Part shown: piece after piece, positions 1-64,000 of the stretch | Layout: each line of letters opens with the position of its first letter | Position numbering within the stretch: position 1 is the stretch's first letter | Origin: Curvibacter lanceolatus ATCC 14669 | Lineage (GTDB): Bacteria > Pseudomonadota > Gammaproteobacteria > Burkholderiales > Burkholderiaceae_C | Length of the DNA stretch: 64,000 nucleotides | Direction: 5' to 3' | NCBI RefSeq assembly: GCF_000381265.1 | Contig: NZ_KB906261.1 | Location: 62,001 to 126,000, forward strand | Translations under genes and position numbers: made by a program | Notes under the pieces: generated by a model | What the model was told of the DNA's origin: nothing | The model's database searches: none | Seen by the model: only the letters and a program-made list of their open reading frames with translations

Positions 1-620
1 GCCTCGCTGACGGCGGCGCGGGTGACCCGGGCCAGCAGGGCCACATAGGTGACCGACAGGGTCAGGCAGGGCAGGATCAGCTGGTGCAGCCAGGGCCAGA
101 CACCGGCCTCCAGGCGCCGGTAGCCCTGCACCGGAAACCAGTGCAGCTGCAACGCCATCACATAGATCAGCACATAGCCCACCACGAACACCGGCACCGA
201 GAAGCCGGCCACCGAGAACGCCATCACGGCCTTGTCCAGCCAGCTGCCCATGCGCCAGGCGGCCAGGGTGCCCAGGGGCAGGGCCAGCACGATGGCCAGC
301 AGCAGGGTGCCGGCGGCCAGCGACAGGGTGGGCTCCATGCGCTGGGCGATCAGCTCGACCACGGGTTTGTTCATGAAGAACGAGTGGCCCAGGTCGCCCT
401 GCAGCACGGCCCCGCCCCACAGGCGGAACTGCTGCCACAGCGGCTGGGTCAGGCCCAGCTGGGCGCGGATGCGGTCCAGGTCTTCACTGGTGGCGCTGTT
501 GCCGCCGATCACGGCGGCCGGGTCGCCGGGCGTGAGCCGCACGATCATGAAGACCGCCACGGCCACCACCAGCAGCACCGGCAGGGTGGCCAGAAGTCGT
601 TTGGCCAGGAAAGAAAGCAT
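1..620 (-). CDS. Dipeptide/oligopeptide ABC transporter permease, DppB-like (partial)
   Basis: The first 206 codons are visible; the gene runs off the left edge of the window. It begins MLSFLAKRLLATLPVLLVV, a first membrane helix, followed by the MIVRLTPGDPAAV segment typical of DppB/OppB permeases, a periplasmic stretch, then further helices with an LPLGTLAAW turn. It would form half of the inner-membrane channel of a peptide- or nickel-type importer. The start lies about 120 bases after the stop of the binding-protein gene on the same strand, so the two are probably co-transcribed. The second permease and ATPases expected for the family would lie beyond the window. The family is clear; the substrate is unknown. 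Confidence 0.88.
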   Translation of the reverse strand, partial: MLSFLAKRLLATLPVLLVVAVAVFMIVRLTPGDPAAVIGGNSATSEDLDRIRAQLGLTQPLWQQFRLWGGAVLQGDLGHSFFMNKPVVELIAQRMEPTLSLAAGTLLLAIVLALPLGTLAAWRMGSWLDKAVMAFSVAGFSVPVFVVGYVLIYVMALQLHWFPVQGYRRLEAGVWPWLHQLILPCLTLSVTYVALLARVTRAAVSE

Positions 621-739
621 CAGGAAATCTCCGGAAAACAAAGGCCCCTGGGCCGGCTGCGCACACGCTGGTGAAGGTGAAGGCGCAGGCCAGGCCCATC
701 AGGCTGGGAGGCAGGCAAGTCAGAGAGCCAGGGCCCTGA

Positions 740-2365
740 TCAGGGCTTCTTGATGTTCCAGTACACCTGGGCGCCGGCCGGCACCAGGCCGGTGATGCCC
801 TTGCGCACGGCAGCCGGCTGGCTGTACTGGCCCACGGGCACGTGGGTCACGGTCTCGAAGGCGCGCAGCTGGGCGGCCTGGGCCAGCTTCTTCTTGTCGG
901 CGTCGGTGCTGGCCTGCGAGAACTGCAGCTTGATCTTCTGCAGCTCGGGGTCGTCCTGCCAGCCGAACCAACCCTTGTCGCCACCGGCATTCATCATGGC
1001 CATGGTCAGGGGGTTGAGGATGTCGGAGGCGGTCCAGGAGGTCATGAAGGCGTTCCAGCCGCCGGCGCTGGGCAGGTCTTTCTTGGCGCGACGGGCCACC
1101 AGGGTCTGCCAGTCCATGGTCTGCAGGTCGACCTTGAAGCCCGCCTGCTCCAGCTGCTGCTTGGCCACCAGGGGCAGCTTGGCGATGGCGCCCAGGTCGG
1201 TGGGGCGCATCAGCACCACCGGCTCGCCCTTGTAGCCGGCCTCGGCCAGCAAGGCCTTGGCCTTGGCCGGGTTGGCGATGCCGGTGTACTCACCGGTGGC
1301 ATCGGATTCAAAGGGCGTGCCGCAGGGGAACATGCTCTTGCAGTAGCGCGACATGCCGGGGGCGCCCACCTGGGTCTTGAGGAAGGCTTCCTGGCCCATG
1401 GCCAGCATGGCGGCGCGGCGGATCTTCTCGTTGTTGAAGGGCGCGTGCAGGAAGTTGAAGCGGAAGATGAACTGGTTGCCCGCGGGTTGCGCATCCACCA
1501 GCGTCAGGTCGGGGTTGCTGCGCAGGGTGGCGTATTGCTCGAAGGCGGGCTGCTCCAGGATGTCGACCTCGCCGTTGATCAGGGCGTTCATCTGGGTCTG
1601 GGCATCGCGCACGATCACCCACTCGACCCGGTCCACATACACGTTCTTGCCGCCGGTGGTGCCCGAGGGGGCTTCGGCGCGGGGCTTGTAGCGGGCGTTC
1701 TTCAGGAACACCACCTTTTCGCCGGGGCGGTACTCGTCGGCCTTGAAGGTGTAGGGGCCCGAGCCGATGGTTTCCTTGATCTGGGTGTCGCCCGGGGTGT
1801 CGGCCACGCGCTTGGGCATGATGAAGGGCACGTTGGCCGAGGGCTTGCCCAGGGCTTCGAGCACCAGGCCGAAGGGCTCCTTGAGCACCAGCACAAAGGT
1901 CTTGGCGTCGGGGGTCTCGTAGCGGTCCAGGGCCTTGGCCAGCTGGCCGCCCATGGTGTCGCGGCTGGCCCAGCGGGTCAGCGAGGCCACCACGTCTTCG
2001 CTGGTGACGGGCTTGCCGTCGTGGAACTCCAGGCCGTCGCGCAGCTTGAAGGTCCAGGTCTTGTTGTCTTTGGACACGCTCCACTTGTCGACCATCTGCG
2101 GCTTGATGCGGCCTTCCAGATCGGTGCCGAACAAGGTGTCGTAGATCATGTAGCCGAAGTTGCGCGAGATGTAGGCCGTGGTCCAGATCGGGTCGAGCAC
2201 CGTGATGTTCGAGTGCGGGATGATGCGCAGCGTCTTGGTGTCGGCCAGGGCACCCAGGTGGGTGCCGGCGGCGGCCAGGCCCAGCAGCAGGCCGGCGGCC
2301 AGCTGGCGGCGGCGTGCGCTGTTGAAGGAACGTTCGGACAAGGCTTTGTGCAGTGGCAGGGGCAT
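740..2365 (-). CDS. ABC transporter substrate-binding protein, SBP_bac_5 (DppA/OppA) family
   Basis: A periplasmic solute-binding protein of 541 residues, the normal length for the DppA/OppA family. The N-terminus has basic residues (SARRRQ, weakly Tat-like) and a hydrophobic stretch ending near GALA, so it is exported. The mature part shows family features: an early LDPIWTTAYISRN segment, WTFKLRDGLEFHDGKPVTSEDV, and IGSGPYTFKADEYRPGEKV. It feeds the permease encoded just downstream. An upstream AGGAAC fits a ribosome site. A MocR regulator is divergently transcribed from the same 240-base gap and is the natural candidate controller. The ligand cannot be told from sequence; peptides, opines or glutathione-like compounds are all possible. 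Confidence 0.9.
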   Translation of the reverse strand: MPLPLHKALSERSFNSARRRQLAAGLLLGLAAAGTHLGALADTKTLRIIPHSNITVLDPIWTTAYISRNFGYMIYDTLFGTDLEGRIKPQMVDKWSVSKDNKTWTFKLRDGLEFHDGKPVTSEDVVASLTRWASRDTMGGQLAKALDRYETPDAKTFVLVLKEPFGLVLEALGKPSANVPFIMPKRVADTPGDTQIKETIGSGPYTFKADEYRPGEKVVFLKNARYKPRAEAPSGTTGGKNVYVDRVEWVIVRDAQTQMNALINGEVDILEQPAFEQYATLRSNPDLTLVDAQPAGNQFIFRFNFLHAPFNNEKIRRAAMLAMGQEAFLKTQVGAPGMSRYCKSMFPCGTPFESDATGEYTGIANPAKAKALLAEAGYKGEPVVLMRPTDLGAIAKLPLVAKQQLEQAGFKVDLQTMDWQTLVARRAKKDLPSAGGWNAFMTSWTASDILNPLTMAMMNAGGDKGWFGWQDDPELQKIKLQFSQASTDADKKKLAQAAQLRAFETVTHVPVGQYSQPAAVRKGITGLVPAGAQVYWNIKKP

Positions 2366-2476
2366 GGACAGGTTCCTGTTCGGTAGCTAGGGGGGGTGAC
2401 GGTGCCGTTGACGGGCTGCGGTCGCTGTGCGGGGCCGCCTTCAGCGATGGGGGTATTTAGTCACGTCCGATACCAA

Positions 2477-2496
2477 TTGACTATGTACAGTTGAGG
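2477..2496. promoter_or_regulatory. Candidate direct-repeat operator between the ABC transporter and the MocR gene
   Basis: Two half-sites, TTGACT at 2477 and TTGAGG at 2491, repeat in the same direction 14 bases apart. They lie in the divergent spacer in its most AT-rich part. MocR-family regulators often bind direct repeats in such spacers. The assignment is inference from position and pattern only. Confidence 0.3.
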
Positions 2497-2608
2497 CCAT
2501 GAAGATCAGCACAGTACGCACCCGATCCGCGCCTGCATGCCCCAGCAGCAGGCCCCTGGCGCACCGTTTTCAGGCATGCGCTGCCGCTCTTGGCAGGGGT
2601 GCACCACG

Positions 2609-4018
2609 ATGATCACCTTGCAGCCCGACAGCGCCACGCCGCTGGTGCGCCAGGTGTTCGAGGCCCTGGCCGCCCTGATCGACAAGGGCAGCCTGCGCCC
2701 CGGCACCCGATTGCCCTCGGTGCGGGGCCTGGCGCGCGAGCAGGGCATCAGCACCATGACGGTCACCCACGCCTACCAGCGCCTGGTGGCCGAAGCCTAT
2801 GTGGAGGCACGCCGCGGCAGCGGCTACTACGTGGCGGCCCCGGCCAAGGCGCAGCCGCGCCACCGCCCCTTTGTGGGCCGCACGCAGGTGGATTCGCTGT
2901 GGCTGATCCAGCGCGTGTTCGAAGACGACAGCGCCTTGCTCAACGCCGGCTGCGGCTGGCTGCCCCCCGACTGGCTGCACCTGGAGGGCGTGCGCCAGGC
3001 CCTGGCCAGCCTGGCGCGCAAGAGCCCCGCCGGCCTGGCCCATTACGGCACGGCCCACGGCTACCTGCCGCTGCGCCAACAGATCCAGACCCAGCTGGCG
3101 GCCCGCGGGGTGCAGGCCAACCCGCACCAGCTGGTGCTCACGCATGGCGCCACGCAGGCCCTGGCGCTGCTGGGGCGCTGCCTGCTGCAGCCGCGCGACA
3201 CGGTGCTGGTCGATTCGCCGGGGGCCACCAACTTCTTCGCCGCGCTGCGCGCCATGGACCTGCGCCTGATCGGGGTGGAGCGCCGGCTGGACGGCCCCGA
3301 TGTGCAGGCCCTGGCCACCCTGGCCCAGCGGCATCGGCCCAAGGCCTTTTTCACCACCACCACGCTGCACAACCCCACCGGCAGCCAATGCTCACCGGCG
3401 GTGGCGGCCCAGGTGCTGAGGCTGGCCGAGCAGCATGATTTTCATGTGGTGGAGAACGAGGTCATGGCCGGCCTGGAGCCCCCGGGTTCGGTCAACCTGG
3501 CCGCCCTGGCGCCGCTGGGGCGGGTGTCTTATGTGGGCAGCTTCTCGAAGACCATCACGCCCAGCCTGCGGGTGGGCTTTGCGGCGGTGAGCGAGGATCT
3601 GGCCGAAAAACTGGTCTACCAGAAGATGCTGGGCAGCCTGACCAGCTCCGAGCTGACCGAGAAGCTGGTGCACACGGTGCTGGTGGACGGGCATTACCGC
3701 AGCCACCTGGCGCGCCTGGGCGAGCGCCTGGCCCAGGCCCAGCGCCAGGTGTGCGACGGGCTGGAGGCGGCCGGCATGCAACTGTTCACCCGCCCGCAGG
3801 GAGGGCCTTTTGTGTGGGCCGGCCTGGGCCGCGACGGGGTGGATGTGCAGGCCGTGGCCCAGCGCGCGGTGGCCGAGGGGCTGATGCTGGCCCCGGGCAA
3901 CCTGTTCCGGCCCGACCTCAAGCCCACGCCCTGGCTGCGCTTCAACGTGGCCTATGCCCATGATCCTCGGCTGTACCGGTTCTTGAGCCTGGAGGTGAAG
4001 CGCGCTGCGCGCCACTGA
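2609..4018 (+). CDS. MocR-family PLP-dependent transcriptional regulator (GntR helix-turn-helix plus aminotransferase fold)
   Basis: Residues 1-70 form a GntR-type winged helix (LIDKGSLRPGTRLPSVRGLA, then the HTH around TMTVTHAYQRLV). After a linker, residues about 115-469 form a fold-type I aminotransferase domain with HNPTG and the PLP-lysine motif SFSKTITPSLRVG, Lys314. MocR proteins use bound PLP or its amino-acid adducts as an effector signal. I chose the ATG at 2609 because it opens directly into the DNA-binding domain and has AGGGG nine bases upstream; an in-frame ATG at 2537 would add 24 unlikely residues. It diverges from the peptide-type ABC genes, which it may regulate. GabR, PdxR and TauR are relatives; which pathway it senses is unknown. 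Confidence 0.9.
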   Translation: MITLQPDSATPLVRQVFEALAALIDKGSLRPGTRLPSVRGLAREQGISTMTVTHAYQRLVAEAYVEARRGSGYYVAAPAKAQPRHRPFVGRTQVDSLWLIQRVFEDDSALLNAGCGWLPPDWLHLEGVRQALASLARKSPAGLAHYGTAHGYLPLRQQIQTQLAARGVQANPHQLVLTHGATQALALLGRCLLQPRDTVLVDSPGATNFFAALRAMDLRLIGVERRLDGPDVQALATLAQRHRPKAFFTTTTLHNPTGSQCSPAVAAQVLRLAEQHDFHVVENEVMAGLEPPGSVNLAALAPLGRVSYVGSFSKTITPSLRVGFAAVSEDLAEKLVYQKMLGSLTSSELTEKLVHTVLVDGHYRSHLARLGERLAQAQRQVCDGLEAAGMQLFTRPQGGPFVWAGLGRDGVDVQAVAQRAVAEGLMLAPGNLFRPDLKPTPWLRFNVAYAHDPRLYRFLSLEVKRAARH

Positions 4019-4092
4019 ATCGGGAGCGTAAGAGGGGGCGCAAGAGGGTGGGGCAGCGGGTGAAGGAGGTGATGCAGCCACCGCCTGATCGG

Positions 4093-4119
4093 GTGGGCTG
4101 CCCGCCCACACGCTAAAAT
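4093..4119 (+). promoter_or_regulatory. Possible purL promoter: inverted repeat followed by a TAAAAT -10 box
   Basis: A GTGGGC-N5-GCCCAC inverted repeat (4093-4109) sits just upstream of TAAAAT (4114-4119), about 130 bases before the purL start. No good -35 box is present at 16-18 bases, so an activator or a weak core promoter is implied. The repeat could instead be a 3' hairpin of the preceding gene, but no T-run follows it. Confidence 0.3.
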
Positions 4120-4247
4120 GCCGGGTTTTCCACGCACCGCTCGGGTCAGGGCGGGCCGGTCCCATTCAGCGACCGGCCGTTCTGCCCCCAGCCCCTGCAG
4201 CACCACCCAAACAGGCCGCCCAAGTGACCTCGCACCCCTCGCCCACG

Positions 4248-7200
4248 ATGCACCACCTGCACATCAGCACCTTTGAAGGCGGCAACGCCCTGAGCGCTTT
4301 CCGGGTTCAGCAACTGCTGCCCCGGCTGCAAGTCATCCACGACCGCATCTCCGGCATCGCTGCGCGCTTTGTGCACCTGGTGGCGTCCGAACAGCAGCCC
4401 GACGCGGCCACCCGCGAGCGCCTGGCCGCCTTGCTGACCTACGGCGACCCCTACACCGGCCCCACCGAGGGCGAACTGCTGCTGGTCAGCCCGCGCTTTG
4501 GCACCGTGTCGCCCTGGGCCTCCAAGGCCACCGACATCGCCCACAACTGCGGCCTGGCCCTGAAGCGCGTCGAGCGTGTGACCGAGTACGTGATCACCCT
4601 GAAGCAGCCTCTGCTGGGCAAGGCGGCCCTGAGCGAAGAGCAGCGCCTGGCCGTGGCCGCCCTGCTGCATGACCGCATGACCGAGTCGGTGATGTTCGAG
4701 CGCGCCCAGGCGGCCGGCCTGTTCACCGAGCTGCAGGCCCAGGCCATGGAATACGTGGATGTGCTGGGCGGCGGCCGGGCCGCCCTGGAAACCGCCAACA
4801 CCCAGTTCGGCCTGGCCCTGGCCGACGACGAGATCGACTACCTGGTGGCCGCCTTCACTGGCCTGCAGCGCAACCCCACCGATGTGGAGTTGATGATGTT
4901 CGCCCAGGCCAACAGCGAGCATTGCCGGCACAAGATCTTCAACGCCCAGTTCACGATTGACGGCGTGGCGCAAGAGAAAAGCATGTTCGGCATGATCCGC
5001 AACACGCATCAGCTGGCCCCGCAGCACACCGTGATTGCCTATTCGGACAACGCCTCGGTGATGGAGGGCCATGTGGTGGAGCGCTTCAATGCCGCCTCGG
5101 CCCAGGGCCAGTCGGTGGCCTATGCCAAGAGCGAAGCCACCCACCACGTGCTGATGAAGGTGGAAACCCACAACCACCCGACTGCGATTTCGCCTTTCCC
5201 CGGTGCCTCGACCGGCGCGGGCGGCGAGATCCGCGACGAAGGCGCCACGGGCCGGGGCTCCAAGCCCAAGGCCGGCATGACCGGCTTCACCGTGTCGCGC
5301 CTGGTGTTCGACGAGCAGCAGAGCACTGAGTTCGGCAAGCCCGAGCACATCGCCAGCCCCCTGCAGATCATGGTGGAAGGCCCCCTGGGCGGCGCCGCCT
5401 TCAACAACGAGTTCGGTCGCCCGAACCTGGTGGGCTACTTCCGCGAGTACGAGCAGACGATTGAATCTGACGTGGACAGCATCCGCCGCGGCTACCACAA
5501 GCCCATCATGATCGCGGGCGGTCTGGGCGTGATCGACGCCAACCTGACCCAAAAGATCGAGTTCCCGGCCGGCACGCTGCTGATCCAGCTGGGCGGCCCG
5601 GGCATGCGCATCGGCATGGGCGGTGGCGCCGCCAGCTCGATGGCCACCGGCGCCAATGCGGCCGAGCTCGACTTTGACTCGGTGCAGCGCGGCAACCCCG
5701 AGATCGAGCGCCGGGCCCAAGAGGTGATCAACCATTGCTGGGCCCAGGGCGCGGGCAACCCGATCCTGGCCATCCACGATGTGGGCGCCGGCGGCCTGTC
5801 GAACGCCTTCCCCGAGCTGACCAATGATGCCGGTCGAGGCGCCCGCTTCGATTTGCGCAAGGTGCCACTCGAAGAGTCGGGCCTGGCCCCCAAGGAGATC
5901 TGGAGCAACGAAAGCCAGGAGCGCTACGTGCTGGCCATTGCCCCGGAGTCGCTGGACCAATTCAAGGCCTTCTGCGAGCGTGAGCGCTGCCCGTTTGCGG
6001 TGGTGGGCGTTGCGACCGAAGAGCGTCAACTGGTTTTGTCGGACGAGGGGCAAGCGACTCCCGTTGACATGCCGATGAACGTTTTGTTGGGCAAGCCGCC
6101 CAAGATGCACCGCGATGTGAAGACCGTGGCGCGTCAGTTCAAGCCGGTGGACCTGACCGGCGTGAGCCTGCAGCAGGCCGCCATTGAGGTGCTGGCCCAC
6201 CCGACCGTGGCCAGCAAGCGCTTTTTGATCACCATCGGCGACCGCACCGTGGGCGGCATGAGCCACCGCGACCAGATGGTGGGCCCGTGGCAGGTGCCGG
6301 TGGCAGACTGCGCCGTGACCCTGGCCGATTACAAGGGCTTTGCCGGCGAAGCCATGAGCATGGGCGAGCGCACCCCGCTGGCGGCGCTGGACGCCCCGGC
6401 CTCGGGCCGCATGGCGGTGGCCGAGGCCATCACCAACCTGCTGGCGGCGCCCATCGAGCTGCCCCGCGTGAAGCTGTCGGCCAACTGGATGGCCGCCTGC
6501 GGCGAGGCCGGTGAAGACGCCGCCCTGTACGAAACTGTGAAGGCCGTGGGCATGGAGCTGTGCCCGGCCCTGGGCATCTCGATCCCGGTGGGCAAGGACA
6601 GCCTGTCCATGCGCACGCAGTGGAAGGATGAATCGGGGCAGGCCAAGAAGGTGACCTCGCCGGTCAGCCTGATCGTGAGCGCCTTTGCCAGCCTGGGCGA
6701 CGTGCGCGGCACGCTGACGCCGCAGCTCGATGCCAGCGTGGACGACAGCACCCTGGTGCTGATCGACCTGGGCAAGGGCCAAAACCGCATGGGCGGCTCG
6801 ATCCTGGCCCAGGTGCTGAACCAGGTGGGCGACTCGGTGCCCGATGTGGACGACGCGCAAGATCTGAAGAACCTGGTGAACGCCGTGAACGCCTTGCGTG
6901 CTCAGGGCAAGATCCTGGCCTACCACGACCGCAGCGATGGCGGCCTGTTCGCCAGCGTGTGCGAAATGGCCTTTGCCGGCCATGTGGGCGTGGCCCTGAA
7001 CGTGGACATGCTGGTCACCGAAGGCGACGGCATCAGCGACAGCCGGGCCGACTACGGCGACAGCAAGAACTGGGCGCAGCAAGTCAGCGCCCGCCGCGAA
7101 GAGCTGACGCTCAAGGCCCTGTTCAGCGAAGAGCTGGGCGTGGTGCTGCAGGTGCGCACCGCCGAGCGCAACGAGGTCATGCAGACCCTGCGCGAGCATG

Positions 7201-8258
7201 GCCTGAGCAAGCACAGCCACTTCATCGGCAAGACCCGCCCCGCCGGCGCCGCACTGGACGTGGGCAAGGGCGAAATCCAGGTCTGGCGCGACACCAAGAA
7301 CGTGTTCAGTGCCAGCCTGTCGGACCTGCACCAGGTCTGGGATGCGGTGAGCTGGAAGATCTGCCAGCGCCGCGACAACCCGGCCTGCGCCGATGCCGAG
7401 CACGCCGCGGCCGGCGCGCCCAGTGACCCGGGCGCCCATGTCAGCCTGAGCTTTGACCCGGCCGACAACGTGGCCGCACCGTTCCTGAACCTGAGCCGTC
7501 CCAAGGTGGCGATCCTGCGCGAGCAGGGCGTGAACTCGCACGTCGAGATGGCCTATGCCTTCACCGAGGCAGGCTTCGAGGCCTACGACGTGCACATGAC
7601 CGACCTGCAAAGCGGCCGGGCCCAGTTGGGCGACTTCAAGGGCGTGGTGGCCTGCGGTGGTTTCAGCTATGGCGACACGCTGGGTGCCGGCATCGGTTGG
7701 GCCCGCTCGATCACCTTCAACCCGGTGCTGGCCGAGCAGTTCAAGGGCTTCTTCGGCCGCAGCGACACCTTCGGCCTGGGCGTGTGCAATGGCTGCCAGA
7801 TGTTTGCCGAGCTGGCCGACATCATCCCGGGCGCCGAAGCCTGGCCGCGCTTCACCACCAACCAGAGCGAGCGCTTCGAGGCCCGCCTGTCCATGGTGGA
7901 AGTGCTGGAGTCGCCCAGCCTGTTCCTGCAAGGCATGGCCGGTAGCCGCCTGCCGATCGCCGTGGCGCACGGCGAGGGCTATGCCAACTTCAAGTACCGG
8001 GGCAATCCGGCCGAGGCGATCGCGGCCATGCGCTTTGTGGACCACTTCGGTGCCGCCACCGAGGCCTATCCCTTCAACCCCAACGGCAGCCCCGCGGGCC
8101 TGACCGCCGTGACCACGGCCGACGGCCGCTTCACGGCCATGATGCCGCACCCCGAGCGCGTGTTCCGCAACGTGCAGATGAGCTGGACTTCGGGCGACAA
8201 ATCGGAGTTCAGCCCCTGGATGCGCATCTGGCGCAACGCCCGCAAGTGGGTGGGTTGA
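4248..8258 (+). CDS. purL: Phosphoribosylformylglycinamidine synthase (single-chain PurL)
   Basis: This cytoplasmic enzyme catalyses the ATP- and glutamine-dependent conversion of FGAR to FGAM, step four of purine synthesis. About 1336 residues is the usual length for the large proteobacterial form. Visible parts: the N-terminal domain opening with [10 protein letters not shown], the FGAM synthase core with [21 protein letters not shown] and NSEHCRHK, and a C-terminal glutaminase domain from about residue 1080 with GVCNGCQMF (nucleophile Cys1180) and [11 protein letters not shown] prefer the ATG at 4248; a GTG at 4224 would add eight residues, and neither has a strong ribosome site. It stands alone, as purL commonly does in this group, and ends in a strong terminator. 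Confidence 0.98.
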
Positions 8259-8306
8259 TGCCCATGCGCTTGGGCTGACCCCACGCCCGGGGTGCCAGCG
8301 AGCTCG

Positions 8307-8341
8307 AAAAGGCCCGGCAGATAACGTCTGTCGGGCCTTTT
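8307..8341 (+). terminator. Intrinsic terminator of purL
   Basis: A 15-base stem (AAAAGGCCCGGCAGA pairing with TCTGTCGGGCCTTTT, one G-U pair) with a 5-base loop begins 48 bases after the purL stop. The T-run is part of the stem and only four bases long, but the flanking A and T tracts would let it work on both strands. Confidence 0.88.
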
Positions 8342-8389
8342 CGCTTTCCGGGCCGATGCTGCTTGACACGCATCAAGAGGAATGAACCT

Positions 8390-8415
8390 TAAATGAGATA
8401 CACTCGCGTCGAAAT
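8390..8415 (+). promoter_or_regulatory. Weak flagellar sigma-28-like promoter candidate upstream of the Cache chemoreceptor
   Basis: TAAA at 8390 is followed after 14 bases by GTCGAAAT at 8408, which matches five of eight positions of GCCGATAA. Chemoreceptor genes are often sigma-28 dependent. The match is imperfect and the spacing is one base short, so this is only a candidate. A TTGACA at 8363 has no -10 box at a workable distance. Confidence 0.2.
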
Positions 8416-8505
8416 TTCAGTTTCTGTTTGTAAACCTTCGCCGGATGTCGTTCTACTGGGTTGTTCCAGCCTGAGCGCCCGGCCTGCTTGATGGGGAGTG
8501 TCGTG

Positions 8506-10680
8506 ATGAGTGGAAGCCGCGCCAAATGGCGTGACCTGAGCCTGGGGACCCAGCTGTCCCTCAGCAATTTTCTGCTGGTGCTGGTGGTGTTGACGGCCCT
8601 GATTGCCGCGATCACCTGGTCGGTCTCCCGGACCACCGAGGAGCGTGCCACCCAGGAAGTGAGCGACAAAACCCAGCTGCTGGTGCATCTGATCAAGGCC
8701 ACTGACGACGACTTGCGCCTGCGGACCTCGGCCCTGGCCCTGGCCTTCAACGCCCGGCTCAACGGGCTGGTCAGCCTGAACGGCGAAACCGTCGACATGG
8801 GTGGCAAGGCCGTGCCGGTGATGCTGCTGCATGGCCGCCAGGTGAATCTGGACAACAGCGTGGTGGATGAGTTCTCGCAACTCACCAAGAGTTCGACCAC
8901 GGTGTTCGTGCGTTCGGGCGATGATTTCATGCGCATCACCACCTCCCTCAAGACCGAACAAGGGCAGCGTGCCAACGGCACCGCCCTGGACCGTCAGCAC
9001 CCGGCCTACGCGCTGGCCTTGCAGGGACAGCCCTTCGTGGGGCTGGTGTCGCTGTTCGGGCGCCAGTACATGACGCGCTACGACCCGCTCAAGGACACCG
9101 CCGGCAAGGTGGTGGGCCTGACCCTGGTGGCCCAGGAGTTCACCGAGTACCTGGCCATTCTCAAGAAGACCGTCCGCGAACTGAAGATTGGCGAAAGCGG
9201 CTACTTCTATGTGCTGGACGCACGCTCGGGCCCGAACTATGGCAACCTGGTGATCCACCCGGCCAAGGAGGGCAAGAACATGCTCGACTCGAAGGATGCC
9301 GACGGCAAGAACTTCGTGCGCGAGATGCTGGAGCGCAAGACCGGCGTGCTGCGTTACCCCTGGATCAATGCCGAACTGGGCGAGACCCGGGCGCGTGAGA
9401 AGGTCATCTCTTTCACCTACTTCAAGGAGTGGGACTGGGTGATTGCCGGCGGCACCTATGCCGAGGAGTACTCCGCCGGGGTGGTGCACCTGCGCAATCT
9501 GTATGCCTTGCTGGGCGCCGTGATCGTGCTGCTGATCTCGGTGGCCTGGTGGCTGCTGTTCCGCAAGCTCGTGGTGCAGCCGCTGGTGGCTGTGGGCCAG
9601 GCGGCCGACCAGATCGCCCAGGGCGACCTGACCGTGAACCTGCGCGTGCGTCGGCGCGATGAGGTGGGGCGCTTGCAAGAATCGATCAACCGCATCGGCC
9701 AGGGCCTGGCCGGGGTGGTGCGCTCGGTGCGTGAGAACTCGCAGAGCGTGGCCACGGCCAGCGCCGAGATCGCCCAGGGCAACCAGGACCTGAGCGGGCG
9801 CACCGAAAGCCAGGCCAGCGCGCTGGAGCAGACCGCGGCCTCGATGGAGGAACTGGGCTCGACCGTGCGGCAGAACGCCGAACACGCTCGCACCGCCAGT
9901 CATCTGGCGGTGACCGCCAGCAGCGTGGCCACCCGCGGCGGCGAGGTGGTGGGCGAGGTGGTGAGCACCATGCGCGGCATCAACGACAGCTCGCGCCGCA
10001 TTGCTGACATCATCAGCGTGATTGACGGGATCGCCTTCCAGACCAACATCCTGGCCTTGAATGCCGCCGTGGAGGCAGCCCGGGCCGGTGAACAAGGCCG
10101 TGGCTTTGCCGTGGTGGCCAGCGAGGTGCGCAGCCTGGCCCAGCGCAGCGCCGAGGCCGCCAAGGAGATCAAGTCGCTGATCAACGACAGCGTGGAGCGG
10201 GTGGAAAAGGGCAGCGATCTGGTCGATCAGGCCGGCCACACCATGCAGGAGGTGGTGGAGGCGATCCGCCGCGTCAGCGAGGTGGTGAGCGAGATCAGCA
10301 CCGCCAGCAACGAGCAAAGCGCTGGCGTGGCCCAGGTGGGCGAGGCGGTGACGCAGATGGACCATGCCACCCAGCAAAACGCCGCCCTGGTCGAAGAGAT
10401 GGCCGCTGCCGCCAGCAGCCTGCGCAACCAGGCCGACGAACTGGTGCGCTCGGTGTCGCTGTTCAAGGTGGGCGAGGGCGTGCCTTCATTTCGTCCGGCC
10501 GCCACCCCTGCGCCCGTCGCATCGACCCCACCCAAGCTGAACCCGGGTGCAGCCCGCCCCCCGTTGAAACTGGCCTCGGCTGCAGCGCCTCGTGCGCCTC
10601 AGGCTCCCTCGGCCTCGGTGACGGACCCAAGGCGGGCTACCGGCACCACCGACCCCGAAGGCGACTGGGAGAGTTTTTAA
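8506..10680 (+). CDS. Methyl-accepting chemotaxis protein with periplasmic double-Cache sensor and CheR/CheB-type C-terminal tail
   Basis: A membrane receptor of 724 residues. A first helix (about 18-38) is followed by a periplasmic Cache3/Cache2-type sensor with [20 protein letters not shown] and [14 protein letters not shown], a second helix (about 330-350, [18 protein letters not shown]), a HAMP domain, and a long signalling coiled coil whose tip reads [21 protein letters not shown]. After a Pro/Ala-rich linker the protein ends DWESF, close to the NWETF tail that tethers CheR and CheB in enteric receptors. The ATG at 8506 is preferred because GGGGAG lies seven bases upstream. Such Cache modules usually bind small carboxylates or amino acids; the ligand here is unknown. 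It converges on the Aer-type receptor gene 45 bases away. Confidence 0.93.
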
Positions 10681-10725
10681 GCTGAACGGGGCAGGGCACC
10701 TGCCACCTGCGGGCACAGTGTTCGT

Positions 10726-12345
10726 TCAGCCCGCGGGAAGCTGCTTCATCTCGCGCCGCAAGGCCACGGCGTCCAGATCGGAGACCGAGGCCTCGCCGTG
10801 GGCCAGGCGGAACAGGCGCATCGAATGGCCGACCTCGTCAACCTCGATGTGCAGGGCCTTGGCGGCGGCAGCCAGTTGCTCCACCAGGGCTGCGTTTTGC
10901 TGGGTGATCGAGTCCATGTCGGCCACGGCCGAGTTGATCTGCGCGATGCCGCCTTGCTGCTCGGCAGCTGAGTGGCTGATTTCGTGCAGCACCATGCTGA
11001 CCTTGCCGACGGCGGCCAGCGCCTCGTCCATGCGACCCCGGGCATCCTGGGTCTGCTGGCTGCCGCTGTCGATGCGCTCGGAGGATTCAATGATCAACTG
11101 GCGGATCTCCTTGGCCGCGCCGGCCGTGCGCTGGGCCAAGGCGCGCACCTCGGACGCCACCACGGCGAAGCCGCGACCGCTTTCGCCGGCACGGGCAGCC
11201 TCAACGGCAGCGTTCAGGGCCAGGATGTTGGTCTGAAAAGCCACCCCTTCGATCAGGTGGATGATTTCACCGATCTTGTGGGATGAGTCGGTGATGCCCG
11301 TCATGGTCTGGGCCACCGATTGCACGGCCTGGTTGCTGCGCTCGGTGACGTGCGAGGTTTCGGTGGCCAACTGGGCGCCTTGGGCGGCCGCCGCAGCACT
11401 CTGGCTGACCATGCTGTTGATCTCTTCCATGGCGGCTGCAGTCTTCTCGAGGCTGGCGGCCTGGGATTCAGTGCGGGTGGACAGGTCATGGTTGCCCGCG
11501 GCCACCTCGCGCACGGCGTCGCCCAGGTAGTCGACCTGTTGGCGCACATCGCGCACCACGGTGCGCAGATTGACTGACAACTGGTGCAGGCTTTGCTGCA
11601 ACTGGCCCAGCAGGCCCGGGGCCCCGGTCTTGATTTCTTCGGACAGATCGCCCGAGGCCAGGCGGTTGGCATCGTTCATGACCTGGCGCAGCGGGGCCAC
11701 GCTCCAGGCATGGGTGAAGTATCCGGCCGCCAGGGCTGCAGCCAGGCCTACAGCGGCCGTGAGGCCAGACGGCGCACCGAACGCGGCACAAGCCCAGGTG
11801 GCTCCTGCCACGGCAGCGTACAGAGCACTCAGTCGCAAGGGGGCGACCAGGCGTGTGGCCTGCTGCCAGCGGCCAGCCAGTCCGGTGCGCCGCACGGCCC
11901 CCTGGTGCAGCACATGCCGCAGGTGCCCTTGCCGGGCTTCTTCGCGCATGGTGGCGTAAAGCGCTTCGGCGGCATCGATCTCTTCACGGCGAGGGGCGGT
12001 TCGGACGGAAAGAAAGCCCGTGATGCGTTGGCCATCCAACATGGGCGTGGCATTGGCCCGCACCCAGTAGTGGTCGCCGTTCTTGCGCCGGTTCTTGACC
12101 AGCCCGGTCCAGGGCTGGCCTTGCTGCACCGTGGCCCACATGTCGCGGAAAGCCTCGGCAGGCATGTCGGGGTGGCGCACCAGGTTGTGGGGCTGGCCCA
12201 GCAGTTCTTCTTTGGCGAAGCCGCTCAGCTCGATGAAGTCCTGGTTGCAATAGGTGATGCGCCCCTTGGTGTCTGTGACCGACACCGGGGTCGTGTGGGG
12301 CGGGTAGAGGTGCTCGCGCTGTGTGATGGGTTCATTGATTCGCAT
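10726..12345 (-). CDS. aer: Aerotaxis receptor, Aer-like PAS methyl-accepting chemotaxis protein
   Basis: 539 residues, near the 506 of E. coli Aer. Residues about 15-120 form a PAS domain almost identical in pattern to Aer: [13 protein letters not shown] followed by [19 protein letters not shown], keeping the Arg-His-Pro-Asp and Asn residues that hold FAD. A hydrophobic hairpin (about 165-215), HAMP and the signalling domain with [18 protein letters not shown] follow. There is no periplasmic domain, as expected for an internal redox sensor. The ATG at 12345 is chosen because it precedes the PAS domain directly and has AAAGAGA upstream. The C-terminus (KQLPAG) lacks a CheR-binding pentapeptide, unlike the neighbouring receptor. 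Confidence 0.92.
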
Positions 12346-12593
12346 GAAAGTCTCTTTGTAGGCCACCCACCACGGAGGGGAGCAGGGTTGTACACGACAA
12401 CGCACCGGTGACACTTCGGCACTGACAGCCTTGAAATGTAAACCGCCGTGAACGCTCGTAAAAAGATCACTCCTGCAAAACCAGCATATTCAACGGAAAA
12501 CCTAGAGCGATTCGGCCCGAATCTGTCACTTGTGAGGAGGTAAAACCTTTGGCTGGAGTTTTTCCATCAGATCAAGCCATACCCCATGTCAGT

Positions 12594-13298
12594 TCAGTCT
12601 CGTGCAGGCAGGTTCAGGCCGCGCTGCACAGCCGGACGGGCCACGAAAGACGCCAACACGCGTTGCACCTGCACGAAATCAGCCTGCCCAACCAGATCAC
12701 CGGCCTCGTAGAAACCAAACAGATTGCGCACCCAAGGCCAGATGGCGATGTCGGCAATGCTGTAGTCATCACCCACGATCCAGGTGCGACCTTGCAACTG
12801 CTGCTCAAGCACTCCCAGCAAACGCCGGGACTCGGCCACGTAGCGGTCACGCGGGCGCTTGTCCTCGTAGTCCTTGCCGGCAAACTTATGGAAGAAGCCC
12901 AACTGGCCAAACATGGGGCCAATGCCGCCCATCTGGAACATCAGCCACTGCAGGGTCTGGTAGCGACGCGCCGGATCAGCAGGCAACAACTGCCCGGTCT
13001 TTTCGGCCAGGTAGACCAGAATGGCGCCCGATTCGAACAAGGCCAGGGGCTGGCCACCCGGGCCTTGGGGGTCGAGGATGGCCGGGATCTTGTTGTTCGG
13101 GTTGAGCGAGAGGAATTCGGGCGACAGCTGATCCTGGGTCTGAAAGCTCACCAGATGGGGTTCGTAGGGCAGGCCGATCTCCTCCAGCATGATCGACACC
13201 TTGACCCCATTGGGCGTGGGCAGTGAATACAGCTGCAGGCGATCCGGGTGTTGGGCAGGCCATTTGTGGGTGATGGGGAAAGAGGAGAGGGTGGTCAT
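12594..13298 (-). CDS. Nu-class glutathione S-transferase / disulfide-bond oxidoreductase (YghU/YfcG-like)
   Basis: 234 residues. The N-terminal thioredoxin fold begins at about residue 20 with YSLPTPNGVKVSIMLEE, and the C-terminal helical domain includes MFQMGGIGPMFGQLGFFHKFA, the signature of the Nu class that binds two glutathiones and reduces disulfides. NNKIPAILDPQGPGG carries the cis-proline. Start at 13298: GGAAA lies just upstream, and longer in-frame openings add unrelated sequence. It diverges from the MazG-like gene. It probably protects against oxidative or disulfide stress in the cytoplasm. The exact substrate is unknown. Confidence 0.92.
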   Translation of the reverse strand: MTTLSSFPITHKWPAQHPDRLQLYSLPTPNGVKVSIMLEEIGLPYEPHLVSFQTQDQLSPEFLSLNPNNKIPAILDPQGPGGQPLALFESGAILVYLAEKTGQLLPADPARRYQTLQWLMFQMGGIGPMFGQLGFFHKFAGKDYEDKRPRDRYVAESRRLLGVLEQQLQGRTWIVGDDYSIADIAIWPWVRNLFGFYEAGDLVGQADFVQVQRVLASFVARPAVQRGLNLPARD

Positions 13299-13482
13299 GG
13301 GGTTTCCGGTGTTGGGCTTCGGTCCCTCTGAGGGCCAGCCGAGGGATGGATCAAAAACCTGATTGGACCTACTGCGAGAAAGGCCCGCAAGCGTGGCCGG
13401 CGTTGCCACTTTGGATTTCAGGGGTAAGTGAGAGGTGAAAATCCCGGCCGGGGCTGCTGGCCCCGCATTCAAGGATTTCAAG

Positions 13483-13806
13483 ATGGATCTGTCTGCCCTG
13501 CAGGCCACGTTGCGTCAGTTTGCCGCCGACCGCGCCTGGCAACCCTTTCACAACCCCAAGAACCTGGCCATGGCCTTGATGGTCGAAGCCGCCGAACTGA
13601 CCGAGATCTTTCAGTGGATGACGCCCGATGAAGCGGCGCGCACCCGCGACACACCCACCGTGCAGCAGCACCTGGGCGAAGAGATGGCCGACGTGCTGCT
13701 GTACCTGTTGCAACTGGCCGACCACACCGGCATTGACCTGGAGCGGGCCGTGGCCGACAAACTGATCAAGAACGCCCAGAAGCACCCGCCGCTGCCACCC
13801 GCATGA
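13483..13806 (+). CDS. MazG-like nucleotide pyrophosphohydrolase
   Basis: A small all-alpha NTP pyrophosphohydrolase of 107 residues. The metal-binding signature is complete: VEAAELTEIFQWM supplies the EXXE pair and LGEEMADVLLYLLQLAD the EXXD pair. This matches the short MazG/RS21-C6 (dCTPase-like) group that hydrolyses damaged or unwanted dNTPs to the monophosphate and pyrophosphate. AAGGA seven bases upstream supports the ATG at 13483. It ends 23 bases from the stop of the convergent transporter gene. Substrate preference cannot be read from sequence. Confidence 0.9.
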   Translation: MDLSALQATLRQFAADRAWQPFHNPKNLAMALMVEAAELTEIFQWMTPDEAARTRDTPTVQQHLGEEMADVLLYLLQLADHTGIDLERAVADKLIKNAQKHPPLPPA

Positions 13807-13829
13807 AGCCGGGGCAGGGCGGGGACATT

Positions 13830-15167
13830 TCAGTGCGCCTGGCCACTGCCTGCCGCGGGGGCAGGTGCAACATGACCTCGAGCCACGAAGGGCACCAAAC
13901 CCAGCACAAAGCCCAGCACCGACAGGGCGCCCACATAGTGCGCGGGTGCCAGCACGTCTTTTTGCAACCAGGTGGTGATGATGATCGGCGTCAGCCCGCC
14001 AAACACGGCATAGGCCATGTTGTAGGCAAATGACAGGCCGCTGAAACGCACCCGGGGCGGAAAGGCGCGCACCCCCACGATGGGCACGATGGCGATGGTG
14101 CCCACAAACAGGCCGGTGATGGCGTAGTGCCACATCAGAGCAGCCGGCGTACCAGGCAGGTCGGTGTAGAACAGGTAACTGCTGATCAGCAGGCCGGCGA
14201 AGCCGACCAGCATCACGGCCCGTGTGCCCACACGGTCGCTGGCCCAGCCCACCAGGATGCAACCGAGGGTCAGCATCAAGGTGGCCAGGGCGTTGGCCTG
14301 CAGCGCCAGGGTCACCGGGATGTGGTGAACCTTTTGCAGATAAGTGGGGGTGAACAACACCACCACCACGATCGCCGCCGACAGCACCCAGGTCAGCAAG
14401 GCCACGATCACGCAGGCCCAGCGGTGCTCGCGCAACACGGTCTTCACGGGCAGTTCATCAGCGATATGGCGCAGCTGCTCCAGCTCCTTGAAGATCGGGG
14501 TTTCCTGCAGAAAGCGCCGCAGGTACACCGACACCATGCCAAAGACGCCCCCGAGGATGAACGGAATGCGCCAGGCAAAGCCCTGCACCTCGGGCGCTTC
14601 GTAGTGGCTGTTGATGCCGATGGCCACCAGCGAACCCAACAAGATGCCGCCAGTGATGCCCGAGGTGAGCGTGCCGATGCCCAGGCCATAGTGGCGCTGG
14701 GGCACGTGTTCGGCCACAAACACCCAGGCGCCCGGCATTTCGCCACCGATGGCCGCCCCCTGCAAGACCCGCATGGCCAGCAGCAACAAAGGCGCCGCCA
14801 CACCGATCGAGGCATAGGTAGGCAACAGGCCGATCACCAGCGTGGGCAGCGCCATCATGAAGATGCTCAGCGTGAACATGCGTTTGCGCCCCAGCTTGTC
14901 GCCAAAGTGCGCAATCACGATGCCCCCGACCGGGCGTGCCAGGTAGCCGGCCGCGAAGATGCCGAAGGTCTGCAACTGCCGCAACCAGTCGGGCATGTCG
15001 GCCGGGAAAAACAGGCCTCCCAACACGGTGGCAAAAAAGACGTAGATCACAAAGTCATAGAACTCCAGTGTGCCCCCCAGCGCGGACAGCGCAAGGGTCT
15101 GGTAGTCATGGCGATTGAGGGGTCGGTGCGGTGCCTGCGGCGCCACACTCTGGGCAGTGGAAGTCAT
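13830..15167 (-). CDS. MFS transporter, metabolite:H+ symporter (MHS) family
   Basis: A 445-residue inner-membrane protein with 12 predicted helices, typical of MHS proteins such as citrate, alpha-ketoglutarate and proline/betaine symporters. Helix 1 reads ALGGTLEFYDFVIYVFFATVLGGLFF (shown in part: EFYDFVIYVFF), loop 2-3 has FGDKLGRKRMF, and helix 4 has RVLQGAAIGGEMPGAWVF. The ATG at 15167 is accepted; the preceding 1.27 kb carries no gene. It stands alone on the minus strand, with two palindromes 180 and 360 bases upstream that may be operators. A carboxylate such as citrate is a fair guess for the substrate, but not shown. Confidence 0.9.
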   Translation of the reverse strand: MTSTAQSVAPQAPHRPLNRHDYQTLALSALGGTLEFYDFVIYVFFATVLGGLFFPADMPDWLRQLQTFGIFAAGYLARPVGGIVIAHFGDKLGRKRMFTLSIFMMALPTLVIGLLPTYASIGVAAPLLLLAMRVLQGAAIGGEMPGAWVFVAEHVPQRHYGLGIGTLTSGITGGILLGSLVAIGINSHYEAPEVQGFAWRIPFILGGVFGMVSVYLRRFLQETPIFKELEQLRHIADELPVKTVLREHRWACVIVALLTWVLSAAIVVVVLFTPTYLQKVHHIPVTLALQANALATLMLTLGCILVGWASDRVGTRAVMLVGFAGLLISSYLFYTDLPGTPAALMWHYAITGLFVGTIAIVPIVGVRAFPPRVRFSGLSFAYNMAYAVFGGLTPIIITTWLQKDVLAPAHYVGALSVLGFVLGLVPFVARGHVAPAPAAGSGQAH

Positions 15168-15343
15168 GGAGAGCTCGGATGGGTCGCCGGTGCGGCAACA
15201 ATGCGTGGTGAAGGCCGCAGGTCGTGTGGCAGGATCTCAGCTGTTCAGGGGCCTGGGGTGGATGGCCACACGCACGCAGACCACGATGGCGACCTGCGCT
15301 TGGAACAGAATGGGCCGCCTTGCACAGCCCAAGCGATGTATTT

Positions 15344-15357
15344 TAGGGTTAACCCTA
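15344..15357. promoter_or_regulatory. Perfect 14-bp palindrome TAGGGTTAACCCTA next to a TAAAAT box
   Basis: The palindrome abuts a TAAAAT -10-like box read on the minus strand, 177-190 bases upstream of the MHS transporter start. The placement suggests an operator or activator site for that gene. Its AGGG...CCCT arms recur, with a one-base longer spacer, upstream of fadB and livK (52140 and 57378). Confidence 0.45.
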
Positions 15358-15524
15358 GGCACATGGGAGGCTCAGGACTTGAATCGAGCTGCCATCGGGT
15401 CATGCAGCGCCACTCGGTCATGCTTGTCTGATGCGCTGTGGCCGGCATCTGCTTGGGTGCGTCACGCCTTGTAAGGGCCCCCGGTTTGGGCTTGCGCCTG
15501 GCTCTGAACGACATGAATTTACTT

Positions 15525-15537
15525 TATACAATGTATA
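15525..15537. promoter_or_regulatory. 13-bp palindrome TATACA-A-TGTATA
   Basis: A perfect inverted repeat with a one-base centre in a short AT-rich patch. On the minus strand a TTGACA (15541-15546) lies directly upstream, with a weak AGTAAA 17 bases further on. GntR-type repressors bind sites of this general form. It would control leftward transcription toward the MHS transporter; the target is inferred. Confidence 0.4.
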
Positions 15538-16073
15538 TTATGTCAAATCACATTGCAACCCAAGGAGATCGACTGGCAGGCCTGTGCGCGGTCCGCACTC
15601 CTCATTGTCTTGCACCTTCTCCGGCACAGGGCCATCGTGCCAATCGCTTGGGCCCTGGCAGCACATCTGACGCTGAACTGGCGGCACTGATGCCGTGCAA
15701 TCGACACCCCGGAGTTCGGGGCTGGCAAGCAGCCAACAGCAGGCGGTTTGGCCAAGGGGCGGTTCATTGGGGGGCCTTGCACGAGCGGCCGTGGGTGCCC
15801 TTGCTGGCGGGCCCAAGCCTTGTGCCTGCGCTCTGCCTGCCACCCTGTTTCGGGGCGATGTCGGCGCCAGGCTTTCTGTCTGCAAATTAAGCTTCTGAGT
15901 TCATCGTGGAAGTTCGCTGAGCCCAAAGAAGATCTACCGACTTGGCCCAGCGATGAGACCTGCTTTTGTGGCGCGAGACGGGATGGCGCCATCTGCCTTT
16001 GCAATTGCATGCGCCCTGCGTGCGCGGTCGGCCTGTGGGGGCCCTCGAATGGCTCTTCCCATTCTGAAGGTTT

Positions 16074-16094
16074 GGGTTTGGGATCGGGATTGGG
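16074..16094 (+). other. G-quadruplex motif, four GGG tracts with 3-base loops
   Basis: Four GGG runs separated by TTT, ATC and ATT form a textbook G3-N3 quadruplex pattern in non-coding DNA about 350 bases upstream of the GGDEF-EAL start. The unit looks like a short imperfect hexamer array (TTTGGG, TTTGGG, ATCGGG, ATTGGG). RNA read rightwards would carry the G-rich strand. Confidence 0.6.
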
Positions 16095-16200
16095 ATCACA
16101 TGTCCAACCTTCACCCCCCCGCAGCGTTGGTATTTCAAGCTTTTTTAGAGTCTCCCGTCTCCCTGTTCGATTTTCTGAACCCGTGCGTCAATTTACCCAT

Positions 16201-16260
16201 GATAAGTGATGCTTATCGGTTTTCATTTATCAAAACATAATTAATAGCACATGCTATGTT
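16201..16260 (+). promoter_or_regulatory. AT-rich inverted repeats upstream of the GGDEF-EAL gene
   Basis: GATAAG-N5-CTTATC (16201-16217) is a perfect inverted repeat. A second nested pair follows: AACATA (16234) with TATGTT (16255), enclosing ATAGC-ACAT-GCTAT (16244-16257). The stretch is far more AT-rich than its surroundings and ends about 180 bases before the chosen start. It probably contains the promoter and an operator; no clear -35/-10 pair can be assigned. Confidence 0.4.
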
Positions 16261-16442
16261 TTAAATATTACATACATGCGCGCCCAACATCTACATGCGT
16301 CCATGGGCTCGAAAACAGGCACTCAGGCGTCTCACGCAAGTTCCAAGACGCAAAAAGGCCCCTCTGCGGTCAAATCCGAAGCATCCAAGGCTTTTCGCAC
16401 GGACGGATGCGAATCTCGTGGTTGTTTTTCAATGGGTCACTT

Positions 16443-18908
16443 ATGATCAATTACCCATTGATACAAATACAGAGGGAGCCCCATGCCAGTCCGGTTCGTT
16501 CAAGCGCATCGGGTGAGCCACCACAAAGCGTGGCGCTGCGAAAGGATGCGCACCCCGTGAGCACGGAGACACGCCCTCAAGGCCAGGGGGTATCACCCCT
16601 GACTCTGCAGGAAAAGCACTTATTGAACGCAGAAGTGTTGACCCTGGTGTATGGGTCGACACGCCGAAGTACTCTGGTGGCCCTGTTGGTGGCGGCCACC
16701 GTCCTGGCGCTTCAGCATGGAGATGCGGCACGGATCTCCTGGTGGATCTGGGCAGGCCTGACGACGTTGACTTACGGAGCCCGCGAAATGCTGGCCTGGC
16801 AGTTCCGCACCCGTCCCATGTCAGGCACGCCGACGACGCACTGGCTGCCCGCGTACCGCGTGGCCACCGCCGCTTGCGGCGCAGTGTGGGGGTTGGCTGG
16901 ATGGCTGTTCTACCCTGACGGCGACACAGTTGGCCAAGCTTTTCTGGTGGTGATCCTGGTCGGGGTGTCCAGCGGCGGCATCATGGCCTACCTGATTGAT
17001 CCCCCCTGCGGGCGTCTTTTCTGTGCAGGCATCTACCTGCTGGCCTTGCCCGGGTTTTTGACCCACGGCAGTTCCTTCTCAGTGTCTCTGGCGCTGATGC
17101 TCGCCTTGTTCATGGTCTATATCAGCCTGTCCAGTGCTTCGATGTCCCACCACCTGCGCGAGAACATTGGCCTGCGCATCGTGGCCAATCAGCGGTCACA
17201 GGCCGTCCATGAGATGGCCGAACGTCAAGCACTGCACATCCGCCAAACCCCCATGGGGGTTGTCGAATGCGACATTCACTTCAGAGTAACCGTCTGGAAT
17301 GCCGCTGCGGAATCCATGTTCGGCTATACCGCCCAGGAAATGCTCGGGCAGCCTCTGACTCTTTTGATGCCGCCTTGGGAGCGTGAGCGCGTGGTGCATG
17401 TCATGCGTCATCTGTTTGTGGATGGGCTGGCCCAGAACAATCAGAGCGAGAACTTGCGCAAGGATGGCCAGATCATCATCTGCGACTGGTTTGCCACCCC
17501 GCTGAAAGACATTGACGGACGCATCATCGCGGCAGCCGCCCTGGTGGTTGACAAGACCGAAGCCCAGAAGAACCTCGAGGCGGTGCACCAACTGGCCTAC
17601 TACGACATGCTGACCGGCTTGCCCAATCGCCGCCTGCTGCTCGACCGGATCGAACAAGCCTTTGCATTGAGTGCCCGGCAGAAGGACCACGGGGCCGTGG
17701 TATTTCTCGACCTGGACCGTTTCAAGACCCTCAACGACATGAAGGGCCATTCTGCAGGAGACCTGCTGCTCAAGCAGGTCGGTAGCCGGCTGCGCGACAT
17801 GATGCGCAGCCATGACACGGTGTCACGCTTCGGGGGTGACGAGTTTGTGGTGGTGCTGGAGGGCCTTGGGGACAACCCGGAAGCTGCCGTGATGGGGTGT
17901 CGCCAAGTGTCCCAGAAGATCATTGCCGAATTGAACAAGCCTTTTGATATCGCAGGCTTTGAGTACCAGACCTCTCCGAGCCTCGGAATATGCTTATTCC
18001 ATGCCCATGATTTGAGTGTCAACGAAGTTCTGAAACGGGCCGACATGGCCATGTACCAGGCCAAACAGGCCGGCCGCAATACCGTCTGCTTTTATGACCA
18101 GACCCTGCAGCCACAATTGGAAGCCCGAGCCAATCTGGAGGCCGAGTTACGCCATGCCATCGCGCAGTCGGAGCTGGTGGCCTATTACCAGTTGCAGGTG
18201 GATGGGCGAGCCGAGGTGCTGGGCGCCGAATTGCTGCTGCGGTGGCGCCATCCTCGTCGGGGCTGGGTGTCACCGGCCGACTTCATTCCGATTGCAGAAG
18301 AGTCAAATCTGATTTGTGAGATCGGAGAATGGGTTTTGTTGACGGCATGCCAACAGTTGCGCTCCTGGCAGGTGCAGCCCGCAACGCGGGATCTGCGGCT
18401 TTCGATCAATGTCAGTGCACGTCAGGTCGAGAAAAGTGATTTCGTCGAGTCTGTTGCGCGCTGCCTCGAGGTCACTGGCTGTTCGCCCGCCTTGTTGCGG
18501 CTGGAGTTGACCGAAGGCCTGATGCTGCGCAGAAGCCAGGAACTGATCGCCAAGCTCCAGACCCTGCACGACATGGGCCTTTCGCTGTCGATCGATGACT
18601 TCGGCACTGGCTACTCGTCCTTATCGATGCTGAAGCACTTTCCACTCAACGAGCTGAAGATCGATCGCAGCTTTGTCTCTGATCTGCCTGGCAACACGGA
18701 CGACGCCACCCTCATCAAGACCATCATCGCAATGGGTCGCAACCTGGGCCTGGAAGTGATTGCCGAGGGGGTGGAAACCTCCGCCCAGTTCGAGTTCCTG
18801 CGCCAGTCGGGCTGCATGGCCTACCAGGGTTACCTGTTCGGACGGCCGGTGCCGATTGAGGCCTTCGAGCGGCAGTTGGCGGAACGCGTCACGGCGATGC
18901 CAGTCTGA
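16443..18908 (+). CDS. Membrane-bound PAS-GGDEF-EAL protein (c-di-GMP synthesis/breakdown)
   Basis: About 821 residues. Six helices (about 70-235) form a MASE-like membrane sensor, then a PAS domain (about 265-385, QTPMGVVECDIHFRVTVWN), GGDEF (about 395-550) with intact RFGGDEF, and EAL (about 560-805). An RSHD inhibitory-site motif stands five residues before GGDEF, so product feedback is expected. In the EAL domain the first motif reads GAELLLRW (ELL for EAL), keeping the metal-binding Glu; INVSAR, DDFGTGYSSL, KIDRSF and EVIAEGVE are present, so phosphodiesterase activity is plausible. The start is uncertain: ATG 16443 is used, ATG 16407 and GTG 16558 are in frame, none with a strong ribosome site. 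Confidence 0.88.
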   Translation: MINYPLIQIQREPHASPVRSSASGEPPQSVALRKDAHPVSTETRPQGQGVSPLTLQEKHLLNAEVLTLVYGSTRRSTLVALLVAATVLALQHGDAARISWWIWAGLTTLTYGAREMLAWQFRTRPMSGTPTTHWLPAYRVATAACGAVWGLAGWLFYPDGDTVGQAFLVVILVGVSSGGIMAYLIDPPCGRLFCAGIYLLALPGFLTHGSSFSVSLALMLALFMVYISLSSASMSHHLRENIGLRIVANQRSQAVHEMAERQALHIRQTPMGVVECDIHFRVTVWNAAAESMFGYTAQEMLGQPLTLLMPPWERERVVHVMRHLFVDGLAQNNQSENLRKDGQIIICDWFATPLKDIDGRIIAAAALVVDKTEAQKNLEAVHQLAYYDMLTGLPNRRLLLDRIEQAFALSARQKDHGAVVFLDLDRFKTLNDMKGHSAGDLLLKQVGSRLRDMMRSHDTVSRFGGDEFVVVLEGLGDNPEAAVMGCRQVSQKIIAELNKPFDIAGFEYQTSPSLGICLFHAHDLSVNEVLKRADMAMYQAKQAGRNTVCFYDQTLQPQLEARANLEAELRHAIAQSELVAYYQLQVDGRAEVLGAELLLRWRHPRRGWVSPADFIPIAEESNLICEIGEWVLLTACQQLRSWQVQPATRDLRLSINVSARQVEKSDFVESVARCLEVTGCSPALLRLELTEGLMLRRSQELIAKLQTLHDMGLSLSIDDFGTGYSSLSMLKHFPLNELKIDRSFVSDLPGNTDDATLIKTIIAMGRNLGLEVIAEGVETSAQFEFLRQSGCMAYQGYLFGRPVPIEAFERQLAERVTAMPV

Positions 18909-18938
18909 GCCCCCTGCCCTCCCCTCGCCTGGCGCGCC

Positions 18939-21077
18939 TCAAAGATCGAAAACCTGCCCCTGGCTGTTGCGCTTTTGCCGCTTGAACGGCGGCAGCCCCG
19001 CCAGCAGGCGCTGGCCAAAGCTGGTGCTGATCAGGCGCCGGTCGTAGCAATACACATGGGCCTCATCGGTTTCGCTGCGGATGGCACGGCCCACCCACTG
19101 GGCCAGGCGGATGCTCACCGCGGGCACCACCAGCTCCATGAAGGGGTCGCGCCCTTTGGAGCGCAACCACTGGGAGCGTGCTGAGCTCACCGGATCCGAG
19201 GGCGGCGCAAAGGGCAGCTTGCAGATGAACACGCTCTCGCACAGCCGCCCCGGCAGATCCAGCCCTTCGCCAAAGGACTGCATGCCGAAGATGATGGAGG
19301 CGTCGCCGCGCTCCACCTTTTCGCGGTGGCGCTGCAACAAGGTCTGGCGCGGCAGGTCGTTTTGCACCAGCACCCGGCTGCGCAGGCTGCCGGTCAGGCT
19401 GTCCACGGCCGTGCGCATCTGGTCGCGTGAGGTGAACAGCACCAGCGCGCCGGCCTGCACCTGGGCCAGGTCGGCCATCAACTCCTTGCACATGGCCTGG
19501 TTGTACTCGCCAGCCCGCTTGGGGTCGGCTGGGGTGTCCACCGCCACAAAATGGCCCTGTCGGGCAAAGTCGAACGGGCTGCTGACCACCCGGGTGCTGA
19601 CGTTGTCCAGCCCGCGCAAGCCGGTTTCGTTGAGGAAGAAGTCAAAACTGCCGCAACTGGTCAGTGTGGCCGAGGTGATCACCACGCCGCGGGCCTTGGC
19701 CCACAGCTTGTGGCGCAAGGCACTGGCGGGCAGGATGGGGCTGGCCGAGGCGGTGATCGACAGGAATTCGCCATACAGCCCAAAGGTGAACCAGCGCGCC
19801 GCGGGCACCTCGGTCTCCAGCAACATCAGCGCAGCCCAGGCCTGCACGGCCTCCAGGCGCGGGGCCAGCACCCCCAGCTGGACGTAATGCGTGGCCAGCT
19901 CGCGCGAGTCTTCGGGGCGCTCCTTCATCTGGGTGCGCAGGGCGGCCGAGATGGCCTGCAGGTGTTTGAGCATGGCGCCCGAAATCGTCAGCACCTCGCT
20001 GACCGGGTTGCTCAGCACGCCGGGCAAGGGCCCGATGGGCAGCAATTCCACCGGCTCGTCGCTCAGGCCCTTGGGGCGGTACAGGGCCAGGGCCTGCTGA
20101 GCCACCTCATTGAGGTGGGCTTTGAGCGCACTGCCCTGCCCTGTCAGTTCGGCCGCCGCATCGAGGTCGAGCATCTCGGCCGTCTTGCGGGCGCGCAGCG
20201 CCAGTTGTTCGACCCAGCGCAGCCGGGTCAGGTCGGTGCTTTCCTGGAAATGGTTCAAGGCCACGGCGGGCAGGTGGTGGCCTTCGTCCAGCACCAGCAG
20301 GCAGTCCGACAGGTCGGGCAGCGTGTTGCCGTTCAGCGTGGCCAGCAGCAGGTCGTGGTTGGCCACGATCACCTGCGAGGCGGCCAGGGCCTTGCGCTGG
20401 TCGAAGTAGACGCAGTCCTGGTAGTCGGGGCAATGCTTGGCGGTGCAGCTGCTGGCCTCGGCGGCCACCGGGCTCCACATTTCGGGGCTGGGCGGCACGG
20501 CCAGGGTGTCGCGGTCGCCATCCCAGCGGCGCTCCTTCAACTCGGTGGCCATCTGGCGGTAGAAATGAAGCTGGTACTCGGTCGGCGCCCGCCCGTTGCT
20601 CGACGCGCTCGGGGCTGTGCCCGCCGGCAACTCGTCGGCAAACAGATCCGGCTCACCCTCGCCGTTCACCCAGCGCATCAGCTTGTATTTGCAGACGTAG
20701 CGCCCGCGTCCCTTGGCCAGGGCGTGGGTGAAGGGCTCGGGCATCAGCTGGCTGAGCAGGGGCAGGTCTTTGTGCACCAACTGCTCTTGCAAGGCCACGG
20801 TGGCGGTCGAGATGATGACGCGGGTCTTGCGCGCCAGGGCTGCGGCAATGGCGGGGGCTGCATAGGCAATCGATTTGCCCACGCCGGTACCGGCCTCGAT
20901 CACGGCAAAGGCGCGCTCAGGCTCGTCCTCGCATTTGCCCAGCGTGGGCGTGCTGAAGGTCTGCGCCACCAGCTCGGCCATGTGGCGCTGCCCCTCCCGG
21001 GCCCTGAAGCCAGATGAGGCTGCCACCACATGGTCAAACGCCGCCAGGGCCGTGGCTTGGGTCGTCTCGGCGCTCAC
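18939..21077 (-). CDS. dinG: ATP-dependent DNA helicase DinG
   Basis: 712 residues, matching DinG. Walker A reads EAGTGVGKSIAYAAPA near residue 47, the Walker B box is VLDEGHH, and motif VI is QWVGRAIRSETDE. Four cysteines, one in RYVCKYKL and three in CTAKHCPDYQDC, fit the [4Fe-4S] cluster of the XPD/DinG group. It unwinds 5'-3' and acts on R-loops, forks and quadruplex DNA. It is last in a leftward chain and overlaps the ankyrin gene by four bases (ATGA), so the two are translationally coupled. The gene converges on the GGDEF-EAL gene 30 bases away. Confidence 0.96.
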   Translation of the reverse strand: MSAETTQATALAAFDHVVAASSGFRAREGQRHMAELVAQTFSTPTLGKCEDEPERAFAVIEAGTGVGKSIAYAAPAIAAALARKTRVIISTATVALQEQLVHKDLPLLSQLMPEPFTHALAKGRGRYVCKYKLMRWVNGEGEPDLFADELPAGTAPSASSNGRAPTEYQLHFYRQMATELKERRWDGDRDTLAVPPSPEMWSPVAAEASSCTAKHCPDYQDCVYFDQRKALAASQVIVANHDLLLATLNGNTLPDLSDCLLVLDEGHHLPAVALNHFQESTDLTRLRWVEQLALRARKTAEMLDLDAAAELTGQGSALKAHLNEVAQQALALYRPKGLSDEPVELLPIGPLPGVLSNPVSEVLTISGAMLKHLQAISAALRTQMKERPEDSRELATHYVQLGVLAPRLEAVQAWAALMLLETEVPAARWFTFGLYGEFLSITASASPILPASALRHKLWAKARGVVITSATLTSCGSFDFFLNETGLRGLDNVSTRVVSSPFDFARQGHFVAVDTPADPKRAGEYNQAMCKELMADLAQVQAGALVLFTSRDQMRTAVDSLTGSLRSRVLVQNDLPRQTLLQRHREKVERGDASIIFGMQSFGEGLDLPGRLCESVFICKLPFAPPSDPVSSARSQWLRSKGRDPFMELVVPAVSIRLAQWVGRAIRSETDEAHVYCYDRRLISTSFGQRLLAGLPPFKRQKRNSQGQVFDL

Positions 21078-21757
21078 CAGGTGCCCTTGGGCTGGCGGGC
21101 ACGCAGGGCCGAGGCAATCGCCTCGACATTGGCGGTGCGCCCCACCTGCTGGGCAAAGTCGATGGCGGTGAGGCCCTTCTCATTGCGCAGCGAGGCATCG
21201 GCCCCCTCTTCGATCAGCACCTTGAGCACATCGCTGCGCCCGTACATGGCCGCCATCATCAGCGGCGTGCTGCCATTGGGCGAGGCTGCATCGATGTAGG
21301 CCGAGTTGTCCAGCAGCAGGCGCACCATCTCGACCTGGTTCTGCGTGGTGCCTGAGGCGGCGTAATGCAGCGGCGTCCAGCCGGTCTTGTTGACATCGGC
21401 ATCGTGCTCGATCAGCAGCTTGGCCAGGGCCAGATCGCCGCGGATGGCGCACAGCATGAGGGCACTCTCGCCCTTCTTGTTGCGCACCTCGGCCTGGATG
21501 TTGGGCGCACTCAGCAGCGCCTCGACCGCACGCACCGATTGCAGGTCCACCGCCATCATCAGACCGGGCTGGCCGGCTTCGTCCACCGTGTTGGGGTCGA
21601 AGCCACGCCGTATCAAGGTCTGGAGCGTGCTGGCGTCATTGCGCCGGATGGCGGTGAAAAAGTCTTCGAAAGAGCCCGCATGAGCGCTCTGGCCCAGCAA
21701 GCTCAGCCCGGCGCTGGCCCCCAGGGCGAGCAGGCATTGGCGGCGATGGGGGTTCAT
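21074..21757 (-). CDS. Exported ankyrin-repeat protein
   Basis: 227 residues. The N-terminus MNPHRRQCLLALGASAG...SAHA is a signal peptide with a twin-arginine-like start, so the protein is probably periplasmic. The rest is four to five ankyrin repeats, recognisable by NTVDEAGQPGLMMAVD, NKTGWTPLHYAASG, NGSTPLMMAAMYGRSDVL and NEKGLTAIDFAQQVG. Such repeats bind partner proteins; the partner is unknown. The gene overlaps both tatD upstream and dinG downstream by four bases. Confidence 0.9.
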   Translation of the reverse strand: MNPHRRQCLLALGASAGLSLLGQSAHAGSFEDFFTAIRRNDASTLQTLIRRGFDPNTVDEAGQPGLMMAVDLQSVRAVEALLSAPNIQAEVRNKKGESALMLCAIRGDLALAKLLIEHDADVNKTGWTPLHYAASGTTQNQVEMVRLLLDNSAYIDAASPNGSTPLMMAAMYGRSDVLKVLIEEGADASLRNEKGLTAIDFAQQVGRTANVEAIASALRARQPKGTW

Positions 21758-22569
21758 GCGGCACTCCCGGTGGCTGGACTCATCACGCCCGGGAACAGGC
21801 GCTCGAAGTTGGCACTGGTCTGCGCCCCCACGGCCTCGGCGCTCAGGCCGCGCAGTTGCCCGATCTGGGCGGCCACGTGGGGCACGTACGAGGGGTTGTT
21901 GGTCTTGCCACGGTAAGGCACCGGGGCCAGGTAGGGGCTGTCGGTTTCGATCAGCATGCGGTCCAGCGGCACAAAGCCTGCCACCTCACGCAGGTCGCTG
22001 GCACTCTTGAAGGTCAGGATGCCGGAAAACGAGATGTAAAAGCCCAGATCCAGCGCCGCCCGGGCCACCTGCAGACTTTCGGTGAAGCAATGGAACACGC
22101 CGCCGGCCGCGCCTTCACGCCCGTCTTCGCCCATTTCACGCAACAGGGCCAGGGTGTCGTCCGAGGCGCTGCGGGTGTGGATCACCAGCGGCTTGGCGCA
22201 GGCCTGCGCGGCCCGGATGTGGGTGCGAAAGCGCTCGCGCTGCCACGCCATGTCGGCCACCGTGCGGTCGCCCAGGCGGAAGTAGTCCAGCCCCGTCTCG
22301 CCGATGCCCACCACCCGCGGCAGCGCCGCACGCTGCAGCAGGTCGTCCAGGCTGGGCTCCATCACACCTTCGTTGTCGGGGTGCACGCCCACGGTGCACC
22401 AGAAATTGTCATGCTGCAGGGCGAGCGCATGGACAGATTCAAACTCTTCGAGCGTGGTGCAGATGCACAGCGCGCGGTCAACCTGGGCTTCGGCCATGGC
22501 ACGGCGGATGGCCGGCAACTCGGCCGTCAGCTCGGGAAAGGTCAGGTGGCAGTGGGAATCGACAAACAT
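21754..22569 (-). CDS. tatD: TatD-family metal-dependent deoxyribonuclease
   Basis: 271 residues, a metal-dependent TIM-barrel nuclease. Metal-binding motifs are all present: DSHCHLTF at the start, GETGLDYFRL, VIHTRSASDDT, FHCFTESL and ETDSPYLAPVPYRG. E. coli TatD/YcfH relatives remove damaged 3' ends or D-aminoacyl groups. The ATG at 22569 begins MFVDSHCHL exactly as in the family; an upstream ATG would add 19 residues. It lies 101 bases after pilZ in the replication/cell-wall operon, the YcfH position seen in many proteobacteria. Confidence 0.94.
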   Translation of the reverse strand: MFVDSHCHLTFPELTAELPAIRRAMAEAQVDRALCICTTLEEFESVHALALQHDNFWCTVGVHPDNEGVMEPSLDDLLQRAALPRVVGIGETGLDYFRLGDRTVADMAWQRERFRTHIRAAQACAKPLVIHTRSASDDTLALLREMGEDGREGAAGGVFHCFTESLQVARAALDLGFYISFSGILTFKSASDLREVAGFVPLDRMLIETDSPYLAPVPYRGKTNNPSYVPHVAAQIGQLRGLSAEAVGAQTSANFERLFPGVMSPATGSAA

Positions 22570-22670
22570 GGAATACTCAACGGAAAGCTCAACGGCAAGG
22601 CCCGCAACAGGGCGGGCATCATTCAAACAGGGGCTGGTCCGACCCGCACCACACGGGGGGCCGGCAGGCT

Positions 22671-23027
22671 TCAGATGGTCTGGGTTGGGCGCTCGGAGGC
22701 CAGGTGGCTGCCCAGCATTTCCTCGATCTTGATCTTCAGCAGGCGGGACTTCTCATCGCGCGGAAACTGGATGCCCACGCCCTGGGTGCGGTTGCCCGCG
22801 GCGCGTGGCGGCGTGACCCAGGCCACACGGCCGGCAATCGGGTAGCGCTGCGGGTCGTCCGGCAAGGAGAGCAACACGTACACATCGTCGCCCAGTCGGT
22901 AGTCGCGCGCGGTGGGGATGAACATGCCCCCCTCGGCAAACAAGGGAATGTAGGCGGCATACAAGGCCCCCTTTTCCTTGATGGCGAGCTGCACAACACT
23001 GGGGCGCGGGGTACTGGGACTGTTCAT
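22671..23027 (-). CDS. pilZ: PilZ-domain protein (type IV pilus / c-di-GMP family)
   Basis: 118 residues, the size of PilZ of the tmk-holB-pilZ-tatD operon. The fold is recognised by YAAYIPLFAEGGMFIPTARDYRLGDDVYVLLSLPDD (in part: EGGMFIPTARDYRLGDDVYV) and by AGRVAWVTPP near residue 70. Like the founding PilZ it lacks a convincing RxxxR c-di-GMP motif, so it probably acts by protein contact with the pilus ATPase machinery. It overlaps holB by four bases. The pilus link is family knowledge; no pilus genes are in the window. Confidence 0.9.
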   Translation of the reverse strand: MNSPSTPRPSVVQLAIKEKGALYAAYIPLFAEGGMFIPTARDYRLGDDVYVLLSLPDDPQRYPIAGRVAWVTPPRAAGNRTQGVGIQFPRDEKSRLLKIKIEEMLGSHLASERPTQTI

Positions 23028-24052
23028 GGCGTGGACTCTGTGGCCGAGTTTAGGGCGATTTGCGCCTCGCTCACAAGCGCTTCCAACATCAAACCGGGGT
23101 TATAGGGGTGATCTGCCGTGCGCGCCGCCTCGCTCAGGCTGCGGGCCCAGCGCAGCAGCACCTTGTGGGCCGGAGGCCGGGGCAGCTCGTTGGCCGCGAA
23201 ATAGCGCGGCGCCGCCCCGGAGGCCATGGCCAGCAGGTCGTGGCAGATCTTCTGCAGGCTCTGGATGTTGCGCGCGGCAGGCCAGTTGGCCAGCACGCCA
23301 GGGTCGCCCCGCAGCAGCGCGCGGGGCAACTGGGCCCAGGATTCAGGTGTCAGGCCTTCGGCGGCCAGCATCAAAGCGTCTTCCGGCCGGCCGCCGGCGG
23401 CACGCAGCAGCACTGAGGCGGCAGCGCCCGGCAGGCCTTGACCCGCCAGCCAGTGGCCAGCCTCGTCAGCGCCCGGCCAGACCAGCGAGTGCGTCAGGCA
23501 GCGACTGCGGATGGTGGGCAGCAATTGGTGCGCGGCCTCGCTGGCCAGCACGAAGCGCACATCGCCCGGGGGTTCCTCCAGGGTCTTGAGCAGTGCATTG
23601 GCCGTGATGTGGTTCATGTCCTCGGCCGGGTACACCAGCACGGCCTTGCCGCGGCCACGCGACGAGGTGCGCTGGGCGAACTGCACGGCCTCGCGCATGG
23701 CCTCGACACGGATTTCACGGCTGGCCTTGCGTTTTTTATCGTCGATCTCGGACTGCGCCTTCTCCGACAGGGGCCAGCCCAAGGCCAGCAGGGCCGTCTC
23801 GGGCATCAACACCATCAGGTCGGGGTGGGTTCGCACGCGCACGGCATGGCAACTGGCGCACTGGCCACAGGCGCCGTGGGGCGTGGGGGCGTCGCACAGC
23901 CAGGCCTCGACCAAAGCCAGGCCCAGCGGGTACTGGCCCAGGCCCGAGGGGCCTTGCAGCAGCCAGGCGTGGCCGCGCTGGCTCAGCAGGTTGTCGAGCT
24001 GCCGCTGCAACCAGGGCGCCAGGGGCAGACGGGTGTCGCGCTCATCGCTCAT
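23024..24052 (-). CDS. holB: DNA polymerase III subunit delta' (clamp loader)
   Basis: 342 residues, delta' of the clamp loader. The AAA+ N-domain has a degenerate P-loop ([11 protein letters not shown]), expected because delta' does not hydrolyse ATP, and a zinc module CGQCASC with a further Cys-His nearby. [11 protein letters not shown] and IRSRC (the SRC motif) are diagnostic. The ATG at 24052 gives [16 protein letters not shown] and overlaps tmk by four bases; a longer opening reaching 24127 lies inside tmk in another frame. Co-translation with tmk and pilZ is likely. Confidence 0.95.
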
Positions 24053-24723
24053 TGCGGGCCTCCGTGGGCGGCCACCATGATGGCCAGCCAGCCCTTGCGC
24101 ACCAGCACCCGGGTGATCTGCTGCCACACCTGGTGCCGGCTTTGGGCGGCATCGATGCGTTCAAAGCGGCTGGGCGCAGCGGCTGCCCGGGCCGCATAGC
24201 CGGCCGCCACCTGGCCAAAGAAGGCCACGGGCTGCGATTCGAACCGGTCGGGCACGCGGGCATCGGCCAGGCGTTCGGCAGCCACTGCCGGGTCCAGATC
24301 GAACCAGATCGTGAGGTCGGGCTGCCGCAGGCTGCCGCCGGGCCGGCCTTGCACCATGCGCTCGAGCTGGGCCAAGGTGTCCAGGTCAAAGCCCCGGCCG
24401 CCGCCCTGGTAGGCAAAGGTGGCGTCGGTGAAACGGTCGCACACCACCACCTCGCCACGGGCCAGGGCCGGCTCGATCACCTGCTGCAGGTGGTCGCGGC
24501 GGGCGGCAAAGATCAGCAAGGCCTCGGTCAGGGGGTCCATGGCGTCGTTCAGCACCAGGGCGCGCAGCTTTTCGGCCAGCGGCGTGCCACCGGGCTCGCG
24601 GGTCTGGCACACCACCCGCCCCTGGGCGCGAAAGGCCGCCACCACGCCCTCGATGTGCGTGGTCTTGCCGGCACCGTCGATGCCTTCGAAGCTGATGAAC
24701 AAGCCGGGGGTGGTTGGGGTCAT
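24049..24723 (-). CDS. tmk: Thymidylate kinase
   Basis: 224 residues. It phosphorylates dTMP to dTDP in the cytoplasm. The P-loop reads [11 protein letters not shown] (residues 12-22), the DRX motif [17 protein letters not shown] follows, and [13 protein letters not shown] binds the nucleotide. Stops and starts overlap with mltG upstream and holB downstream (ATGA each), giving a tightly coupled unit. Confidence 0.97.
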
Positions 24724-25703
24724 GGGCGACGCTGAAATTGATTGACGGCCCGATTGTGCTCGTCAAGGGTGGCGCTGAAATGGCTGCTGCCGTCACCACG
24801 TGCGACAAAGTACAGCGAACGGCTCTCGGCAGGGTGCACGGCGGCCAGCAAGGCCCCCCGGCCGGGCATGGCGATGGGGGTGGGTGGCAGGCCGGCGCGG
24901 GTGTAGGTGTTCCAGGGCGTGTCGGTGAGCAGATCGCGCTTGCGCAGATTGCCGTCAAAACGTTCGCCCATCCCGTAAATGACGGTCGGGTCGGTCTGCA
25001 ACAGCATGCCCGCGCGCAGCCGGTTCACGAACACGCTGGCAATCAGGGGGCGGTCGCTGCCACGCCCGGTTTCCTTTTCGACGATGCTGGCCAGGATCAG
25101 GGCCTCATCGGGCGATTTCAGCGGCAGGTTGGGGTCGCGCGCCTGCCAGGCCGCCTCGAGCTTTTTGTCCATGGCACGCAGCGCGCGTTGCAGCACGGCC
25201 AGGTCGCTGCTGCCCTTGGAGTAGGTGTAGGTGTCGGGGTAAAAACGGCCCTCGGGCAAGGTGCCGGGGCGCCCCAGGCGGTTCATGATGGCAGCGTCGT
25301 CGAGCTCGGTGCTGTCGCCCTTGAGCTGATCGGCCCGCGCCAGGGCCTGACGCACCTGTCGCCAGTTCCAGCCCTCGACCAGGGTGACGGCACGCAGGGC
25401 CTCCTCGCCGCGCACCAGCTTGCTGAGCAGCCGCCTGGGCGTGATGGTGGCATCCAGCTCATAGCTGCCCGCCTTGATGCCCCGGGCCTGGCCTGAGAAG
25501 CGGAACCAGGCATACAGGAACAGCGGGTTCACCTCCACCCCGGCATCCTGCACGTCCTGCGCCAGGGCGCGCGGCGAGGTGCCGGGTTCGATCGACAGGT
25601 CGATCGTGGGAGCGGCCAGGCGCATGGGCGCATCCAGCCACCAGTAAACGGCACCGCCCAGGGCTGCTGCCACCAATACCAACATCACCAGCAAAGCACG
25701 CAC
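24720..25703 (-). CDS. mltG: Endolytic murein transglycosylase MltG
   Basis: 327 residues. One N-terminal helix (about 3-22) anchors it in the inner membrane with the body in the periplasm. The YceG-like domain shows [21 protein letters not shown], and [14 protein letters not shown] containing the catalytic Glu, then [10 protein letters not shown] and [15 protein letters not shown]. It cleaves nascent glycan strands and is thought to set strand length. The start is GTG at 25703; ATG is codon 7. First gene of the operon, 51 bases from the divergent ygfZ. Confidence 0.96.
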
Positions 25704-25742
25704 AGCCCAAGCCCCATCGCGAACAAGTTTTTGACGGGGGAT

Positions 25743-25748
25743 GATAAT
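25743..25748 (+). promoter_or_regulatory. Candidate -10 box of ygfZ at leaderless distance
   Basis: GATAAT at 25743-25748 is an excellent -10 box. Transcription starting seven bases further on would begin at 25755, the A of the ygfZ ATG. No ribosome site stands between the box and the ATG. The -35 region is weak. Confidence 0.4.
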
Positions 25749-25754
25749 TCACGC

Positions 25755-26708
25755 ATGACACAAGCCTTGAATTCTCCCCAGGCGCTGCTGCACGGTGTGG
25801 CGCCCTTGTCCGCTCTGGGCGTGATTCGCGCCCGTGGCGACGATGCTGCTTCGTTCCTGCATGGTCAATTGACCCAGGACGTGGTGCTCTTGCCTGACGG
25901 CCAGGCCCGCCTGGCGGGCTACTGCTCGGCCAAGGGGCGGCTGCTGGCCAGCTTCGTGCTGCTGCGCCTGAGCGCTGCCGAAGTCTGGCTGGTGTGCCCC
26001 AAGGAGCTACTGGCGGCCACCTTGAAGCGCCTGTCCATGTTCGTGCTGCGCGCCAAGGTCAAGCTCGATGACGCCAGCGCCGAGTTGGCCGTGCGAGGCC
26101 TGGCCGGCGAACCCGCCCTGGCCGCCCTGCCCGCGGACAGCCTGCCCTGGTCAGCCGCCCCCCATGCGGCGGGGTACGCGGTGGCCTTGTACCCGGCAGC
26201 CGGCGTTGCGCGGGCGCTGTGGATCGGCCCCGCATCAGACGCTGCCTGGCCTGGCCCGGCCCTGTCCGAGTCGCTGTGGGCCTGGTCGGAGGTGCTGGCG
26301 GCCGTGCCCACCCCCGGCGCGACGCAGTCCGACAGCTTTGTGCCCCAGATGCTGAACCATGAGTCGGTGGGCGGCGTGAGCTTCAAGAAAGGCTGCTACC
26401 CCGGCCAGGAAGTGGTGGCTCGCAGCCAGTTCCGAGGCACCCTGAAGCGCCGCACCTGCCTGGCCCATGCAGAGGGGCTGGAGCAGCCCCCCAGCCCTGG
26501 GCAGGAGGTGTTCCTGGCCGGCGACGCGGCCGACCAACCCAGCGGCGTGGTGGTCCAGGCCGCCGTGTCGCCCACCGGCGGGGTCGATCTGCTGGCCGTG
26601 GTGCAGGTGACGGCCAGTGCGGCCGGTACGGCCTTGCACCTGGGCGCGCCGGATGGCCCGGCACTGATGGTGCAGCCCCTGCCCTACCCGCTTCTCGCCG
26701 ATATCTGA
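25755..26708 (+). CDS. ygfZ: Folate-binding protein YgfZ (Fe-S cluster repair / T-protein-like)
   Basis: 317 residues of the GcvT-like YgfZ family, which uses tetrahydrofolate to support Fe-S enzymes such as MiaB. The signature KGCYPGQEVVAR with its conserved Cys is complete, and LHGQLTQDV near the N-terminus and HESVGGVSFKKG are typical. ATG at 25755 is chosen by family alignment; the upstream in-frame ATG would lie within the promoter. It diverges from mltG and converges on the thioesterase fusion gene. The gene may be translated from a leaderless message. Confidence 0.95.
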   Translation: MTQALNSPQALLHGVAPLSALGVIRARGDDAASFLHGQLTQDVVLLPDGQARLAGYCSAKGRLLASFVLLRLSAAEVWLVCPKELLAATLKRLSMFVLRAKVKLDDASAELAVRGLAGEPALAALPADSLPWSAAPHAAGYAVALYPAAGVARALWIGPASDAAWPGPALSESLWAWSEVLAAVPTPGATQSDSFVPQMLNHESVGGVSFKKGCYPGQEVVARSQFRGTLKRRTCLAHAEGLEQPPSPGQEVFLAGDAADQPSGVVVQAAVSPTGGVDLLAVVQVTASAAGTALHLGAPDGPALMVQPLPYPLLADI

Positions 26709-26715
26709 GCGAAGG

Positions 26716-27588
26716 TCAGAGCACCCGCACCATTTCGATGTGCGGGATATCGACCTCGTAGAACACGTCGCCACGCGGCTGGAAGCCCAGCCTTTCGTAG
26801 AACCCGCGGGCGCTCGTCTGGGCATGCAGCAGCACCTCGCGGTCGCCGCGCTGGCGGGCGGCCTCCATCAGGGTGCGCAGCACATCGGCCCCCAGGCCGG
26901 TGCCCCGCATGGGCCGCAGCACCGCCATGCGGCCGATGCGCGCCACCCCAGGGGCATGCACCAGCAGGCGGCCTGTGGCCAGGGCCTGGTCCAGGCGGTT
27001 GTAGACCACGGCATGCACGGCCGTGGCATCGGCCTCGTCCCATTCCTCATCGAGGGGAATGGCCTGCTCCTGCACGAACACCTCGGTGCGCACCCGGGCC
27101 GCATCGGTGCCCAGCGTGCTCCAGTCGCCGCTGCGCACACTCACCACGGGCTGGCCCGCGGCGTGCTCCAGCAGCAGGCTGCGCAGCGCGTCGGGCACGC
27201 GGCGCGAGGTCTGGGTGGCCGGGTCGGCGAACACGTACAACAGCTCGCCCGACACCAGCAACTGCTCGCCCCGGAAAATGGCGCCCACCAGTTCGATCGA
27301 TGAGTTGCCGATGCGCCGGCAGCTCAGGCCCACATCGAGCACATCGTCGTAGTGGGCCGAAGCGTGGTATTCGAGCGCCAGGCGCTTCACGTACAGCTCG
27401 CCGCCCAGCAGTTCCATCGAGGCCTCGTAGGGCAAGGCCAGCTCACGCCAGTAGTCGCCCATGGCGGTGTCGAGGTACATCGCGTAGTGGCCGTTGAAGA
27501 CGATCTTCTGCATGTCCACCTCCACCCAGCGCACGCGCAGGCGGTGGAAGAATCGGAAATCGGTGCGTTTCGGTGCAGGGGCGCTCAT
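26716..27588 (-). CDS. Fused acyl-CoA thioesterase (YbgC/FadM hotdog) and GNAT acetyltransferase
   Basis: 290 residues in two domains. Residues 1-140 are a 4HBT hotdog thioesterase: VRWVEVDMQKIVFNGHYAMYLDTAMGDYW (in part VRWVEVDMQKIVFN) with the catalytic Asp, and YDDVLDVGLSCRRIG. Residues 150-290 are a GNAT domain: VRTEVFVQEQAIPLDEEWDE, IGRMAVLRPMRGTGLGADVL with the acetyl-CoA loop, and FYERLGFQPRGDVFYEVDIPH. The stop of the upstream esterase gene overlaps this start by four bases, so both acyl-handling proteins are made together. The hotdog part probably hydrolyses acyl-CoA; what the GNAT part acylates is unknown. Similar fusions are known in Burkholderiales. Confidence 0.92.
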   Translation of the reverse strand: MSAPAPKRTDFRFFHRLRVRWVEVDMQKIVFNGHYAMYLDTAMGDYWRELALPYEASMELLGGELYVKRLALEYHASAHYDDVLDVGLSCRRIGNSSIELVGAIFRGEQLLVSGELLYVFADPATQTSRRVPDALRSLLLEHAAGQPVVSVRSGDWSTLGTDAARVRTEVFVQEQAIPLDEEWDEADATAVHAVVYNRLDQALATGRLLVHAPGVARIGRMAVLRPMRGTGLGADVLRTLMEAARQRGDREVLLHAQTSARGFYERLGFQPRGDVFYEVDIPHIEMVRVL

Positions 27589-28574
27589 GGTGACTCCGTG
27601 GAAGGGTGCAGGGCGGCGCGCATCGCATCAGCCGCCTGCTGGTGGGCTTGCAGGGCTTCGGGAATGGCCCGGCCCATCTTGATGAACTCGTGGGTCACGC
27701 CGCGGTAGATCTCCAGGTCCACGGCATGACCGGCCAGGCGCAGCTTGTCGGCGTAGGCAATGCCCTCATCCACCAGCGGGTCGAATTCGGCCAGGCCCAG
27801 CCAGGCCGGGGCCAGGTGTTCGGTGTCGGGGGCCAGCAAGGGGGCAAAACGCCAGTCTTCACGCTCCTGGCGCGACGGCACGTACTGGTCGAAGAACCAC
27901 TGGATGTGGGACGCCTCCAGCACCAGACCGTGGGCAAAACGCTGGTGCGACACCGTGTCCTGGTGGGCGGTGGTGCCGGGGTAGAACAACAACTGCAGGG
28001 CCAGCGGGAGCCCCTCCAGCGCAGCCTGCACCGCCAGGGCGGCGGCCAGGGTGCCGCCGGCACTGTCGCCGCCCACGCCGAGCCGGGCCGTGTCCAGCCC
28101 CAAGCCGGCGCCGTGGCCATGCAGCCAGCGCAAGGCGTCCCAGCCATCGTTGAAGGCGGTCGGGAAGCGGTGCTCGGGGGCCAGGCGGTAGTCGAGCGAC
28201 ACCACCGCACAAGCCGAACGCTGGGCCAGGCTGCGGCACAGGATGTCGTGGGTGGCGATGCTGCCAATCATGAAGCCGCCACCGTGCAGGTACAGCAGCA
28301 CGGGCTGGCCTGGTTCCAGACTGGGCCGGTAAAGCCGGGCTGGCAAGGCAACGCCGTCGCGGGCCGGGATCGTCAGCTCACGCACCTCGGGCAGCTCGGG
28401 GCGGGCGATTTCAAGCACGTCGGCCCCTGCCGCGTAGGCGGCGCGGGCCTGCCTGGGGGACAGCGTGTGCAAGGCGGGGCGCTTGGCTTTGACCATGCGG
28501 TCGATCACGCTTTGCATGGCGGGGGTGAGTCGGTAGGCACTGACAGAAATGCTGGCGGAAGGGCTGGTAGACAT
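27585..28574 (-). CDS. Alpha/beta hydrolase, hormone-sensitive-lipase family esterase
   Basis: 329 residues. The HSL signature is complete: LYLHGGGFMIGS (oxyanion hole), VGGDSAGGTLAAALA (nucleophile Ser), DPLVDEG (Asp) and GVTHEFIKMG (His). No signal peptide, so it is a cytoplasmic esterase for short acyl chains. ATG at 28574 is chosen as it opens a typical short N-terminal cap; ATG 28616 would add 14 residues. It overlaps the thioesterase-acetyltransferase gene, suggesting shared use in acyl turnover. Confidence 0.93.
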   Translation of the reverse strand: MSTSPSASISVSAYRLTPAMQSVIDRMVKAKRPALHTLSPRQARAAYAAGADVLEIARPELPEVRELTIPARDGVALPARLYRPSLEPGQPVLLYLHGGGFMIGSIATHDILCRSLAQRSACAVVSLDYRLAPEHRFPTAFNDGWDALRWLHGHGAGLGLDTARLGVGGDSAGGTLAAALAVQAALEGLPLALQLLFYPGTTAHQDTVSHQRFAHGLVLEASHIQWFFDQYVPSRQEREDWRFAPLLAPDTEHLAPAWLGLAEFDPLVDEGIAYADKLRLAGHAVDLEIYRGVTHEFIKMGRAIPEALQAHQQAADAMRAALHPSTESP

Positions 28575-28770
28575 CAGTTTCGTATCGTTGCGGCACGGAG
28601 CGCCCGGCTTTGTCACCAGGGTGACGGCAAGCGCGCTCAGCCTGGGGTTTGAACGTCTGGTCAGGCCAGGCGGCAGCCGGTAAAGTCAGCCGCGCATCGT
28701 ACAACGTGGCGCCTGGGCTGCCCGGCGACCGGTGTTTCCTCAACCTGCTCGACCTTCCACTTTCCGCTTC

Positions 28771-29907
28771 ATGGCCTTCATCAACTACGTCACCCAGATC
28801 CAGTTCGAGTTTGGCACCGTGCGCCTGCTGGCGGCCGAATGCGAGCGCGTGGGCATTCAGCGCCCCCTGATCGTCACCGACGCCGGGGTGCGCGCCGCCG
28901 GCGTGCTGCAAAAAGCCCTGGACGCCCTGCCCGGCCTGCCCCTGACCGTGTTCGACCAGACCCCCTCCAACCCCACCGAGGCCGCCGTCCGTGCGGCGGT
29001 CGAGCTGTACCGGGCTCAGGGCTGCGATGGCCTGATCGCCGTGGGCGGCGGCTCGGCCATCGACTGTGCCAAAGGCATTGCGATTGCGGCCACCCATGAA
29101 GGCCCGCTGACCACCTACGCCACCATCGAGGGCGGCTCCACCCGAATCACCGAACGCGCAGCGCCCCTGATCGCGGTGCCCACCACCAGCGGCACCGGCA
29201 GCGAGGTGGCGCGTGGCGCCATCATCATCGTGGACGACCACCGCAAGCTGGGCTTCCACTCTTGGCACCTGGTGCCGCGGGCCGCCATCTGCGACCCCGA
29301 ACTCACCCTGGGCCTGCCTCCAGGCCTCACGGCGGCCACCGGCATGGATGCGATTGCACACTGCATGGAGACCTTCATGTCGGCCGCCTTCAACCCCCCA
29401 GCCGACGGCATCGGCCTGGATGGCCTGGAACGCGGTTGGGCCCACATTGAACGCGCCACCCGCAACGGCCAGGACCGCGAGGCCCGCCTGCAACTGATGA
29501 GTGCCTCGATGCAAGGCGCCATGGCCTTCCAGAAAGGCCTGGGCTGCGTGCACAGCCTCAGCCACAGCCTGGGCGGCGTGAACCCGCGCCTGCACCACGG
29601 CACCCTGAACGCCATGTTCCTGCCCGCGGTGGTGCGCTTCAATGCCAGTGCCGAGTCGGTGCAGCGCGAACGCCGGCTGGACCGCATGGCCCACGCGATG
29701 GGCCTGCGCTCAGGCGGCGACATCCCCGATGCCATCCGCGACATGAACGCCCGCCTGGGCCTGCCCACCGGCCTGGCCGCCATGGGGGTGAGGCGGGATC
29801 AGTTCGACGATGTGATCAAGGGCGCCCTGGCCGACCACTGCCACAAGACCAACCCGCGCATCGCCAGCCCTGAGGAATACCGCGAGATGCTGGAAACCTC
29901 GATGTAA
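28771..29907 (+). CDS. Iron-containing alcohol dehydrogenase (group III)
   Basis: 378 residues. NAD-binding segment VGGGSAIDCAKGIA (GGGS) and VPTTSGTGSEVARGAIIIV are present, and the metal ligands DAIAHCMETFMSA, CVHSLSHSLGG and HHGTLNA give the Asp and three His of the Fe-ADH family. It interconverts an alcohol and aldehyde or ketone in the cytoplasm; relatives include 4-hydroxybutyrate, lactaldehyde and 1,3-propanediol dehydrogenases. ATG at 28771 starts MAFINYVTQIQFEFG, matching the family; a GTG 39 bases earlier is unlikely. It is alone and ends six bases from the convergent Rpn gene. Confidence 0.93.
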   Translation: MAFINYVTQIQFEFGTVRLLAAECERVGIQRPLIVTDAGVRAAGVLQKALDALPGLPLTVFDQTPSNPTEAAVRAAVELYRAQGCDGLIAVGGGSAIDCAKGIAIAATHEGPLTTYATIEGGSTRITERAAPLIAVPTTSGTGSEVARGAIIIVDDHRKLGFHSWHLVPRAAICDPELTLGLPPGLTAATGMDAIAHCMETFMSAAFNPPADGIGLDGLERGWAHIERATRNGQDREARLQLMSASMQGAMAFQKGLGCVHSLSHSLGGVNPRLHHGTLNAMFLPAVVRFNASAESVQRERRLDRMAHAMGLRSGGDIPDAIRDMNARLGLPTGLAAMGVRRDQFDDVIKGALADHCHKTNPRIASPEEYREMLETSM

Positions 29908-29913
29908 ACCGTG

Positions 29914-30243
29914 TCAGTGTCGGGCGCCGGCCTCGTCCAACAAAGCCTCCAGGGTGGGCGCGCTGAACATCTGCTCAGACCAGGCTTCCAAGCGCTCCAC
30001 AGAGGCGCTCTGAAGCCGCTGGTAGGCCCAGGCGGGCACGGGGGCGAAGCGCTGCTCGATCACTCGGGCCAGCATCATGGCGATGCCTTGTGAACGGCCC
30101 TGGGTAAGGCCTTGAGTAATGCCTTGAGTAAGGCCCTGGGAGAGCCCTTGAGAGAGCCCCAGCGACAGTCCTTGTGAATGTCCTTTGGAAAGTCCTTTTT
30201 CAATGGCTTCGTTGTAAAGGCGTTCCAGGGTTTCTTCGAGCAT
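29914..30243 (-). CDS. Candidate internal start producing a C-terminal Rpn fragment
   Basis: Within the nuclease gene, in the same frame, ATG at 30243 (codon 243) is preceded by GAAAGG seven bases upstream, the best ribosome site inside the gene. It would give 109 residues: a short helix (MLEETLERLYNEAIEKG), the tetrapeptide repeats and the tail. In E. coli rpn genes such internal products act as antitoxins to the full-length nuclease. Its use here is inference. Confidence 0.35.
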   Translation of the reverse strand: MLEETLERLYNEAIEKGLSKGHSQGLSLGLSQGLSQGLTQGITQGLTQGRSQGIAMMLARVIEQRFAPVPAWAYQRLQSASVERLEAWSEQMFSAPTLEALLDEAGARH

Positions 30244-30969
30244 GGTCGGGCCTTTCAGAAGGTCATGGATTTGATCGAGTTCGTCGGTGGCGATGTCCGG
30301 CATTTTGCGCCGTATCAGGCGACGGAGCCAGACATTGAGGGTTCTTCTCAATTTCTGATGCTCGGGGGCCTGGAGCGCCTGACCCATCGCGTACGCCAGC
30401 CTGGCAATGTCGGACCGGTTGGCGCTGTGCTCCAACTTGAACAAGGCTTCGGTCACGTTCCGAACCTCGTCTGACGGGGATAGCTTCAATCTGGCTTCAT
30501 CGATCAGGTGATACAGCAAGCGCGGCCTATAGGGCTCCAGAGCCGGTAGGCCGGGAGCGAAACAGTCTGATACATCAAGCGCTGAAGACCATGGGCGATG
30601 CCCCTTGTAGAGAACCATGGGCAACAAGGGCGGAAGTCTGCCCTGGTCCAACTGCCCTTCCTTGATCAGATGCTGGGCCAGCAGACCGACATAGACCATC
30701 ATGCGCACCGCCATCCATTCATCGGGCTGGCTTTGGAACTCCAGCAGCAGATAGACCCAGACCCAGCGCGGCCCCACCTGCAGCCGCCAAACCATGTCGT
30801 CGTGGCGCTGCTTGTCGGATTCGCTCACATAGCTGGCATTGACTCGCTCCAGGGTCTCAAACCGAGCGTCCTGGACCCAGTCACCAGGCACGAAGCCGAG
30901 CAGCAGGTCGCGCACCATCTCCGGGTGGGAGAAGAGCAGCTTGTAGTCGTTGTCGTGGTGCGTGGGCAT
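29914..30969 (-). CDS. Rpn/YhgA-family PD-(D/E)XK nuclease with tetrapeptide-repeat tail
   Basis: 351 residues. The N-terminal part matches the recombination-promoting nuclease family: DYKLLFSHPEMVRDLLLGFV, then DMVWRL and VYLLLEFQSQPDEWMA, where D...ExQ are the expected catalytic positions. A helical middle region (160-256) follows, then about ten copies of a 4-residue repeat (SQGL, TQGL and variants, residues 257-296), then a 55-residue tail. Rpn proteins of E. coli are DNA nucleases with RecA-independent recombination activity, reported to act as toxic anti-phage proteins restrained by a C-terminal fragment made from an internal start. A candidate internal start is present here. Local GC is slightly lower than in neighbours. 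It is not a transposase despite the common label. Confidence 0.88.
   Translation of the reverse strand: MPTHHDNDYKLLFSHPEMVRDLLLGFVPGDWVQDARFETLERVNASYVSESDKQRHDDMVWRLQVGPRWVWVYLLLEFQSQPDEWMAVRMMVYVGLLAQHLIKEGQLDQGRLPPLLPMVLYKGHRPWSSALDVSDCFAPGLPALEPYRPRLLYHLIDEARLKLSPSDEVRNVTEALFKLEHSANRSDIARLAYAMGQALQAPEHQKLRRTLNVWLRRLIRRKMPDIATDELDQIHDLLKGPTMLEETLERLYNEAIEKGLSKGHSQGLSLGLSQGLSQGLTQGITQGLTQGRSQGIAMMLARVIEQRFAPVPAWAYQRLQSASVERLEAWSEQMFSAPTLEALLDEAGARH
30082..30201 (-). repeat. Tandem 12-base repeat encoding S/T-Q-G-L tetrapeptides
   Basis: About ten degenerate copies of a 12-base unit encode residues 257-296 of the Rpn-like nuclease (EKGL, SKGH, SQGL, SLGL, SQGL, SQGL, TQGI, TQGL, TQGR, SQGI). 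The unit is a multiple of three, so copy-number change by slippage keeps the reading frame. Confidence 0.85.
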
Positions 30970-31067
30970 GGCCCATGCTGCCCTCGCAGGTGCGTCAACT
31001 GGGACGACAGCCGCCAGAATGCGGGCTCAGCCAGACAGTGGGCAGCCACCCTGCCTCGTGGAAGGGT

Positions 31068-32141
31068 TCAGAGGGCCTCGACCCGGCCCATGTCCGGGGC
31101 CTGCAGCCACTCGGCGAACTCGTCAGCCAGTTGCTGGCTGGCCTGCACCGCCCGGGTCCAGGCGGCGGAGCGGCCGGCGTGGTCGTTGCCGTAGTGGGTG
31201 AAGTCCTTGCGGTCGGGCAGCTTGGCATTGGGCAGGGTCTGCACCCAGGCCGGATCGGGAGCCAGCACCAGCATGGGGTCCAGAAAGGCACTGGCGCGAT
31301 GGCGCCATTTCAAGGCCTTGTCCAGCCAGCCCGGCACCACGGCCTGCTGAAAATGCGGGTACAGCACCACGCCCGGGGCGGGGTTCCGGTAGTCCAGGTG
31401 CATGTGGTAGTCGGTGATGCCGCCGTCCCAGTAGGCCCCCGGGGGCGCGCCGGCAATGGCACTGACCGAGCGCAGCACGAAGGGGATGGAGCAACTGGCC
31501 TGCACCGCATCCATGAAATTGGCCGGCGTGAGCGCCACCTGGCGGCTGCGGTAGTCGCGGGTGCCAAAGGGCAAGGCCGCGTGCTGGCTTGAGAAAACCA
31601 CCCGCTCCAGCCAGGCGCCCATGGCACGGCGCTGCACCGTGTTGCTCACAAACGCCCCCAGGTAGCCCAGCGGCGTCGCCAGGCCATGCTCGCGGGCCAG
31701 CAGGTGGCGCCCGCGCGAGGCGATCACATGCAGCCGGTAGCGTGGGTGCTGCAGCACCTCATGCTCACGCCCGCCAAAGAACAGTTTCAGGTTGTCGGCA
31801 AAGCGCTCGCTGACATGCTCGGCCGTGGGGCGCTTCTGGCCCGGCGCCAGGTCATAGCGCTGGGCGATGTAGTCGTGTTCCAGCCGGGCAAAGGCCTCGC
31901 CCGGGCGGTCCAGGCAGGCGGTGGCCATGCGCCAGGCGCCAATCGATGCCCCGACCAGATCGACGGGCTGGCTGGATCGGGCCAGCCAGTCGCCGAAAAG
32001 AAACCGGTCCAGCGGGCCCAGCACCAGCCCCTTGGGGCCGCCCGCGGCGGCAGGCACCACGCGCACGTGCTCGGGTTGGAGCCCATGGGCCTGCAAATGG
32101 GCGCGGGCCTGCGGCCCGGCATAGAGGCGAAGCGCTTTCAT
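31068..32141 (-). CDS. Patatin-like phospholipase family protein
   Basis: 357 residues. The nucleophile elbow is LVGASIGAWRMA (GxSxG), preceded by the oxyanion loop AAAGGPKGLVLG, and the catalytic Asp lies in YWDGGITDYHMH (DGG). These three elements define patatin lipases, which cleave acyl chains from lipids. There is no signal peptide. It sits 12 bases from the HDOD gene upstream on the same strand, so they may be co-transcribed; no functional link is evident. Lipid substrate unknown. Confidence 0.9.
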   Translation of the reverse strand: MKALRLYAGPQARAHLQAHGLQPEHVRVVPAAAGGPKGLVLGPLDRFLFGDWLARSSQPVDLVGASIGAWRMATACLDRPGEAFARLEHDYIAQRYDLAPGQKRPTAEHVSERFADNLKLFFGGREHEVLQHPRYRLHVIASRGRHLLAREHGLATPLGYLGAFVSNTVQRRAMGAWLERVVFSSQHAALPFGTRDYRSRQVALTPANFMDAVQASCSIPFVLRSVSAIAGAPPGAYWDGGITDYHMHLDYRNPAPGVVLYPHFQQAVVPGWLDKALKWRHRASAFLDPMLVLAPDPAWVQTLPNAKLPDRKDFTHYGNDHAGRSAAWTRAVQASQQLADEFAEWLQAPDMGRVEAL

Positions 32142-32153
32142 CAGGGCCGTGGC

Positions 32154-32978
32154 TCAGACAAAGGCACCCACTTCCTGGGGCGTGGTCCAGTCGATCGGGT
32201 CTTGCTGCAACACCATGTCGATGTCGAGCTCCAGCGCCAGGCCGACGGTGTCGGGGAAGGTCACCGCCAACTCCCGGTCGGTGAAGCCAGCCTCCTTGGC
32301 CCGGGTGCGCCATGAGGCCAGGTGGATGACACCGGCCAACGGTTCGTAGACCTCATTCTCGAAGGGGGCAATCTGGTACTCCAGCGCATCGACGATGGCG
32401 GCCGGAAACTGCCACTTGCGGGCGAAGCCTGAACTCACCTGGGCGTAGCAAAAACCCAGGCGTTTGCGCTCGCTGCGGGCCCGTTTGAGGTCCAGCGGGC
32501 CGTGCTCCAGGTTGAGCAAGGCCATGTCACGCGGCATGCCCATGTGCATGGCCAGTTCGCCGACCGCGTGCAGCAAGCCCGAGGTGAAGGCCGCGCTGGG
32601 GTTCTGCCGCACCACGCCGGCCAGAATGCGCGACACCTTGGCGGTGTCCAGGCTGTAACGCCAGAACTGCTGCAGATTGATGCCCGCCACCCCACGGAAG
32701 GCGCCCCCCACAGCGGCCGCCGACACCAGGGTGCGCACATGGTTCAGGCCCAGCACGGCCAAGGCCTCGGCCACGCCGTTGACGCGCCGCTCCAGATGGA
32801 AGAAGGCCGAGTTGGCCAATTGCAGCAGGCGCGCCGTCAAGGCTGGGTCGGTGCTGATCAGTTGCGTGATGCGACGCAGGTCCGACTCTTCCTTGTCCAG
32901 CTCCAGCATGAGCAAAGCCACCACCCGCGGAATGCTGGGCAGGGCGATTTCAGAGGCCAGAAGGTCGTCGAGCTCCAT
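32154..32978 (-). CDS. HDOD-domain signalling protein
   Basis: 274 residues, mostly one HDOD domain: LPSIPRVVALLMLELDKEESDL at the N-terminus, STDPALTARLLQLANSAFF, and GVAEALAVLGLNHVRTLV. HDOD is an HD-fold relative lacking the catalytic His-Asp pair and is used for signalling in motility, c-di-GMP and stress control. No extra GGDEF, EAL or receiver domain is attached. The partner is unknown. A short AT-rich gap with an inverted repeat separates it from tex. Confidence 0.9.
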   Translation of the reverse strand: MELDDLLASEIALPSIPRVVALLMLELDKEESDLRRITQLISTDPALTARLLQLANSAFFHLERRVNGVAEALAVLGLNHVRTLVSAAAVGGAFRGVAGINLQQFWRYSLDTAKVSRILAGVVRQNPSAAFTSGLLHAVGELAMHMGMPRDMALLNLEHGPLDLKRARSERKRLGFCYAQVSSGFARKWQFPAAIVDALEYQIAPFENEVYEPLAGVIHLASWRTRAKEAGFTDRELAVTFPDTVGLALELDIDMVLQQDPIDWTTPQEVGAFV

Positions 32979-32991
32979 GGAAGTTGATTTT

Positions 32992-33006
32992 GAAACTTAT
33001 TGTTTC
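32992..33006. promoter_or_regulatory. GAAAC-N5-GTTTC inverted repeat between tex and the HDOD gene
   Basis: A perfect 5-base inverted repeat in the 37-base AT-rich gap. Its arms resemble the GAAAC/GTTTC halves of PsrA-type operators, but the spacing is five rather than two to four. It may be an operator of the HDOD gene or a weak 3' hairpin of tex. Confidence 0.25.
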
Positions 33007-33015
33007 TGATTATCG

Positions 33016-35361
33016 TCAGCGCGAGCGGTTTTGCAGCTTGGCAAATGCAGAAGCCATGGCGGAGGGGGCTGCCGCGTCGTTTTGACGCCGCTGCCCGCCA
33101 CCCTGGTGCTGGCGACCCGCACCTTCAAAGCGGTTGTCGCGCGGCCCATCGCGCCGCGCCGGTGCGGCATCGAGCTTCATGGACAGGCCGATGCGCTTGC
33201 GCTCCACATCCACCTCCATCACCTTGACCTTGACGATGTCGCCGGTCTTGACCACTTCGCGCGCATCGGTGACGAACTTATGGCTGAGCTGGCTCACGTG
33301 CACCAGACCGTCCTGGTGCACGCCCAGGTCGATGAAGGCGCCAAACTGGGCCACGTTGCTCACGGTGCCTTCGAGCACCATGCCTTCGCGCAGGTCCTTG
33401 ATGTCTTCCACGCCTTCATTGAAGCGCGCCACCTTGAAGTCGGGTCGCGGGTCGCGGCCCGGCTTTTCCAGCTCGCCCAGGATGTCCTTGACCGTGATGA
33501 CGCCGAACTTCTCGTTGGCGAACAGCTCGGGCTTCAGGGTCTTGAGCATGTCGGCACGGCCCATCAGCTCGGCCACCGGCTTGCCGGTCTTGGCCATGAT
33601 CTGCTCCACCACGGGGTAGGTCTCGGGGTGAACGCCGGTCATGTCCAGCGGGTTCTCACCGCCACGGATGCGCAGAAAACCGGCACTCAGCTCGAAGGTC
33701 TTGGCGCCCAGGCCGCTCACGCTCAGCAGTTGCTGGCGGCTGGCAAAGGCGCCATTGGCTTCGCGCCAACGCACCACGGCCTTGGCCACCGCGGCGCTCA
33801 GGCCCGACACCCGCGACAGCAAGGGCACGCTGGCGGTGTTCAGGTCCACCCCCACCGAGTTCACGCAGTCTTCCACCACCGCTTCGAGCGTGCGGGCCAG
33901 CTCGCTCTGGTTCACATCGTGCTGGTACTGGCCCACGCCGATGCTCTTGGGGTCGATTTTGACCAGCTCGGCCAGCGGATCCTGCAGGCGGCGGGCAATG
34001 CTGGCGGCGCCGCGCAGGCTCACGTCCACATCGGGCATCTCCTGCGAGGCGAACTCGCTGGCAGAGTACACCGAGGCACCGGCCTCGCTGACCACCACCT
34101 TCTCAACGTGGCGTTCGATCTTGGCCAGCAGCTTGATCAGGTCGGCCGCCAGTTTGTCGGTTTCGCGGCTGGCCGTGCCATTGCCGATGGCAATCAGGTT
34201 CACGCCGTGCTTCTCGCACAGGCGGCCCAGGGTGTGCAGCGAGCCGTCCCAGTCCCGGCGCGGCTCGTGCGGGAACACGGTGCTGGTGTCCACCAGCTTG
34301 CCGGTGGCGTCCACCACGGCCACCTTGACGCCGGTGCGGATGCCCGGGTCCAGACCCATCACCACGCGCGGGCCGGCAGGCGCCGCCAGCAACAAATCGC
34401 GCAGGTTGTCGGCAAACACCTTGATGGCCACTTTTTCAGCGTCTTCGCGCAGGCGCGAGAACAGATCACGCTCGGTGGACAGGCTCAGCTTGACGCGCCA
34501 GGTCCAGGCCACGCACTTGCGGATCAGGTCGTCGGCGGGGCGGCCGCCATGGCTCCAGCCCAGGTGCAGGGCGATGCGCCCTTCCGCCACCGAGGGTTGG
34601 CCGGCTTCGGGCGGCACCGGCAGCACCAGCTTGGCTTCCAGGATCTCCTGCGTGCGGCCGCGGAACACCGCCAGCGCGCGGTGCGAGGGCACGCGACCGA
34701 TGGGCTCGTCGTAGTCGAAATAGTCGCGGAACTTGGCCACATCGGGGTGGTTCTCGTCCTTGCCCTCGATCTTGCTGCTCTTCAGCAGGCCTTCGTTCCA
34801 CAGCCATTCGCGCAGGTTCTGCACCAAGGCAGCGTCCTCAGCCCAGCGCTCGGACAGGATGTCGCGCACGCCGTCGAGCACGGCCCCGGTGGTGGTGAAG
34901 TCGCTGCCGTCTTCGCCCTTGGCGGCCTTCACAAAGGCCTGGGCCTCGTCGGCCGGCACCCGGGTGGGGTCGGCAAACAACAGATCGGCCAGGGGCTCGA
35001 TGCCGGCCTCGCGGGCGATCTGGCCCTTGGTGCGGCGCTTTTGCTTGTAGGGCAGGTACAGGTCTTCCAGCTCCTGCTTGGTGGGCGCCGCGTCAATGGC
35101 GGCGCGCAGGGCGTCGGTCAGCTTGCCTTGCTCGGCAATGCTCTTCAGGATGGCCTCGCGGCGGTCTTCCAGCTCGCGCAGGTAGGCCAGGCGGGCTTCC
35201 AGCTCACGCAGCTGGATGTCGTCCAGGCCCTGGGTCACTTCCTTGCGGTAGCGGGCAATGAAGGGCACGGTGGCGCCCCCGTCCAGCAGTTCCACAGCGG
35301 CGCGCACCTGCGCCTCGTTCACCCTGATTTCAGCGGCCAGTTGCCGAATGATCTTTTGCAT
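33016..35361 (-). CDS. tex: Transcription accessory protein Tex (S1 RNA-binding)
   Basis: 781 residues, the usual Tex length. Domains in order: N-terminal helical region (MQKIIRQLAAEIRVNEAQ), YqgF-like fold at about 330-430 (VMGLDPGIRTGVKVAVVD), helix-hairpin-helix (VDLNTASVPLLSRVSGLS), and an S1 domain at about 655-725 (EGTVSNVAQFGAFIDLGVHQ, HVSQLSHKFV). The tail is Arg/Gln/Gly-rich. It binds nucleic acid and supports transcription fidelity and stress survival. The same frame stays open for 593 codons upstream across the antiport gene, but the true start is ATG 35361. Confidence 0.96.
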   Translation of the reverse strand: MQKIIRQLAAEIRVNEAQVRAAVELLDGGATVPFIARYRKEVTQGLDDIQLRELEARLAYLRELEDRREAILKSIAEQGKLTDALRAAIDAAPTKQELEDLYLPYKQKRRTKGQIAREAGIEPLADLLFADPTRVPADEAQAFVKAAKGEDGSDFTTTGAVLDGVRDILSERWAEDAALVQNLREWLWNEGLLKSSKIEGKDENHPDVAKFRDYFDYDEPIGRVPSHRALAVFRGRTQEILEAKLVLPVPPEAGQPSVAEGRIALHLGWSHGGRPADDLIRKCVAWTWRVKLSLSTERDLFSRLREDAEKVAIKVFADNLRDLLLAAPAGPRVVMGLDPGIRTGVKVAVVDATGKLVDTSTVFPHEPRRDWDGSLHTLGRLCEKHGVNLIAIGNGTASRETDKLAADLIKLLAKIERHVEKVVVSEAGASVYSASEFASQEMPDVDVSLRGAASIARRLQDPLAELVKIDPKSIGVGQYQHDVNQSELARTLEAVVEDCVNSVGVDLNTASVPLLSRVSGLSAAVAKAVVRWREANGAFASRQQLLSVSGLGAKTFELSAGFLRIRGGENPLDMTGVHPETYPVVEQIMAKTGKPVAELMGRADMLKTLKPELFANEKFGVITVKDILGELEKPGRDPRPDFKVARFNEGVEDIKDLREGMVLEGTVSNVAQFGAFIDLGVHQDGLVHVSQLSHKFVTDAREVVKTGDIVKVKVMEVDVERKRIGLSMKLDAAPARRDGPRDNRFEGAGRQHQGGGQRRQNDAAAPSAMASAFAKLQNRSR

Positions 35362-35520
35362 GTCTCTCGCAGCGTCACGGTCGAATCCGAAGCCGGCGAG
35401 TGTGCCACAGCGCCCTGCCCCTGCCGCGCAAGTGGCCGTCGGCCAGCGTGAAACTTTGCCGCTGTCGGCCCGCGATCGCGCAGCCGCTAAACTGCCCGGC
35501 AGAATGGAGTGAGGAGTGCA

Positions 35521-37386
35521 ATGGCCATCGAGCAAGGCAGTGATCTGTTGAAAACCGTGGTGCTGCTGGGCGCCGGGGTGCTGGCCGTGCCGCTGTTCAA
35601 GCGGCTCGGGCTGGGTTCGGTGCTGGGCTACCTGGCGGCCGGGCTGGCCGTGGGGCCCTTCGGCCTGGCGGTGTTCAGTGAATCCCAGACCATCCTGCAT
35701 GTGGCAGAGCTGGGGGTGGTGATGTTCCTGTTCGTGATCGGCCTGGACACCCAGCCCAGCCGGCTGTGGAAGCTGCGCCGCCAGATCTTCGGCCTGGGCC
35801 TGATGCAGGTGCTGACCTGTGCCACCTTGCTCACCACCCTGGGCCACCTGTTGGGCCTGAGCTGGCCGGTGGCCTTTGTGGCGGCGATGGGTTTTGTGCT
35901 TTCCAGCACCGCCATCGTGATGCAGGTGCTGGACGAGCGCGGCGAGTCCTCCAGCCCGGCGGGCCAGCGCATCGTGTCGATTTTGCTGATGGAAGACCTC
36001 TCCATCGTGCCCCTGCTGGCCATCGTGGCCTTTCTGGCGCCCGCGCCGGCCGACCAGGAGCCTGTGTCGCGCTGGGTCACCATGGGCGTGGCGCTCAGCG
36101 CCATCCTGGGGCTGGTGGCGGTCAGCCGCTGGCTGCTCAATCCGCTGTTCAGCCTGTTGAGCAAGGTGCGCGCCCGCGAGGTGATGACCGCCGCAGCCCT
36201 GCTGGTGGTATTGGGCGCGGCCCTGGCCATGCAGTGGGGCGGGCTGTCGATGGCGCTGGGCGCCTTCGCCGCCGGGGTGATGCTGTCCGAATCGACCTTC
36301 CGGCACCAGCTGGAGGCCGACATTGAGCCCTTCCGGGGCCTGCTGCTGGGCCTGTTCTTCATCGGCGTGGGCATGTCGCTGGACTTGCCCCTGGTGCTGC
36401 AGGGCTGGCCCAAGCTGCTGGCGGGCGTGGTGGGCTACATGCTGCTCAAGGGCCTGGGCGTGTACACCGTGGCCCGCCTGACCCGTTGCAACCGGCGCGA
36501 CTCGGTGCTGCGTGCCGCCATGATGGCCGAGGGCGGCGAGTTTGCCTTTGTGCTGTATGCCACGGCGGCCCATGCGGGCCTGATCGAGGCCGAGATGAAT
36601 GCGGTGCTGAATGCCGCGGTGATCCTGTCGATGGCCCTGAGCCCCTTGCTGCTGGCCGGTGTGCGCCGGGCCCTGGCGGCTCTGCCTGCCCCGCCTGATC
36701 TGAACGGCATCCAGTCGGTGGACGCCGCGGCCGAGCTGGCCCCCAGCGTGCTGGTGATCGGTTTCGGCCGCTTCGGCCAGATCGCCAGCCAGAACCTGCT
36801 GGCCCGCGGCATCGAGATCGCCATCATCGACCGCGACACCGACATGATCCGCGCTGCTGCCCAGTTCGGCTTCAATGTGTACTACGGCGACGGCACCCGC
36901 CTGGACGTGTTGCAGGCCAGTGGCGCCGGCACGGCCCGGGCGGTGCTGGTGTGCGTGGACGACAAGGCGGCCACCACCCGCATCGTCGAGTTGATCAAAC
37001 AGAGCTTCCCCCTGACCCCGGTGCTGGCCCGGGCCTTCGACCGCCAGCACGCCATCGAGCTGCTGCGCCATGGCGTGGACTACCAGATGCGCGAGACCTT
37101 CGAGAGTGCCATGGCCTTCAGCCTGGAGGCCCTGCGCCAACTGGGCGTGGAGGCCTCAGAGGCCGCTGCCGTGGGCGAGGACATCCGCCGGCGCGACTCG
37201 GAGCGCCTGGAGATGCAGCTCAATGGCGAGGCCAAGGCGGCTCTGGCCCTGCTGCACGGCAACCGCTGGGCCCCCACCCCGCTGACCACCCCACAACGCG
37301 AAGGCCAGGCCCTGAACACCGAGGCCGAAGCAGTGATCCATGGCAACGCCGAAGCCGGCCCAGTGACCGCCCCGAGCCGGAACTGA
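35521..37386 (+). CDS. Monovalent cation:proton antiporter-2, KefB/KefC-type with RCK domain
   Basis: 621 residues. About 12 helices form a CPA2 exchanger (residues 1-385; the LEADIEPFRGLLLGLFFIGVGM segment is typical of KefB/KefC, shown in part: DIEPFRGLLLGLFFIGVGM). A cytosolic TrkA-N/RCK domain follows with VLVIGFGRFGQIASQNLL and YYGDGTRLDVLQASGA, close to KefC, which is gated by glutathione adducts and NAD(H). It probably exports K+ to acidify the cell during electrophile stress. ATG at 35521 has GTGAGGAG seven bases upstream. It diverges from tex and is followed after four bases by a small membrane protein gene. Confidence 0.93.
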   Translation: MAIEQGSDLLKTVVLLGAGVLAVPLFKRLGLGSVLGYLAAGLAVGPFGLAVFSESQTILHVAELGVVMFLFVIGLDTQPSRLWKLRRQIFGLGLMQVLTCATLLTTLGHLLGLSWPVAFVAAMGFVLSSTAIVMQVLDERGESSSPAGQRIVSILLMEDLSIVPLLAIVAFLAPAPADQEPVSRWVTMGVALSAILGLVAVSRWLLNPLFSLLSKVRAREVMTAAALLVVLGAALAMQWGGLSMALGAFAAGVMLSESTFRHQLEADIEPFRGLLLGLFFIGVGMSLDLPLVLQGWPKLLAGVVGYMLLKGLGVYTVARLTRCNRRDSVLRAAMMAEGGEFAFVLYATAAHAGLIEAEMNAVLNAAVILSMALSPLLLAGVRRALAALPAPPDLNGIQSVDAAAELAPSVLVIGFGRFGQIASQNLLARGIEIAIIDRDTDMIRAAAQFGFNVYYGDGTRLDVLQASGAGTARAVLVCVDDKAATTRIVELIKQSFPLTPVLARAFDRQHAIELLRHGVDYQMRETFESAMAFSLEALRQLGVEASEAAAVGEDIRRRDSERLEMQLNGEAKAALALLHGNRWAPTPLTTPQREGQALNTEAEAVIHGNAEAGPVTAPSRN

Positions 37387-37390
37387 CCCC

Positions 37391-37903
37391 ATGGACCTGT
37401 TCCAGACACTGCTGCGTCTCATCAAGAACCTGCTGCTGGGCTTGCTGGCCCTGCTGCTGGTGTTCGAGGAATGGGGTTGGGACACCCTGTCGGCCCTGGT
37501 CGGGTGGATCGCCCGCCTGCCACTGCTGGCCTGGCTGGAGCGCCGCATCCGCGCCCTGCCCCCCTGGGCCGCGCTGCTGATGTTCACCGTGCCGGCCCTG
37601 GCCCTGCTGCCAGTGAAGCTGGGTGCCCTGTGGCTGTTCGGCCAGGGGCATGCGGCCCTGGGCCTGGTGCTGCTGCTGGGTGCCAAGCTGCTGGGCACAG
37701 CCGTATTGGCTCGCCTGTTCCACCTGACCCAGCCCGCCCTGATGCAGTTGGCCTGGTTTGCCCGCTGGTACCCGCGCTGGAAGGCCTGGAAGGACCGGCT
37801 GCTGGCCTATGTGCGCAACAGCGCCCCCTGGCGCACGGCCCGCGCCTTCAAGACACGGGTGGTGACGCAGGTGCGCGCCTGGTGGCAGGCCTGGCGGGGT
37901 TGA
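37391..37903 (+). CDS. Small membrane protein of unknown function downstream of the Kef-type antiporter
   Basis: 170 residues. Two to three hydrophobic segments are visible (LIKNLLLGLLALLLVF, WAALLMFTVPALALLPVKLG, HAALGLVLLLGAKLLGTAVL), then a basic, Trp-rich cytoplasmic tail (WYPRWKAWKDRLL, WWQAWRG). I do not recognise a named family. It starts four bases after the antiporter stop, so it is almost certainly in that operon and could be an accessory subunit, by analogy with the unrelated KefF/KefG; this is inference. Confidence 0.8.
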   Translation: MDLFQTLLRLIKNLLLGLLALLLVFEEWGWDTLSALVGWIARLPLLAWLERRIRALPPWAALLMFTVPALALLPVKLGALWLFGQGHAALGLVLLLGAKLLGTAVLARLFHLTQPALMQLAWFARWYPRWKAWKDRLLAYVRNSAPWRTARAFKTRVVTQVRAWWQAWRG

Positions 37904-37907
37904 GGCC

Positions 37908-38852
37908 CTAGGCCTGCGGCACCCAGCCCCGAACCAGGCTGCCGAGCACCAGCCCCGCCGCCAGCAAGGCGGCAAACTGCATCTCGAAACGGAAGCTGGC
38001 GATCAGCAGCGCGCTGTAGTCATCGGCTTGCGTACAACGCCGCAAGCCACGCAGCAGCTGCCGTGCCCGTGGCCAGAGCAGGAGGGGCAGCAGGCACAAG
38101 GATGAGCCCGCCAGCCAGGCCATGGGCAGCAGCAGGGCAAAAGGGCTGACCAGCAACAGCGCGTGCACGCGACGCGCGTTGGCCGCCCCCAGACACACCG
38201 CCAGGGTGCGGCGCCCCACCCGCGCATCGTGCGCCAGGTCACGCAGGTTGTTGACGGCCAGGGCGGAGGCGGCCAGGCCGCCCATGCAGAGCGCGGCCAG
38301 CACACTGAGAGCGTCAAACCCGCCCGTCAGCAGCCATTCACTGCCCAGCACGGCCACCAGGCCGAAAAACACCAGCACGGTCAACTCGCCGAAAGGCGTG
38401 TAGGCAATGGGCCGAGGCCCGCCCATGTAGGCCAGGGCCGCCAGCAGCGAGGCACTGCCCATCGCCAGCACGGGCCAGCCTTTGAGCAGCACCAGCCACA
38501 GGCCGAAGACGGTGGCCAGCAGCGCCAGGCCGGCCACCGCCCACTGCATGTGCCGCAGCGATATCAAGCCCAGGGCGGTGGCCCTTGGCAGGCCGGTGGC
38601 CGCGGCCGATTGGTGCGCGCCACGCCGGGTGTAGCCGACATCGTTTTGCAGGTTGGTGATGACCTGCATCAGCAAGGCCGCCACCAGCGCAGCCGCCGCA
38701 GCCCAACCATCCAGTGCGCCGGTGCGGCGCCACCCCAGGGCAGCCCCCACCAGCACCGGGGCCAGCGCCACCCACAGGCTGCGCGGGCGCACGGCCAATG
38801 ACCAAGCTTGCCAGGCAGGCTGACGCCCCCCGCTGGGAGCCATCTGTGTCAT
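37908..38852 (-). CDS. UbiA-superfamily prenyltransferase, MenA-like
   Basis: 314 residues and about eight to nine helices. The second Asp-rich motif reads NNLRDLAHDARVGRRTLAV, which is the MenA (DHNA octaprenyltransferase) form. The first motif is NLQNDVGYTRRGA, where the usual second Asp of NDxxD is Tyr. MenA makes demethylmenaquinone; no other men genes are in view, so the real acceptor is uncertain. ATG 38852 (MTQMAPSGG) is chosen because upstream sequence is not membrane-like; ATG 38843 is also possible. It converges on the Kef-associated small gene. Confidence 0.82.
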   Translation of the reverse strand: MTQMAPSGGRQPAWQAWSLAVRPRSLWVALAPVLVGAALGWRRTGALDGWAAAAALVAALLMQVITNLQNDVGYTRRGAHQSAAATGLPRATALGLISLRHMQWAVAGLALLATVFGLWLVLLKGWPVLAMGSASLLAALAYMGGPRPIAYTPFGELTVLVFFGLVAVLGSEWLLTGGFDALSVLAALCMGGLAASALAVNNLRDLAHDARVGRRTLAVCLGAANARRVHALLLVSPFALLLPMAWLAGSSLCLLPLLLWPRARQLLRGLRRCTQADDYSALLIASFRFEMQFAALLAAGLVLGSLVRGWVPQA

Positions 38853-39057
38853 CGGGGCAGGTTGGCGTGGGAGTTTGTTCACGGGATCGATTGCTACAGA
38901 ACGAAACAACGGATTCTGCCAGCCGCCCCTGGCTGGGGAAGGCGTGACGACCCCATCGCATTTGCTTACCAAAACACGGGCCTGGTACCCGGGCGAGCCA
39001 GCACCACTGCCCAGAATCGCGCACCGCCCCTAACACCCTGCCCACCCAGGAGTCTTT

Positions 39058-40479
39058 GTGGAAGCCGCTCTTCGCCTTGTGATCGACCCGCTCAACCATT
39101 TGCTGTGGAGTCATGTGCTTATTTACGCCCTGCTGGGTGTCGGCCTGGTGATGACCCTGGGCACCGGCGCAGTGCAACTGCGCGGCCTGGGCCACAGCCT
39201 GGACGCCTTGCGCCGCGATGGCGGCAGCAGCGGCATCACGCCATTGCAGGCCTTTGCCACCGGCCTGGCCAGCCGGGTGGGCACGGGCAACATTGCCGGT
39301 GTGGCCACGGCCATCGCCCTGGGGGGGCCAGGAGCAATTTTCTGGATGTGGCTGACCTGCCTGCTGGGCATGGCGTCGGCCTTCACCGAATCCACCCTGG
39401 CCCAGATCTACAAGCAGCGCCACCCCGACGGCAGCTTTCGCGGCGGGCCGGCCTATTACATCCAGCATGGGCTGGGTTCGCGCCGCTGGGGCATGGCCTT
39501 CGCGCTGGCCCTGATCGTGGCCTTTGGCCTGGTCTTCAATGCAGTGCAGGCCAACTCGATCGTCGATGTGCTGCACGGCGCCTATGGCTGGGACAAGGCC
39601 GGCATCGGGGTCGCGCTGGTGGTGCTCAGCGCGCTGTCGATCTTTGGCGGCCTGCGCCGCATCGGCCGCATTGCGCAGTGGTTGGTCCCGATCATGGCCC
39701 TGGGCTACCTGCTGGTGGCCGTGTATGCCCTGGTCGTGAACATCGAGCGCGTGCCGGGTGTCTTTGCCCTGATCTTCAGCAGCGCGTTCGGTCTGCAGGA
39801 GGCGGCCAGCGGCCTCATGGGCTACGGCGTGGCCCAGGCCCTGCAACTCGGTGTGAAACGGGGCCTGTTCTCCAATGAAGCCGGCATGGGCAGCGCGCCC
39901 AATGCCGCCGCCACGGCCACGGTGCAGCACCCTGTGTCGCAAGGCCTGCTGCAGATGGTGGGGGTGTTCGTGGACACCATCGTGATCTGCACCGCCACCG
40001 CGCTGATCATCCTGCTGTCCGACCAGTTCGTGCCCGGCGGCGCACTCAAGGGTGCTGCCCTGACCCAGGCCGCCGTGCAGTCGCACATCGGCAGCGCGGG
40101 CCAGGCGTTCATGGCCTTGGCGGTGTTCTTCTTTGCCTACACCTCGATCATCGGCAACTATGCCTATGCCGAGGGCAATGTCGAGTTCCTGCGCCGCAGC
40201 AAGCCCCTGGTGATGGTGTTCCGCGTGCTGGTGCTGTGCATGGTGATGTTTGGCGCCCTGGCCAGCGTGCCGCTGGTGTGGGACATGGCCGATGTGGCCA
40301 TGGGGGTGATGGCGCTGATCAACCTGGTGGCGATCTTCAGGCTGCGCCCCATGGCCTTTGCAGCCTGGGCCGACTACCGCCGCCAGGTGGCGGCGGGCAG
40401 CGCCGAGCCGGTGTTCCGGGCCGGCGTGCTGCCCGATCAAGGCCGCAGCACGGCGACCCAGGGCGTCTGGCGGCCCTGA
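39058..40479 (+). CDS. Alanine/glycine:cation symporter (AGCS, sodium:alanine family)
   Basis: 473 residues, 10-11 helices. Family signatures: GLASRVGTGNIAGVATAIALGGPGAIFWMW (in part VGTGNIAGVATAI), YYIQHGLGSRRWG, and KRGLFSNEAGMGSAPNAAA. It imports alanine or glycine with Na+. The start is GTG at 39058, supported by AGGAG just upstream. It lies alone on the plus strand between the prenyltransferase and the leftward SDR block. Confidence 0.94.
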   Translation: MEAALRLVIDPLNHLLWSHVLIYALLGVGLVMTLGTGAVQLRGLGHSLDALRRDGGSSGITPLQAFATGLASRVGTGNIAGVATAIALGGPGAIFWMWLTCLLGMASAFTESTLAQIYKQRHPDGSFRGGPAYYIQHGLGSRRWGMAFALALIVAFGLVFNAVQANSIVDVLHGAYGWDKAGIGVALVVLSALSIFGGLRRIGRIAQWLVPIMALGYLLVAVYALVVNIERVPGVFALIFSSAFGLQEAASGLMGYGVAQALQLGVKRGLFSNEAGMGSAPNAAATATVQHPVSQGLLQMVGVFVDTIVICTATALIILLSDQFVPGGALKGAALTQAAVQSHIGSAGQAFMALAVFFFAYTSIIGNYAYAEGNVEFLRRSKPLVMVFRVLVLCMVMFGALASVPLVWDMADVAMGVMALINLVAIFRLRPMAFAAWADYRRQVAAGSAEPVFRAGVLPDQGRSTATQGVWRP

Positions 40480-40516
40480 CCAGGCCCCCCAGACGACCGC
40501 CGCCTGCCGAAGCCCC

Positions 40517-41422
40517 TCAGGCGGCGCGCAAGGCCGCCTTGAGCTGCTCGCCCAGTTCGGGCTTGTGGGAGAACGGGTCGGTGGGGTTGCGGCCCTGCAC
40601 CACGTCTTCCAGCCGGGTCTGCACCGAGCCCAGGGCGTGCGGGTGGCTGTAGATGTAGAACTGGTCGGCACTGATGGCGTCGAACACCTTCTGGGCCACC
40701 TGGGCGGCGGTCACCTTGCCCGAGCCCACGGCCTTGTCGCTCATGGCCTGGCCGATCAGCTGGCTCTTGGTGGGCTTTTGATCACGCAGTTCGGCCGGCT
40801 GGTTGCGATGGCTCTGGTTGATGCCGGTGGGCACAAAGAAGGGGCACAGCACGCTGGCACTGATCTGGTCGCTGACCAGGCGCAGGTCCTGGTACAGGGT
40901 TTCGGTCAGGCTGACCACGGCGTGTTTGCTGACGTTGTAGATGCCCATGTTGGGTGGGGTCAGCAGGCCGGCCATGCTGGCGGTGTTGACGATGTGGCCC
41001 CGGTAGGCCGGGTCTTTGGCCGCGGCCTCCAGCATCATCGGGGTGAACAGGCGCACGCCGTGGATCACGCCCCACACGTTCACACCCAGCACCCATTCCC
41101 AGTCCTTGACCGAGTTCTCCCACACCAGGCCGCCGGCTCCGACGCCAGCGTTGTTGAACACGAAATGCGGCGCACCGAAGCGCTCCTTGACCGCCGCGGC
41201 CAGGGCTTCCATCTGATCGGCCTTGGACACATCCACCCGGCGGGCCAGCACCTGGGCGCCGGCGGCTTCGAGTTCGGCCTGGGCCTTGTCCAGGGCATCC
41301 TGCTGCACATCGACCAGCACCAGGTTCATGCCCAGGCGGGCGCCGATGCGGGCGCATTCCAGGCCGAAGCCCGAGCCGGCGCCAGTGAGCACAGCGGTGG
41401 TGTTCTTGAAATCCTTGATCAT
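40517..41422 (-). CDS. Short-chain dehydrogenase/reductase (SDR)
   Basis: 301 residues. Classical SDR motifs: TGAGSGFG at residues 14-21 for the cofactor, VDVSKADQ, NNAGVG, the catalytic Ser in NTASMAG and YNVSKHA (YxxxK). A C-terminal extension after residue 240 is longer than in core SDRs. A clear AGGAGAC ribosome site precedes ATG 41422. It is the last gene of the leftward acyl-CoA block and probably oxidises or reduces a hydroxyl or keto intermediate; substrate unknown. Confidence 0.92.
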   Translation of the reverse strand: MIKDFKNTTAVLTGAGSGFGLECARIGARLGMNLVLVDVQQDALDKAQAELEAAGAQVLARRVDVSKADQMEALAAAVKERFGAPHFVFNNAGVGAGGLVWENSVKDWEWVLGVNVWGVIHGVRLFTPMMLEAAAKDPAYRGHIVNTASMAGLLTPPNMGIYNVSKHAVVSLTETLYQDLRLVSDQISASVLCPFFVPTGINQSHRNQPAELRDQKPTKSQLIGQAMSDKAVGSGKVTAAQVAQKVFDAISADQFYIYSHPHALGSVQTRLEDVVQGRNPTDPFSHKPELGEQLKAALRAA

Positions 41423-41458
41423 TTTTTGTCTCCTTGATTGAACGGGGGGCCCAGGCGC

Positions 41459-42397
41459 TCAGGCCGCGTCGAGTGCACGCAGCACGTAGCCGATGCGCGG
41501 GAAATGGACATGCACGGTGCCGGCGCGTTCATCCGTACGGCGCAGGGTGTAGTGCATGCGGGTGGCGGCCACCAGTTCGCCTTCGGTGGTTTCGGTGCCA
41601 AAGGTCTCGGCGGCGATGCTCACGCGGCTGCCCAGGGCAATGCCATGTTCGTCCTGGAAGGGCTCATCACCCACGGGCGCCGGCTGGCTGGCGGCGGCCA
41701 CGGCGATGGCGTCTGCCGAGTCGAACTTGTCCATGCGGCCGTGGCCCAGGGCGGCCAGCCGGTCCATCCAGCCCAGCACACCCGGGGTGGCTTGCAGGAT
41801 GTCGCCCATCACGGGGTTGCGCACCCGGCTGAACCAGAGCGGGTGGTAGGCCGCAAAGTCGGCCACCGTGGGCGCGTTGCCCAGCAAAAAGGGATGGTCG
41901 TCGAGCATGTTGGCCAGGCGGCGCAGGTAGCTCTTGTAGGCGGCCGTGGCGTCGCCCGGGCGCAAGCGGGTCATGCCGGTGGACATGGCGCCCCGGTCGG
42001 CGGCGAAGGCCTTGGCCACCTCGGGCGGGGCGCCGGCAAACATGGCCGCCGCGCCCTTGGGGCTCAGGTTGTAGGCCATGGCGGCCCAGAACAAGGTGGT
42101 GTCGGCCCACTGGGCCAGCACCCGGGCCACGCCTTTTTGGTGGTCGGGGTACAGCGTGGGGCTGGGCTGGCGGTGCTCCAGCACGTCACAGATCAGGGCC
42201 GTGTCGCAGTAGATGTCGGCACCGATCTGCAGAAACGGGGTCTTGCGGTAGCCGCCGGTCAGGGCCAGCACATCGGGCTTGGGCATGATCGAGGGGATGA
42301 TCACCGACTTCCAGGCCAGTTGCTTGTAGCCCAGGATGAGGCGGATCTTCTCGGAAAACGGCGAAGTGGGGTAATGGTGCAGGATCAGGTCGTGCAT
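41459..42397 (-). CDS. Glutathione S-transferase-like protein with C-terminal extension
   Basis: 312 residues. Residues 1-80 form the thioredoxin-like GST domain (HHYPTSPFSEKIRLILGYK, GGYRKTPFLQIGADIYCDT), and about 90-210 the helical domain. A further 95-residue tail (about 218-312) with alternating beta-like segments, GSRVSIAAETFGTETTEGEL and TVHVHFPRIGYVLR, is not part of an ordinary GST. The tail's role is unknown. The gene sits between an SDR and an MDR reductase in the same direction, suggesting a role with lipid or carbonyl substrates. Confidence 0.88.
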   Translation of the reverse strand: MHDLILHHYPTSPFSEKIRLILGYKQLAWKSVIIPSIMPKPDVLALTGGYRKTPFLQIGADIYCDTALICDVLEHRQPSPTLYPDHQKGVARVLAQWADTTLFWAAMAYNLSPKGAAAMFAGAPPEVAKAFAADRGAMSTGMTRLRPGDATAAYKSYLRRLANMLDDHPFLLGNAPTVADFAAYHPLWFSRVRNPVMGDILQATPGVLGWMDRLAALGHGRMDKFDSADAIAVAAASQPAPVGDEPFQDEHGIALGSRVSIAAETFGTETTEGELVAATRMHYTLRRTDERAGTVHVHFPRIGYVLRALDAA

Positions 42398-42484
42398 GGC
42401 GTGCTCCGGGTGAGAGGGGGATGCGGGGCTGGCGGAATCAGGGGGGGGCCATCGGGCCCGGCTGGCCCGCCCTGCCCCGGGAAC

Positions 42485-43501
42485 TCAGATCAGCTTGACC
42501 AGTTGTTTGCCGAAATTCTTGCCCTTGAGCAGGCCCAGGAAGGCCTCGGGGGCCGATTCAATGCCCTGGGCCACGCTTTCACGCGGGCGCAGCTTGCCGC
42601 TGGCCACCAGGCCGCCGAGCTCGGCCAGGGCCTCGGGCCACACTTCCATGTGCTCGCCCACGATGAAGCCCTCCACCTTGAGGCGGTTGATCAGGATCAG
42701 CGCCGGGTTGGCCAGCGGCAGCGGCTTGCCGTCGTAGCCGGCAATCATCCCGCACACCGCGATGCGCGCGAAGGCGTTGGTGCGCAGCAGCACCGCGTCC
42801 AGGATGTAGCCGCCCACGTTTTCAAAATAGCCGTCAATGCCATTGGGGCAGGCCTCTTTGAGGGCCTGCGACAGGCTTTTGACATCGGGGTGGGTCTTGT
42901 AGTCAATGCAGGCGTCAAAGCCCAGCTCGTTCACGGCGTAGGCGCATTTCTCGGGGCCACCCGCAATGCCCACCACGCGACAGCCGCGCGCCTTGGCCAC
43001 GGCGGCGTAGGTGCTGCCCACCGCGCCGGTGGCGGCACTGACCACCACGGTCTCGCCGGCCTTGGGGTTGATGATCTTGACCAGACCGTACCAGGCGGTC
43101 ACGCCGGGCATGCCGACGGCGCCCAGGTAGTGCGACAGCGGCACATGGGTGGTGTCCACCTTGCGCAGGGTGCCGGGGGTGGTGGCATCGACCACGCTGT
43201 ATTGCTGCCAGCCGCCCATGCCCACCACCTTGTCGCCTGCGGCGTAGCGGGGGTGGCGGCTTTCCAGCACCTCACCCACGGTGCCACCGATCATCACCTG
43301 ACCCAGGGGCTGGGGCTGGGCGTAGCTCTTGCCGTCATTCATGCGGCCGCGCATGTAGGGGTCGAGACTGAGGTAATGGTGTTGCACCAGCACCTGGCCC
43401 TCTTGCAGGGGGGCGGTGTCGGTGACGACGAGCTTGAAGTTGTCGACGGTGGCCTCGCCCTGGGGGCGGTTGTCGAGCACGATTTGCTTGTTCTGGGGCA
43501 T
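42485..43501 (-). CDS. NADP-dependent medium-chain reductase, leukotriene B4 12-hydroxydehydrogenase / CurA-like
   Basis: 338 residues. A zinc-free MDR: LDPYMRGRMND and GWQQYSVVDA mark the catalytic domain, and the nucleotide site is AATGAVGSTYAAVAKARGC (AxxGxxG). The subfamily reduces the double bond of alpha,beta-unsaturated ketones and aldehydes with NADPH. Within the acyl-CoA block it could remove enone by-products of lipid breakdown; this is inference from context. Confidence 0.92.
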   Translation of the reverse strand: MPQNKQIVLDNRPQGEATVDNFKLVVTDTAPLQEGQVLVQHHYLSLDPYMRGRMNDGKSYAQPQPLGQVMIGGTVGEVLESRHPRYAAGDKVVGMGGWQQYSVVDATTPGTLRKVDTTHVPLSHYLGAVGMPGVTAWYGLVKIINPKAGETVVVSAATGAVGSTYAAVAKARGCRVVGIAGGPEKCAYAVNELGFDACIDYKTHPDVKSLSQALKEACPNGIDGYFENVGGYILDAVLLRTNAFARIAVCGMIAGYDGKPLPLANPALILINRLKVEGFIVGEHMEVWPEALAELGGLVASGKLRPRESVAQGIESAPEAFLGLLKGKNFGKQLVKLI

Positions 43502-43556
43502 GGGGTTCTCCGGTTCGGCCGCCGCGGCGGCCTGGTTTGGGTAGGCTGTGGGTGTT

Positions 43557-43976
43557 TCAGTCGGTCGACACGGCCGCCGGGCCCTGGCCCGGCGTCTCGG
43601 TGCGTTTCACGTACTTGAAGGTGCCGGTCGAATGCGCACAGGCCTCGCCGGCTTCGTTGTAAACAGTGGCTTCGGTGAAAGCCATGCTGCGGGTGCGGTG
43701 CATCAGGCGCCCCTTGCCGGTCAGTCGACCGGTGCCCGGGCGCATGAAGCTGGTCTTCATTTCGATGGTCACCACCCCCATGTCGGGGGCCACGCTGCGC
43801 GCCGCCGTGGCCATGGTCACGTCCAGCAAGGTCATGATCGAGCCGCCGTGCGCCACCTGAAACGAGTTCATGTGCTCCGGTCGCGGCTCATAGACGATCT
43901 CGGAGTGCCCGCCCTCGAAGTGGGTCAGGTCAAACCCCAGCAGGGTGACAAAAGGAATTTCAACGCCAAAGCTCAT
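43557..43976 (-). CDS. PaaI-family acyl-CoA thioesterase (hotdog fold)
   Basis: 139 residues, a single hotdog domain. NSFQVAHGGSIMTLLDVTMATAA contains the HGG turn and the catalytic Asp of the PaaI group, and TIEMKTSFMRPGTGRLTGKGRLMHR is the second conserved block (in part EMKTSFMRPGTG). It hydrolyses an acyl- or aryl-CoA, freeing CoA when intermediates build up. It is part of the leftward block of acyl-CoA genes. Confidence 0.92.
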   Translation of the reverse strand: MSFGVEIPFVTLLGFDLTHFEGGHSEIVYEPRPEHMNSFQVAHGGSIMTLLDVTMATAARSVAPDMGVVTIEMKTSFMRPGTGRLTGKGRLMHRTRSMAFTEATVYNEAGEACAHSTGTFKYVKRTETPGQGPAAVSTD

Positions 43977-44050
43977 AAACAGGTCCAGGGAAGTCCAGGG
44001 AGATCAAGGGCGCCAGTTTGCGCCCTGTGGCTACCCAGTTGTGGGCATTT

Positions 44051-44842
44051 TCAGCCCGCCGTCACGATCGAGGTACCGCCATCGACCGCCAGCCACTGCC
44101 CGGTGATGTGCTTGCCGGCGTCCGAGGCATACAGCAGGCACAGGCCCTTCAGGTCTTCATCATCGCCCAGGCGGCCCAAGGGGGCATGGGCGGCCAGGCG
44201 TTCCTCGCCCAGCGCCTTCAGCGTGCCCACGGTCATCTTGCTCGGGAAGAAGCCCGGGCAGATCGCATTGACGCGGATGTTGTGCTGGCCCCATTCGGCC
44301 GCCAGGGCGCGGGTGAAGTTGATCACCGCCCCCTTGGAGGTGTTGTAGGCGATGGTGTTCATGCCCTTGGGGTTGCCACCCAGACCCGCGATGGAGGCCA
44401 GGTTGATGATGCTGCCCTTCTTGCGGGCAATCATGCTGTGCTTGGCCACGTGCTGGCTGAGGATGAAATAGCCGCGCACATTGAGGTTCATGACCTTGTC
44501 CCAGGCCTCTACCGGGTGGTCTTCGGCGGGCGAGCCCCAGGCGGCGCCTGCGTTGTTCACCAGGATGTCGATGTGGCCCAGGCGGGCGATCGATTCATCG
44601 GCCAGGCGGCGGATGTCGTCCTCGCGGGCGCAGTCGGCGGCAATCCAACTGGCGTCGATGCCGGCGGCCTTGAGCTCGGCTGCGGCCTCTTCCAGGTCTT
44701 CGGCCTTGCGCGAGCTCAGCACGATGCGGGCACCGGCCTCGCCCAGGGCGTGGGCCAGTTGCAGGCCCAGGCCACGCGAGCCGCCGGTCACCAGGGCGGT
44801 GCGGCCTTGCAGATCGAAAAGTTGTTGCACGTTGCGGGTCAT
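44051..44842 (-). CDS. SDR-family oxidoreductase (gluconate 5-dehydrogenase / 3-oxoacyl reductase type)
   Basis: 263 residues. TGGSRGLGLQLA binds the cofactor, NNAGAAWG follows, then NLASIAGLGG (Ser), YNTSKGA (Tyr-Lys) and NAICPGFFPSKM. The C-terminus GQWLAVDGGTS is typical. ATG 44842 is chosen because AGGAGACC stands just upstream; an ATG 45 bases earlier adds nothing conserved. Sugar-acid dehydrogenases share this subfamily, but context argues for an acyl or steroid-like substrate. Confidence 0.93.
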   Translation of the reverse strand: MTRNVQQLFDLQGRTALVTGGSRGLGLQLAHALGEAGARIVLSSRKAEDLEEAAAELKAAGIDASWIAADCAREDDIRRLADESIARLGHIDILVNNAGAAWGSPAEDHPVEAWDKVMNLNVRGYFILSQHVAKHSMIARKKGSIINLASIAGLGGNPKGMNTIAYNTSKGAVINFTRALAAEWGQHNIRVNAICPGFFPSKMTVGTLKALGEERLAAHAPLGRLGDDEDLKGLCLLYASDAGKHITGQWLAVDGGTSIVTAG

Positions 44843-44996
44843 GTCGGAGGTCTCCTGTTGTGGGGTGGCGAACCCGGCGCTGTGCACGGGCTCAAGCCAG
44901 GGTCATAGAACCGAAGGAAAAGGAATGAAATGAATGGGAAGGATTCTGGGCATTCCGGGCCTTGCCACCTGTCTCGGCGGCGATACCGCCGGGCCC

Positions 44997-45218
44997 TCAG
45001 CTGTCCTCGCGGGCCTGCAGGGCAGCACGCACAAAAATCAGCAGCACGCCCAGCACGGCGGCCAGGCCGCCCCAGAGCAGCAACGCCCTGCCCTGCCCCG
45101 GCGCGATGCGCTCGGTGGCCAGGCCCAGCACGGCGCTCAACAGCCCGCCGTAGATCAGCCACCAGATGAGCTGCTGCAGGCGCAGCAACAGGCGGCGGCT
45201 GACACGCAACAGGGCCAT
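44997..45218 (-). CDS. Small two-helix membrane protein
   Basis: 73 residues: a basic N-terminus (MALLRVSRRLLLRLQQL), helix one (WWLIYGGLLSAVLGLA), a short loop, helix two (ALLLWGGLAAVLGVLLIFV) and a charged end. I do not recognise the family. It starts 11 bases after the acyl-CoA dehydrogenase stop on the same strand, so it is likely translated from the same message. A role is not evident. Confidence 0.65.
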   Translation of the reverse strand: MALLRVSRRLLLRLQQLIWWLIYGGLLSAVLGLATERIAPGQGRALLLWGGLAAVLGVLLIFVRAALQAREDS

Positions 45219-45229
45219 GGCACGGGCCC

Positions 45230-47056
45230 TCAGAAGGCGTCTTCAGGCAACTCGGCGCAGGTCTGGTCGCGGGTCTCGACCACCCGCAGCCAGGCCCCGA
45301 TCTTGGGCAGCTCGTAGTGGAAGAAGAAGCGGGCGGCGGCCAGTCGGCCCTGGGCCGTCGCGTCGCTGCTGCCGCTGGCCCGCACGGCCAGGGCCACATC
45401 GAGCCAGATCCAGGCCAGCACCGTGTGGCCGAAGGCCTGCAGGTAGGGCACGGCATTGGCCAGGGCATCGGTGGGCACGCCCGTGGCCCAGGCCGCCTTG
45501 GTGGCCGCGCCCACATGCTGCAAGGCGGCAGCCAGTGCGTTGGCATGGCCGGCCAGCTCGGGCTGCTGCAGGGCCCGTTCGATGGTGCTGTTGATGCGGG
45601 CGGCCAGCAGTTGCAGGCCACGGCCGTTTTCCATCAATACCTTGCGCCCCAGCAGGTCCATGGCCTGGATGCCGTGGGTGCCCTCGTGGATCATGTTCAG
45701 GCGGTTGTCGCGCCAGTACTGCTCCACCGGGAAGTCGCGAGTGTAGCCATAGCCCCCATGCACCTGGATGGCCAGCGAATTGGCCTCCAGGCACCACTCG
45801 CTGGGCCAGCTCTTGGCGATCGGGGTCAGCACCTCCAGCAGCAGCCGGGCATCGTCGGCCGCCTCCGGGGCGCCGGTGTGTTGTTCATCGACCAGGCGGG
45901 CGCAGTACAGCTCCAGGGCCAGGGCCCCTTCGCAGTACGACTTCTGGGCCAGCAGCATGCGCTTGACGTCGGCGTGCTCGATGATGCGGATCTGCGGCTG
46001 GGCCGCGTCCTTGCCGCCCACGCCCATGGGCCGGCCCTGGGGCCGGTTGCGGGCGTAATCGAGCGAGGCCAGGTAGCCCGCCATGCCCAGCATGGTGGCT
46101 GCCATGCCTACGCCGATGCGGGCCTCGTTCATCATGTGGAACATGCATTTCAGGCCTTCGCCCGGGCGCCCCACCAGGTAGCCCACCGCACCGCCCTGCC
46201 CGCCCGGCTGGAACTTGCCCTCGCCAAAGTTGAGCAAGGTGTTGGTGGTGCCCCGCCAGCCCAGCTTGTGGTTCAGCCCGGCCAGGGCCACGTCATTGCG
46301 TTCGCCGGTCAGGCGGCCCTCGGTATCGACCAGCTTCTTGGGCACGATGAACAGCGAGATGCCTTTCACGCCTGGGATGGTCTTGCCATCGGGGCCCGGG
46401 ATCTTGGCCAGCACCAGGTGGATGATGTTCTCGGTCAGCTCGTGTTCGCCGGCCGAGATCCACATCTTGTTGCCCTTGAGGCGGTAGCGCGGGCCCAGCG
46501 GATCGGCCTCGAAGCCCGCGCCATCGGGCACGGCCCGGGTGGCCACGTCGCTGAGGCTGGAGCCGGCCTGCGGCTCGGACAGGCACATGGTGCCCGACCA
46601 GCGGCCGGCGAATTCGTTCTTGGCGAACACTTGTTTCTGCAACTCGGTGCCATGGGCCATCAGCAGGTTGGCGTTGCCGGTGGTCAACATGCCCGAGCCG
46701 ATGCTGACCGAGGCGCAGCCGAAAAAGGCGTTGGCAGCAGACTCCACCGTGTAGGGCAGTTGCATGCCTCCCCAGTCGTAATCTTGCGCGGCACTCAGCA
46801 TGCCCGATTCGGCATAGGCCTTCTGCGCATCGTGGGTGGCCTGGGGCAAGGTCACCTTGTCGCCGTCGAAATGCGGCTCCTGGGTGTCCACCAGGCGGTT
46901 GAAGGGGGCGTATTTCTCACGCGCGATGCGCTCGCTGGTGTCCAGCACCGCGTCAAAGGTGTCGCGGCTGTGGTCCGCAAAGCGCTCGCGCTGGTTCAGG
47001 TTGTCGGCTTGCAGCCACTGGAACAGAAGGAAATCGATGCTGGAACGGAGGCTCAT
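45230..47056 (-). CDS. Acyl-CoA dehydrogenase, large (DmdC/FadE-like) subfamily
   Basis: 608 residues, longer than the 380-400 of classic short-chain enzymes and typical of the large soluble subfamily that includes DmdC. The FAD/substrate loop MCLSEPQAGSSLSDVATRA is present, then GHRL-equivalent helices, and DNRLNMIHEGTHGIQAMDLLGRK carries the catalytic Glu. It makes trans-2-enoyl-CoA and passes electrons to ETF. Thiolase lies upstream and FadB two genes further, giving a full beta-oxidation set. Chain-length preference is unknown. Confidence 0.93.
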   Translation of the reverse strand: MSLRSSIDFLLFQWLQADNLNQRERFADHSRDTFDAVLDTSERIAREKYAPFNRLVDTQEPHFDGDKVTLPQATHDAQKAYAESGMLSAAQDYDWGGMQLPYTVESAANAFFGCASVSIGSGMLTTGNANLLMAHGTELQKQVFAKNEFAGRWSGTMCLSEPQAGSSLSDVATRAVPDGAGFEADPLGPRYRLKGNKMWISAGEHELTENIIHLVLAKIPGPDGKTIPGVKGISLFIVPKKLVDTEGRLTGERNDVALAGLNHKLGWRGTTNTLLNFGEGKFQPGGQGGAVGYLVGRPGEGLKCMFHMMNEARIGVGMAATMLGMAGYLASLDYARNRPQGRPMGVGGKDAAQPQIRIIEHADVKRMLLAQKSYCEGALALELYCARLVDEQHTGAPEAADDARLLLEVLTPIAKSWPSEWCLEANSLAIQVHGGYGYTRDFPVEQYWRDNRLNMIHEGTHGIQAMDLLGRKVLMENGRGLQLLAARINSTIERALQQPELAGHANALAAALQHVGAATKAAWATGVPTDALANAVPYLQAFGHTVLAWIWLDVALAVRASGSSDATAQGRLAAARFFFHYELPKIGAWLRVVETRDQTCAELPEDAF

Positions 47057-47119
47057 GGCGTGGACTCTGGGCGTGGGTGAGAGAGACCGGCAGCCAGACA
47101 GGTGCCGGGGGCTGGCCGC

Positions 47120-47177
47120 AGGGGCTGCGAGCCCCGTGTCGGCACCAGGGCCGGGGCCGGCTCGGGTCGCGGCCCCG
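47120..47177 (-). other. Two GC-rich hairpins between thiolase and acyl-CoA dehydrogenase genes
   Basis: GGGGCT-GCG-AGCCCC (47120-47134) and CCGGGGCCG-N10-CGGCCCCGG (47150-47177) are perfect inverted repeats in the 135-base spacer after the thiolase stop. No T-run follows, so they are not intrinsic terminators; they may stabilise the upstream message or lower read-through. Confidence 0.5.
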
Positions 47178-47191
47178 GGGCTGTGACAGGG

Positions 47192-48367
47192 TCAGAGCAC
47201 TTCGAAGATGCCGGCAGCGCCCATGCCGCCGCCAATGCACATGGTCACGGCCACGCGCTTGGCGCCGCGGCGCTTGCCTTCGATCAGGGCGTGGCCGGTC
47301 AGACGCTGGCCGCTCACACCATAAGGGTGGCCCAGGGCGATGGCGCCGCCGTTGACGTTGAGGCGGTCGGCCGGAATGCCCAGCTTGTCGCGGCAGTAGA
47401 TCACCTGCACGGCAAAGGCTTCGTTCAGCTCCCACAGGTCGATGTCGCTGACCTTCAGGCCCAGGCGGTCCAGCACCTTGGGCACGGCGAAGACCGGGCC
47501 GATGCCCATCTCGTCAGGCTCGCAACCGGCCACGGCAAAGCCCAGGAAACGGCCCAGCGGCTGAAGGTTGTGGCGGGCGGCGTATTCTTCGCTGACCACC
47601 ACGCAGGCGCCCGCGCCGTCGGAGAACTGGCTGGCATTGCCGGCCGAGATGACGCCGCCGGGCATGGCGGGCTTGATGCCGCTGATGCCTTCCTTGGTGG
47701 TGCCTTCGCGGGTGCCTTCGTCGCGGCTCACGGTCACTTCCTTGGTGCGCAGGCCCATCACGGGGTCGGCCACGCCGGCGGTCACGGTGATGGGGGCGAT
47801 TTCGGCATCGAACAGGCCGGCGGCCTGGGCAGCGCAGGCTTTTTGCTGGCTGGCGGCGCCGTATTCGTCCATCACATCACGGCCGATGTTGTAGCGCTTG
47901 GCCACCTGTTCGGCGGTCTGCAGCATGGACCAGTAGATTTCGGGCTTGATCTTCAGCAGGGCCGGGTCGGACAGCATGTGCTGGTTCATTTCCTGCTGCA
48001 CGCAGGAGATGCTTTCAACGCCACCGGCCACGTACACCTCGCCTTCGCCCGCGATGATGCGCTGCGATGCCAGGGCGATGGTCTGCAGACCCGAGGAGCA
48101 GAAACGGTTCACGGTCAGGCCCGACACATTCACGGGGCAGCCGGCCATCAGGGCGATCTGGCGGGCAATGTTGGCGCCGGTGGCCCCTTCGGGGTTGGCG
48201 CAGCCCATGATCACGTCCTCGACGTGGGCGGCATCGATGCCGGCCCGCGCAATGGCGTGCTTGACGGCATGACCACCCAGGGTGGCGCCATGGGTCATGT
48301 TGAACGAACCCTTCCAGCTCTTGGCAAGCGGGGTGCGGGCGGTGGAAACAATAACGGCCTTGGTCAT
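47192..48367 (-). CDS. Acetyl-CoA C-acyltransferase (thiolase, FadA-type)
   Basis: 391 residues, standard thiolase length. The acyl-accepting Cys lies in [14 protein letters not shown] (near residue 89), the His in [14 protein letters not shown], and the second Cys in [13 protein letters not shown]. It cleaves 3-ketoacyl-CoA to acetyl-CoA in the last step of beta-oxidation. It is transcribed with FadB, though an M20 peptidase gene lies between. A biosynthetic direction is possible but context favours breakdown. Confidence 0.94.
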
Positions 48368-48407
48368 GGCGGAGTGCCTTTCTGTCGGTTATGGGGTTCG
48401 GCTGTGC

Positions 48408-49877
48408 TCACGAAGCCTGGGAGGCATTGCGCAGCAGTTGTTGATAGAACTGGATCGCTTCCACGTAATTGCTCACCGAGATGCGCTCGTTGGTGCCATG
48501 GAAGCGTGGCAAGTCTTCGGGGTGCGCACGCACCGGCGAGAACTTGTAGATGTTGCGGCTGAGGTCGCCGAAGAAGCGCGAGTCGGTGCCGCCCACCATC
48601 AGGCCCGGGGCCACGACCGCACCGGCGAACAGCTCACGCACCGTGCGGTTGATGAGCTGGTAGCCCCGTGCCGAGGTGGGCGAGACGGCCGAGGGTTCGG
48701 CGCTGTCGCGCAGGCGCTGCAGTTGCACGGCCTCGTTGGCCACCACGGTCTTCACGTGCTGTTCCACCGAGTCCAGGCTGTCGCCGGGCAGCAGGCGGAA
48801 GTTCACCGTGGCTTCGGCATGGCCGGGCAGCACGTTGAGCTTGTTGCCGGCGTTGACGATGGTCAGGGCCGTGGTGGTGCGCAGCATGGCGTTCGAGCTG
48901 GGTGACTTTTCGAGTTGCTGTCGCACCAGCGGCCCGAACAGCCACAGGTTGGACAGCAGCACGCGGTTCACGCCGGTCATCTCGGGGGCCAGGGTGTCGA
49001 ACAGGTCCTGGGCCACGCCGGTCACGCCTGCGGGCAGCTGGTTCGCCTCGAGTTGCGTCAAGGCCTTGCTCAGCATGCCGATGGCGGTCTGGGGTGGCGG
49101 CATCGATGAATGCCCGGGGGCCGTGTCGACGCTGAGCTGCCAGGTGCCGATGCCCTTTTCTGCCACACCGATGAGCGCCGCCGGCCCTGGCAGGCCGGGC
49201 AGCACGCCTTCGGTGACCAGCAGGCCTTCATCGAGGATGAAGTCGAACTGGATGCCGCGCTGTTTGAGCACCTGGGCCATCTCGCGCGCCCCGGCCCCCC
49301 CAACCTCTTCGTCACCGCCCGACAGCAGGTACACCGTCTGACGAGGCTGGAAACCGCTGGCCAGCAACGACTCGATGGCCTCCAGCTGGGCCAGCAGGTT
49401 GCCCTTGTCGTCCCAGGCGCCCCGGCCCCAGACGAAACCGTCCTGGATGCGGCCCTCGAAAGGGGGCACGGTCCATTTGGCTTCGGTGCCCGGAGCGATG
49501 GGCACCACGTCCTGGTGGGCCATCAGGGCCAGCGGCAAGGCTTTGGGGTCGCTGCCGGCCCAGATGAACATCAGGCTGTGGGCGCCGAAGCGCTCAAGCT
49601 TGAGCTGTTGGTGCACCCGCGGAAACTGCTCGGCCAAATAGGCGTGCAGCCGGTCGAACTCGGCGGCGTTGAGCTGGGCGTCAGCTTCCGACGACACGGT
49701 CTGGATGCGCACGGCCCCGGCCAGGCGCCGCGCCGCGGCATCGGCATCGACCCGTGGGGGCTCGATGCGTTCCACCGCCAATTGGCGCGAGGGCTTGAGC
49801 AGGGTGTTGCCCACCACCGCCGCACCCAGGCCGGCGCACAGCACCAGCACGGCCAGGGAGATTCGCTTGAGGCTCAT
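48408..49877 (-). CDS. M20-family metallopeptidase, carboxypeptidase S-like, membrane-anchored or exported
   Basis: 489 residues. An N-terminal hydrophobic segment (ISLAVLVLCAGLGAAVVGNTLL) is a signal anchor. Zinc ligands are in LMAHQDVVP, GRGAWDDKGNLLAQ, GGDEEVGGAG and FHGTNERI; a lid domain lies at about 230-350. The family removes C-terminal residues or hydrolyses N-acyl amino acids. Its place between thiolase and fadB is unusual; an N-acyl-amino-acid hydrolase that frees a fatty acid for the pathway would make sense, but that is inference. Confidence 0.9.
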   Translation of the reverse strand: MSLKRISLAVLVLCAGLGAAVVGNTLLKPSRQLAVERIEPPRVDADAAARRLAGAVRIQTVSSEADAQLNAAEFDRLHAYLAEQFPRVHQQLKLERFGAHSLMFIWAGSDPKALPLALMAHQDVVPIAPGTEAKWTVPPFEGRIQDGFVWGRGAWDDKGNLLAQLEAIESLLASGFQPRQTVYLLSGGDEEVGGAGAREMAQVLKQRGIQFDFILDEGLLVTEGVLPGLPGPAALIGVAEKGIGTWQLSVDTAPGHSSMPPPQTAIGMLSKALTQLEANQLPAGVTGVAQDLFDTLAPEMTGVNRVLLSNLWLFGPLVRQQLEKSPSSNAMLRTTTALTIVNAGNKLNVLPGHAEATVNFRLLPGDSLDSVEQHVKTVVANEAVQLQRLRDSAEPSAVSPTSARGYQLINRTVRELFAGAVVAPGLMVGGTDSRFFGDLSRNIYKFSPVRAHPEDLPRFHGTNERISVSNYVEAIQFYQQLLRNASQAS

Positions 49878-49903
49878 GTCGTTTCAGGGGCTGACGGCTT
49901 GGC

Positions 49904-52015
49904 TCAGCTGAAGGTCTTGCCTTCGGCCACCAGACGGGCCAGCAGCGGGGCCGGCTGCCAGAACTTGGCGTCGTCGAGCGGGTTCTTGGCAAAGCGCTTC
50001 ATGGCTTCGGCCACGTTGAACAGGCCCAGCTGATCGGCATAGTGCATCGGGCCGCCGCGCCAGATCGGGAAGCCATAGCCGGTCAGGTACACCATGTCAA
50101 TGTCGCTGGCCTTGCTGGCAATGCCCTCATCCAGAATGTGGGCGGCTTCGTTGACCAGCGAGAACACCAGGCGCTGCACGATTTCCTCGTCGGAGATCTT
50201 GCGCGGGGTGATGCCCAGGTCCTTGCGGTGCTTCTCGATCATGTCGACCACCAGCTGGCTGGGGATGGCGTCGCGCTTGCCCGGCACATAGTCGTACCAG
50301 CCGGCACCGGTCTTCTGGCCATAGCGGCCCAGTTCGCACAGCAGGTCGGCGGTCTTGCTGTACTTGAGGTCGGGCTTCTCGGTGTAGCGGCGCTTGCGGA
50401 TGGCCCAGCCGATGTCGTTGCCGGCCAGGTCGCCCATGCGGAACGGGCCCATGGCAAAGCCAAACTTCTCGACCGCCTTGTCGACCTGGGCCGGGGTGGC
50501 GCCTTCTTCGAGCAGGAAACCGGCCTGGCGGCTGTACTGCTCGATCATGCGGTTGCCGATGAAGCCATCGCACACACCCGAGACCACGGCAGTCTTCTTG
50601 ATCTTCTTGGCCACGGCCATCACGGTGGCCAGCACATCCTTGGCGGTGGCCTTGCCACGCACCACTTCGAGCAGCTTCATCACGTTGGCAGGGCTGAAGA
50701 AGTGCATGCCCACCACGTCTTGCGGACGCTGGGTGAAGGATGCGATCTTGTCGACATCGAGCGTCGAGGTGTTGGAGGCCAGGATGGCGCCGGGCTTGGC
50801 CACGGCGTCGAGTTGCTTGAACACGGCTTCCTTGACGCCCATTTCCTCGAACACCGCTTCGATGATCAGGTCGGCATCCTTCAGGTCGTCGTAGCTCAGG
50901 GTGGTGCTCAGCAGGCTCATGCGCTGCTCGTACTTGTCTTGCTTGAGCTTGCCCTTCTTGACCTGGGCTTCGTAGTTCTTCTTGATGGTGGCAATGCCGC
51001 GGTCCAGGGCTTCCTGCTTCATTTCCAGCATCTTCACGGGGATGCCGGCGTTCAGGAAGTTCATGGTGATGCCGCCACCCATGGTGCCGGCGCCGATCAC
51101 GCCCACCAGGCGGATGTCGCGCTTGGGGGTGTCGTCTGCCACGTCAGGGATCTTGGAGGCAGCGCGCTCGGCCACGAACAGGTGGCGCAGGGCGCGGCAC
51201 TCGGGGGTCCACATCAGGTTGATGAAGAGGTCGCGCTCGAACACCATGCCGTCGTCGAACTTCTTCTGGGTGGCGGCCTGCACGGCGTCCACGCACTTGC
51301 CCGGGGCGGGGAAGTTCTTGGCCATGCCCTTGACCATGTTGCGGGCAAACTGGAAGTAGGCGTCGCCCAGTGGGTGCTTGCAAGGCAGGTTGCGCACCAG
51401 CGGGAAGGCCGAGCCGTCGGCGTGCTTGGCGGCCACTTCGCGGGCCAGGGCCAGGGCTTCTTCGGGCAGCGACTCGGCCGAGGCGGCCAGCTTGTCGAAC
51501 AGCTTCTGGCCCGGCAGGCTGGCCAGCAGTTCGCTCTTGACGGGCTCGCCGCTCACGATCAGGTTGAGGGCGGTTTCGACGCCCAGCACGCGCGGCAGGC
51601 GCTGTGTGCCGCCGGCCCCCGGGATCAGGCCCAGCTTGACCTCAGGCAGGGCCACCTGGGTGCCGGGTGCCGCGATGCGGTAGTGCGCGCCCAGGGCCAG
51701 CTCCAGGCCGCCCCCCATGGCCACGCTGTGAACAGCGGCGACCACCGGCTTGGCCGATTTCTCGACGGCACCGATCACGCTCAGCAGGTTCGGCTCTTGC
51801 AGCGCCTTGGGGCTGCCGAATTCCTTGATGTCGGCGCCGCCCGAGAAGGCCTTGCCAGCGCCGGTCAGCACGATGGCCTTGACGGCGGCATCGGCATTGG
51901 CTTGTTCGAGACCAGCCACGATGCCCTGGCGGGTCGCGAGGCCCAGGCCGTTGACCGGGGGGTTGTTCAGGGTGATCACGGCGATATCGCCATGGACTTT
52001 GTATTCTGCCGTCAT
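49904..52015 (-). CDS. fadB: Multifunctional enoyl-CoA hydratase / 3-hydroxyacyl-CoA dehydrogenase (FadB/FadJ type)
   Basis: 703 residues. Residues 1-190 form the hydratase domain (GAGKAFSGGADIKEFG, AMGGGLELALGAHYRI, LGLIPGAGGTQRLPR), about 300-480 the NAD domain (VGVIGAGTMGGGITMNF, EAVFEEMGVKE, VGMHFFSPANVMKLLE with the catalytic His), then the C-terminal dimer domains. It carries out hydration and NAD-dependent oxidation of beta-oxidation intermediates. The shorter N-terminal region resembles the peroxisomal bifunctional enzyme arrangement. The acyl-CoA dehydrogenase and thiolase genes are downstream. Confidence 0.95.
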   Translation of the reverse strand: MTAEYKVHGDIAVITLNNPPVNGLGLATRQGIVAGLEQANADAAVKAIVLTGAGKAFSGGADIKEFGSPKALQEPNLLSVIGAVEKSAKPVVAAVHSVAMGGGLELALGAHYRIAAPGTQVALPEVKLGLIPGAGGTQRLPRVLGVETALNLIVSGEPVKSELLASLPGQKLFDKLAASAESLPEEALALAREVAAKHADGSAFPLVRNLPCKHPLGDAYFQFARNMVKGMAKNFPAPGKCVDAVQAATQKKFDDGMVFERDLFINLMWTPECRALRHLFVAERAASKIPDVADDTPKRDIRLVGVIGAGTMGGGITMNFLNAGIPVKMLEMKQEALDRGIATIKKNYEAQVKKGKLKQDKYEQRMSLLSTTLSYDDLKDADLIIEAVFEEMGVKEAVFKQLDAVAKPGAILASNTSTLDVDKIASFTQRPQDVVGMHFFSPANVMKLLEVVRGKATAKDVLATVMAVAKKIKKTAVVSGVCDGFIGNRMIEQYSRQAGFLLEEGATPAQVDKAVEKFGFAMGPFRMGDLAGNDIGWAIRKRRYTEKPDLKYSKTADLLCELGRYGQKTGAGWYDYVPGKRDAIPSQLVVDMIEKHRKDLGITPRKISDEEIVQRLVFSLVNEAAHILDEGIASKASDIDMVYLTGYGFPIWRGGPMHYADQLGLFNVAEAMKRFAKNPLDDAKFWQPAPLLARLVAEGKTFS

Positions 52016-52060
52016 GCGGGTGTTCCTCGATGAATAAAAAAGAACGATCGTGCGATTTTG

Positions 52061-52088
52061 ATTTTAGGGAAAGCTTGTTGCACCGCAA
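52061..52088 (-). promoter_or_regulatory. Promoter of fadB
   Basis: On the minus strand TTGCGG (52088-52083), a 16-base spacer and TAAAAT (52066-52061) form a good sigma-70 promoter about 45 bases before the start codon. AGAACGATCG (52041-52050), a short palindromic core, lies around the predicted transcription start and could bind a repressor. Confidence 0.5.
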
Positions 52089-52097
52089 CGACCGGGA

Positions 52098-52113
52098 TGT
52101 CCCAGCCGGGACA
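52098..52113. promoter_or_regulatory. Inverted repeat TGTCCC-N4-GGGACA upstream of fadB
   Basis: A perfect 6-base inverted repeat centred about 52 bases upstream of the predicted fadB transcription start, just above the -35 box. The position fits an activator or repressor site. Confidence 0.4.
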
Positions 52114-52139
52114 AAATGAGCGGTTTTGGCCGGTCCCCA

Positions 52140-52152
52140 AGGGAAAACCCCT
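52140..52152. promoter_or_regulatory. AGGG-N5-CCCT element upstream of fadB
   Basis: The 16 bases from 52140 match 13 of 16 with those at 57378, upstream of livK, in the same orientation. The half-sites AGGG and CCCT also form the palindrome at 15344. A shared regulator site for the fatty-acid and transporter genes is proposed. Confidence 0.4.
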
Positions 52153-52164
52153 AACTGATTCGGT

Positions 52165-52189
52165 GCAGGGTGGCCGCCCACCACCCTGC
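52165..52189 (-). other. GC-rich hairpin after livF
   Basis: GCAGGGTGG and CCACCCTGC form a perfect 9-bp stem with a 7-base loop about 30 bases past the livF stop. There is no T-run, so it is not a clear intrinsic terminator; it probably marks or protects the 3' end of the liv message. Confidence 0.5.
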
Positions 52190-52220
52190 CCTTTGCACAA
52201 GTCCTGGCCCAAGCCTGGGT

Positions 52221-52922
52221 TCAGACCTCCAGCCACTCCTTGCGCACGTCGGCATCGGCACGCAACTGATCGGGCGTGCCTTCGAACACGATGCTGCCGT
52301 GGCCCATCACCAGCGCCCGGTCGGAGATCGACATGGCAATCGTCAGCTTCTGCTCGATCAGCAGCACCGAGATGCCGCGCGCCTTGAGGTTCTGCAGGTA
52401 CTGGCCCACCAATTCGACGATCTTCGGGGCCAGGCCCTCGGTGGGCTCGTCGATGATGATCAGATCGGGGTCGCCCATCAGGGTGCGGCACAGCGTGAGC
52501 ATCTGCTGCTCGCCGCCCGACATCACGCCGGCCTCGGTGTGCTGACGCTCCTTCAGGCGTGGAAACATCTCGTACATGTCGTCAAACGACCAGCGCGAGC
52601 CCTTGCCATTGCCCTTGCGGCCCAGCAGCAGGTTCTGGTGCACCGTGAGCTTGGGGAAGATCTCGCGGTTCTCGGGCACGTAGCCGATGCCCAGGTGGGC
52701 GATCTCGTAGGCCTTGCGACCATTGAGCGCCTGCCCTTTCCAGTTGATCGTGCCCTCCCAGTTGACCAGGCCCATGACGGCCTTGGCCGTGGTCGAGCGG
52801 CCCGAGCCGTTGCGCCCCAGCAGGGCCACGATCTCGCCCGGCTGCACATCGAAATGCACGCCATGCAGCACATGGCTTTTGCCGTAGAAGGCGTGCAGGT
52901 TCTCTACCTTCAGCATGCTCAA
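52221..52922 (-). CDS. livF: Branched-chain amino-acid-type ABC transporter ATPase, LivF-like, with Walker A Lys replaced by Arg
   Basis: 233 residues, normal for LivF. The P-loop reads GRNGSGRSTTAK, with Arg42 where the catalytic Lys is expected; the codon is CGC at 52797-52799. The rest is canonical: MSGGEQQML (signature), LIIIDEPTEGLAPK (Walker B). It overlaps livG by four bases (ATGA). In such heterodimers the LivF P-loop faces the LivG signature, so that site may be weak. The transported compound is probably an organic or aromatic acid rather than leucine, given the acyl-CoA context. Confidence 0.93.
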   Translation of the reverse strand: MSMLKVENLHAFYGKSHVLHGVHFDVQPGEIVALLGRNGSGRSTTAKAVMGLVNWEGTINWKGQALNGRKAYEIAHLGIGYVPENREIFPKLTVHQNLLLGRKGNGKGSRWSFDDMYEMFPRLKERQHTEAGVMSGGEQQMLTLCRTLMGDPDLIIIDEPTEGLAPKIVELVGQYLQNLKARGISVLLIEQKLTIAMSISDRALVMGHGSIVFEGTPDQLRADADVRKEWLEV

Positions 52923-53701
52923 TGTCCTCCGGCCTGGTTCTCGGCCACCACAGAGCCCAGATAGGCTTCTTGCACGCGCTGATTGGCGCGCACGGCTTCA
53001 GGGGTGTCAAAGGCGATCACCTCGCCATACACCACCACGGCGATCTTGTCGGCCAGGCCGAACACCACCCCCATGTCGTGCTCCACGGTCAGCAGGGTCT
53101 TGCCCACCGTCACCTCACGGATCAGGCTGATGAAGCGCTTGGTCTCGCTGCGGCTCATGCCGGCCGTGGGCTCGTCGAGCAGGATCACGTTGGCGCCGCC
53201 GCCGATGGTGATGCCGATCTCCAGGGCGCGCTGCTCGGCGTAGGTGAGGTTCATGGCCAGCACGTCACGCTTCTTGTCGAGGTGAATCTGGCGCATCAGT
53301 TCCTCGGCGCGCTCGTTGGCGTCGTGCAGGCCCGACAGAAAGCGCAGGAAGGTGTACTTGTAGCCCAGGCTCCAGAGCACCCCGCAGCGCAGGTTCTCGA
53401 ACACGCTCAGCTTGGGGAAGATGTTCGTGATCTGGAAGCTGCGCGACAGGCCGCGGCGGTTGATCTCATAAGGCGGCAGCCCGTTGATGCGCTGCCCGTT
53501 GAGCACCACATCACCACTGGTGGGGGCAAAGCGGCCGCTGATGAGGTTGAACAGGGTGGACTTGCCGGCCCCGTTCGGCCCGATGATGGCCACCCGCTCG
53601 CCGTGGGCCACCTTGAGGTTGGCACCACGGATGATTTCGGAGCGACCGAAGCTCTTGCGCAGGTCGTTGAGCTCCAAGGCGTATTCAGAAGTGGCGGTCA
53701 T
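52919..53701 (-). CDS. livG: Branched-chain amino-acid-type ABC transporter ATPase, LivG-like
   Basis: 260 residues. The P-loop GPNGAGKSTLFNLISGR is intact. The signature segment reads NLTYAEQRALEIG, a degenerate form of LSGGQ that is usual for LivG, and Walker B is VILLDEPTAGMSRSE. The C-terminal ends EAYLGSVVAENQ. It pairs with LivF under the LivH/LivM channel. The stop overlaps livF and livM ends three bases upstream of its start. Confidence 0.94.
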   Translation of the reverse strand: MTATSEYALELNDLRKSFGRSEIIRGANLKVAHGERVAIIGPNGAGKSTLFNLISGRFAPTSGDVVLNGQRINGLPPYEINRRGLSRSFQITNIFPKLSVFENLRCGVLWSLGYKYTFLRFLSGLHDANERAEELMRQIHLDKKRDVLAMNLTYAEQRALEIGITIGGGANVILLDEPTAGMSRSETKRFISLIREVTVGKTLLTVEHDMGVVFGLADKIAVVVYGEVIAFDTPEAVRANQRVQEAYLGSVVAENQAGGH

Positions 53702-53704
53702 GGC

Positions 53705-55006
53705 TCAGTGGGCCTCCGTGCGCTTGATTTCTTTTTCGATTTCTTCCTGGATGTGGTGCCAGCGGGCCACAAAGCGGCGCCGCACCAGCTCGAACAGACC
53801 CAGGCCCACGGCCAGCACGGCCCCGGCGCACAACCAGCTGGCGGTGGCTTCGGCATTCACGCGCAGGTGCAGGAACTCCATCTCGGGGCCCAGGGCCGCG
53901 TTGAGCTGCAGGTGGTAGAGCATCTCGATCATCGAAGCCGCCCCCAACACCACCACCAAGCCAGTCAGGGCCATGCCCAGGTAGCAGCTCAGCAGGGGTT
54001 TGAGTCGGCCGAATCGGGCCAGGCGCACGTTCAGCATCACCAGGCTGGCAATGCCGCCGGGCGCATACATCACCATGAACAGGAACACCAGCCCCAGGTA
54101 CAGCAGCCAGGCCTTGCTCAGCTCGGACAGCAGCACCGAGGCGAACACCAGCAACACCGCGCCGATGATGGGCCCGAAGAAGAAGGTGGCCCCGCCCAGG
54201 AAGGTGAACAGCAGATAGCCGCCCGACCGGATCACGCTGAGGCTGTCGGCCCCGGTGACGATCTCGAAGTTGATGGTGGCCAGACCGCCGCCCACGCCGG
54301 CAAAGAAGCCCGCGATGATGAAGGCGAAGTAGCGCACGCGCTGGGTGTTGTAGCCGATGAACTCGACCCGCTCGGGGTTGTCGCGCACCGCGTTCAGGAT
54401 GCGCCCCAGCGGGGTGCCCGTGAAGGCGAACATCGCTGCCGTGCAGACAAAGCAGTAGAACGCGATCAGGTAGTAGACCTGGATCTGCGGCCCGAAGCTG
54501 ATGCCCATGAAGCTCTGGCCATACACCCGGTTGGTGGTGATGCCGCCTTCGCCGCCAAAGAAGTCGGGCAGCATCAGGGCCATGGAGGCCACCAGCTCAC
54601 CCACGCCCATGGTGATCATGGCGAAGGTGGTGCCCGATTTCTTGGTGGTCACCCAGCCGAGCAAGGCGGCAAAACCCATGCCTGCCAAGCCGCCCACGAT
54701 GGGGATCAGCGACACCGGGATGCTCATGCCCTTGCCGGCCATGTTCATGGCGTGGATGGCAATGAACGAACCCAGCCCGGTGTAGACCGCGTGGCCGAAG
54801 CTCAGCATGCCGCCTTGGCCGAGCAGCATGTTGTAGCTCAGGCAGATGATGATCAGGTAGCCGATCTGCGACAGCATGGTCAGCGCCAGGCTGCTCTTGA
54901 ACAGCAGCGGGGCCACGATCAGAGCCAGCGCGAACAGCGCCCAGATCACGATGCGCCCCAGGTTCAGGGGCTTGAAGCCGTAGCTTTGGATGTTGTTGGA
55001 GCTCAT
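53705..55006 (-). CDS. livM: Branched-chain amino-acid-type ABC transporter permease, LivM-like, with C-terminal extension
   Basis: 433 residues against about 320-360 for most LivM proteins. The core has the typical SYNMLLGQGGMLSFGHAVYTGLG and TTFAMITMGVGELVASM, and about eight to nine helices to residue 330. A further 100 residues add two helices (YLGMALTGLVVVLGAASMIEML and ASWLCAGAVLAVGLGLFELV, quoted in part) and a charged coiled tail (EEIEKEIKRTEAH). The extension's role is unknown. Confidence 0.93.
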   Translation of the reverse strand: MSSNNIQSYGFKPLNLGRIVIWALFALALIVAPLLFKSSLALTMLSQIGYLIIICLSYNMLLGQGGMLSFGHAVYTGLGSFIAIHAMNMAGKGMSIPVSLIPIVGGLAGMGFAALLGWVTTKKSGTTFAMITMGVGELVASMALMLPDFFGGEGGITTNRVYGQSFMGISFGPQIQVYYLIAFYCFVCTAAMFAFTGTPLGRILNAVRDNPERVEFIGYNTQRVRYFAFIIAGFFAGVGGGLATINFEIVTGADSLSVIRSGGYLLFTFLGGATFFFGPIIGAVLLVFASVLLSELSKAWLLYLGLVFLFMVMYAPGGIASLVMLNVRLARFGRLKPLLSCYLGMALTGLVVVLGAASMIEMLYHLQLNAALGPEMEFLHLRVNAEATASWLCAGAVLAVGLGLFELVRRRFVARWHHIQEEIEKEIKRTEAH

Positions 55007-55009
55007 GGA

Positions 55010-55963
55010 TCAATCCTCCCGTTTGCCCAGCAGGCCCTTGGGCCGGAAGATCAGCATCAGCACCAGCAGCAGGTAGGGCAGGATGGGCGCCACTTGCGAG
55101 ATGGTGAGCTTGAGCACGGAATACAGGGCCGAGCTTTCGCTGACCTGCACGCCCAGGCCGGCCAGCGCGGTGAGCATCGAATAGTCCAGCGCCACCGCAA
55201 AGGTCTGCAGCACGCCGATCAGCAGCGAGGCTAGGAAGGCCCCCGCCAGCGAGCCCATGCCGCCCACCACCACCACCACGAAGATGATGGAGCCCACCGA
55301 GCCGGCCATGGCCGGTTCGGTGACATAGGTGTTGCCGCCGATCACGCCCGCCAGCCCGGCCAGGGCCGCACCGCCGCCGAACACCAGCATGAAGACACGT
55401 GGCACGTTGTGGCCCAGGGCCTCGGCCATCTCGGGATGGGTCAGTGCGGCCTGGATCACCAGCCCGATGCGGGTGCGGGTCAGCAGCAGCCAGACCGAGG
55501 CCAGCATCAGCAGCGCCACCAGCATGATGAAGCTGCGTGACTTGGGGAACTGGGTGCCGTACAGGGTGAACAGCGGGCCCTGCAGCTGCTCAGGCAGGCC
55601 ATAAGGCACGGTGGAGCGGCCCCAGACCAGTTGCACCACTTCGAGGATCAGGTAGGACAGGCCGAAGGTGACCAGCAGTTCAGGCACGTGACCGAACTTG
55701 TGCACCCGGCGCAGGCTGTAACGCTCGAACAGCGAGCCCAGCGCGCCCACGGCGAGCGGCGCCACGAACAGCGCCGGCCAGAAGCCGATGGCCTTCGAGA
55801 TGGTGTAGGCGAAGTACGCCCCCAGCATGTAGAAGCTCGTGTGGGCGAAGTTCAGAACGCCCATCATGCTGAAAATGAGCGTCAGCCCAGAGCTCAGCAT
55901 GAACAGCAGCAGCCCGTAGCTGATGCCGTTGAGCATGGAGATGGTGAAAAACTCAAGATTCAT
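55010..55963 (-). CDS. livH: Branched-chain amino-acid-type ABC transporter permease, LivH-like
   Basis: 317 residues, about eight to nine helices. SGLTLIFSMMGVLNFAHTSFYMLGAY (part: LTLIFSMMGVLNFAH) and EALGHNVPRVFMLVFGGGAALAGLAG are the LivH conserved blocks. It forms the channel with LivM. It starts after a terminator and a long palindrome that separate it from the binding-protein gene, so it is expressed at a lower level if these work. Confidence 0.94.
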   Translation of the reverse strand: MNLEFFTISMLNGISYGLLLFMLSSGLTLIFSMMGVLNFAHTSFYMLGAYFAYTISKAIGFWPALFVAPLAVGALGSLFERYSLRRVHKFGHVPELLVTFGLSYLILEVVQLVWGRSTVPYGLPEQLQGPLFTLYGTQFPKSRSFIMLVALLMLASVWLLLTRTRIGLVIQAALTHPEMAEALGHNVPRVFMLVFGGGAALAGLAGVIGGNTYVTEPAMAGSVGSIIFVVVVVGGMGSLAGAFLASLLIGVLQTFAVALDYSMLTALAGLGVQVSESSALYSVLKLTISQVAPILPYLLLVLMLIFRPKGLLGKRED

Positions 55964-55986
55964 TGAAAGTCTTTTGCATCAGGGTC

Positions 55987-56015
55987 AAAAAAAAGGCCCG
56001 AGCGGCGTCGGGCCT
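55987..56015 (-). terminator. Intrinsic terminator inside the liv operon, between binding protein and permease
   Basis: On the minus strand AGGCCCGA, a 6-base loop and TCGGGCCT form a perfect 8-bp stem followed directly by eight T residues. It lies about 70 bases after the binding-protein stop and 24 before the livH start. It should stop a large part of transcription, raising the ratio of binding protein to permease. Confidence 0.85.
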
Positions 56016-56026
56016 CGCAAGATCTA

Positions 56027-56078
56027 AGAACGTGTTAACGATCTCCCATGGGCCCATGCGAGATCGTCAACACGTTCT
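56027..56078. repeat. 52-bp near-perfect palindrome just after the livK stop codon
   Basis: Outer arms AGAACGTGTTAACGATCTC (56027-56045) and GAGATCGTCAACACGTTCT (56060-56078) differ at one position, and the centre holds the palindrome CATGGGCCCATG (56047-56058). In all 24 of 26 positions pair. It begins five bases past the stop of the binding-protein gene. A transcript would fold into a long hairpin ahead of the terminator, probably blocking 3' exonucleases. Confidence 0.85.
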
Positions 56079-56083
56079 GGGCC

Positions 56084-57316
56084 TCAGGGTCGCTTCATTT
56101 CACACGATGTGGGCGTGCTGGCCACATAGGGTTCGTAGAACTTCAGGGGCACCAGGGTGTAGCCGGTGTTTTCAGGCGAGTAAGGGTACTTTCCGCCGGC
56201 CTTCTCCCAGCGGGTGATGTAGAGGCCCTGCTGCAGTTGGTGGTCGGTCTTGCGCAGTTCGACCTCGCCGTTGAAGCTCTTGAACTTCATGCCTTCCAGG
56301 GTGGCGGCCACCTTGACCGGGTCGGTCGACTTGGATTTGGCAAAGGCCTCGGTGAGGGCCACGAACACGGTGTAGATGTCGGTGGTGTAAAGGTCGTCGT
56401 TGAACTTGGCCTTGAACTGGTCAGCCAGCTTCTGGATCTCGCCGCCCATGTTGTAGTGGGCGTAGCTCACCTGGTAGATCTTGCCGGCCGAGGCGGCGCC
56501 CATCGCGGTCGGCGTGCCCGAGGTGACCGCGTAGTAGGTCAGGAACTTGACGTTGTTCAGGCCCGAATCGTTGGCGGCCTTGATCAGCAAGGCCAGGTCG
56601 GAGCCCCAGTTGCCGGTGATCACGGTGTCGGCGCCCGACTGCTTGATCTTGGCGATGTAGGGCGAGAAATCACGCACCTGGGCCAGCGGGTGCAGGTCGT
56701 CGCCGACGATCTGGATGTCGGGGCGCTTGCGGCTCAGGTTGGCCTTGGCGAACTTCGAGACCTGTTGGCCGTGCGAGTAGTTCTGGTTGATCAGGTACAC
56801 CTTCTTGATGTCGGCCTGGTCCTTCATCCAGGTGGTCAGGGCCTCCATCTTCATCGAGGTGTCGGCATCAAAGCGGTACTGCCAGTAGCTGCACTTGCTG
56901 TTGGTCAGGTCGGGGTCGACCGCTGCGTAGTTGAGGTACAGCACCTCTTTGCCCGGGTTGCGGGCATTGTGCTTTTCCAGCGCATCGATGATGGCCAGGG
57001 CCGGGCCCGAGCCGTTGCCCTGGGTCACATAGCGGGCACCCTGGTCGATGGCCGAGCGCAGGGCGCTGGTGGTTTCCTGGGGGCTGAGCTTGTTGTCGAT
57101 GCCGATGATCTCGAACTTCACGCCGGCTGCATTCTTCTTGTTGAACTCTTCGGCCAGGAACTGAAAGCTCTTGAGCTGGTTGGTGCCCACGGCTGCCATC
57201 AGGCCCGACAGGGGATCAAGCCAGGCGATCTTGACGGTTTCACCCTGTTGGGCAAAGGCGCCGCCGGCCAGGGCCAGCAGGGTCGAGGCCACCACGGTCT
57301 TCATCACGAATTTCAT
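56084..57316 (-). CDS. livK: Branched-chain amino-acid-type ABC transporter substrate-binding protein, LivK-like
   Basis: 410 residues. A Sec signal peptide (MKFVMKTVVASTLLALAGGAFAQ) is followed by a type I periplasmic-binding fold: VKIAWLDPLSGLMAAVG, ALRSAIDQGARYVTQGNGSG, VYLINQNYSHGQQVSKFA and ADTVITGNWGSDLALLIKAA. It captures the ligand for LivHMGF. In this group such proteins bind amino acids, aromatic acids or other carboxylates; nearness to an acyl-CoA ligase and beta-oxidation genes favours a carboxylate. Confidence 0.93.
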   Translation of the reverse strand: MKFVMKTVVASTLLALAGGAFAQQGETVKIAWLDPLSGLMAAVGTNQLKSFQFLAEEFNKKNAAGVKFEIIGIDNKLSPQETTSALRSAIDQGARYVTQGNGSGPALAIIDALEKHNARNPGKEVLYLNYAAVDPDLTNSKCSYWQYRFDADTSMKMEALTTWMKDQADIKKVYLINQNYSHGQQVSKFAKANLSRKRPDIQIVGDDLHPLAQVRDFSPYIAKIKQSGADTVITGNWGSDLALLIKAANDSGLNNVKFLTYYAVTSGTPTAMGAASAGKIYQVSYAHYNMGGEIQKLADQFKAKFNDDLYTTDIYTVFVALTEAFAKSKSTDPVKVAATLEGMKFKSFNGEVELRKTDHQLQQGLYITRWEKAGGKYPYSPENTGYTLVPLKFYEPYVASTPTSCEMKRP

Positions 57317-57377
57317 GCTTTGTCTCCGTTCTGTTTGGAATGTTTTCAGCGTAATGTCTTTGTGCAGTGCAGCGCTC

Positions 57378-57390
57378 AGGGAATGCCCCT
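57378..57390. promoter_or_regulatory. AGGG-N5-CCCT element upstream of livK
   Basis: The element lies 62-74 bases upstream of the livK ATG, near where an activator would bind. It matches the 52140 element at 13 of 16 bases from its first A. On the minus strand a TACGCT-like box follows downstream, but no strong core promoter is seen, which fits activator dependence. Confidence 0.4.
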
Positions 57391-57454
57391 AGCATCTATC
57401 ACGCAGGCGACTGAACCATTCGGCCAGCCACCTGCGCCGCTCAAATAGCCCCTC

Positions 57455-59098
57455 TCACAGGCCGGGCAATTTGTAGCCTTTGAGCTGGTCGCGCAGCCGG
57501 GTTTTCAGCATCTTGCCGGTGGCACCGATGGGGATGGCCTCGACAAAAATGACGTCGTCCGGGATCTGCCATTTCGCCGTCTTGCCCTCGTAGAAGGCCA
57601 GCAATTCCTCGCGCGTCACCTCGGCGCCGGGCTTCTTGACCACGGCCACCACCGGGCGCTCGTCCCACTTGGGGTGGGGCATGCCGATGCAGGCCGCCAT
57701 GGCGATGGCCGGGTGGCCCATGGCGATGTTCTCGATGTCGATCGAGCTGATCCATTCACCGCCCGACTTGATCACGTCCTTGCTGCGGTCGGTGATCTGC
57801 ATGAAACCATCGGCATCGATGGTGGCCACGTCGCCCGTGGGGAACCAGCCCCGGCCCTGCTTGTCCTTGATCAGCGGGCTGGCGCCTTCGCTGCGGTAGT
57901 ACTCGCCCAAAATCCAGGGCCCCTTGACCAGCAGGTCGCCATAGGCGCGGCCGTCCCAGGGCAGCTCTTCGCCATCCCCGTCGACAATCTTCATGTCGAC
58001 CCCGAAGATCGCTCGCCCCTGCTTCATGCGGATCTTCATCTGCTCGTCCTTGGGCAAGCCCAGGTGCTTGTTTTTGAGCGTGCACAGCGTGCCCAGGGGC
58101 GACATCTCGGTCATGCCCCAGGCGTGCAGCACTTCCACACCGTACGCGTCCTGGAAGGCGTTGATCATGGCCGGCGGGCAGGCCGAGCCGCCGATCACGG
58201 TGCGGTTGAGCTTGCTGAAGCGCAGGCCGCCGGGCTTCATGTGGCCCAACAGCATCTGCCACACCGTGGGCACGCCCGCGGCAAAGGTGACGCCCTCGGC
58301 CTCGATCAGTTCGTAGACCGACTTGCCGTCCAGCGCCGGGCCCGGGAACACCAGCTTGCAACCGGTGAGGGCCGCCGAATACGGCAGCCCCCAGGCATTC
58401 ACGTGGAACATGGGCACCACGGGCAACACTGAATCACGGGCCGACAGGCACATCACATCAGGCAGCGAGGCCGCGTAGGCGTGCAGCACGCTGGAGCGGT
58501 GGCTGTACAGGGCCGCCTTGGGGTTGCCGGTGGTGCCGCTGGTGTAGCACATGCTCGAGGCGGTGTTCTCGTCGAACTCGGGCCAGTGGTAGTCGCTGCT
58601 CTGGGCGCCGATCCAGGCCTCGTAGCTGACCAGGCCGGGCACGCCAGTGTCGGCGGGCAGCTTGTCGGCATCGCACAGCGCCACCCACAGCTTGATGCCG
58701 GGGCAGCGGGCATGCACGGCCTGCACCAGGGGCAGGAAGGTGGTGTCGAAGCACATCACCTGGTCGTCGGCATGGTTGATGATCCAGGCGATCTGGTCGG
58801 GGTGCAGGCGGGGGTTGACCGTGTGCAGCACGCGGCCCGAGCCGCTCACGCCGTAGTACAGCTCCAGGTGGCGGTAACCGTTCCAGGCCAGGGTGGCCAC
58901 GCGGTCACTGAACTGCAGGCCCAGCTTTTCGACCGCATTGGCCACCTGGCGCGAGCGCGTCGCAAGGTCCTTGTAGGTGTAGCGGTGGATGTCACCCTCG
59001 ACCCGGCGCGACACGATTTCGCCATCGCCATGGTGGCGATCCGCGAACTCGAGCAGGGTGGAAATCAAGAGGGGTTGGCTCTGCATGAGACCGAGCAT
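57455..59098 (-). CDS. AMP-binding acyl-CoA ligase (fatty-acid-CoA ligase, FadD-like)
   Basis: 547 residues. The P-loop [19 protein letters not shown], the [15 protein letters not shown] motif and [31 protein letters not shown] (part: [16 protein letters not shown]) define the ANL adenylating family, closest to medium/long-chain ligases. It forms acyl-CoA through acyl-AMP in the cytoplasm. AAGGAG stands eight bases before ATG 59098. It is the first gene of the leftward uptake block and diverges from the Crp/Fnr-type regulator. Confidence 0.93.
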
Positions 59099-59154
59099 GT
59101 TGGCTCCTTAAGTTGCTTCTATCGTTCAAGTTAAACCATCGGGACTGCGCACTG

Positions 59155-59168
59155 TTGACATGAGTCAA
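59155..59168. promoter_or_regulatory. Perfect Crp/Fnr-type palindrome TTGAC-N4-GTCAA
   Basis: TTGACATGAGTCAA matches the TTGA-N6-TCAA pattern of FNR/FixK/DNR-type regulators with perfect dyad symmetry. It lies 57 bases upstream of the ligase start and 213 bases upstream of the divergent Crp/Fnr gene, whose product is the obvious candidate ligand. Confidence 0.6.
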
Positions 59169-59171
59169 CGC

Positions 59172-59220
59172 TGGCACCAGTGCCATTCACAGCCACCTCA
59201 GAATGATTCTGGCACTGCCA
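59172..59220. promoter_or_regulatory. Two further TGGCA inverted repeats in the ligase/crp spacer
   Basis: TGGCAC-CA-GTGCCA (59172-59185) and TGGCA-C-TGCCA (59210-59220) are perfect dyads within 50 bases of the Crp/Fnr-type palindrome. They may bind a second regulator or be further sites of the same control region. Confidence 0.4.
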
Positions 59221-59381
59221 TGGCGGCCCACCGTGCACGCATGTCCCTTCGGTTACTGCGCGCACTGTCAGGCCACACCGCCGCGGGCACAAACCGTGTC
59301 GTGCCATTGACAGGCCGCTAGGGCAAACCCGAATGACGGCACGACAAATCCACCGGTCCCCATAGGGCCCACAATTGCGCC

Positions 59382-60107
59382 ATGCTTCACGGTATCGACC
59401 TCATGGCCCGGCAGTTTCTGGCCGCCCAACCCTGGTATGACGGCCTGCCCACGGCCGAGCAGGAGGCGCTGCAGGCCTCCATCCACACCTTTCTGGCGCG
59501 CAAGGGCGAGGTGCTGCTGCCGCAGGGGGAGCGGGTCAATGGCTGGTATGCCGTGCTGTCGGGGCTGGTGTTGCTGGAAAGCGAGTCGCAGGGCCAGCGC
59601 CGCTCGGCTTTCATCGGCATGCCCGACGGCGAGTGGTTTGGCGAAGGCTCGGCGCTCAAGAACGAGCCGCGGCGCTACAACGTGGTGGCCCTGCGCGACA
59701 CCTGGCTGCTGTGCCTGCCGCAAGAGCGTTTTCAGCACCTGCACGCCACCAGCCTGGGCTTCAACCAGTACCTGGCCCAGCACCTGAACATGCGCCTGGG
59801 CCAGGCCATGACCCTGATCGAAACCGGCCGCATGCGCAGCCCGGAGTACCGGGTGGCCTTGCACCTGAGCCGCCTGTTCTGGCGCAGCACCCGCCAGCTG
59901 TACGTCACCCAGGAGGAATTGGGCAAGCTGGTCGGCCTATCGCGCCAGACCGTGAACCGGGTGCTGCGCGAGCTGGCCACGCGCGGCATCATCGCCATGG
60001 ACCATGGGCGGGTGCTGATCCGCTGCGACGCGGCCCTGGGGCGCTATCTGGCCGGTGCAGAGGACATTGCAGACACGTCCGCCCTGCCCCCGCAGCCCAC
60101 GGTTTGA
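59382..60107 (+). CDS. Crp/Fnr-family transcriptional regulator
   Basis: 241 residues. Residues about 15-130 are a cyclic-nucleotide-binding-type beta roll ([25 protein letters not shown], in part), followed by the dimer helix and a Crp-type helix-turn-helix at about 178-200 ([20 protein letters not shown]). The FNR cysteine cluster is absent, so it does not carry an oxygen-sensing Fe-S centre, and the cAMP-binding Arg-Ser pair is not evident. The effector is unknown. The neighbouring TTGAC-N4-GTCAA site suggests it controls the divergent acyl-CoA ligase and transporter genes. Confidence 0.92.
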
Positions 60108-60157
60108 GCCATGCCCCTGCAACGCACAGGCGTTTGCCCCTGCAGGACAATGCTGCG

Positions 60158-61639
60158 ATGACCGACTCAGCCTCTGTGACCGCCTCGGCGGACACCGCCC
60201 ACGACTGGTCCAGCCGCTTCACCGCCCTGGGCTCCGCCTTCTTCACCCACCTGAACCCCAGCCCCCTGCCCGCACCGGTGTGGGTGGGGCGCAGCGAAGC
60301 CGCCGCCCGCAGCCTGGGCCTGCCCCCCAGCTGGCTGGATTCGGACGAGGCCCTGCAGGTGCTCACCGGCAACCAGTTGCTCGATGGCATGAAGCCGCTG
60401 GCCAGCGTCTACAGCGGCCACCAGTTCGGCGTCTGGGCCGGGCAGCTGGGCGACGGCCGCGCCATCCTGCTGGGCCAGACCCCCTCGGGCGACGAGTTGC
60501 AGCTCAAGGGCAGCGGCCGCACGCCCTACTCCCGCATGGGCGACGGGCGGGCCGTGCTGCGCTCCAGCATCCGTGAATTCCTGTGCAGCGAGGCCATGCA
60601 CGGCCTGGGCATCCCCACCTCGCGCGCCCTGAGCGTGACCGGCTCGCCCGCCCCGGTGCGGCGCGAAACCATCGAAACCGCCGCCGTGGTGGCCCGCACG
60701 GCGCCCAGCTTCATCCGGTTCGGCCATTTCGAGCACTTTGCGGCCCGCGATGACCAGATCGCCCTGCGCAGCCTGGCCGACCACGTCATCGACCGTTTCA
60801 TGCCCGAATGCCGCGAGCACCCCCGCTGGCCCGGCAAGCCCTACGCCGCCCTCCTGGAGCAGGTGAGCGAACGCACGGCCCGCCTGATGGCGCAGTGGCA
60901 GTCGGTGGGCTTTTGCCACGGTGTGATGAATACCGACAACATGAGCATCCTGGGCCTGACCATCGACTACGGGCCCTTCCAGTTCCTGGACACCTTCGAC
61001 CCCGAGCACATCTGCAACCACAGCGACAGCCAGGGCCGTTACGCGCACCAGCGCCAACCCAACATCGCCTACTGGAACCTGTTTTGCCTGGCCCAGGCCC
61101 TGCTGCCGCTGATCGGCGAGCAGGACGAGGCCTTGGCGGCGCTTGAATCGTACAAAACGGTGTTCCCGGCCGCCTTCGAGGCCCGGCTGCGCGACAAGCT
61201 GGGCTGGCACCAGGCCCAACCGGGTGACGGCGAACGCATCGACGCGACGCTGCGCCTGCTGGCCCAGCAGCGCATCGACTTCACGATCTTCTGGCGGCGC
61301 CTGAGCGGAGCCGCCGCCAGCGCCGACTACGCACCGGTGCGTGATCTGTTCCTGGACCGGCGCGCCTTTGACGACTGGCTGCCGGGCTACCTGGCACGGG
61401 CCCAGGCCGAAGGGGGTGCCCCCGATGCGGCCCTGATGCTGCGCAGCAACCCCAAGTTCGTGCTGCGCAACCACCTGGGCCAGCAAGCCATCGACCGGGC
61501 GCAGGCGGGCGACATGTCCGAGGTGAGCACCTTGCTGCGCCTGCTGGAGCGCCCGTTTGACGAACACCCCGGCCACGAGGCCTATGCCGACTTCCCGCCC
61601 GATTGGGCTTCTTCCATCTCCATCAGCTGTTCATCATGA
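60158..61639 (+). CDS. selO: Protein adenylyltransferase SelO (YdiU)
   Basis: 493 residues of the pseudokinase family that transfers AMP to protein hydroxyls and is tied to redox stress. [39 protein letters not shown] and [21 protein letters not shown] carry the nucleotide and metal ligands. The protein ends SCSS, with Cys three from the end where animal SelO has selenocysteine. ATG 60158 is chosen by family N-terminus. The stop overlaps msrB by four bases (ATGA). Confidence 0.95.
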
Positions 61640-62046
61640 CCCTCATCCAAAAAACCGATGCCGAATGGCAGGCCGAGCTGGCCGCCAAGGGTGCCGAACC
61701 GGGCGCCTTCCAGATCACCCGCCGGGCGGCCACGGAACGGCCCTTCACGGGCAAGTACGAGAGCCACTGGGCCCCCGGCACCTACCACTGCATGTGCTGT
61801 GGCCAGAAGCTGTTCGACTCGGATACCAAGTTCGACGCGGGCTGCGGCTGGCCCAGCTTCTGGCAGTCGGCCCTGCCCGGCGCCATCCGTGAAATCGTGG
61901 ACCGCAGCCACGGCATGGTCCGCACCGAGACAGTTTGTGCACAATGCGGGGCTCACCTGGGCCATGTCTTTGAAGACGGCCCGGCCCCGACCGGTCTGAG
62001 GTATTGCATGAACTCGGCCTCGCTCAACTTCGAACCCAAAGCATGA
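61636..62046 (+). CDS. msrB: Peptide-methionine (R)-S-oxide reductase MsrB
   Basis: 136 residues. Zinc is bound by the two CxxC pairs in [11 protein letters not shown] and [11 protein letters not shown], the catalytic Cys lies in RYCMNSASL, and GCGWPSFW is conserved. It repairs R-methionine sulfoxide in the cytoplasm. ATG 61636 overlaps the selO stop and its own stop overlaps yciB, so the three are translationally coupled. Pairing with selO supports a shared role in oxidative stress. Confidence 0.96.
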
Positions 62047-62591
62047 AGCTGCTTCTCGACTTTTTCCCGATCCTGCTGTTTTTTGCAGCTTTCAAGTTCG
62101 CTGGCATCTATGCGGCCACGGCCATCGCCATCGTGGCCACCGTCCTGCAGATCGGCTACCTGCGCTACAAGACCGGCAAGGTCGAACCCATGCAGTGGAT
62201 CAGCCTGGGCGTGATCGTGCTGTTCGGTGGCGCCACGCTGATCTCGCACAACGACACCTTCATCAAGTGGAAGCCCACCGTTCTGTACTGGCTGATGGGC
62301 TCGGCCCTGCTGATCGGGCAGTTGGTGTTCAAGAAGAACCTGCTCAAAAGCCTGATGGGTGCCCAGATGGACCTGCCCGAAGACGCCTGGCGCCTCACAC
62401 AATGGAGCTGGGTGGGCTTTTTCGCCGTGATGGGTTGCCTGAACCTGTGGGTGGCCTTCAACTATGACACCGACACCTGGGTCAATTTCAAGCTGTTCGG
62501 CGGCATGGGCCTGATGTTTGTGTTTGTGATCGCGCAAGCCCTGGTGCTGTCGCGCTACATGAAGACCGACGACGCCAAGGACCCCTCATGA
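62043..62591 (+). CDS. yciB: Septation protein A family (YciB) membrane protein
   Basis: 182 residues with five helices, starting [18 protein letters not shown], a hallmark of the family; [20 protein letters not shown] and [21 protein letters not shown] are the other conserved blocks. It is an inner-membrane protein linked to cell division and envelope integrity. It is in the ATGA-linked chain msrB-yciB-bolA. Confidence 0.95.
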
Positions 62592-62857
62592 CCGAACAGG
62601 CCGTCACCGCCCAGGCCATTGCCGACACCTTGCGTGTGGCCTTGCAGACCCACACCCTCGAAGTACTGGATGAAAGCGCAGCCCATGCCGGCCATGCGGG
62701 CGCCAACGGCAGCGGCTCCGGCACCCATTTCAGGGTGCGCATCGGCTCGCCTTTGTTTACGGGCCGTTCACGCGTGGCCCAGCACAGGCTTGTGTATGAT
62801 TCGCTGCGAGTTTTCATGGACCAGGGCCTGCATGCTCTGGCCATCGAAGTGCTTTAA
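62588..62857 (+). CDS. BolA-family protein
   Basis: 89 residues. The BolA fold is visible: IADTLRVALQTHTLEVLDES, then HFRVRIGSPLFTGRSRVAQHRLVYDSL. A short Gly/Ala-rich insert (HAGANGSGSG) lengthens the loop before the conserved His. Such proteins pair with monothiol glutaredoxins in Fe-S and redox control. It starts within the yciB stop. Confidence 0.92.
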   Translation: MTEQAVTAQAIADTLRVALQTHTLEVLDESAAHAGHAGANGSGSGTHFRVRIGSPLFTGRSRVAQHRLVYDSLRVFMDQGLHALAIEVL

Positions 62858-62944
62858 ACGCCTTATTTGCTTTAACGCCCACCAGGCTTGTCTATCCATC
62901 AGGCCCCAAGGCCCCAACATCTCCGGATTTTCTGAGGAACAAGG

Positions 62945-63730
62945 ATGAAGAAACTGTCTCTGGGCAGCATTGCTGCTGCTGCCATTGCCGTCACGCTGGC
63001 CCTACCGGTCTCGGCACAAAACATTGCCATCGTGAATGGCAAGGCAGTGCCCAAGGCCCGCGCTGAAGCCCTGGCCCAGCAAGTGGCCCGCTCCGGCCGC
63101 CCGGTCACCCCTGAACTGGAAGGCCAGATCAAGGACGAAGTGATTGCCCGCGAAATCTTCATGCAGGAAGCCCAGAAGCTGGGGCTGGACGCCACCGAAG
63201 ACTTCAAGACCCAACTCGAGCTGGCCCGCCAGACCATCCTGATCCGCGAACTGTTCGCAGACTTCCAGAAGAAGAACCCCGTCACCGACGAGGAAATCAA
63301 GGCGGAATACGACAAGTTCGCCGCGGCCAACGGTGGCAAGGAATACAAGGCCCGCCACATCCTGGTCGAGAAGGAAAGCGAAGCCAAGGACATCATCGCC
63401 CGCCTGAAGAAGGGTGCCAAGTTCGAAGACATCGCCAAGAAGCAATCCAAGGACCCGGGTTCGGGCGCCAAGGGTGGCGACCTCGACTGGGCCAACCCCG
63501 GCAGCTACGTGAAGGAATTCACCGAAGCCCTGGTCAAGCTCAACAAGGGCCAGACCACCGACACCCCGGTGCAAAGCCAGTTCGGCTGGCACGTGATCCG
63601 CCTGGACGACGTGCGCCAGGCTCAACTGCCCAAGCTGGACGAAGTCAAGCCGCAGATCGCCCAGCAACTGCAGCAGCAACGCCTGGCCAAGTTCCAGGAA
63701 GACCTGCGCGCCAAGGCCAAGGTCGAGTAA
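62945..63730 (+). CDS. Periplasmic parvulin-type peptidyl-prolyl isomerase
   Basis: 261 residues. A signal peptide (MKKLSLGSIAAAAIAVTLALPVSAQ, quoted in part: AAAIAVTLALPVSAQ) is followed by a SurA-like helical N-domain (VNDEIIAREIF-type segment DEVIAREIFMQEAQKLG) and one parvulin domain (ARHILVEKESEAKDIIARLK, SKDPGSGAKGGDLDWANPG, FGWHVIRLDDVR). It assists folding of exported proteins. It follows bolA after 87 bases and ends in a strong terminator. Confidence 0.94.
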   Translation: MKKLSLGSIAAAAIAVTLALPVSAQNIAIVNGKAVPKARAEALAQQVARSGRPVTPELEGQIKDEVIAREIFMQEAQKLGLDATEDFKTQLELARQTILIRELFADFQKKNPVTDEEIKAEYDKFAAANGGKEYKARHILVEKESEAKDIIARLKKGAKFEDIAKKQSKDPGSGAKGGDLDWANPGSYVKEFTEALVKLNKGQTTDTPVQSQFGWHVIRLDDVRQAQLPKLDEVKPQIAQQLQQQRLAKFQEDLRAKAKVE

Positions 63731-63749
63731 GACCCCGGTCGCCCTCCCC

Positions 63750-63775
63750 AAAAAAGCGGCTCAGGCCGCTTTTTT
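63750..63775. terminator. Bidirectional intrinsic terminator
   Basis: AAAAAAGCGGC, loop TCAG and GCCGCTTTTTT form a perfect 11-bp stem whose A/T tracts serve both strands. It closes the isomerase transcript and the convergent membrane-protein gene. Confidence 0.92.
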
Positions 63776-63795
63776 GTTGCCCGTTCGTGCCTTGA

Positions 63796-64000
63796 TCACT
63801 GGCCAAAGGCCCAGCGCCAGGCCATCAGCGCGCCCAGCAGCACGGGCTGGTGCAGCATGTACCAACTCAGGCTGATGCGGCCCAAGGGGGCCAGCCGACG
63901 CCCCCACAGCGGCAGGGGCCGGGTCAGCCAGGCAGGTTGCACCCGCATCAGCCATTGGCCGGCCGCCAGGCCCCACCACATCACGCCCAGCCAGGGCAGC
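63796..64000 (-). CDS. DUF1624/heparan-alpha-glucosaminide acetyltransferase-like membrane protein (partial)
   Basis: The last 67 codons are visible; the gene enters from the right edge. PWLGVMWWGLAAGQ and LAPLGRISLSWYMLHQPVLLGALMAW are characteristic of the C-terminal helices of the DUF1624 and YeiB-like acyltransferase membrane families. The protein would transfer an acyl group across the inner membrane. The exact family is uncertain from this fragment. The stop lies 21 bases from the shared terminator. Confidence 0.72.
   Translation of the reverse strand, partial: LPWLGVMWWGLAAGQWLMRVQPAWLTRPLPLWGRRLAPLGRISLSWYMLHQPVLLGALMAWRWAFGQ

Follow-up and report, generated by a model that had tools for sequence, protein, structure and literature searches.

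The minus strand of the 64,000-nucleotide window (the whole stretch of DNA that was analysed, part of a 6.8-Mb draft assembly) carries an rpn gene that is likely to be an Rpn toxin-antitoxin pair, built as a gene within a gene and working as RpnL/RpnS. Of the steps in the proposed mechanism, the internal start is the one best supported by sequence comparison. Its conservation together with a Shine-Dalgarno (SD) sequence suggests that PF04754 genes in general have such a start under selection, and this would hold as well for the DUF4351-tailed branch, of which the window gene is a member.

The rpn gene and its internal start codon

The rpn gene (29914..30969, minus strand) was defined by its open frame, a PF04754 match and orthologues. 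Its product, RpnL, has 351 aa (40.2 kDa). Residues 3-204 matched Pfam family PF04754 (Transposase_31, YhgA-like) with an E-value of 1.1e-26 and 94.2 bits against a cut-off of 21, covering profile positions 1-197 of 203. The same residues were assigned to a PD-(D/E)XK-type nuclease domain (30358..30963, minus strand) from the Pfam span, residue mapping and a weak fold match. In an alignment with RpnA, D6, D58, E77, Q79 and R89 were the identical counterparts of D11, D63, E82, Q84 and R94, whose roles were tested according to PMC5350276; RpnA D165, which lies outside the core, is replaced by S164. Two models of narrower groups were scored below their cut-offs, NCBIfam TIGR01784 (29.7 bits, cut-off 52.1) and the RpnA equivalog NF007361 (44.8 bits, cut-off 583), and membership was assigned to neither. 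The closest orthologues, 97% and 93% identical, are from Curvibacter gracilis (ATCC BAA-807) and a Curvibacter metagenome-assembled genome (MAG).

Codon 243 is an ATG (30241..30243, minus strand), and the SD sequence GAAAGG (30251..30256, minus strand) precedes it with a 7-nt spacer; around this site the minus strand reads ...cttctGAAAGGcccgaccATGctcgaag... Translation from codon 243 would yield RpnS, a putative intragenic antitoxin of 109 aa and 11.9 kDa (29914..30243, minus strand), with a predicted helix from residue 241. All six bases of GAAAGG can pair with CCUUUC, part of the 16S tail GGATCACCTCCTTTCT. This tail was taken from another Curvibacter species (G003, L208), since a pattern search of the draft assembly did not find its own 16S.

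Among the 32 internal ATG, GTG and TTG codons, the SD consensus was matched over the longest run at M243 (6 nt; runner-up, 5 nt). Duplex energies were ordinary: a 9-nt anti-SD gave -3.5 kcal/mol and the 12-nt tail -7.2 kcal/mol, values bettered by three and two, respectively, of the gene's ten further internal ATGs downstream of codon 30. Under a synonymous-codon null, the window SD site showed no enrichment (p = 1.0). On account of these energies and this p-value, the window gene alone was rejected as evidence for an internal start. Taken by itself, its internal ATG with SD could be chance: one match of at least 6 nt per gene is unremarkable, because such matches were found at 14/533 other internal ATGs in relatives.

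Downstream of codon 243, nine tetrapeptide (12-bp) repeats were identified (GLSK, GHSQ, GLSL, GLSQ, GLSQ, GLTQ, GITQ, GLTQ and GRSQ; 30088..30195, minus strand). The units start 16 residues past M243 (15 residues intervene), and each begins with glycine. Their number is 9 in the window protein and 7 and 8 in the two closest orthologues (351, 343 and 347 aa, respectively). Residues 290-343 (29941..30102, minus strand) form a DUF4351-like tail; the score against DUF4351 (PF14261) was 21.1 bits, under the Pfam cut-off of 25, and membership is not claimed. The first-pass annotation had described an Rpn nuclease gene, an ATG at codon 243 preceded by GAAAGG, and a predicted short product made of the helix, the tetrapeptide repeats and the tail. 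At the sequence level all of this was borne out, by the PF04754 score and the intact catalytic residues, by the positions given above, and by an internal start that lies at the place conserved in the family and precedes both the repeat helix and the tail.

An AlphaFold2 model computed from 11 sequences (mean pLDDT 78.4) showed a nuclease-like core, a break at residues 232-240, helices at 241-278 and 280-308, and short helices beyond. Confidence in this layout was low to modest, with a pLDDT of just 55-69 over residues 231-290. With the model taken at face value, at low confidence, the internal start would fall at a domain border. The best fold match was the nuclease EndoMS (Z 8.2 over 104 residues) in a list headed by nuclease domains; the match was weak and modestly above background. 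Foldseek searches with the model returned no match at an E-value of 0.001 or better. RpnA-S was absent from the structural match list, which says nothing about the tail, and its structure 7TH0 was not listed by phmmer with the window protein as query.

Several other matches to the repeat helix were rejected. NCBIfam FliH models matched residues 243-303; the E-value was 2.4e-10 at best, and the 40 bits reached compare with a cut-off of 293. FliH membership was discarded because the matches cover only the helix with glycine at every fourth residue and thus reflect a common repeat composition. Matches to archaeal TFIIB in the helix region were read as composition or chance, as was the PADLOC candidate model C3a178 ('putative invertase') at residues 260-301, which scored 18.7 bits (E 4.5e-4) with the long form and 21 bits (8.3e-5) with the short form. 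A scan limited to sigma-70-like promoters found none on either strand of 29700-31300; for E. coli rpn genes, an internal transcription start is described in PMC10327210.

Conservation of the internal start in Rpn homologues

PF04754 genes were sampled at family, order and class level (matches in 15/399, 17/399 and 43/369 genomes, with the own genome counted each time). Further homologues were obtained from genus and family protein searches, additional regions and E. coli K-12; in the family protein search 31/299 genomes were matched, many in the repeat helix only. Of 146 ORF matches, 106 were kept that had a stop codon and a match starting by query position 60 and reaching position 185. From these 106 genes, 79 representatives less than 80% identical to one another were drawn. 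The homologue set included E. coli RpnA, B, C and E, of which RpnE is annotated as inactive; RpnD, a pseudogene in the record, dropped out. Internal starts were sought in a 12-codon span (-3 to +8 codons) that was chosen after the alignment had been inspected. Where several ATGs occurred in the span, the best SD decided which of them was used; SD counts made column by column are independent of this choice.

An ATG was present inside the span at the aligned position in 77/79 representatives, compared with 390/1689 other 12-codon windows. SD analyses were done on 76 sites, leaving out L160 and L121 (no ATG in the span) and L117, which has a 3-residue tail and is counted in the 77. Pairing with the 9-nt anti-SD reached -5 kcal/mol or lower at 74/76 sites vs 84/533 other internal ATGs, and with the 12-nt tail at 76/76 vs 121/533. 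An SD match of at least 5 nt was found at 61 of the 76 internal starts and at 40 of the 533 control ATGs. By column, such matches preceded 28/34, 26/33 and 8/9 of the internal-start codons vs 3/68 in the conserved M86 column. M86 served as control as the most frequent Met column among the 18 listed, and the remaining non-start columns had 0 to 4 such SDs each. Pairing exceeded the site's own synonymous-codon mean at 72/76 sites and reached p <= 0.05 individually at only 11/76. The family-level shift was clear; its Wilcoxon p = 2e-13 is overstated, as shared ancestry was ignored, and more weight was therefore given to the counts and to the M86 control.

The SD core was distributed over the three codon phases at 49, 26 and 1 of the 76 sites, and the residues that it encodes vary among homologues (LKGPT, FERTP, QEVHT, KELK). 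Since the core occurs in two codon phases, the RNA signal, and not the peptide alone, appears to be kept; together with the varying residues this points to selection acting on the RNA signal. Judged from these alignments, the internal ATG with its SD is not a chance feature of the family. The M243 site is raised above chance by its homologues, in which position and SD are conserved.

Few SDs in the family are as weak as that of the window gene. Only two of the 76 sites fell short of -5 kcal/mol with the 9-nt anti-SD, those of the window gene and of L009, a near relative (both -3.5 kcal/mol). These two weakest sites and the window's agreement with synonymous chance are what would be expected if Met243 were a protein-level residue at the start of the helix, with no short protein made from the window copy and the weak SD left as a relic. 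The clade of the window also carries GAAAGG where two other C. gracilis copies (L011, L017) have GAAGGAG. We regard such a relic as unlikely: GAAAGG-N7-ATG is kept in 5/5 full-length genes from the two Curvibacter groups that are nearest (the window, L006, L007, L001 and L009), GAAAGG can form six base pairs with the 16S tail of the genus, and elsewhere in the family the SD stays although the encoded residues differ.

Rated lower still is the reading in which the internal start is used, yet RpnS, instead of inhibiting RpnL, partners it structurally or stoichiometrically in the way that Cas11d partners Cas10d. Identical conservation of the internal start would be expected in that case, and RpnA has been described as a tetrameric complex in which two long subunits join two short ones (PMC10327210). 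An inhibitory role is favoured by the E. coli results in the same source, where RpnS, made from within rpn, binds RpnL and blocks its toxicity, with DNA cleavage, SOS induction and growth inhibition all suppressed. That the internal ATG and SD are a chance feature of this one gene is very improbable, already disfavoured by a position conserved in divergent representatives, even though at the per-codon rate of 14/533 the ten other internal ATGs of the gene make a match of at least 6 nt not rare.

Locus context, paralogues and repeat number

The rpn gene lies in a presence/absence segment of approximate extent 29906..31073 (no strand assigned), delimited by BLAST match ends, intergenic reads and flanks that adjoin in other species. 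In two other Curvibacter species (G001, G003), the Fe-ADH and patatin genes adjoin without rpn, with match ends about 70 bp apart. Because the flanking genes adjoin there, the gain or loss involved rpn alone. In a further genome (G005) the Fe-ADH gene is present and the patatin side is unmatched. Relatives of the window protein were found in 3/9 genus genomes searched, the own genome included.

The first-pass annotation had also raised the possibility of a defence locus, for which the context gives no support: 0/9 neighbouring proteins matched PADLOC at E 0.001. A phage-defence function could nevertheless apply, because solitary systems exist. By Pfam, the nine neighbours are a YceG protein, a GCV_T-domain protein, a thioesterase/GNAT protein, an alpha/beta hydrolase, an Fe-ADH, a patatin, an HDOD protein, Tex and a cation/proton exchanger. 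Their domains are general cellular ones. The patatin domain also occurs in CBASS effectors; the patatin neighbour had no PADLOC match. The Tex/YhgF homologue (33019-35361) is situated about 2 kb from rpn, and in E. coli K-12 rpnA is about 3.5 kb from yhgF. This proximity in both genomes is probably a coincidence.

The window genome contains three long rpn copies (on C9, C3 and C5) and fragments on C17 and C21. The C3 paralogue and its C. gracilis counterpart are one repeat unit apart (343 and 339 aa). In the C5 copy, the nuclease half is split by a repeat-bounded insert, and the RpnS half remains open. The insert (about 265 bp, inverted-repeat ends; L003, about 1996-2260; G000:C5:128413-128677) has a second copy on C7 at 95% identity and an end-like match on C4. 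From these sequence features it appears to be a MITE-like, mobile-looking element. The SD of the split copy is weak (GAAAGA, -1.2 kcal/mol) compared with that of the intact syntenic C. gracilis copy (GAAGGAG, -8.4 kcal/mol). Another broken copy (L010, on G004:C474) retains GAAAGG.

Paralogue lengths were compared using loci from selected genomes (78 ORFs). One genome of the same order (G601) had 23 PF04754 matches, several of them in tandem (L146, L091, L231, L232). The 18 long G601 copies analysed fell into three subfamilies with repeat-length ladders in four-residue steps. Seven closely related copies of one subfamily had seven different RpnS lengths, from 78 to 106; in the other two, 6 distinct lengths were counted in 8 copies and 2 in 3. 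For G506, the count was 4 in 6. Strict insulation by repeat number, with every paralogue distinct, was rejected as a rule, since ties exist. The broader idea, that RpnS repeat number is an insulation code between paralogues sharing a cell and that an internal SD persists only as long as the nuclease half stays functional, is put forward tentatively and seems rather doubtful. It draws on the seven distinct lengths in one G601 subfamily and on the weak SD of the split C5 copy compared with its intact C. gracilis counterpart. It is weakened by the ties in repeat length, by an SD difference seen in one case, and by the GAAAGG kept in L010.

RpnS-like frames were also observed outside complete rpn genes. 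Several RpnS-like fragments lie in a row next to a full rpn gene in L174 (G923:C1:3797500-3800000). On an IMG/VR contig (L204, 4992-5390), a second rpnS-like frame, which has fewer repeats, comes after an rpn gene, an arrangement like that of E. coli rpnE-ypaA. A C. gracilis contig (L023, 2-352, minus strand; G002:C55) carries an RpnS-like frame of 116 codons, which may be a cut gene rather than a stand-alone rpnS because it sits at the contig end.

Proposed mechanism and comparison with E. coli RpnL/RpnS

Background on the E. coli systems was taken from the abstract, Results, Discussion and legends of a preprint (Zhong et al. 2023, PMC10327210). There, RpnA-RpnE are described as RpnL/RpnS intragenic toxin-antitoxin systems, and internal starts were shown for five E. 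coli rpn genes and one C. difficile gene. For RpnC, RpnS counteracted RpnL only if the repeat numbers agreed, and one plasmid Rpn system restricted T-even phages. Some species have separate rpnS genes annotated as DUF4351. No other study of Rpn internal starts was found among the literature matches listed. The family-wide count of internal SDs and the repeat ladder of the G601 paralogues, which were not found in those parts of the preprint, are additions to the known picture.

By analogy with E. coli, and for RpnS synthesis also with C. difficile, both proteins would be made from the window gene. Ribosomes starting at 30969 would produce RpnL, a PD-(D/E)XK DNA endonuclease with repeat helix and tail, and those starting at the internal ATG (30243) would produce RpnS, consisting of the helix and tail alone. 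RpnS would then pair via its repeats with the same helix of RpnL, and the nuclease would be held inactive. Which RpnL and RpnS fit would be decided by repeat number. As in the E. coli model, RpnS would act as an inhibitor of RpnL and the released nuclease would counter phage.

If the internal start is general in PF04754, many genes annotated as 'transposase' would carry a hidden antitoxin. The window adds one clean case, a gene whose orthologues share 93-97% identity but not the number of repeats, and the three orthologues are a handy natural set for studying repeat-length specificity.

The window gene is thus probably a further example of a design already proven in E. coli, with the antitoxin role assigned by analogy. 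Like the E. coli systems, it encodes a PF04754 nuclease domain, whose five catalytic positions agree with those of RpnA. It has an internal ATG with SD, at codon 243 here and at the proven M244 of 292 in RpnA, and its tetrapeptide repeats start 16 residues after this Met, inside the published range of 8-20 residues. Repeat number differs among close relatives, and the gene is gained or lost singly.

The Curvibacter copy differs from RpnA in being 22% identical over aligned columns. Its short form is 109 aa long and DUF4351-like compared with 49 aa for RpnA-S, and its SD is weaker. RpnA M244 was aligned about five residues later than M243. Because of this offset and a tail unlike RpnA-S, the equivalence of the two starts rests on position, SD and repeats. 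The tail weakly resembles DUF4351 (PF14261); it is fused to the nuclease in the window gene, whereas rpnS genes annotated as DUF4351 in some species are separate.
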